Of a DNA stretch of 33,838 bases, positions 1-33,838 are shown one piece after another. The stretch's first letter is position 1. Each line of letters opens with the position of its first letter. Location of the stretch: contig CABXTT010000012.1 in the NCBI GenBank assembly GCA_902515155.1, positions 1 through 33,838 of the forward strand, in the 5' to 3' direction. The notes beneath the pieces were generated by a model. That model saw nothing but the letters and a program-made list of their open reading frames with translations. It had not been told where the DNA came from and did not search any database. Position numbers and translations under genes: made by a program. The DNA is from an uncultured SAR86 cluster bacterium. GTDB taxonomy: Bacteria > Pseudomonadota > Gammaproteobacteria > Magnimaribacterales > D2472.

Positions 1-565
1 CAAATGGCATGAAGAGGGAATGCTATTTAATAAGCAAAATGTATTTGATGATTTTGCCTATGCAGCTAAATTTCTCCATAGTAAAAATATAGGATCACCA
101 AATTCAACCGCTATTCAAGGAGGATCTAATGGCGGCTTGTTGGTAGCAGCGACTATGCTACAAAATCCAGATTTATTCAAAGTTGCTATTCCACAGGTGG
201 GCGTTCTTGATATGCTTAGATTTCATAAATTTACCATTGGCTGGGCATGGGAAAGTGATTATGGCTCTCCAGATAAAAAAGACGAATTCGAGAATCTATT
301 AGCGTATTCACCTCTTCATAATATTAAAAAAGATGAGTGTTACCCAACGACTCTTGTTACAACTTCAGAACGTGACGATCGCGTAGTGCCTTCTCACTCT
401 TTTAAATTTACTGCAAAACTCCAAGAGTATCAGGGATGCAATAATCCAATATTAATTAGAACTGAAATGAGAGCAGGTCATGGTGCGGGAACGCCTAGAG
501 AGAAAAGAATTAATCAAATAGCTGAAATTTACGGATATGCTTTATCGGTGATAAATGGTATTTAA
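1..565 (+). CDS. Prolyl oligopeptidase family serine peptidase, C-terminal part (5' end outside window)
   Basis: Frame is open from position 2 (KWHEEGMLFNKQNVFDDFAYAAKFL). Ser nucleophile motif GGSNGG, Asp region SERDDRVVPSHSFK, His region RAGHGAG. Confidence 0.93.
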   Translation, partial: KWHEEGMLFNKQNVFDDFAYAAKFLHSKNIGSPNSTAIQGGSNGGLLVAATMLQNPDLFKVAIPQVGVLDMLRFHKFTIGWAWESDYGSPDKKDEFENLLAYSPLHNIKKDECYPTTLVTTSERDDRVVPSHSFKFTAKLQEYQGCNNPILIRTEMRAGHGAGTPREKRINQIAEIYGYALSVINGI

Positions 566-568
566 TTC

Positions 569-1024
569 TTACTGAATATCTAATAATTCTATATCGAAGA
601 TTAAAATAGAGTTAGATGGGATACCAGGCCTTACCTCATCTCCGTAAGCCATGCTCGGATCGATAAATACCCTCCATTCGTCTCCCTTCTTCATCAAAGA
701 AATAATTTTTTGGCAGCCTGTAATTAGTCCAGATAATTGAACAGTCAACGGCTCATTAGTATCAACAGAGCTCCAGAAAACTGTTCCGTCTGTGAGAGTT
801 CCGTGAAAATGAGCAGTTATCGTGTCTGTTAATTTAGGTGATTCTGAATTTTTATCACCGCTACTCAAAACTATATATTGAAGCCCAGGTTCAACCTCGT
901 TAACTTCAGCATTTTTAATATTATCAATAAAGAATTGCATGTTAGCTATCTGTTTAACGTTAAGACTATCTTGATTACAAGCAAATAAAAATAATAGGCA
1001 TGATAATTGAAGTACTTTGTTCAT
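569..1024 (-). CDS. FKBP-type peptidyl-prolyl isomerase, probable lipoprotein
   Basis: Lipobox-like LSCLLFLFACNQ; FKBP motifs DTITAHFHGTLTDGTVFWSS, GCQKIISLMKKGDEWRVFIDPSMAYGDE, GIPSNSILIFDIELL. Confidence 0.9.
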   Translation of the reverse strand: MNKVLQLSCLLFLFACNQDSLNVKQIANMQFFIDNIKNAEVNEVEPGLQYIVLSSGDKNSESPKLTDTITAHFHGTLTDGTVFWSSVDTNEPLTVQLSGLITGCQKIISLMKKGDEWRVFIDPSMAYGDEVRPGIPSNSILIFDIELLDIQ

Positions 1025-1026
1025 TT

Positions 1027-2214
1027 TTACGTCTTAATTTTAAGGAATTTTCTCTTACCAACTTGGTAAATAGCTTCAGATCCTTTCTGAATCTCTAACT
1101 TTGGATTCTCAACCTTAACAGAATCTATCTTAACTCCGCCTTGTTTTATTAATCTCATTGCTTCGGAGGTGCTTGAAGTCATATCAGCGTTTTTGAGCAA
1201 ATTCACTAAAGGAATTGATGTTGTATCTAATTTCAATGAAAAAGTAGGAATGTCATCTGGCATTTGACCTTTTTGAAACCTTTTTAAAAAAGCCTCTTTA
1301 CATTTCTTACCATCGCCCTCTTTGTGAAATCTGTCTACAAGCTCTTCGGCTAATATAAATTTAATATCCCTAGGGTTTTTCCCAGAATCTGCTTCCTTTT
1401 GTAAATTTTTTATTTCTTTATCTGAAATAAAACTTAATAATTCAAACCATCGCCACATTAAAGTATCTGAGATTGACATTATCTTTCCAAACATATCATT
1501 TGGCTCTTCATCAATGGCAATAAAGTTATCAAGAGACTTGGACATTTTATTGGTCCCATCTAAACCCTCTAAAATTGGAACAGTTATAACAACTTGAGGC
1601 TCTTGGTCATATGTTCTTTGAAGCTCTCTTCCAACTAGTAAATTAAATTTTTGATCAGTTCCTCCACATTCAACATCAGCCTCTAAAGCAACTGAGTCGT
1701 ATCCTTGAACTAATGGATATAAAAATTCATGGACTGCTATGCTTTGATTAGCGCTATAACGTTTATTAAAGTCGTCTCTCTCTAGCATTCTTGCAACATT
1801 ATATTTAGAGGCCAGAGATATCATTCCAGCTGCTCCTAACTTATTGCACCACTCTGAGTTAAATTTAACCTCAGTCAGTTCTTTTTTAAGAATTTTAAAA
1901 ACTTGCTTCTCATAAGTTTTAGCATTTAATGTTAATTCTTTAGAACTTAAAGTAGGTCTCGTTTTATTTTTGCCAGAAGGATCTCCTATTTGACCCGTGA
2001 AATCTCCTATTAAAAATATAACTTTGTGCCCAAGATCCTGGAAATGCCTTAGTTTGTTTAAAAGTACAGTATGTCCAAAGTGAAGATCAGGAGCGGTTGG
2101 GTCGAATCCAGCTTTTATAATTAGCTGCTTACCAGATTTTAATTTCTTTTTTAAATCAGATTCTGTAAGAATTTCATCCGTGCCGCGTTTAATTAATGCA
2201 AGTGCTTCTTTCAT
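1027..2214 (-). CDS. tyrS: Tyrosyl-tRNA synthetase
   Basis: Class I signatures [10 protein letters not shown] and [10 protein letters not shown]-terminal S4-like domain. Confidence 0.97.
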
Positions 2215-2257
2215 ATGACTATCATAGTATTTTTAATCAATTAATAAAAACAGTAAG

Positions 2258-2285
2258 TTGCTAGTTATTACTTTAGGATTAAAAT
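2258..2285 (+). promoter_or_regulatory. Putative sigma70 promoter of putA (TTGCTA-N16-TAAAAT)
   Basis: -35 at 2258-2263, -10 at 2280-2285; ATG at 2293, so predicted TSS is about the start codon. Confidence 0.5.
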
Positions 2286-2292
2286 ATTGTAT

Positions 2293-5200
2293 ATGGCCTT
2301 ATCAAAGAATAAATTTCTTTCTGAAACTTCAATTGTTTCTGGTCTTTTAAAAGATTCAACTTTCCTCGATGATCCGTCCATCTCAAGCAATGCAAAGAAG
2401 ATAATAGATTCTTGCAGAGATCAAAAAAGTGAAAGAACTAAATTAGATGCTTTTTTAAGTGAGTACGGTCTGGATAATCAAGAAGGGGTAGCCCTGATGT
2501 GCATGGCTGAGTCTATTCTTAGAATTCCAGATAGTAAAACAAGAGACTTAATTATTTCTGAAAAGCTTTCAGAAGGCAGATGGATAGATCATTTAAATAA
2601 AGCAGATAGTCTATTTGTAAATGCTTCAACATGGGGCCTGCTTCTTGCCGGCAAGGTAATAACAACGCCATCTGAGTGGTCAAAAAACCCTAATAGCTTT
2701 TTAAATAAAATGATTTCTAAATCTGGAGAGTTCCCTATTAGAAATGCAGTCGTTGCTGCAATGCATATATTAAGCCAAGAATTTGTAATGGGTAGAGATT
2801 TTGATGACATCAAAAAGATAAGAGACATTGAAAATAACATTTACTCATTTGATATGCTCGGAGAGGCTGCTAGAAATGCTGATCAGGCAGATACTTATTA
2901 TCAATCATATAAAAATGCTATTGATGAGGTTGGAAAGATTAATCAATCAAAAAATACATTAAATGGTGTTTCAATAAAGATATCAGCTCTTTTCCCTAAT
3001 TATGAAATGAGAAAATTTAATGAGATTAAGTCAATTCTTGTTCCTAAGTTAATAGAATTAACTGAATATGCTATAGATAAGAATGTTGAAATTACTATTG
3101 ACGCTGAAGAGCAAGATCGACTTGGTGTCAGTCTTGAGATAATAAAAAAAATGGCACTTTCACAAAAGATACAAGACTGGCCAGGATTCGGAATTGCCCT
3201 ACAAGCATATGGCAAGAGAGCACCTTTTGTAATTGATTGGTTGAGTGATCTATTAAAAAGCAGAGGCTCTATGCACTTAAGGTTAGTTAAAGGAGCCTAC
3301 TGGGATTATGAAATAAAACACGCTCAGGTTTTTGGATATGAAAATTATTCAGTCTTCACTAAAAAATCTGTTACTGATCTTTCTTATTTGTCTTGTGCAA
3401 AAAAAATCTTTGAAATAAATTCTATCTATCCAAAATTTGCCACACATAATGCTCATACTATCTCTGCCATACATCATTTGGGTGGCGATAGAGATTATGA
3501 GTTTCAAAGACTTTTTGGAATGGGAGAGTTGTTGTATAAATGTGCAGATAACGTTCTCAATCATCAAAAGAAAACATCCATATATGCTCCAATAGGAAAA
3601 TATAAAGATCTTCTGCCCTATCTTGTAAGAAGATTGCTTGAAAACGGAGCTAATAGTTCCTTCATTAATAGATTACTTGATCCTAAAACAGATTCTAATT
3701 GGTTATCTAGTAGCCCCCACCTTAAAATAGCAGATGAGAGCAAAGATATTCCTTTGCCTAATAAAATTTATAACGATAGAGAGAATTCAAAAGGAATGGA
3801 TATTTCTGAAAGGAAAAACTTAGAAGAAATTAAAACTAAGATTAATAAATATAAAGGTTCTTTACAGAATGTTTCATCTATTTATAAAGGAAGAAATGAT
3901 AATGATTTATCAAAGAATAAAATTTTTTCTTTAGGTGATGCATCTGAAATAGGCACTAGCGTATTTGATAATCTTCAAGAAATAGAAAATTGTCTTAATG
4001 CTAATCATACAAATGATTGGGCAAATATGTTGCCAGAAGAAAGAGGAGCAATATTAACTAGTATTTCTAATGATCTTGAAAATGAACCATATGAGTTAAT
4101 TTATTACTTGATGCATGAAGCTGGTAAAACTATACAAAATGCAATTGATGAAATTAGAGAGGCAATAGATTTTTTAAGATACTACTCTAAGGAAATAATT
4201 GATCTCACAAAAAAAGATAATACTTTAGAGGGTCCAACTGGAGAAATAAATATCCTATCTTACTCAAGCAAAGGTCATTTCCTATGCATTAGTCCATGGA
4301 ATTTCCCTGTTGCAATTTTGATTGGGCAAATAAGTGCAGCTCTTGCATGTGGCAACAGAGTAACCATTAAGCCATCTGAGCATACTTCGATACTGGGCTA
4401 TCTGATTGTTCAAAAGTTTCATAAGCATGGTGTTCCAATTGACGCACTTGAGTTGATTCTTGGTGATGGCATTTATGGTGATATGCTCTCGAAAATAAAA
4501 ACAGTAAAAGGTGTTGCGTTCACGGGATCTCTAGAAACTGCAAAAAAAATTCAAACAAATCTAAATAATAGTCATAAAGAAATAATTCCATTAATTGCAG
4601 AAACAGGTGGAATAAATGTAATGATTGTTGATTCTAGTGCGCTACTAGAGCAAGCTACTGATGATATTATAAGATCTGCTTTTGATAGCTCTGGTCAAAG
4701 GTGTTCAGCCTTGAGGTTACTTTGTATTCAAGATGAGATATATAATGATTTATTAAAAATGCTTAATGGAAGCATGCGTGAACTCAAAATTGGTAATCCA
4801 GAGGACCTTGATACTGATATGGGGCCGATAATTAATAAAGAGTCATTTAAAAAATTATCTAGCCATATTGAGTTCTTTAAAGAGAGTGGAATACCAGTTC
4901 ATCAGTCAACTGATCAAAAATTCTCAAATCATATCCCGCCTACTATTATTGAAATTGATAAATTGTCTGATTTAAAAAATGAGCAGTTTGGTCCAATACT
5001 ACATATTTTAAAATTTAAATCTGACGAGGTTGATGAGCTTATAAGGGAGGTGAACGATAGTGGCTTTGGTTTAACAATGGGAATTCATACCAGAATCGAA
5101 TCTAGAGCAGATATGTTCAGTGAAAAATGCAACATTGGCAATATTTACATTAATAGAGATATGGTTGGAGCCGTTGTTGGCTCTCAGCCGTTTGGTGGTC

Positions 5201-5337
5201 AAGGACTTTCAGGAAGCGGTTATAAAGCTGGTGGGCCAAATTATCTACTACAATTTTTAAATGAAAAAGTTGTTTCAAAGAATTCAGTTGCATTTGGTGG
5301 CAATGCTGAATTACTTAATATACAAGAAGAAAAATGA
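2293..5337 (+). CDS. putA: Bifunctional proline dehydrogenase / L-glutamate gamma-semialdehyde dehydrogenase (short PutA without N-terminal DNA-binding domain)
   Basis: PRODH motifs (VSIKISALFPNYE, LRLVKGAYWDYEIKHAQ, FATHNAHTI), ALDH motifs (SPWNFPVAILIGQISAALACGNRVTIKPSE, FTGSLETAK, SGQRCSALR). ORF track start is TTG 2287; the ATG at 2293 is preferred. Confidence 0.95.
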   Translation: MALSKNKFLSETSIVSGLLKDSTFLDDPSISSNAKKIIDSCRDQKSERTKLDAFLSEYGLDNQEGVALMCMAESILRIPDSKTRDLIISEKLSEGRWIDHLNKADSLFVNASTWGLLLAGKVITTPSEWSKNPNSFLNKMISKSGEFPIRNAVVAAMHILSQEFVMGRDFDDIKKIRDIENNIYSFDMLGEAARNADQADTYYQSYKNAIDEVGKINQSKNTLNGVSIKISALFPNYEMRKFNEIKSILVPKLIELTEYAIDKNVEITIDAEEQDRLGVSLEIIKKMALSQKIQDWPGFGIALQAYGKRAPFVIDWLSDLLKSRGSMHLRLVKGAYWDYEIKHAQVFGYENYSVFTKKSVTDLSYLSCAKKIFEINSIYPKFATHNAHTISAIHHLGGDRDYEFQRLFGMGELLYKCADNVLNHQKKTSIYAPIGKYKDLLPYLVRRLLENGANSSFINRLLDPKTDSNWLSSSPHLKIADESKDIPLPNKIYNDRENSKGMDISERKNLEEIKTKINKYKGSLQNVSSIYKGRNDNDLSKNKIFSLGDASEIGTSVFDNLQEIENCLNANHTNDWANMLPEERGAILTSISNDLENEPYELIYYLMHEAGKTIQNAIDEIREAIDFLRYYSKEIIDLTKKDNTLEGPTGEINILSYSSKGHFLCISPWNFPVAILIGQISAALACGNRVTIKPSEHTSILGYLIVQKFHKHGVPIDALELILGDGIYGDMLSKIKTVKGVAFTGSLETAKKIQTNLNNSHKEIIPLIAETGGINVMIVDSSALLEQATDDIIRSAFDSSGQRCSALRLLCIQDEIYNDLLKMLNGSMRELKIGNPEDLDTDMGPIINKESFKKLSSHIEFFKESGIPVHQSTDQKFSNHIPPTIIEIDKLSDLKNEQFGPILHILKFKSDEVDELIREVNDSGFGLTMGIHTRIESRADMFSEKCNIGNIYINRDMVGAVVGSQPFGGQGLSGSGYKAGGPNYLLQFLNEKVVSKNSVAFGGNAELLNIQEEK

Positions 5338-6587
5338 TTGGATTTAAAAAAGTCCCTACAAAGGCCATTTCAATTATTTTCTTTATTTCGATATTGCTAA
5401 TACTTCTTCTTTATACAGATCTAGAGACATACGATGCTTTGCCAGTAGAAGAAATAGAAATAAGTGAAGATATTCAAGAACAACTTCCAGAAATGCCAAC
5501 CTATATGATGCATGAAGTTCAGGATGGTGAAAATTTATCAATTATCTTTGAAGAATTTAAAGTACCTTTGAATACAGCATATAAAATCTTTAGGTTAGAT
5601 TCTCAAAATTTATTATCAAAAATAAAACCTGGAGATGAAATGAGGTTTAGTTATCTTGAGGATAAGATAACAAGCATTGAAATCATGAAAGATAAGATAA
5701 ATTCATTATTAATCAACATTAATAATGATATATCTATACAAAAAATTGAAAAAAATGTTGAACTTATTACTTCCTTTAAAAGTGGAACTATAAAATCGTC
5801 TTTTTATCAATCAGCACTTGAGTCTGATATCCCTGATAGCGTTATCATGGATTTTGCTTATATTTTTGGGTGGGATATAGATTTTGTATTTGATATAAGA
5901 GAGGGGGACGCTTTTTATGTCATATACGATACGCCCTACTCTAATGGAGAAAAAGTTAAAAATGGAGACATAGTAATAGCTAAATTTATAAACGATGATA
6001 AAACTTACTTTGCAAACAGATTCTTTACCAGGCCTGGAAAAAAAGAATACTTTGATGATCTGGGAGACAATATGCAAAAAGCTTTTTTAAGAGCTCCGCT
6101 TGATTTCGCGTACATTAGTTCCCATTTTAATCCAAATAGGATGCACCCAGTGCTTCATAAAATAAGAGCTCATAATGGGGTAGATTATGCAGCGAAAAGA
6201 GGCTCTCCAGTCAGAACAACTGGTGATGGAACAATTTCATATCTGGGTCAAAGAGGTGGATGTGGAAAAGAGATAGTAATAAAACATTCCAATGAATACT
6301 CTACAAGATATTGTCACTTGGAAAAATTTCAGAAAAATATCAAGAAAGGTTCTAAAGTAGAACAAGCCGATGTAATCGGATTTGTTGGGAGTACTGGTCT
6401 TGCTACTGGGCCCCACCTTCATTATGAATTCAAGGTTGGAAATAAACATACTGATCCTGTAAAAGTAAAACTCCCATCTGCAGAACCAATATCACAAAAT
6501 TTAAAAACAAGTTTTGATACACTCGTATCAGAGAATAAGTTATTACTTAAAGAATTTACTAAACTTTTGCCGAATGAAAATGAATAA
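5334..6587 (+). CDS. M23 family murein peptidase with LysM-like N-terminal region
   Basis: N-terminal TM anchor; MMHEVQDGENLSIIFEEFKVP (LysM/OapA-like); HxxxD HNGVDYAAKRGSPV and HLHYEF catalytic motifs. ATGA overlap with putA. Confidence 0.92.
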   Translation: MIGFKKVPTKAISIIFFISILLILLLYTDLETYDALPVEEIEISEDIQEQLPEMPTYMMHEVQDGENLSIIFEEFKVPLNTAYKIFRLDSQNLLSKIKPGDEMRFSYLEDKITSIEIMKDKINSLLININNDISIQKIEKNVELITSFKSGTIKSSFYQSALESDIPDSVIMDFAYIFGWDIDFVFDIREGDAFYVIYDTPYSNGEKVKNGDIVIAKFINDDKTYFANRFFTRPGKKEYFDDLGDNMQKAFLRAPLDFAYISSHFNPNRMHPVLHKIRAHNGVDYAAKRGSPVRTTGDGTISYLGQRGGCGKEIVIKHSNEYSTRYCHLEKFQKNIKKGSKVEQADVIGFVGSTGLATGPHLHYEFKVGNKHTDPVKVKLPSAEPISQNLKTSFDTLVSENKLLLKEFTKLLPNENE

Positions 6588-7677
6588 AACGATTTATATT
6601 GGAGCAATGAGTGGTACCAGTCATGATGCCATCGATGTGTCTATCATTGAGATTAAAGATAAAGTAAATTTATTGTATTTTTATACTCATAAATTTTCGA
6701 CTACCTTAAAAGAAAAAATATCTAATCAAATAGAGTTTAATCAATCAACACTTTCCGATCTTGGAATACTTGACAAAGAAATAGGTAATTCATTTTCAAA
6801 TGCTATACAAAAAGCTATTGAAAAAAGTAAAACAAAAATATCAGATATAGCTTGTATTGCAATTTCTGGACAAACTATAAGACATGAAATTCATAAAAAG
6901 CATAGTTTTTCAATGCAAATTGGTGATCCTAATATTGTTGCCTCAAAGATATCAGTACCTGTGATAAGCGATTTCAGGAATATGCATATTGCACTTGGAG
7001 GTCAGGGAGCTCCATTGGTTCCTGAGTTTCACCAAGAGATTTTCTATCAAAAAAATATATCTAAGATTATCTTAAATATTGGTGGGATTGCTAATTATAG
7101 TTTTGTTAAAGATAAAAAAAGTCTTTGGGGTTCGGATGTTGGTCCAGGAAATGCTCTAATGGATGCTTATTGCAGAAAATTTCTTAATATCCCTTTTGAT
7201 AACAACGGTTCTTTAGCAGCGAAGGGAACGGTTATAAATTCTGAACTTAAAAAACTATTAAATCATAGGTTTTTTAAATCAAAGTTTCCAAAATCAACAG
7301 GTAAAGAAATTTTTAATCTAACTATGCTATCTAAAACTTTTCTTAAAAAAAATCCATCAAATGTCCTTGCAACTCTTTCAGAATTTTCAGCACAATCAGT
7401 ATTAATGGCAATTAATAAGAACAAACATGTTGTGAAGGATATAGTTGTATGCGGTGGCGGTGCTAGAAATAAGGATCTTTTAAGAAGAATTTCTAATCTT
7501 ACTAATACTAATGTAAAACTTTCAGATACTTATGGTTACAACCTTCATGCAGTTGAATCAATGGCATTTGCATGGCTTGGATATAAAAGATTAAATCTTA
7601 TGCCAATAAAAATACAGACAGGTAATAATAAATTTAACAAGGGTTTAGTGGGTTCTATTACTCAGTCTAAACGGTAA
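6580..7677 (+). CDS. anmK: Anhydro-N-acetylmuramic acid kinase
   Basis: MNKTIYIGAMSGTSHDAIDVS, LGGQGAPLVPEFHQ, NIGGIAN, GSDVGPGNALMDAY. True start likely ATG 6574/6580, not 6514 as in the ORF track, because 6514 lies well inside the M23 gene. Confidence 0.95.
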   Translation: MNKTIYIGAMSGTSHDAIDVSIIEIKDKVNLLYFYTHKFSTTLKEKISNQIEFNQSTLSDLGILDKEIGNSFSNAIQKAIEKSKTKISDIACIAISGQTIRHEIHKKHSFSMQIGDPNIVASKISVPVISDFRNMHIALGGQGAPLVPEFHQEIFYQKNISKIILNIGGIANYSFVKDKKSLWGSDVGPGNALMDAYCRKFLNIPFDNNGSLAAKGTVINSELKKLLNHRFFKSKFPKSTGKEIFNLTMLSKTFLKKNPSNVLATLSEFSAQSVLMAINKNKHVVKDIVVCGGGARNKDLLRRISNLTNTNVKLSDTYGYNLHAVESMAFAWLGYKRLNLMPIKIQTGNNKFNKGLVGSITQSKR

Positions 7678-8005
7678 AAGACTCTCCACAACCACAAGTG
7701 GTCTTTGCGTTGGGATTTTTAATAACAAATTTAGCTCCTGAAAGATCTTCAACAAAATCAAGAGTTGCTCCATAAAGATATGGGTATGACATAGAATCTA
7801 CCAATACTGTAAAACCTTCACACTCTATAATATCGTCATCGAATGCTGCATCAGAATCAAACTTAAATCCATATTGGAAACCAGAGCAACCTCCTCCAGT
7901 TACATAAACTCTAAATTGAGAGCCTTCATTTTGTTTTAAAACATTTAATATTCTTGAGGCGGCTGGCTTGGTGAGAGTAATTGAATCTATATTATTTGTG
8001 CTCAT
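7667..8005 (-). CDS. erpA: Iron-sulfur cluster insertion protein ErpA
   Basis: A-type Fe-S carrier with Cys residues in GGGCSGFQYGF and TTCGCGESF; the anmK-erpA neighbourhood supports ErpA. Confidence 0.93.
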   Translation of the reverse strand: MSTNNIDSITLTKPAASRILNVLKQNEGSQFRVYVTGGGCSGFQYGFKFDSDAAFDDDIIECEGFTVLVDSMSYPYLYGATLDFVEDLSGAKFVIKNPNAKTTCGCGESFTV

Positions 8006-8007
8006 TT

Positions 8008-8553
8008 TTAATTAATTCTTTTTACTTTTATTTTCATATCATTAGATTCGTTCACCATCCAAAAACTTCCCATTCTTGATTCTTTCAATTCGATCTTAGT
8101 TCCTTTTTTAAAATAAGAAATTTTATTTGGCGGAACAGGTGAAACAGATTGCCAAATATGATCATTCATTAACCGATATGTGAATTTTCTAGTTATTTGT
8201 TTTGTAGCTTTTATAATTGATGAAGCAATAATTTTCGTTTCTTCACTTTTATTATTTTCTTTGATTTGACTATATGTAAGGCCGAAGTTGGATTCGATTT
8301 CATTATTTTTTTTGTTACCGTTATTAACAATTAGTTTTTCTTTATTCCTATTTATTAAATAGTTCTTCTTTAGGGTGTCTTCTTTAGATGAATAGATCTT
8401 TTTATTTTGGTTAGGCTTTTCTCTTTTAAAAAATTTGTCATAACAAGCTAACCTACTGGCATTAGATTCTATCTTTGCACAATCACTAGGTGAATCTTTA
8501 GCAAAAACTAGCCCTACTGAAATAAATCCGAATATGTAAATCAACTTTTTCAT
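8008..8553 (-). CDS. Hypothetical secreted protein with N-terminal DCAxIxxxxxRLACYDxFF motif
   Basis: Signal peptide MKKLIYIFGFISVGLVFA; DCAKIESNASRLACYDKFF motif; low-complexity Lys/Asn middle; small basic C-terminal region. Confidence 0.7.
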   Translation of the reverse strand: MKKLIYIFGFISVGLVFAKDSPSDCAKIESNASRLACYDKFFKREKPNQNKKIYSSKEDTLKKNYLINRNKEKLIVNNGNKKNNEIESNFGLTYSQIKENNKSEETKIIASSIIKATKQITRKFTYRLMNDHIWQSVSPVPPNKISYFKKGTKIELKESRMGSFWMVNESNDMKIKVKRIN

Positions 8554-8671
8554 AGATTAAATATACTACATTTTAAATTATTTATGGGTCGTTATGAATT
8601 TTTATCAAGACCAATATAGAGTAAAATATACTATTCTGATGCTTAATTTAATAAATATACAAAATTAAAAA

Positions 8672-9193
8672 ATGAACTCTACTTTAATAATTTACTCTAC
8701 AACTGATGGTCAAACATTAGATATTTGTAAAAGGATTGCTAAAATAATTAATACAAAGTCAATTTCTAAAATAGCATCTTTTGAGGATGCTGAAACATTA
8801 AATCTTTCTAACTACAAAAAAATAATTATTGGTGCAAGTATTAGATATGGGAAACACAAGCCAGAGCTATATAGCTTTATCAGAGAAAATTTAGATACCC
8901 TAAATAAAATAGATAGCGCTTTTTTTTCTGTAAATGTAGTTGCTAGAAAATCAGAGAAGAATACTCCAGAGACTAATCCGTATATGAAAAAGTTTATAAA
9001 GTTATCGCCTTGGAAACCAAAAGATTTAGCTGTTTTTGCAGGAAAGATTGATTATCAAAGTTATAAGTTTATTGATAGGCATATGATTCGTTTGATTATG
9101 TGGATCGGTAAAGGGCCTACTAATCTCAACGGGAGTTATGAGTTTACAAATTGGCAATCTGTAGATGCCTTTGCACATAAGATGAATATATAA
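8672..9193 (+). CDS. hemG: Flavodoxin-fold menaquinone-dependent protoporphyrinogen IX dehydrogenase (HemG type)
   Basis: TLIIYSTTDGQTLDICKRIA flavodoxin P-loop, IIIGASIRYGKHKPELYSFI, MIRLIMWIGKGPT; adjacent to hemL. Confidence 0.85.
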   Translation: MNSTLIIYSTTDGQTLDICKRIAKIINTKSISKIASFEDAETLNLSNYKKIIIGASIRYGKHKPELYSFIRENLDTLNKIDSAFFSVNVVARKSEKNTPETNPYMKKFIKLSPWKPKDLAVFAGKIDYQSYKFIDRHMIRLIMWIGKGPTNLNGSYEFTNWQSVDAFAHKMNI

Positions 9194-9219
9194 TGAAAAC
9201 AAAACAAAATAATTTCTAA

Positions 9220-10509
9220 TTGAATAATATAAATAAATCACTTGAGCTTTTTAAAGAAGCAGAATTGTTAATGCCTGGTGGTGTAAATTCTCCTGTAAGA
9301 GCATTTAAAAATATTAACGGCAACCCTATTTTTTTTGAAAAAGCTAAAGGAGCTTATTTATATGATGCTGATGGTAATGAGTATATTGACTACATTGGGT
9401 CATGGGGGCCAATGATAATGGGCCATTCTCACCCTAAAATAGTTGAGGCGGTAAAAAATCAAGTTGAATTAGGAACAAGTTACGGAGCTCCAACCGGTCT
9501 TGAATCAGACGTTGCTAGGCTTATAAAAAAATGTATCCCGAGTATAGAAAAAATTAGAATGGTCAATTCTGGAACTGAGGCGACTATGAGTGCAATAAGG
9601 CTAGCCCGAGGATATACAGGAAGGAATAAAATTATAAAATTTGATGGTTGTTATCACGGACATGTTGATTCGCTTCTTATAAAGGCTGGATCAGGGGTTT
9701 CAACTTTTGGTCTTCCTGATTCTCCAGGCGTTCCGGATGATTTAGCAAAACATACCTTAAGCTCACCTTATAACGACATCGATGCATTTGTTGTAGCTTT
9801 TAATTCAGTAAAAGATGATCTTGCAGCAGTAATTATTGAGCCTATTGCTGGAAATATGGGTTTTGTTCCAGGCGAGCTTAAATTTTTACAAACTTTGAGA
9901 GAATTGACCTCTAAGAACAATTCATTATTAATATTTGATGAAGTAATGAGTGGCTTTAGAGTTTCTCTTGGTGGAGCACAAGAAATATTTGATATAGCTC
10001 CAGACCTAACAACACTTGGCAAGGTTATTGGAGGCGGCCTTCCTGTTGGAGCTTTTGGTGGAAAAAAAGAAATCATGGACTGCTTGTCTCCTATTGGGCC
10101 TGTATATCAAGCAGGAACTCTTTCTGGAAATCCATTAGCTATGGCAGCAGGATCTAGTCTCTTAAATCTAATCATCGAAGAGAATCCCTATCAAGAATTA
10201 GAAAATCATGCTTCTATGCTATTAGTTGAAATGAGAAATATCATGAATTCTGCAGGAATCCCATTCTCCACTAATCAAATTGGCGGAATGTTCGGTTTCT
10301 TCTTCTCTGAAAAACTTCCTAAAAATATAGAAGAAGTCTCAGAAACTGATGATAATTTATTTTCTAATTTTCTTAACTCCTGTATGAATAATGGAATTTA
10401 CTTTGCCCCTTCAAAATACGAGGCAGGATTCATCTCATTCATGCACAAAGAATTAGAAATTGATAAAACATTAGGTATAGTTAAAGATATTATAAAAAAA
10501 GGGATTTAA
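9220..10509 (+). CDS. hemL: Glutamate-1-semialdehyde 2,1-aminomutase (TTG start)
   Basis: ELMPGGVNSPVRAF, MVNSGTEATMSAIRLARGYTGR, LIFDEVMSGFRV, TTLGKVIGGGLPVGAFGG. Confidence 0.97.
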   Translation: MNNINKSLELFKEAELLMPGGVNSPVRAFKNINGNPIFFEKAKGAYLYDADGNEYIDYIGSWGPMIMGHSHPKIVEAVKNQVELGTSYGAPTGLESDVARLIKKCIPSIEKIRMVNSGTEATMSAIRLARGYTGRNKIIKFDGCYHGHVDSLLIKAGSGVSTFGLPDSPGVPDDLAKHTLSSPYNDIDAFVVAFNSVKDDLAAVIIEPIAGNMGFVPGELKFLQTLRELTSKNNSLLIFDEVMSGFRVSLGGAQEIFDIAPDLTTLGKVIGGGLPVGAFGGKKEIMDCLSPIGPVYQAGTLSGNPLAMAAGSSLLNLIIEENPYQELENHASMLLVEMRNIMNSAGIPFSTNQIGGMFGFFFSEKLPKNIEEVSETDDNLFSNFLNSCMNNGIYFAPSKYEAGFISFMHKELEIDKTLGIVKDIIKKGI

Positions 10510-10510
10510 T

Positions 10511-11512
10511 ATGAAGTATGACATCAGCGCTCTTGGAAATGCACTAGTAGATACACAATACAAAGTTGATCATGATTTTTTAAACAGTTTTGGTCTTGAA
10601 GCAGATGCGATGACTCTTGCTTCATCTGAAGAGCAAGCTCCAATACTAAAGAAATTAATTGAAATAGGATCTGAATCAATGTCAGACTGTGGTGGCTCAG
10701 CCACAAACTCTTTAGTTGCGGCTGCAAATTATGGCTCTAATTGTCATCATGTTTGTCGGGTGGCTGATGATGAAGATGGCAAAAAATATCTTGATAGCCT
10801 CAGATCGGCAGGAGTTAAGCATATAGGTGTAAGTGAAGAGAATACTGATATGCCAACAGGAAAATGTTTAATTTTAGTAACTCCTGATGCAAAAAGAACG
10901 ATGATTAGCATGTTAGGTGTTAGTGCTTTCTTGGGTTCATCTGATATTGATTATGATGTAGTGCAAAACTCTAAGATCTTTTATATTGAAGGTTACATGG
11001 TAACGAGTGATGACAATTTTAATGCGGTGATATCTGTTTTAGAAAATCTCAAAGCAAGTGAAACCTTAAAAGCTCTCTCATTATCTGATGCTGGAATAGT
11101 TCATGGGTTTAAAGAAAAGTTTGATCTAATAGAGTCCTATGGAATAGATATGATATTTTGTAATGACGATGAGGCTATAGCATTTTCTGGAAAGGACAGC
11201 TTTGACGATGCTGTCGAATTCTATAAGTCTAAATCCTACATGACAGCTATAACAAAAGGCTCAGAAGGAAGTGTTGTAATAGAGAACAATAATGTTCATC
11301 TAACAAAAGCAGAGGAAATAATTCCAATTGATACTAATGGAGCAGGTGATATGTTTGCAGGTTCTTTTATGCATGCTTACCTTGAGGGTCATGATATTCA
11401 AACTTGTGCAAAGTTTAGCAACTATGCTTCTTCAAGAGTTGTTGAAACGTTTGGGCCTAGATTGGATGCTAAAGGATATTCAGAAGTTTTAAATAAATTA
11501 AAAAAAAGCTAG
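10511..11512 (+). CDS. PfkB-family sugar/nucleoside kinase (adenosine kinase-like)
   Basis: GGSATNSLVAAANYG, TKGSEGSVVIEN, DTNGAGDMFAGSF (PfkB signature). Confidence 0.9.
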   Translation: MKYDISALGNALVDTQYKVDHDFLNSFGLEADAMTLASSEEQAPILKKLIEIGSESMSDCGGSATNSLVAAANYGSNCHHVCRVADDEDGKKYLDSLRSAGVKHIGVSEENTDMPTGKCLILVTPDAKRTMISMLGVSAFLGSSDIDYDVVQNSKIFYIEGYMVTSDDNFNAVISVLENLKASETLKALSLSDAGIVHGFKEKFDLIESYGIDMIFCNDDEAIAFSGKDSFDDAVEFYKSKSYMTAITKGSEGSVVIENNNVHLTKAEEIIPIDTNGAGDMFAGSFMHAYLEGHDIQTCAKFSNYASSRVVETFGPRLDAKGYSEVLNKLKKS

Positions 11513-11556
11513 CTAATTTGGTCAGTATCTGATACTTTCACAGCCCTAAAAAACAA

Positions 11557-11562
11557 TATAAT
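11557..11562 (+). promoter_or_regulatory. Perfect -10 hexamer TATAAT directly upstream of dksA
   Basis: TATAAT at 11557-11562, 8 nt before ATG 11571; only a weak TTTCAC-like -35. Confidence 0.45.
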
Positions 11563-11570
11563 TCTTTTTA

Positions 11571-12173
11571 ATGGTCGTAAAAAAAACTAAGGCTACAAAA
11601 AAAACAGTAAAAAAAGCTCCAGTAAAAAAAGCTTCAGTTAAAAAAGCACCTGTAAAAAAATCACCTATAAAAAAATCACCTATAAAAAAAGTAACTGCTA
11701 AAAAAGCACCAAAGAAAGTTGTTGTTAAAAAAACTAATAAAGCCCCCTCAACCATAGCTAATAATAAATCCAAAATTGCGCCTTATAAGCCAAAGAAGAA
11801 AGAAAAGTATATGAGTGCTGCAATGAAAAAACATTTCATAGCAGTTCTTCTTTTGTGGAAAGAGCACCTGAAAGATGAAATGAAGAAAACTTTTGATCAT
11901 CTTAAAACTAAAGGTGAAACTTACGCTGATCCCGTCGATAGAGCTTCTCAAGAAGAAGAATTTGCTTTTGAATTAAGAACAAGAGACAGAGAAAGAAAGT
12001 TAATAAGTAAAATTGCTACTTCGATTGAACAAATTAAAAATGATGATTATGGCTGGTGTGAATCGTGTGGAGATGAGATTGGAATTAAAAGACTAGAAGC
12101 CAGGCCAACTGCTACACATTGTATTGACTGTAAAACACTTGACGAGATTAAAGAAAAACAGCTAAATGGCTAA
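11571..12173 (+). CDS. dksA: DksA/TraR-family RNA polymerase-binding factor with Lys-rich histone-H1-like N-terminal extension
   Basis: C-terminal C4 zinc finger WCESCGDEIGIKRLEARPTATHCIDC; coiled-coil region DPVDRASQEEEFAFELRTRDRERKLISKI; N-terminal KKAPVKKASVKKAPVKKSPIKKSPIKK repeats. Confidence 0.93.
   Translation: MVVKKTKATKKTVKKAPVKKASVKKAPVKKSPIKKSPIKKVTAKKAPKKVVVKKTNKAPSTIANNKSKIAPYKPKKKEKYMSAAMKKHFIAVLLLWKEHLKDEMKKTFDHLKTKGETYADPVDRASQEEEFAFELRTRDRERKLISKIATSIEQIKNDDYGWCESCGDEIGIKRLEARPTATHCIDCKTLDEIKEKQLNG
11596..11736 (+). repeat. Degenerate ~15-bp tandem repeat with A6-A8 tracts encoding KK(A/S)P(V/I) pentapeptides
   Basis: tcacctataaaaaaa repeated exactly twice in tandem within the series aaaaaagctccagt / aaaaaagcttcagtt / aaaaaagcacctgt. 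Confidence 0.85.
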
Positions 12174-12196
12174 TATCTTTAATTTTTCGAACTAAT

Positions 12197-13432
12197 TTGA
12201 TAGATAACAAAAAGATAAGCAAATTTGCTATATCTGTTGTAGATGATCTCCAGAAAAATAATTTTCAAGCTTATTTAGTCGGCGGATGTGTCCGAGATGC
12301 ACTTTCGGGTATCGAGCCTAAAGACTTTGATATAGCTACAAATGCAACACCTGAGCAAGTGCGCAAAATATTTAAAGCATCAAGAATTATAGGTAAAAGA
12401 TTTAGATTAGTTCATGTATTTAATAGGTCTGAACTTCTTGAAGTAGCTACATTCAGATCAGGTGATAATGATAAAAATGATCCTGATAATCTCATTACAG
12501 ACTCCTCTGGGAAAATAATCAGAGACAATATTTGGGGAACTCTTGAACAAGATTGTAAAAGAAGAGATTTCACAGTAAATGCTCTCTACTATTGCCCAAT
12601 TTCTAAAAAAATAGAGGATTATAATAATGGACTAAAGCACATCCATAAAAAAATTATTGTTTCTATTGGAGATCCACAAAGAAGATTTGAAGAGGATCCA
12701 GTAAGAAGCCTGAGGGCCATTAGATTTAGTAATAAACTCAATTTTAAAATTGATAACCCTATTAAAGATGCTATATATGACAAAGGCCATCTTCTTTCTA
12801 ATATTTCAAATGCAAGAATGTTTGATGAATTTTGTAAGATTTTTCTCAATGGCATGGGAGAGAAAAACTTTATTAAGTTGTGTTCCTTTAATCTTAATAA
12901 GTACTTAATAATTTCAAGGCCAGAAAAAAATGATTTCTCTAACGACGTCATATTACAAGCCCTTAAAAATACTGACGATCGTGTTAAAAACCAACAATCT
13001 ATTACGCCAGGATTCCTAATGGCAGCATTATTATGGCCAACTTTATTAGAAAAATGTTCAAGGGATGGGGAGATAAATATCAGAAAATTTTTTAGATCTA
13101 TGGACGGAGTTCTTAGAAACCAGCAGAAATTGACTGCAGTACCAAGAAAATTTTCTAGTTATATAAAGGATATATGGATTCTTCAATTAAAACTTCATAG
13201 CAGAATTGGTAGCCAGCCATATAAAACTCTAAGGCATCCTAGATTTAGAGCAGCATATGATTTCTTATTGGTCAGAGAAAGAGCGGCTAATGATAAAAAT
13301 GGTCTTGGCAAATGGTGGACTGATTTTCAAAAGAATGATGACTCCTTGAGAGGATCAATAATAGCTCAAATGAAAGAAAAGAATGATGAAGAATCATCTA
13401 AAAAATTTGGCTTCTATAACGAGTTGAGATAA
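12197..13432 (+). CDS. pcnB: Poly(A) polymerase I (TTG start)
   Basis: AYLVGGCVRDALSGIEPKDFDIATNATPEQVRKIF, RRDFTVNALYY, RFEEDPVRSLRAIRFSNKL; arginine/lysine-rich C-terminus; follows dksA. Confidence 0.95.
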   Translation: MIDNKKISKFAISVVDDLQKNNFQAYLVGGCVRDALSGIEPKDFDIATNATPEQVRKIFKASRIIGKRFRLVHVFNRSELLEVATFRSGDNDKNDPDNLITDSSGKIIRDNIWGTLEQDCKRRDFTVNALYYCPISKKIEDYNNGLKHIHKKIIVSIGDPQRRFEEDPVRSLRAIRFSNKLNFKIDNPIKDAIYDKGHLLSNISNARMFDEFCKIFLNGMGEKNFIKLCSFNLNKYLIISRPEKNDFSNDVILQALKNTDDRVKNQQSITPGFLMAALLWPTLLEKCSRDGEINIRKFFRSMDGVLRNQQKLTAVPRKFSSYIKDIWILQLKLHSRIGSQPYKTLRHPRFRAAYDFLLVRERAANDKNGLGKWWTDFQKNDDSLRGSIIAQMKEKNDEESSKKFGFYNELR

Positions 13433-13451
13433 TCTAGAATAAAAATATAAA
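13424..13451 (+). promoter_or_regulatory. Putative promoter (TTGAGA-N16-TATAAA) of the deoxynucleoside kinase gene
   Basis: -35 13424-13429, -10 13446-13451, ATG 13460. Confidence 0.35.
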
Positions 13452-13459
13452 CTTTAAAA

Positions 13460-14125
13460 ATGAAGCCAGCTATTAAAGAAGTACCTCTTCCTAAATACAT
13501 CGCAATTGAAGGACCTATTGGTGTTGGAAAAACTACTTTAGCAAACAAGATTGCTGAAACTTTTAATTACGATGCTTTTTTAGAGCAGCCTGCAGAAAAT
13601 CCTTTTTTAAAAAACTTTTATAGAAACCCTAGTCAATCTGCCTTAGCCACACAACTATTTTTCTTGTTCCAGAGAATGCAGCAAATTCAGGATTTAAAAC
13701 AAAGAAGTCTTTTTGAAACAGTTCGAGTGGCTGATTTTTTAATTGAAAAAGATAGGCTTTTTGCAGAAGTTACTCTTTCTATGGAAGAAATGGACTTATA
13801 TGACAAAGTCTATGATCACCTTACCCTTGATGCTCCAACTCCAGATCTTGTGATTTACCTTCAAGCGCCAATAGATGTTCTTAAGGATAGAATTACAAAG
13901 AGAGGCAATATTAATGAGCAGTACCTTACTCTTGAGTACTTAGAGAAATTAAACGATGCTTATTCAAGATTTTTTCTAGATTATAACAATGCCCCACTCT
14001 TAATCATTAATGCTGCAGATATTAATTTGGAATCAAATGAAGGTGATTATGAATCATTAATAACAACCATTATGTCGAATCCAAAAGGTAAAAATTTTAT
14101 CAACCCACAGCCCTCAATTATTTAA
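13460..14125 (+). CDS. Deoxynucleoside kinase (dGK/dAK family)
   Basis: P-loop IAIEGPIGVGKTTLA; FFLFQRMQQ; VADFLIEKDRLFA motif; lid-region RITKRG. Confidence 0.92.
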   Translation: MKPAIKEVPLPKYIAIEGPIGVGKTTLANKIAETFNYDAFLEQPAENPFLKNFYRNPSQSALATQLFFLFQRMQQIQDLKQRSLFETVRVADFLIEKDRLFAEVTLSMEEMDLYDKVYDHLTLDAPTPDLVIYLQAPIDVLKDRITKRGNINEQYLTLEYLEKLNDAYSRFFLDYNNAPLLIINAADINLESNEGDYESLITTIMSNPKGKNFINPQPSII

Positions 14126-14138
14126 TTAAGTTTTTTAA

Positions 14139-16067
14139 ATGGTAGATAAGATTTATAAACCCCAAACCGAATCTACTAATATTCACATTAAAAATATTCA
14201 AGAGTACGAAGACTTATACAATCAATCAATTAAAAATCCCTCAGAATTCTTCGGTAAATTAGCAAAAAATGATTTGCATTGGATTAAAGATTTTGAAACT
14301 ACACATAATAATAAATTCTCTGATGCTAAATGGTTTGAAAGTGGCAAAATTAATGTAAGTCAAAATTGTATTGATAGGCATCTTGATGATCATGCAAATA
14401 AAACTGCTTTGATATGGGAGGGAGATGACCCAAATGATTCTAACGAATTATCATTTCAGGAGCTTCATGACGAAGTATGTAAATTTGCAAATGTTTTAAA
14501 GGATTTAGGAATAAAAAAAGGATCAAGGGTTTGTATTTATATGCCAATGATCGTTGAAGCAGCTTTTGCAATGCTTGCTTGTACTAGAATAGGAGCCGTT
14601 CATTCTGTAGTTTTTGGTGGTTTTTCACCAGAATCTCTAAAGGATAGGATTCTTGATGCTGATTGTAAGATAGTCATTACGGCAGATGAAGGGCTGAGAG
14701 GAAGTAAAAAAGTACCCTTAAAAACAAATGTTGATGAGGCGCTCAAAAGCTGTCCAGATGTAACAAATACTTTGGTTGTAAGGAGAACTGGTGGTGAGAT
14801 TTCTTGGGATGACAAAAGAGATGTATGGTATGACGAATTATCAAAAAATGCTGAAACCTCATGTGAACCAGAACCTATGGACTCAGAAGATCCTCTTTTT
14901 ATACTTTACACTTCAGGCTCAACTGGAAAACCAAAAGGAGTGTTGCATACTACAGCAGGTTATTTGTTGGGTGCTCATTTAAGTTTTAAATATCTTTTTG
15001 GTATTAGGTCTGAAGATAAATATTGGTGTACAGCTGATGTTGGTTGGATAACCGGTCATACATATATTTTATATGGCCCTTTATCTAATGGGGCTACAAC
15101 CTTAATGTTTGAAGGAGTACCAACCTATCCTTCTGCATCAAGATGCTGGGAAATATGTGATAAACATCAAATAAACATTTTTTATACTGCCCCAACAGCA
15201 ATAAGAGCACTTATGGCTCAAGGCGATGAGCCTGTTTTAACAACAAAAAGGAATAGTCTAAGAATTCTTGGAACTGTCGGTGAGCCAATAAATCCTGAAG
15301 CATGGGATTGGTATTACAGTGTTGTTGGTCAGTCTAAATGTGAAATTATTGATACTTGGTGGCAAACAGAAACTGGATCAGTTCTTATATCTCCAATTGC
15401 TGGCATTACTCCAACAAAACCAGGCTCTGCTACTCTTCCCTTTTTTGGAGTTAAGCCTGCTCTTTATGATGAGCATGGTAATTCACTTGAAGGTTCTTGC
15501 TCAGGGAACCTAGTCATTGAACAATCATGGCCTAGTCAAATCAGAAGCATCTATGGAGATCATCAAAGAATGATCGATACATATTTTTCTATGTATCCAG
15601 ATATCTATTTCACTGGTGACGGTGCACGAAGGGATGATGATGGTTATTACTGGATAACTGGAAGGGTTGATGATGTCCTTAATGTTTCAGGCCATAGACT
15701 TGGAACAGCTGAAATCGAAAGCGCACTTGTCCTTCATTCAAAAGTCGCTGAAGCAGCCATAGTTGGATTTGATCATCCGATTAAAGGTCAAGCTATATAT
15801 GCATTTGTAACTCTAATGTCTGGTGAAGATTTTAATGACGAACTTAGTAATGAACTAAAGCAATTTGTTTCAAGAGAAATAGGATCAATAGCTAGGCCTG
15901 AACTTATACAAAATGCTCCTGGTCTTCCAAAAACTAGATCTGGAAAAATAATGAGAAGAATTTTAAGAAAAATTGCTGAAGATGATTTAACGAATCTTGG
16001 TGATACAACTACACTTGCTGATCCATCTGTTGTTGATTCTTTAATAGAAAATAAACAAAGCCTATGA
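14139..16067 (+). CDS. acs: Acetyl-CoA synthetase
   Basis: [76 protein letters not shown]. Confidence 0.97.
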
Positions 16068-16450
16068 AAAAACTCTTAGCTATATTTCTTCTATTTATTT
16101 TTGTTGGTTGTTCAGCGTCTCCAAAAAAAATGGAGGAACTATATGCAGACAAAACTTCATATTACTCACCAGCTGAAACAATAAAGTGTATGCAAATGGC
16201 TCCACCCCAAAGACCGACGCCAATAAATAAAAAGGGGGAAACCAGAGAAAGTTATGATCAAAACGATTGTTATGACGACCTACTCTTAAAAGATCAAAGA
16301 GAGCTAGAGTTTTCTTTTGGCAAATCTAAAATAGTCCTTGAAAATAAAAAGGAGGTAGAAAAATTGCCTGATGCTAAAAAAGATTCTATTGATGATATAG
16401 ATATAGATGCCATAGAAGAAAAAGTTATAAAGAAAACAAAAAAAGACTAA
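16064..16450 (+). CDS. Small hypothetical lipoprotein
   Basis: Signal peptide with lipobox FVGC|S; ATGA overlap with acs stop; acidic/Lys-rich C-terminus. Confidence 0.7.
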
Positions 16451-17244
16451 GTTTTTTTATATGAACCTTTATCTTTTTTAGCCTTTTTCTCGTCAATAAG
16501 TTTTATCAAATGTGCTTCTAAACTAAATTTAGCTATTGGGTGAAGTTGTTCAGAAACATCATCATAGACAAGTTTAGTTAAAGCATCCAAACTAGCCTTG
16601 CCCTCCTCTTCAAGCTTTCGAAGAACTTTGCCTTCTCTGGATAGTCTATGTCTAATAATTGATTGGACAGTTTTTTTAGGCTCATAAATATAGTTACCAT
16701 GTCCAGGTGCAAAATAGTCTATCTCGAAATTTGATAACTTTTCTAGTGAATTAATGTAGCTAGTCATATTGCCATCTGGTGGACCTATGACAACAGTAGA
16801 CCCATCCATGATGTGATCACCTGTTAGAAGACATTTTATATCTCTTATAAGAAAGCATAGATGATTAGATGCATGTCCAGGTGTATGTATAACTTCAATT
16901 GTATATTCTTCAGTTTCTAATATGTCTTTGTCACTAAGAACGATATCTGGAATGAAAGTTTCGTCTTCCCATGTGGATTCACCATCGACCAATCTTCCAT
17001 ACATAGGAATATCAAGTAATTTAGATAGAGGTAATGCAGCAGGTGAGTGATCAGTATGGGTATGGGTTACTAGAATTCTTTTTATTTTTCCATCTGCTGT
17101 ATTAATTATTTCATCTATATGTTCTGAAATATTAGGGCCTGGATCTACTAACGTTACATCTTCTCTACCAATCAAATAAGTATTAGTTCCTCCTCCAGTA
17201 AAAATTCCTGGATTTGGCGCTGTTATTTTGGTTACAAGTTCCAT
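16447..17244 (-). CDS. MBL-fold metallo-hydrolase (LACTB2-like)
   Basis: GGGTNTYLIGREDVTLVDPG; THTHTDHSPAA (HxHxDH); HTPGHASNHLCF; LTGDHIMDGSTVVI. Confidence 0.92.
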   Translation of the reverse strand: MELVTKITAPNPGIFTGGGTNTYLIGREDVTLVDPGPNISEHIDEIINTADGKIKRILVTHTHTDHSPAALPLSKLLDIPMYGRLVDGESTWEDETFIPDIVLSDKDILETEEYTIEVIHTPGHASNHLCFLIRDIKCLLTGDHIMDGSTVVIGPPDGNMTSYINSLEKLSNFEIDYFAPGHGNYIYEPKKTVQSIIRHRLSREGKVLRKLEEEGKASLDALTKLVYDDVSEQLHPIAKFSLEAHLIKLIDEKKAKKDKGSYKKT

Positions 17245-17253
17245 ATAAATACT

Positions 17254-18048
17254 TTAGTGACTGTCATAATCTGTATCACCTGGAAGTAATCCAAACCATT
17301 TGCCGTTTTCTTTAAAAAATTTTGGCAATATAGGTGGAAAATCTTTATTGGTAAGTTTTTTTTGATCTTCTAATAATTTTGATGCTGAAGTATAACCTTC
17401 ACATTGTTGTAGGTTTTTAATTGTGGGCATTATCATCTGAAGTTCTCCTTTGAAAGCTTTTTCTAAAGCAACATTTGGATTAATCCATAGGCTATGTGTT
17501 AGCTCACTTCCATCATGTTCTCCTGTTTGATTCTCAGGCAAGTATGCTATGAAAAATCTGGTATCAAATCTTCTCTCTTCAATTTCTGGTGTTATCCAAT
17601 GTGAAAATGGAGCTAGGTTTGAAGTTGTCAATATCAAGTCTTCTTTTTTAAGAATTTCATACAAATTAATTTCATTTTTAAGAAGCCTTTCCCTGTAATT
17701 TTTATATTTTTCTTTTTCTTGAACATCTAAATCTAAATCGTCACCATTTCTTTTTCTAGCTAATAAAATACCAACTTCTTCAAAGCACTCTCTTATACAT
17801 GCAACCCAGTACGCAAGACCACCAGATTCAAGGCCAAGCTTAAGGGAAGCCTCTTTATCTGTAATGCCTTCACATAAATCAGCAATTTCTTGACTTGAAT
17901 CATCATCATCTATTTTACCGCCAGGGAAAACAAATAGATTTCCAAATGGGGGTCTTTTAGATCTTTTTACTATTAAGACTTCCATACCATCTTGAGAATC
18001 TCTAAGTATTAAAACTGTTGCTGCTGGAGTAAGTTTAAGTTTATTCAT
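17254..18048 (-). CDS. NUDIX hydrolase (NUDT7/NUDT19-like long form)
   Basis: FVFPGGKIDDDD and RECFEEVGILLA Nudix-box elements separated by an insertion. Confidence 0.85.
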   Translation of the reverse strand: MNKLKLTPAATVLILRDSQDGMEVLIVKRSKRPPFGNLFVFPGGKIDDDDSSQEIADLCEGITDKEASLKLGLESGGLAYWVACIRECFEEVGILLARKRNGDDLDLDVQEKEKYKNYRERLLKNEINLYEILKKEDLILTTSNLAPFSHWITPEIEERRFDTRFFIAYLPENQTGEHDGSELTHSLWINPNVALEKAFKGELQMIMPTIKNLQQCEGYTSASKLLEDQKKLTNKDFPPILPKFFKENGKWFGLLPGDTDYDSH

Positions 18049-18080
18049 AAATTCATTTAATTTAGCTTAGAATACTGTCT

Positions 18081-18980
18081 ATGGAAATAACTGACAATCT
18101 TAATCAAGATATTATTGATGCTCCTGAATGGTTTAAAAAGGCTATTTCAGAAAAATCAACAGACGGAAATATTGAAAGTCCTCATGGAAATATTTCCTAT
18201 ACGCGGTGGGATGCGAACGAAAAAAACGATAGTCTCATAATTTTTATTCATGGAACGGGTGCTCATAAGAATTGGTGGGATCCAATTGCTCCTCAGTTTA
18301 AAGATGTTGCTAATGTTATTGCCGTTGATCTTCCTGGAATGGGAAATTCAGCTTTTAGAGATGAATATAGTATTAAAGATTTTGGTAATTGTATTATTTC
18401 TGTTATTGAAAAAGAAAATTCAAAAAGACAATTCAATAAAATTTCTATAATTGGACATTCTCTTGGTGGACAAGTTGCTGCTTATGTAGCTTCTGAAAGA
18501 AAAGAGTTGATACAAGAATTAATAATGATCGATACTTTTATAAGACCGCCTGACTATAATCCGGATGATCATAAAGGAGGTCCTCTTCGTAAAATTAAAT
18601 ATTACGACGATAAACTAACTATTTTGAATAGGTTCAGGCTAATGCCTAGTCAAGAATGTAGTAATGACTGGTTTTTAAGATACATAGCTGAATATTCTAT
18701 AAAGCAAACATCAGAAGGTTGGCGATGGAGATTTGATGATGCAATGTTTAATAGCCTTGAAAGATTGTTTGGATATAAATTTTCTTTCAAATGTCCTGCT
18801 TTATTTATTCATGGAGAAAAGAGCTTGCTTATGTCTGGTAATATTCTTACAAACATAAAGGAGACTTATGCAGATGTTATGGACTTTATTGAAGTTCCTG
18901 ATGCTGCTCACCACGTCCCTTTGGACAAACCGCTAGAGATTGTTGATATAATCAAGGAAAGATTATTTAACGGGGGTTAA
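18081..18980 (+). CDS. Alpha/beta hydrolase
   Basis: FIHGTGAHKNWW oxyanion region, VDLPGMGNS, nucleophile elbow GHSLGG, AAHHVPLDKP catalytic His. Confidence 0.92.
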   Translation: MEITDNLNQDIIDAPEWFKKAISEKSTDGNIESPHGNISYTRWDANEKNDSLIIFIHGTGAHKNWWDPIAPQFKDVANVIAVDLPGMGNSAFRDEYSIKDFGNCIISVIEKENSKRQFNKISIIGHSLGGQVAAYVASERKELIQELIMIDTFIRPPDYNPDDHKGGPLRKIKYYDDKLTILNRFRLMPSQECSNDWFLRYIAEYSIKQTSEGWRWRFDDAMFNSLERLFGYKFSFKCPALFIHGEKSLLMSGNILTNIKETYADVMDFIEVPDAAHHVPLDKPLEIVDIIKERLFNGG

Positions 18981-20345
18981 TTGAACTATTTTCTTGGAGC
19001 ATGCTTTCTTATAAGTGGGTTGTTAATTCTCTTCAAGCCTCTTTATGAAAAACTTACAGACTACTTCATTCTAAAACTAAACATTGCAGGGCTTCTTAAT
19101 ATTGCTTTTGGTTCGGCTATTTTCATATATGGAATATCTCAACCAGATTGGAGCGAAAGACTATGGTCAATTATTTTCATTGTATTTGGTGTTATTGCAG
19201 TTATTAAAGGTTTTTTATTATTCTTTTTCCCAAGACGTTCTGAGAAACTTACTCGGTATTTTGTTCAGCACTATTACAAATTTGTTTTACCAATGTCTGC
19301 TGTTTATATTTTTTTATCTTTATTAACAATTTCTACTGACTATATTGGGCCTCAAAATGATATTAATAAGTGCGAATCAGATTCTTATATAAGTGTTTTA
19401 TGTGGATTCTCAAACCCCGAAGACATTGAGATTACTCCAGATAAAAAATTTTTATTTATGTCAGAGTTTGGTGGTATCGGGCCTTATGAGGAACCTTCTG
19501 CTGGATATTTTGCGATGTTAGATCTTGAAAGTAACAAGAAAATAGTTCCAGAAATAGTTATTGGAAATAATGATTGGGGTAATCCAGAGTGTTCTAGAAG
19601 CACTTCAGATAGCTATGGTCCTCATGGTATTGATATGGTTCAAAGAAATGATGATTCTTATCAAATAGGTGTAATAAATCATTTTCCTAAAGAATCTATT
19701 GAAATGTTTGAGCTTTCTAAAAAGGATTCATCTTGGAGTCTCACTTGGCGAGGATGTATCAATGTTCCTGATGAATATTACTTTAACGACATAGGGCTCA
19801 AAAAGGATGGAAGTTTTTATGCTTCTCATATGTATAAGAGAGATATCACTTTTTCTGAGTGGCTTATGGTTACAATTTTTAAAAGTAATTCTGGGCACGT
19901 TGTTCTTTGGGAAGGAGACGAATTTAAGAAAATTCCTAATTCAGATGGGAGTGGTCCTAATGGAATAACTTTAGATGAAGTAAAAAACTTACTTTATATA
20001 AGTTACAACCAAGGAGATCAGATAGTTATCTTTGATCTGTCTGAACATATTAAAGTTAAAAGTTACTTTGTTCAATCACCAGATAATATTCATCTTGAAA
20101 GCAACTCTGCATGGATAACATCACTAGATTTTCAGCCAAATGATATTGGTGATTGTGATAAAAGAATTAGTTGCTCTCTTCCCTTTTCAGTTCATGAGCT
20201 GGATAGAAATTCATTGGAGTTAAAAAATAAATACTCATTTAGTAAAACAGTATTTGGTCTTCCAACAGTTGCAGTGCCTGTAAATGAAAAAATTTATATG
20301 GGTTCTTTTCATTCAGATCGAATAGGCTATTTTATAAAAGAATAA
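18981..20345 (+). CDS. Membrane-anchored paraoxonase/SMP-30-like beta-propeller protein (about 4 N-terminal TM helices plus PON-like domain), TTG start
   Basis: Hydrophobic segments about aa 1-20, 33-52, 61-83, 100-117. PON-like motifs NPEDIEI, YGPHGID, VINHF, FNDIGLKKDGSFYASH, GPNGITLDE..LLYIS, SPDNIHLES..AWIT. Start directly abuts the previous stop with GGGGG upstream. Confidence 0.8.
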   Translation: MNYFLGACFLISGLLILFKPLYEKLTDYFILKLNIAGLLNIAFGSAIFIYGISQPDWSERLWSIIFIVFGVIAVIKGFLLFFFPRRSEKLTRYFVQHYYKFVLPMSAVYIFLSLLTISTDYIGPQNDINKCESDSYISVLCGFSNPEDIEITPDKKFLFMSEFGGIGPYEEPSAGYFAMLDLESNKKIVPEIVIGNNDWGNPECSRSTSDSYGPHGIDMVQRNDDSYQIGVINHFPKESIEMFELSKKDSSWSLTWRGCINVPDEYYFNDIGLKKDGSFYASHMYKRDITFSEWLMVTIFKSNSGHVVLWEGDEFKKIPNSDGSGPNGITLDEVKNLLYISYNQGDQIVIFDLSEHIKVKSYFVQSPDNIHLESNSAWITSLDFQPNDIGDCDKRISCSLPFSVHELDRNSLELKNKYSFSKTVFGLPTVAVPVNEKIYMGSFHSDRIGYFIKE

Positions 20346-20349
20346 ATCT

Positions 20350-21180
20350 ATGGCTCTAAAATTTAATTTTGAAAGCTTAGATAATAAGCTACCCAAAAGA
20401 GATATTAATTCACATAAAGGCAATAACGGAAGAGTTTTGATTGTTGCTGGATCTGAAGGTATGGGTGGAGCAGGAATTCTTGCCTCTGAGGCAAGTCTTT
20501 TTTCTGGCTCAGGCTTGGTCAGCTTGTTTACACATAAATCAAATGTAAGTGCTTCTCTTGAACGTAATCCTGAAATAATGGTACTTGGCATTGATGACTG
20601 TATAGAATATTCAAATAACTTAGACGTTTTATTGATTGGTCCGGGGCTTGGAAGCGATAAATGGTCAAAACTTATGTCAAAGTATCTTGATCAAGTTAAT
20701 AAAAATATTTGCTTAGTTGTTGATGCAGGAGGTCTTAGTTTTTTAAAATCTACTCCTTTAGTTTTAGAATGTAAAAGTACAATTTTGACACCTCATCCAG
20801 GAGAAGCAGCCAACTTATTAGATACAACAGTAGAAGCTATTCAAGGAGATAGAGAAAATTCTGCAAAAAAAATAGCAGAAAAGTATGGGGTATCAGCTGT
20901 TATTTTAAAAGGGCATAAAACAGTAGTATTTTTAAGTGGCACTGATAGGACTTTCGTGAGTGATATTGGAGGTCCAGAGCTAGCTTCTGCTGGCACAGGA
21001 GATGTTTTAGCTGGCATTCTCAGTGCCCTTCTTGCTCAAAATATGAATCTTGAAGATGCTTGTTTATTAGCTGTTGCAGTTCATTCTAAAGCTGGTATAA
21101 ATTTCAAAGAGGATATTGGAGAAATTGGTTTAAACGCTTCGGCTTTAATTCCATTAATTAGGAAGTTACTTAATCAATGA
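20350..21180 (+). CDS. nnrD: ADP/ATP-dependent NAD(P)H-hydrate dehydratase domain (stand-alone, no epimerase domain)
   Basis: RDINSHKGNNGRVLIVAGSEGMGGAGILA; LLIGPGLG; LTPHPGEAANLL; GTGDVLAGILSALLAQ. Confidence 0.92.
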   Translation: MALKFNFESLDNKLPKRDINSHKGNNGRVLIVAGSEGMGGAGILASEASLFSGSGLVSLFTHKSNVSASLERNPEIMVLGIDDCIEYSNNLDVLLIGPGLGSDKWSKLMSKYLDQVNKNICLVVDAGGLSFLKSTPLVLECKSTILTPHPGEAANLLDTTVEAIQGDRENSAKKIAEKYGVSAVILKGHKTVVFLSGTDRTFVSDIGGPELASAGTGDVLAGILSALLAQNMNLEDACLLAVAVHSKAGINFKEDIGEIGLNASALIPLIRKLLNQ

Positions 21181-21638
21181 AAAAATTAATTTTACAAAAT
21201 GATGATGCAACTAATGAGCTAGGGGCCCAAATTGCCAAAGAAATAAATAAATCAAATAGCAATTGTATTGAAATTCATCTTGAGGGTGATTTGGGTGCGG
21301 GTAAAACATTTATCTCAAGATCGATAATAAAAAATTGTGGATGGCAAGAACTAGTTAAAAGCCCTACTTATACTTTATGTGAAGAGTATGATTTTAACGA
21401 ATTATTATTCCTACATATTGATTTATATAGAACAGAGGAAGCCCAAGACATTGAAATTTTTAATTTGGATAGAAAAATAGATTCAAAAAAAATTATCCTT
21501 ATTGAATGGCCAGAAAGATTACAATGTCAAAGAAATTTTGATTTGAAAATTGTTTTTAAGCATCTTGAAAAAGGTAGGGAGATATCCCTCCTAACTAAAG
21601 GTAATATTTTTTCTGATTGGGTAAAGAATTATGAATAA
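21177..21638 (+). CDS. tsaE: tRNA t6A biosynthesis ATPase TsaE
   Basis: LEGDLGAGKTFISRSI P-loop; KSPTYTLCEEY; HIDLYR; LIEWPERL. Confidence 0.95.
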   Translation: MKKLILQNDDATNELGAQIAKEINKSNSNCIEIHLEGDLGAGKTFISRSIIKNCGWQELVKSPTYTLCEEYDFNELLFLHIDLYRTEEAQDIEIFNLDRKIDSKKIILIEWPERLQCQRNFDLKIVFKHLEKGREISLLTKGNIFSDWVKNYE

Positions 21639-22881
21639 ATTAATTGGGTTATTAATTATTACAAGTTTTGTCCAATCCAATGAATTATCTTTACAAAAAA
21701 TCGAAGAAATTGAAGATGCAAATATCAAAATTACATTTGAGATGGATAGAGTTGCATATGTTAATTCATATGCTTTAGAAAACCCTTCTCGAATTGTTCT
21801 TGAGGTTAATCAAACTAGTCTCAAAATGCCTATAAACGAAGCATATAATTATCCAATCAAAAAAGTCAGAGCATCCTCTGATAATGATCTTACAAGAGTT
21901 GTGATTGATTTGTACGAATCTGTATATTGGCGTAAACCAATTCAATCTCAAGCAGATAAAAATGTTCTATTAGAACTTCAGATTAAAAAAGATAGAAATC
22001 TTAAAAAAAATAACAGAGATATCATAATCGCTATTGATGCTGGACATGGTGGTAAATATCCAGGTGCAGTTGGGCCAAATAATATATTAGAAAAAGATGT
22101 AACTTTACTGATTGCAAAAGAATTAGAAAGAACATTAAGAGATACAAAAGGCTATCAAGCTGTAATGATAAGAGATAATGATGAGACGATCAGTTTAAAT
22201 GAAAGATATCAATATGCTAGAAAATCTGGTGCAGATATTTTTGTTTCCATTCATGCAGACGGTTTTAGACTAGAGTCAGTAAAAGGTGCTTCTGTCTTCA
22301 TATGGTCTGATGAGGCATCAAGCACTATAGCAATGAATTTATCAGAAAAACAAAGAAAAAGAATACAGGCAGACATAAAAAACTTAAAACCAAATGATTT
22401 TGATGAAGATGCAGCAAGAAATAAATATCCTGAAATTTATGAAAATAAGATTAATCAGAGCAAAATTTTAGGTACTAAAATTCTTGATCAACTAAAAAGA
22501 GATCCTTATACAAAAATTCACAAAAAAAATGTCGAATATGCTGACTTTAGAGTCTTAAAATCAATTGATATTCCATCCATATTAGTAGAGTCAGGCTTCA
22601 TAACAAATCCAGAAGATGCAAAAAGGCTCAAAGGAAAGGCAGGAAGGCGCATGATAGCCAGATCTGTCTTTCTTGGAATACATAATTACTTCAAAGAGGT
22701 GCCGAAACCAAATACTTTTATGGAAAAGGATCCAGGTTACGTTATGTATGAAATTCAAAAGGGAGACGTTGTATCAGAAATAGCAATAAGATTTGGAGTT
22801 ACGGTTGAAGAGATAAATGACACTAATCAATTAAACAATAAATCTATATATCCAGGTCAATTAATAAAAATAATTATTTAA
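21631..22881 (+). CDS. N-acetylmuramoyl-L-alanine amidase with AMIN and C-terminal LysM domains (AmiB/AmiC type)
   Basis: IAIDAGHGGKYPGAVGPNNILEKDVTLLIA; VSIHADGF; ILVESGFITNPEDAKRL; C-terminal YEIQKGDVVSEIAIRFGVTVEEINDTNQL LysM. Confidence 0.95.
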   Translation: MNKLIGLLIITSFVQSNELSLQKIEEIEDANIKITFEMDRVAYVNSYALENPSRIVLEVNQTSLKMPINEAYNYPIKKVRASSDNDLTRVVIDLYESVYWRKPIQSQADKNVLLELQIKKDRNLKKNNRDIIIAIDAGHGGKYPGAVGPNNILEKDVTLLIAKELERTLRDTKGYQAVMIRDNDETISLNERYQYARKSGADIFVSIHADGFRLESVKGASVFIWSDEASSTIAMNLSEKQRKRIQADIKNLKPNDFDEDAARNKYPEIYENKINQSKILGTKILDQLKRDPYTKIHKKNVEYADFRVLKSIDIPSILVESGFITNPEDAKRLKGKAGRRMIARSVFLGIHNYFKEVPKPNTFMEKDPGYVMYEIQKGDVVSEIAIRFGVTVEEINDTNQLNNKSIYPGQLIKIII

Positions 22882-24866
22882 TTGATATCAATAGGATCAA
22901 TATCGAAAGCCCATTTTACTTTTTTAGATTCTGGCCATTTATCAAATTCTACTGTTAAAAATTTAAGTACTTTATTTAAGAACGTTTTCTTTGAAGACTG
23001 AATATAAATATGATGTCTATAGTTACCTTTTGACTTTGATATTAGTGATGGCAATGGTCCGATAATATTAATACCTCTTCTGTTTGAAAGAGTTAAAACT
23101 GCCTTTTCTAAAAAATCTAAATTGCTTTTTTGTGTTGGTGAGGAACTTCTAAGCAAACATAGAGTTGAATATGGTGGGAGATTCATCTTCATATTATTAT
23201 CTAAGCATTGTTTTGCAAAATTCATATAATTCCCTGTCTTAATCTTATTAAGATTAATATCATCGGGGTATCTTGTTTGGATAATTACTTTTGCCAGATT
23301 ATTGTTCCTGCCAGCTCTTCCTGATACTTGAATAAGCAACTGGGATATCTTTTCTAAAGCATTAATTTCAGGTGATATTAATCCATTATCTGCATTTAAA
23401 ATTACACTTAATGTAACTTTCGGAAAATCATGTCCCTTTGCTAACATCTGAGTTCCTACAAGAATGGCGGCTTCAGAAGAATGAATTTTTTTTACAATAG
23501 CCTCCATTGCACCAACTTTTTTTGTTGAATCATGATCAACCCTTATTATTGATGTTTTTGGAAAACTGCTTTCAAGAACCTCTTCCACACGCTCAGTACC
23601 AGCTCCATGAAAATGAAATTCGTCTTCATTGCATACAGGGCAACATTTGTTAACAGCATAAGCGGATTCGCACCTATGGCATATCAGTCTATTTCTTGAT
23701 TGATGGAATACTAAATTAGTATCACATGACTTGCATTCAGCCACCCACCCACAAGAGCCACATTGATATAAAGGAGCAAAACCTCTTCTATTAATAAAAA
23801 CTAATACTTGCTCTCCTTTATTAATTACATTCTGCATAACACTTATTGTTTCCATAGCAAGACCACCAATCAAAGGACTGTTGTTAATATCAAGAGCTAT
23901 TAACTTTGGAGGCTTTCTGCCATCAACTCTGCTTAAAATGTCTACTTTTTTAAATTTCTTTTCTCCAACAAGTTTTAAAGATTGAAGCGATGGAGTTGCA
24001 GAGCCAAGTACAATTGGAATATCTTGTAATTGAGATCTCTTAATGCCAAGGTCTCTTGCAGAAAATTTGAATCCCTCTGATTGTCTAAATGACTGATCGT
24101 GCTCTTCATCTATTATTATCAATCCAATGTCTTTCAAAGGCATAAGAACTGCAGATCTGGTGCCTATTATAATTTTTATATTTCCAAATTTAGCTTTTAA
24201 CCAAATTTTTAATCTTTTACTAGGAGTCTGCCTTGAATGATATAAGCCAATCTCTCCATCAAATCTATCTTCAAATCTAGAGAGCAACTGAGGAGTTAAG
24301 TTAATTTCAGGAACTAAAATTAATACAGCTTTGTTTTTCCTTATGCAGTCCTCAGCAAGTCTTAAATAAACTTCAGTTTTGCCTGAGCCTGTTACTCCAT
24401 ACAATAGCGAGGGTAAAAAACCCTTAGCCTTAGATAATTCTTTTACAGCTTTATTCTGATCCTTGGTAAGATTAAATTTTTTATCTTCTTCATTTATAGA
24501 ATATTCAGATATTTTTTCAATGGGTTCAATTTTATTATTATTTATTTTTCGTAATTGAGTTGGAATAAACGTATTGAAAACCTCTCCTATAGGATGATGA
24601 TAATAATCTGAAGCCCATAAAATAGAGTTAAAAATAGATTTTTCAAATAAAGGATATGCATCCATGATTGAAATAATCTCTTTGATAGCCCCTATTTTTC
24701 CTAATAATTGTGGTTTTTGAATGTTTTTATTAATTACTCCTACCAGTAATCTATTACCAAAAGGTATTGATACTCTTGTTCCTTTTTTTATTTTCAATTC
24801 AGAGCTATATGTAAAACATTGTCTCAACGGCAGTGAAACAGCAACATCATAATAAAAAATATTCAT
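22878..24866 (-). CDS. priA: Primosomal protein N' (replication restart helicase)
   Basis: LLYGVTGSGKTEVYLRLAE Walker A; IIDEEHDQSF; four paired-Cys zinc sites CGSCGW..CKSC..CHRCES..CPVC; GTQMLAKGHDFPKVTL; QVSGRAGR. Confidence 0.97.
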   Translation of the reverse strand: MNIFYYDVAVSLPLRQCFTYSSELKIKKGTRVSIPFGNRLLVGVINKNIQKPQLLGKIGAIKEIISIMDAYPLFEKSIFNSILWASDYYHHPIGEVFNTFIPTQLRKINNNKIEPIEKISEYSINEEDKKFNLTKDQNKAVKELSKAKGFLPSLLYGVTGSGKTEVYLRLAEDCIRKNKAVLILVPEINLTPQLLSRFEDRFDGEIGLYHSRQTPSKRLKIWLKAKFGNIKIIIGTRSAVLMPLKDIGLIIIDEEHDQSFRQSEGFKFSARDLGIKRSQLQDIPIVLGSATPSLQSLKLVGEKKFKKVDILSRVDGRKPPKLIALDINNSPLIGGLAMETISVMQNVINKGEQVLVFINRRGFAPLYQCGSCGWVAECKSCDTNLVFHQSRNRLICHRCESAYAVNKCCPVCNEDEFHFHGAGTERVEEVLESSFPKTSIIRVDHDSTKKVGAMEAIVKKIHSSEAAILVGTQMLAKGHDFPKVTLSVILNADNGLISPEINALEKISQLLIQVSGRAGRNNNLAKVIIQTRYPDDINLNKIKTGNYMNFAKQCLDNNMKMNLPPYSTLCLLRSSSPTQKSNLDFLEKAVLTLSNRRGINIIGPLPSLISKSKGNYRHHIYIQSSKKTFLNKVLKFLTVEFDKWPESKKVKWAFDIDPIDIN

Positions 24867-24891
24867 TTTTTAATTGTAATGGAGATAATTT

Positions 24892-24920
24892 TTGATATAG
24901 TTCTCATCCTAATTTAGATT
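24892..24920 (+). promoter_or_regulatory. Putative sigma70 promoter of rpmE2 (TTGATA-N17-TAGATT)
   Basis: -35 24892-24897, -10 24915-24920, ATG 24926. Confidence 0.5.
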
Positions 24921-24925
24921 TTATT

Positions 24926-25174
24926 ATGAAAAAAGATATACATCCTGAATACCGCGAAGTTTTATTCCATGACACTGGTGTAGATAAGTACTTCATAATC
25001 CGTTCAACGCTAGACACAACTCAAACGAAAGAATGGGAAGATGGAAAAACTTATCCATATTATGCTGTTGATATATCTTCTGCTTCACATCCTTTTTACA
25101 CTGGTAAACAAAAAATTATTGATACTGGTGGTAGAGTTCAAAAATTTGAAGAGAGATTTGGTAAAAAGAAATAA
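24926..25174 (+). CDS. rpmE2: 50S ribosomal protein L31 type B (zinc-independent, no CxxC)
   Basis: [66 protein letters not shown]; contains no cysteine. Confidence 0.95.
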
Positions 25175-25179
25175 ATTAA

Positions 25180-25635
25180 TCAATTTAGACCAGAACTCCC
25201 AAAACCTTTTTCACCTCTTTCAGTTTCTTCAAAATCCTCTACAACATTAAATTTTGCCTGAACTACAGGAACAATAATCATCTGAGCTATCCTATCACCT
25301 GGATTAATTTCAAAATCATTGCTGGATCTATTCCATGCAGGAACCATTAATTCACCTTGGTAATCCGAGTCAATTAATCCAACTAAATTACCAAGCACAA
25401 TTCCATGTTTAGACCCAAGACCAGATCTTGGTACAACTAATGCAGCAAGATCACTATCTTCAAGATACATCGCAAAACCTATTGGAATCAAATGTGAAGA
25501 ACCTGCTTCTAGAGTTATTTTCTCATCAAGGCAAGCTCTAAGGTCCAACCCTGCGGAGCCCTTAGTCTTATATTCAGGCAATGGAATAGACTTACCCATA
25601 AGAGGATTAATAATTTTTATTTTTACATCTTTCAA
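25180..25635 (-). CDS. dut: dUTP diphosphatase
   Basis: [63 protein letters not shown]. Confidence 0.97.
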
Positions 25636-26126
25636 AGTTTAAGCTCCTTAGGTTTGATAAACGATTTTAACGTACATTTTTTTAAAGGCACGTCTTTCCA
25701 AAGATTTTCTGTTGTAATTTCTGCTAATGAGCATGTTGGAAATTTAATAAGCCTTTGCTCTGTAAGTTCTTCTACCAAATAATGCATAGTTGGATTATGG
25801 CCAACCAATAATACTGATGAAATTGATTCTTTTAAGCTTTTAATTAGACTAGAAACTTCTGAGATTCCACCAAAATATAGTTCATCCAAATAATCAGCCT
25901 GATTAATAGGAAAATTAAATCCATCAGAGCATAAATCAAATGTTTGTTTAGTTCTTTCTGAACTACTACAGTAAACTTTATCTACTGAATAATTATTTTT
26001 TCTAACATATTCTGAAATTTTTGCTGCATTATTGATACCTCTTTTAGATAAAGGTCTGTCAAAATCTTGTTGTCCTAAATTGCTCCAATCTGATTTAGCG
26101 TGTCTTAGTAAGAAAATTTGTTTCAT
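25632..26126 (-). CDS. Histidine phosphatase family protein (SixA-like)
   Basis: [11 protein letters not shown] (RHG variant), [32 protein letters not shown]. Confidence 0.92.
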
Positions 26127-26133
26127 AATAGTA

Positions 26134-26162
26134 TTGCTATGTCTGTCAGGGTTATATAAAAT
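26134..26162 (+). promoter_or_regulatory. Putative sigma70 promoter of rpmB (TTGCTA-N17-TAAAAT)
   Basis: -35 26134-26139, -10 26157-26162, ATG 26172. Confidence 0.55.
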
Positions 26163-26171
26163 CGCGTTTCA

Positions 26172-26408
26172 ATGAGTAAAATATGTCAAGTAACAGGTAA
26201 GATACCACAGTCTGGGAACAATGTTTCTCATGCTAAAAATAGGACTAAAAGAAAGTTCTTTCCTAACCTGCATACGCATAAATTCTGGGTAGAATCAGAA
26301 AATAGATTCGTCAATCTTAAAGTCTCAGCTAAAGGCATGAGAATTATAGATAAAAAAGGAATCAGTGAAGTTCTTAAAGATTTAAGAGCTAACGGTCAAA
26401 AAGTCTAA
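26172..26408 (+). CDS. rpmB: 50S ribosomal protein L28
   Basis: [64 protein letters not shown]. Confidence 0.97.
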
Positions 26409-27403
26409 TCATAACTAGCTTCTTGAGCTAAAAATACAGCTTCTTTTTGAAGCTTTCCTAGTTTTTCAACTCCGATGGTATCTTCAATAAAAGAGCCCCA
26501 TTCTGCAATAGATTCATCTATTTTAGCTCCTATTAAAACAGGAAACTCTTTGTTGGCTGAAGCATAATCACCCTGAGCTTCTTCTGAAGATAAATACTCT
26601 AATAATTTAATTGCTTCTAGTTTATTTTTTGAAGTTTTGACAAGGCCAGCTCCAGATATGTTTACATGAACTCCTCTATCATTTTGATTTGCCCAAAATA
26701 ATTCTAAATTATCATACGCAGAATCAGATAAAAGTCTTGCTAAATAGTATGTATTAACGATCGTAAATCCGCACTGCCCACTTGAAACAGCCTTTAGTGC
26801 ATTAGTGTCATTTGAAAAAACATCTGTAGCTAAGTTTTTAACCCAACCCTGAACTACTTTCTGAGTCTTCTCAAAACCATTGGCATCTATCATGCTAGCT
26901 ATCAAGGATCTGTTATAAACCTTCTTTGAGGTTCTTAAACATAATTTACCATTCCATTTTGGATAGGATAGATCTTCATAAGAAGAAAAATCTTCTTTTG
27001 AAAACTGATCATTAGAAAATACTATTGTTCTTGCTCTTTTTGATAAACCAAACCATTCTCCATCAACATCTCTTAGATGAGATGGAATATTAGTATTTAA
27101 AATTTCAGATTTAACACTTTCAAGAATTCCTCTTTCAGATGCCTGCCATAAGACACCGGCATCAACTGTCATAAAGATATCTGCCTTTGAATCTTTTCCT
27201 TCAATATCTATTCTTTCCATAAGTTGCTGAGCATTTCCAGAGAGCAGAGTTACTTCGATACCAGTTTTCTCAGAATATCTTTCTAATATGGGTTCAATTA
27301 GCTGAGGTTGTCTGGAAGTGAATATTGTTAGTGAATCTTGAGTATTATCTTGACTGCATGAAACTAAAATTATTATTGCTAAAGCTAGAGTAAGATTTTT
27401 CAT
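26405..27403 (-). CDS. Fe(III) ABC transporter substrate-binding protein (FbpA/IdiA-like), lipoprotein
   Basis: Lipobox [70 protein letters not shown]. Confidence 0.92.
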
Positions 27404-27424
27404 ATTTTTGTATCTTTAAGAAAA

Positions 27425-27443
27425 CGTAATGATAATCAATTGC
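27425..27443 (-). promoter_or_regulatory. Putative Fur box upstream of the Fe(III)-binding protein gene
   Basis: cgtaatgataatcaattgc vs consensus GATAATGATAATCATTATC: 14/19 identities by eye, including 12 contiguous (TAATGATAATCA). Confidence 0.75.
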
Positions 27444-27457
27444 ATTTAGAACTTCAA
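27429..27457 (-). promoter_or_regulatory. Putative sigma70 promoter (TTGAAG-N17-TATCAT on minus strand) overlapping the Fur box
   Basis: Minus-strand -35 = complement of 27452-27457, -10 = complement of 27429-27434, spacing exactly 17; -10 lies inside the Fur box. Confidence 0.6.
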
Positions 27458-27458
27458 T

Positions 27459-28610
27459 TTAAATTTTATTTAAACCTGATGCATGTTTTATAAAAAAAGC
27501 TTTTATAAACCTAGATTTGTTAAATGTGGTTAAGCCCCAATTTCTTAAAATTCTTAAATATAAGTTCTCGTTATTAAAGAAGTTAACAAAAAAGTCCATA
27601 GACTTTAACATTATAAGATTCATACCTTTTCTTCTAATTTCGTATCTTTTTAATAAAGCTTTTTCGTTTATTGAAAACCCTTTATTGTATGCATTGATAA
27701 CTTCTTCACAAAAAATATCTGCATCTGCGAATCCAAGATTAATTCCCTGACCAGCAAGCGGGTGGATAGAATGAGCGGCATCTCCGATTAGAACTAGAGA
27801 GCCATTAATGTATTTATCTAAGTGATGATTTGATAATTTAAAATTCAATATCTTAGACTCTACAGACATATTTAAATTAAGTTTTGATTCAAAATAACTC
27901 AGATAGTTGTCAACGTAATCATTTATATCAGTATCTTTTATTTCTGAATCATTAATAGACCAAACAACAGTATGCTTATTGTTGTTATTTGGCATAGGCA
28001 TAAGAGCAAAAATTCCTTTTTCTGAAAAAACCTGATAGGCATTCTCATTAGTGTTTTCTTGAACACTTACAACAAATGTTAAAGCTGTTTGCTTATACTC
28101 ATTAAAAGAACCGGGAAGGGCTGCTATTTTAGCTACATTAGAGTTTCTGCCATCACAACCAGCTATGATTTTAGTTCTAATAGATATCCCATCTTTTAGA
28201 ATTACTTCTGAATCAATTTCATTATCAAAATTTTGTATTGATTGAACTTCATTACTAAAAATAGTATTTTCTTTTTGTGCTTTCATTAGCATGTTAGCCA
28301 GATCATTAAACATAACAACATAAGAAAGGTTCTTTTCTTCAATGTCTTCAGCAGAGAACTGTATTCTTCCAGTGCCCTCTCCATCTGAAACAGTTATCTT
28401 GCTAATTAGCGCAGTTTCTGGATCAATGCCAACGTTTTGTAACATTGAAAGAGACTGTTGATTTAAAGTTAATGTTCTTATTCCGCCTGGAGGAAGTTCT
28501 GAATCTTCAGATTTTTCCACAATAATTGAATTTATGTTATTTTTTTTTAATCTCAGTGAAATGTAATTACCTATAATTCCTCCACCAGAGATAGTAATTG
28601 GAGTATCCAT
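27459..28610 (-). CDS. ubiH: UbiH/UbiF/VisC/COQ6-family FAD-dependent hydroxylase
   Basis: GGGIIGNYISLRLKK Rossmann motif; GCDGRNSNVAK; LIGDAAHSIHPLAGQGINLGFADADIF; downstream of pepP as in enterobacteria. Confidence 0.92.
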   Translation of the reverse strand: MDTPITISGGGIIGNYISLRLKKNNINSIIVEKSEDSELPPGGIRTLTLNQQSLSMLQNVGIDPETALISKITVSDGEGTGRIQFSAEDIEEKNLSYVVMFNDLANMLMKAQKENTIFSNEVQSIQNFDNEIDSEVILKDGISIRTKIIAGCDGRNSNVAKIAALPGSFNEYKQTALTFVVSVQENTNENAYQVFSEKGIFALMPMPNNNNKHTVVWSINDSEIKDTDINDYVDNYLSYFESKLNLNMSVESKILNFKLSNHHLDKYINGSLVLIGDAAHSIHPLAGQGINLGFADADIFCEEVINAYNKGFSINEKALLKRYEIRRKGMNLIMLKSMDFFVNFFNNENLYLRILRNWGLTTFNKSRFIKAFFIKHASGLNKI

Positions 28611-28614
28611 GAAT

Positions 28615-29910
28615 CTATGCCATTAAAGCTTCTATCTCTGAAGGGTCAGATGGAACTTTAGCTGTTAGATTGATATTGCCTGATTTAGTAACTAAGATAT
28701 CATCCTCTATTCTTATACCGATTCCTTTCCATTTTTCTTCAACATCCATTGAGCTACTTATATATATTCCAGGCTCTATAGTTGTAATCATTCCTGGTTT
28801 AAATTTCATATATTCACCGTCTTCCATATAATCACCAACATCATGAACGTCCAAACCAAGCCAATGGCCAATTTTATGCATATAAAAGTTCTTAAAAGCT
28901 CCTTCGCTGTGAAGTGAATCTAGATCGCCTGAAAGAATACCTAATTCTAAAAGACCCTCTGTAATAACTTTTTCAGAAATCAATTGGGGCTCCATGATGC
29001 TATTTCCAGTTTTTACAGCATCGGAGGCAGCCTTGTTAGCTTTAAGGACTATCTTATAAATTGCTAATTGTTCTTTTGAGAATTTTCCTCCAACAGGGAA
29101 AGTTCTTGTGATGTCAGATGCATACATTTCAAATTCACAACCTGCATCTACTAGCAAAAGATCAGAACTATTTAAATCTTGATTATTTTCTATGTAATGA
29201 AGTACACATGCATTTTCACCACCAGCAATGATTGGATTATAAGCAGGGAAACGGCCTCCTCTTTTTGCAAATTCATATAAAAACAAAGCTTCTACAGATT
29301 GTTCATTATCTTCAGGTGTTATAGCTTTCATAACCTCAATGTATGATTCAGCAGAAATGTTGCAAGCATGTTTCATTATTTCAATTTCATGATCATCTTT
29401 TATTAGTCTCATATTGCCAACTAAGGAAGATCCATCAATGATATCTATTGAATGCATATACCTATCTTTTGAGTTAGCTGCACATGTCCAATCAATTACT
29501 TTTTGATCGAAACCTTCCTTCTTTCCTATTGGATAAAATACTTTTTCAATACCTTGGAGTAATTCAGGTATGAGTTCATCAATCTTATTGTTTTCAAAGG
29601 CCTGATCAAATAAATAATCTTCTACAGCTCCGATAGGTCCTGCTCTGTATCCGTCCCATATCTCTTTTAACTTATCTTTTGGAGGAACAAAAATAATAGA
29701 ATCAATTGTCTTGCCATTGTTAACAAAAACCATCAAAGAGGACGGCTCACAAAAACCAGAAAAATAATAAAAACTACTTTCTTGTCTTAGATTATAAGCA
29801 GCATCAGAGTTTCTGTACTGAAGATCAGCTCCAGGAACAATTAATGCACAATTTATAGGCAAATGATTGATTAAAGACTCTCTTCTATTTTTATATATTT
29901 TCTTATCCAT
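28615..29910 (-). CDS. pepP: Xaa-Pro aminopeptidase
   Basis: YFSGFCEPSSLMVFVNNG; LLVDAGCEFEMYASDITRTFPVGGKFS; HKIGHWLGLDVHDVG; ITTIEPGIYI; GIGIRIEDDILVT. Confidence 0.96.
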   Translation of the reverse strand: MDKKIYKNRRESLINHLPINCALIVPGADLQYRNSDAAYNLRQESSFYYFSGFCEPSSLMVFVNNGKTIDSIIFVPPKDKLKEIWDGYRAGPIGAVEDYLFDQAFENNKIDELIPELLQGIEKVFYPIGKKEGFDQKVIDWTCAANSKDRYMHSIDIIDGSSLVGNMRLIKDDHEIEIMKHACNISAESYIEVMKAITPEDNEQSVEALFLYEFAKRGGRFPAYNPIIAGGENACVLHYIENNQDLNSSDLLLVDAGCEFEMYASDITRTFPVGGKFSKEQLAIYKIVLKANKAASDAVKTGNSIMEPQLISEKVITEGLLELGILSGDLDSLHSEGAFKNFYMHKIGHWLGLDVHDVGDYMEDGEYMKFKPGMITTIEPGIYISSSMDVEEKWKGIGIRIEDDILVTKSGNINLTAKVPSDPSEIEALMA

Positions 29911-29974
29911 AGTTTATTTTACTCTTTTATTAAACAAACTTTCCAATTCATTAATGTGCAATTAAACTAATATA

Positions 29975-30169
29975 ATGACAAAAAAAGAAAATTCATCTTT
30001 AACCGATTTAGAAAAAAGAGTAGATCTTTTAGTAAAGCGCTTTGAAGAGCAAAAAGGAATAATAGATTCGTATATTGTCAGAGAAAGAGACTGGAAGAAA
30101 AATAAAATTATCCAAAATAAAGAAATCACCAAATTAAAAAATAAGATAAGTAAGAAGGCTCAAAAATGA
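29975..30169 (+). CDS. Small coiled-coil protein (TIGR02449-like) upstream of zapA
   Basis: 64 aa, LTDLEKRVDLLVKRFEEQKGIIDSYIVRERDW..KNKIIQNKEITKLKNKIS; ATGA overlap with zapA. Confidence 0.75.
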   Translation: MTKKENSSLTDLEKRVDLLVKRFEEQKGIIDSYIVRERDWKKNKIIQNKEITKLKNKISKKAQK

Positions 30170-30432
30170 GTGACATGGAAACACTTTCTTTAAGAATCTT
30201 TGGAAGAGATCTTACCCTTGCTTGTCCGCCTGAAGAAAAGGATCAGTTAATAGAGGCATCTAAATTACTAAACAATGAGCTTGATTCTATTAACGATAAA
30301 AATAATGCCTTGATTATTGCTGGTTTAAGCTTGGCCAACAAACTTCTGTCTAGTCCATCAACATCTTCGTCAAATTCTAGTGAAGATCTATTAAGTATTA
30401 TAAAAAAAATAGATTCTGTTTTAGAAAAATAA
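30166..30432 (+). CDS. zapA: Cell division protein ZapA
   Basis: ETLSLRIFGRDLTLACPPEEKDQLIEASKLLNNELDSI; ALIIAGLSLANKLL; position before 6S RNA. Confidence 0.9.
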   Translation: MSDMETLSLRIFGRDLTLACPPEEKDQLIEASKLLNNELDSINDKNNALIIAGLSLANKLLSSPSTSSSNSSEDLLSIIKKIDSVLEK

Positions 30433-30434
30433 TC

Positions 30435-30463
30435 TTTAACTTAAAGCTTATATATCCTATACT
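30435..30463 (+). promoter_or_regulatory. Putative promoter of 6S RNA (TTTAAC-N17-TATACT)
   Basis: -10 TATACT at 30458-30463 with TTTAAC 17 nt upstream; TSS predicted about 30470. Confidence 0.45.
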
Positions 30464-30469
30464 TTTAAA

Positions 30470-30640
30470 GCATTCTGGTTCATTCGCTAATGTGTTAATA
30501 AATTTGAACCGATACAATTAAATAGGTGATATTCCTCTATCATTGTTGCGCAGTACCTTCATAGGGAAGCCTGATTTGATATGAAATTCACCACCTGACC
30601 CTTCGGTTCAGGTATGACACATGGCGGTGATTTGGTTTGT
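30470..30640 (+). ncRNA. ssrS: 6S RNA
   Basis: Lies between zapA and fau as in E. coli. Sequence echoes: GAACCGATA (E. coli GAGCCGATA), AGGGAAGCCTGATTTGATATGAAATTCACC (GAGAAGCCUUAAAAC..ACAUUCACC), 3' hairpin ACCTGACC-CTTC-GGTTCAGGT, ACACATGGCGG (ACAGCCUGCGGCGG). Closing-stem pairing 5' CGC..ATGTG with 3' CACAT..GCG. Confidence 0.88.
30593..30613 (+). other. 3' hairpin inside 6S RNA (ACCTGA-CC/CTTC/GG-T-TCAGGT)
   Basis: Self-complementary arms with one bulged T. Confidence 0.8.
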
Positions 30641-30657
30641 CAGCCTCGGCACAATTT

Positions 30658-31224
30658 ATGGTGAAAAATAAACTAAGGAAATCACTCTTTGAGCAGGGGC
30701 AATCTTTATCTGATAGTTTTATTACAGATTCAAATTTAATCATTCAGTCTCAAGCAATAGAGAGTATTGATTTTAAATCTATTATTAATAATCTTTTGTA
30801 TTTTCCTTATCGGTATGAGGTATCAATAGAGCTAATTGAGAAAGAAATAAATAAATATTCCAATAATATCTACATGCCTCGAATTATCTCTAATACAAAT
30901 ATGTTATTTAATCTTTTAGATGGAAGTCCCTTAGTAAAAAATAAATATGGAATAAATGAAATAAATAATAATAAATATCTTGATCCATTATCTTTTGATT
31001 GTATGTTCATCCCTTTCGTTGGAATAGATTCAAACGGTCAAAGGCTTGGATATGGAGGAGGATATTTTGATAGATCACTAGAAGTACTTAATGGCACTAA
31101 AGAAAAACCTCTAATTGTTGGCTTGGGTTACGACTATCAAGTATCTAAAGAAGTTTATGGAGAAAAACATGATCTAAAATATGACCTAGTTATTACCGAA
31201 AGACGTGTACTTTCTTTTGTCTGA
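30658..31224 (+). CDS. fau: 5-formyltetrahydrofolate cyclo-ligase
   Basis: KNKLRKSLFEQ; MFIPFVGIDSNGQRLGYGGGYFDRSL; VGLGYDYQ. ATG 30658 preferred over TTG 30637, which lies within the 6S 3' end. Confidence 0.92.
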   Translation: MVKNKLRKSLFEQGQSLSDSFITDSNLIIQSQAIESIDFKSIINNLLYFPYRYEVSIELIEKEINKYSNNIYMPRIISNTNMLFNLLDGSPLVKNKYGINEINNNKYLDPLSFDCMFIPFVGIDSNGQRLGYGGGYFDRSLEVLNGTKEKPLIVGLGYDYQVSKEVYGEKHDLKYDLVITERRVLSFV

Positions 31225-31251
31225 AATATAGAATGCTCTCTATCCTAAATT

Positions 31252-33540
31252 ATGACCAAATATTTTAAAATAGTTTCTCTTTTCGTAGTGCTTCATCTGC
31301 ATGCAGAGTCGATAATAATAGATGGTGACCTTTCTGAGCCTGAATGGGAAAAAGCCATAGTCATTGATAGGTTTTATGAAGTTTCTCCATATACTCTTAA
31401 GGAAACTGATACATCTGAAAGAACAAAGGCATTAATCCTTTCTAATAAAGACGGTATTTATATCGGTTTTAAAAATTTTCAAGATAAAGGTTCCATGCTA
31501 TCGAGAAAGTCAATGCGTGACGAAATGACTTCAATAAGCGAAAAAAATTCAATTAATATAGATTTTGATGGTGATGGCTCTAAGGCATATATTATTGCTG
31601 TTTCTCTAGCTAATTCCTTATTTGATGCTATTAAAGTTCAATCAGGAGGATTTAAAACTGATTGGGATGGTGACTGGGTAGCAAAAGCAAAAGAATATGA
31701 GAATTATTGGATTTCAGAATTTTACCTCCCATGGGACATGGTCTTAATGAACCAACCAGAAGGGAACAAAAGAAAGATAAGATACTCAGCGCTAAGATAT
31801 ATTGCTAAAGATCAATCCTGGTTAAGTAGTGCAGGAACAATGGCAATGCGTGCAGCTTATTTTGAAGAACTAGATACATTAGAAATCGATAATTACACAA
31901 AATCAAGATTCGATTTTTTTCCATACGTATCTTCTAATATCAACTCAGTAACTAAGATAGAAGATAATAAAGTGGGAGCTGAGTTTTTTTATAATACTGG
32001 TAAAGGTCAACAGGCTAATTTAGCAGTGAATCCAGACTTTGGTCAGGCTGAAAGTGATGATGTTGTTATAAATTTCTCTGCACAAGAAACCTTTTATTCA
32101 GAAAAAAGAGCTTTCTTCACAGAAAACCAATCCTTGTTCAATATAAGCAATTATGAAAGATATTCTGTTATCAATACTAGAAGAATTGGATCGGCTCCGG
32201 GATATAATTGCTCTTCTGAAGAAAATGAATCTAATTGTAATGAATCCAAGAAAAATTATTCAGATATAGATTTTGCATTGCGGCTAACGCAGAAAAAAAA
32301 TGATAACGAAGTAGGATTCTTTGTTGCACAAGAAAAAGATGAAGCTTATTCAATAGGCAGAGATTATTTTGCATTAAGGGCAAGAACTAAAGTAAACGAT
32401 AAAACAATTGGCTATATGATCACTCAAGTCATAGATGATTTTAATAGCGCCACAAGTACTGTAAATGTTTTTGATTATATTCAAGTTAAATCTGATAAAT
32501 TAAAACTCTATACAGATCTTCTTGTATCAGAAAAGGAAAATCAATCTGGGCTTGGATTTAGAACACAGTTTGTTTATCTACCAACTAAGTTCACTAAGAC
32601 ATCTGGCAGTATTCTTTATTTTGAGGATGATTTTAAATTAAATGATTTTGGTTATCTGCAAAGAAATGACTGGGTTCATATAGGTTTTGGTGCCGATGTA
32701 AAGAAAATAGATTTTGATGATTCATCATCTATCAAACAACTTGAAAGTGGTATAGATATAAATTATGACGCTGATACTAATGGGAATTCAAATCCAATAA
32801 GAATTGACCAACGAAATGAAATTACTTTTAAAAATACATCTGCATTTAAATTTGATTTTGGGTTCCGGTCATCAGGTAAAAACACAACGATAACAAGAAA
32901 AGATGAGATCTATTCATTTGTAAAAGTTAAAAATAGAATCAGTGTCACTGCAGACTATGAGGCGATAAATTACAAATTTTGGACTTACGACTGGAGGGTT
33001 AGCTTTGAAGATGGAGATAAATACTCTACATGGAACTCAAATGGTTATAAAAAGAAGTTCTTCAAGATTGCGGGTTCTATTTATCCAAATGATTTCTTAA
33101 AAATAAACACTCAATTTAGAGTAAGAAAAGAAAATGAATGGTTGAATTGGATTGATGGCAACAACTTAGCAACTTATGATCTACAACAAAAAACTATTTC
33201 TATAGATTTAAATTGGTTTAAAGATAACAAACATGAAATTAGAATAAAAAGTCAATTTGTAGCTGTAGAAGCAGATAATCCAAGAAGCCTCATATCAGAC
33301 TTCAATGGTTATTTAAAACAAGGTACTGCTGATGTTAAACCCTTTACTAAAGGAGTTGCCTCGTTCCAGCTAAGATATAAATATGAGATTGCTCCCTTAT
33401 CTAATCTGTATATAGTTTATTCAAGAGGCGGAGACGACTATGATGATGAAATTGATAGAAAAACATCAGCAATCTTTAGAAACCCTTGGGAAAACCCAAT
33501 TGACGAAATATTTTCTATAAAATTTAGGCTCAGATATTAA
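31252..33540 (+). CDS. DUF5916-like outer-membrane protein with N-terminal CBM9-like domain
   Basis: Signal peptide; IIIDGDLSEPEWEKAIVIDRFYEVSP; DGDGSKAYIIAVSLANSLFDAIK; LAVNPDFGQAESDDVVINFSAQETFYSEKRAFFTENQSLF; alternating amphipathic C-terminal strands ending in FRLRY. Confidence 0.85.
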   Translation: MTKYFKIVSLFVVLHLHAESIIIDGDLSEPEWEKAIVIDRFYEVSPYTLKETDTSERTKALILSNKDGIYIGFKNFQDKGSMLSRKSMRDEMTSISEKNSINIDFDGDGSKAYIIAVSLANSLFDAIKVQSGGFKTDWDGDWVAKAKEYENYWISEFYLPWDMVLMNQPEGNKRKIRYSALRYIAKDQSWLSSAGTMAMRAAYFEELDTLEIDNYTKSRFDFFPYVSSNINSVTKIEDNKVGAEFFYNTGKGQQANLAVNPDFGQAESDDVVINFSAQETFYSEKRAFFTENQSLFNISNYERYSVINTRRIGSAPGYNCSSEENESNCNESKKNYSDIDFALRLTQKKNDNEVGFFVAQEKDEAYSIGRDYFALRARTKVNDKTIGYMITQVIDDFNSATSTVNVFDYIQVKSDKLKLYTDLLVSEKENQSGLGFRTQFVYLPTKFTKTSGSILYFEDDFKLNDFGYLQRNDWVHIGFGADVKKIDFDDSSSIKQLESGIDINYDADTNGNSNPIRIDQRNEITFKNTSAFKFDFGFRSSGKNTTITRKDEIYSFVKVKNRISVTADYEAINYKFWTYDWRVSFEDGDKYSTWNSNGYKKKFFKIAGSIYPNDFLKINTQFRVRKENEWLNWIDGNNLATYDLQQKTISIDLNWFKDNKHEIRIKSQFVAVEADNPRSLISDFNGYLKQGTADVKPFTKGVASFQLRYKYEIAPLSNLYIVYSRGGDDYDDEIDRKTSAIFRNPWENPIDEIFSIKFRLRY

Positions 33541-33543
33541 ATT

Positions 33544-33838
33544 TTACTTTAGAAAATCTTTATAAGCTTTATTTGCGGTTTCCTCGATAAAAGAGGTTCC
33601 AGATTTATCTAAATGCTTTATCAATTTGGATTTATCTTTTCCTTTGTCCTCAATACCAATTAAAATTTTGGCAAAAGCAGACCCTAAGTTCCTGTAATGA
33701 AACAAGGAAATATTCCTCTTACTCCCAAAGTTCTCTAGGAAGGATAATAAAGCACCTGGCTTTTCTGGGAACTCTCCTCTAAAAATTCTTTCATTACTGC
33801 CAAGTTGCTCATTGTTCCTTCCTCCAACCATATGTCTT
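33544..33838 (-). CDS. ilvA: Threonine ammonia-lyase (biosynthetic), C-terminal ACT-like domain (5' part outside window)
   Basis: FRGEFPEKPGALLSFLENFGSKRNISLFHYRNLGSAFAKILIGIE. Confidence 0.9.
   Translation of the reverse strand, partial: RHMVGGRNNEQLGSNERIFRGEFPEKPGALLSFLENFGSKRNISLFHYRNLGSAFAKILIGIEDKGKDKSKLIKHLDKSGTSFIEETANKAYKDFLK

Follow-up and report, generated by a model that had tools for sequence, protein, structure and literature searches.

A divergent paraoxonase-like propeller fused to a four-helix membrane domain in SAR86 bacteria, a putative membrane-tethered calcium hydrolase

The window analyzed here, i.e., the whole stretch of 33,838 nucleotides from an uncultured SAR86 cluster bacterium (contig CABXTT010000012.1), contains a gene in which a membrane domain is joined to a paraoxonase (PON)-like propeller, and its features are listed in Table 1. 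The open reading frame, its strand and its coordinates were reproduced as given in a preliminary description of this DNA. The TTG start codon lies directly 3' of the TAA of the upstream alpha/beta-hydrolase ORF. This position is an ATG (MNYF/MNYY) in 77 aligned relatives, the TTG of the window being the only one among them, and because of this shared position we consider that the start is correct and that the transmembrane (TM) region is no miscall.

Table 1. Features of the PON-like gene and the gene upstream of it.
Feature	Coordinates	Strand	Basis
Whole gene, fusion of TM domain and PON-like propeller, 454 aa, TTG start	18981..20345	+	ORF and alignment of relatives
Upstream alpha/beta hydrolase, GHSLGG elbow S127, conserved H277/H278, zero gap to PON gene	18081..18980	+	
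Membrane domain aa 1-120, four TM helices, predicted N-out/C-out	18981..19340	+	AlphaFold, hydropathy, positive-inside counts, dN/dS
PON-like six-bladed propeller, aa 131-454	19371..20342	+	PDB profile, Foldseek, hhalign, Pfam Arylesterase
E147-D148, aligned with PON1 E53 (catalytic Ca) and D54 (structural Ca)	19419..19424	+	HMM alignment, A1
H215, aligned with PON1 H115, first His of dyad	19623..19625	+	HMM alignment, A1, 38-sequence set
H234, aligned with PON1 H134, second His of dyad	19680..19682	+	HMM alignment, A1
N269-D270, aligned with PON1 N168 (catalytic Ca) and D169 (structural Ca)	19785..19790	+	HMM alignment, A1
N327, aligned with PON1 N224	19959..19961	+	HMM alignment, A1
D368-N369, aligned with PON1 D269-N270	20082..20087	+	HMM alignment, A1

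Of the 116 loci in the window's family that have the alpha/beta hydrolase as upstream neighbor, 112 show a spacing of -20 to +11 nt between the hydrolase and the PON ORF; the four exceptions were the copies of a genus with split genes (g10) and one broken copy. The gene is placed after a vWA/AAA and ABC-2 transporter cluster in two other families (f2 and f3), overlaps a MaoC-dehydratase gene, itself after an acyl-CoA ligase gene, in a third (f4), and adjoins TonB-dependent receptor genes in some Porticoccaceae; the neighbor names vWA, AAA, QueF and ABC-2 were assigned by eye from the sequences. Since the neighborhoods differ between families, the context yields no single pathway. The next gene of the window, at 20350-21180, encodes the dehydratase half alone (NnrD, 276 aa). 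At the NnrD place, several SAR86 genera have copies of 488-510 aa, which are probably full NnrE-NnrD proteins; the genome of the window, at 75% completeness, gave no YjeF_N (NnrE) domain, and NnrE may have been lost from it. In two relatives (L005 and L007), NnrD is absent altogether from its place between the PON gene and tsaE. Farther downstream, at 31252-33540, a 762-aa ORF was judged by eye to be similar to outer-membrane beta-barrels, with an N-terminal carbohydrate-binding-like region.

The preliminary description had noted an N-terminal region of roughly 120 aa with about four hydrophobic helices. In agreement, a Kyte-Doolittle scan of aa 1-120 detected four hydrophobic segments, and the AlphaFold model placed TM-type helices at aa 2-15, 33-52, 61-82 and 98-118 and short loop helices at aa 19-30 and 84-96, with a pLDDT of 93.5 for this part. 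The arrangement of TM domain and propeller had not been recognized there as a named family, and the protein had no match in NCBIfam, no Pfam model was above its cut-off in the TM part, and the fold search with the TM domain in the PDB gave no significant match (best E 0.71). An origin from a tandem hairpin of the DUF2065 type was also considered and rejected, as hhalign of the two halves gave a probability of 0.3% and Pfam DUF2065 an E of 0.5. The mean number of Lys+Arg was 2.9 in loop 1 and 2.8 in loop 3, against 0.7 in loop 2 and 1.1 in the linker, and therefore the positive-inside count predicts an N-out/C-out topology with a periplasmic propeller. Location of the propeller on the periplasmic side of the inner membrane is also suggested by the orthologues outside the fused clade, which bear lipobox signal sequences (called by a simple motif scan, not by SignalP) or one N-terminal hydrophobic helix, and by six invariant cysteines that fit disulfides outside the cytoplasm. 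The TM part is under purifying selection, with dN/dS of 0.12-0.26 in 14 close pairs, compared with 0.08-0.13 for the propeller; not all of these pairs are independent, as some were drawn from a single record or from near-identical ones. In more distant relatives, the identity was 29-47% for the TM part and 55-70% for the propeller.

Named relatives assign the genome to the SAR86 cluster. Of the 107 genomes in the window's family 96 carry the gene, as do 136 of the 203 in the order, mostly incomplete assemblies; outside the order it is rare, with eight matched genomes in a class sample of 369 and two more in the phylum sample. A search of genome contigs with the single protein returned no relative; these were found with the alignment as query. 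Neither viral contigs nor PHROGs contained a relative, the viral fold library gave generic propellers only, and plasmids gave, among the matches listed, only matches at about 20-23% identity. The fused form was observed in eight genera of the window's family (g1-g4 and g6-g9), in f3 (g15 and g16), and in Porticoccaceae/SAR92/HTCC2207-type genomes (L115-L119, L125, L127, L128 and L148); one of the latter genomes, labelled Flavobacteriaceae, is probably a mislabelled bin. The unfused orthologues, with the lipobox or single-helix N-termini described above, belong to g5, g10, f2, f4, g18 of f3 and class-level outgroups. A maximum-likelihood tree of 62 propellers grouped 34 of 35 fused rows in one branch (100/97), and the remaining one (g7) was in a sister clade with g5 and the split-gene genus g10. 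The tree requires two changes of fusion state; gain and loss are not distinguished, and the outgroup branches are long. As a separate observation, the unfused PONs L130, L131, L134 and L135, from genomes that carry the labels Woeseiaceae, Pseudomonadales, Gammaproteobacteria and OM182, fall within the SAR86 g5/g10 clade but have other gene neighborhoods, which points either to horizontal transfer or to mislabelled assemblies. Moreover, in one assembly (L049, G044, 3425-4769) the fused gene and its neighbors are broken by frameshifts and stops, from sequencing error or decay.

Two independent genomes of g10 (L039 and L040) encode the 4-TM protein in an ORF of its own between the hydrolase and PON ORFs, at the very place that the TM domain occupies in the fused genes. 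This ORF is under constraint, with a dN/dS of about 0.10, though at a dS near saturation, and the PON protein of this genus has its own lipobox. Because the 4-TM protein is thus kept where tethering no longer needs it, the domain might be a functional partner and not a mere anchor, e.g., presenting membrane-dissolved lactones to the propeller, an idea that we put forward tentatively and hold to be rather unlikely. If true, a two-part membrane lactonase system that has had no name so far would be common to SAR86 and SAR92.

Next, the propeller was compared with known structures using a profile built from alignment A1, which contains 33 relatives spread over four families of the order. PON1 took the first eight places among the PDB sequences (best E 4.7e-14), and DFPase (2gvu) appeared with an E of 0.007. 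The AlphaFold model (pLDDT 93.3, pTM 0.89) was submitted to Foldseek, and the ten best matches were again all PON1, with E from 2e-16 to 7e-15 and TM-scores of 0.72-0.77 by target length; strictosidine synthase (E 6e-12) and DFPase (E 1.6e-9) were lower matches. The suggestion in the preliminary description that the propeller matches PON1 and is not a generic SMP-30 repeat was, then, borne out, as the domain is closer to PON1 than to SMP-30/DFPase both by profile (5e-14 vs 0.007) and by fold (2e-16 vs 1.6e-9). Alignment by hhalign to three canonical bacterial PONs (L165, L166 and L167, retrieved with PF01731) gave a probability of 98.9 over profile aa 126-454. The Pfam Arylesterase model (PF01731, cut-off 21.3) scored 22.5 bits (E 1.3e-4) with the propeller alone and 18.9 bits (E 0.0018) with the full-length protein, and a single-sequence phmmer search with the window protein found no chain in the PDB. 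Six cysteines are invariant (C131, C141, C204, C259, C392 and C398), and there is no counterpart of the closing disulfide C42-C353 of PON1, with no Cys near the C-terminus. Because it has six cysteines of its own and does not keep Cys near both ends, the propeller is best read from its sequence as a divergent PON-like branch and not as a canonical PON.

The functional residues had been matched by eye to PON1. All these pairs, and the spacing of 19 residues between the two histidines, were recovered in a HMMER alignment to the PON1 chains 4q1u and 1v04, with the numbering counted from printed chain positions, and one correspondence was added to them, i.e., D148 with PON1 D54 (Table 1). The nine PON1-equivalent positions were all invariant in A1 (n = 33, four families); with nine sites among the 28 invariant ones of 324 propeller columns, the hypergeometric p is about 7e-11, a value that takes no account of phylogeny or of the conservation that active sites show in any case. 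In a second alignment, from named genomes (n = 38), eight of the nine were invariant and H215 was replaced once by Gln. This SAR92-type copy (L115:4001-5395) retains every Ca ligand. In the model, E147, H215, N269 and N327 each occupy position one or two of a strand, H234 and D368-N369 are directly at a strand edge, and the motif residues lie in successive parts of the propeller. Taken with the alignment, these strand positions suggest that the motif residues would converge on one metal site, as in the central tunnel. PON1 F222 aligned with G325, and therefore the specificity should differ from that of PON1.

Three other explanations were weighed against these data. The TM segment could result from a wrongly called start or be a spurious in-frame extension, the true protein being a soluble or lipid-anchored propeller, and both the TTG of the window and the absence of the TM part from some orthologues would fit this. 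However, the ATG at the identical position in the 77 relatives, the purifying selection on aa 1-120 and the pLDDT of this part are against it, and a survey of homologues found the same fusion in several SAR86 genera and in Porticoccaceae. We give this explanation almost no credence and consider, as the preliminary description proposed, that the fusion is real, being widespread in relatives and kept under selection.

The propeller could also be a generic SMP-30/gluconolactonase-type (SGL) one, belonging to an unrelated sugar-lactone or other hydrolase, with a likeness to PON1 that is only at the superfamily level. Pfam SGL (PF08450) matches 22 of the 33 A1 members and Arylesterase, whose model spans just 86 positions, only nine; nonetheless, the full-length window protein itself is under the SGL cut-off (16.6 bits, E 0.0064, cut-off 26.3), the whole-chain profile favors PON1 by many orders of magnitude, as the fold search does, and both histidines of the dyad stay in register, making this explanation improbable. 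Propellers often act as scaffolds, and loss of catalysis from a PON-like fold now used for periplasmic binding or scaffolding would agree with the change of pocket positions such as that of PON1 F222 and with the Gln found once at H215. Yet all Ca ligands and both histidines are invariant in A1, and the low propeller dN/dS in close pairs also argues against it; we regard such a loss as similarly improbable. Among the observations counted against the PON-like reading are also the phmmer null, the full-length Arylesterase score below the cut-off, the missing C42-C353 disulfide, the change from F222 to G325, and the varied neighborhoods. That reading is favored because PON1 was the top PDB match by profile and by fold, the nine functional positions are invariant in the 33 orthologues, the gene is widely retained in small genomes, and its f4 copy overlaps the MaoC-dehydratase gene that follows the acyl-CoA ligase gene.

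Collectively, both sequence and model make it likely that this protein is a divergent PON-like Ca hydrolase, tethered to the inner membrane and facing the periplasm, that acts on lipophilic lactones or esters. In PON1, the catalytic Ca stabilizes the oxyanion and the His dyad activates water, and mutation of the dyad lowers or abolishes lactonase and arylesterase activity (PMC7766523). All side-chain participants of this mechanism are present in the window protein. By analogy, the four-TM domain would hold the hydrolase on the periplasmic face of the inner membrane, the catalytic Ca2+ bound by E147, N269, N327, D368 and N369 would polarize the carbonyl of the lactone or ester, the H215-H234 dyad would activate water, and the lactone ring would open to give a hydroxy acid, with a second Ca2+ (D148 and D270) holding the propeller. 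The anchor would set the active site where lipophilic lactones and esters partition, and ring-shaped fatty esters (lactones) are probably opened at the outer face of the inner membrane. We infer this substrate class from the PON family: since lactone hydrolysis is common to all mammalian PONs (PMC9937041) and the enzyme appears to sit at the membrane, lipophilic lactones are our best guess, and quenching of acyl-homoserine lactones is one possible option that these data do not single out. Beta-oxidation, which dominates the metabolism of SAR86, could take up the products; such a feed is plausible because this pathway is central to SAR86 and takes a large share of its small genome (PMC11582366).

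In the surface ocean, SAR86 ranks among the most abundant groups of bacteria (PMC11582366). We found no paper joining SAR86 and paraoxonase within a limited literature collection. Almost every genome of the window's family retains the enzyme, and NCBIfam has no name for it. Should it prove to be a membrane-tethered lactonase, it would point to a substrate class for SAR86 cells, lactones or aryl esters, and offer a divergent bacterial PON branch for studying how PON enzymes use membranes, with natural swaps of the anchor: the 4-TM fusion, a separate 4-TM gene, a single helix, and a lipid anchor.

Compared with mammalian PON1 (PDB 1v04, 3sre and 4q1u), the window protein shares the six-bladed propeller, the side-chain ligands of both Ca sites, the spaced His dyad, and the association with membrane or lipid via the N-terminus. 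It differs in having about 19% identity over the aligned model, in its cysteines, and in its four TM helices, in place of which PON1 has a retained signal peptide. The canonical bacterial PONs have the same motifs; unlike the window protein, they show a single N-terminal hydrophobic helix, keep both the N- and C-terminal cysteines, and one of them (L165) finds PON1 by single-sequence phmmer at 1e-25. The bacterial homoserine lactonases published by Bar-Rogovsky in 2013 are reportedly canonical bacterial PONs. SMP-30/gluconolactonase and DFPase belong to the same superfamily of six-bladed Ca propellers but had far weaker profile and fold scores. The Cu/Zn-SOD–beta-propeller lactonase of Deinococcus (PMC12362111; PDB 9m58 and 9m59) is another natural fusion of a propeller lactonase, with SOD as its partner domain and a distant propeller that appeared at Foldseek rank 47-48.
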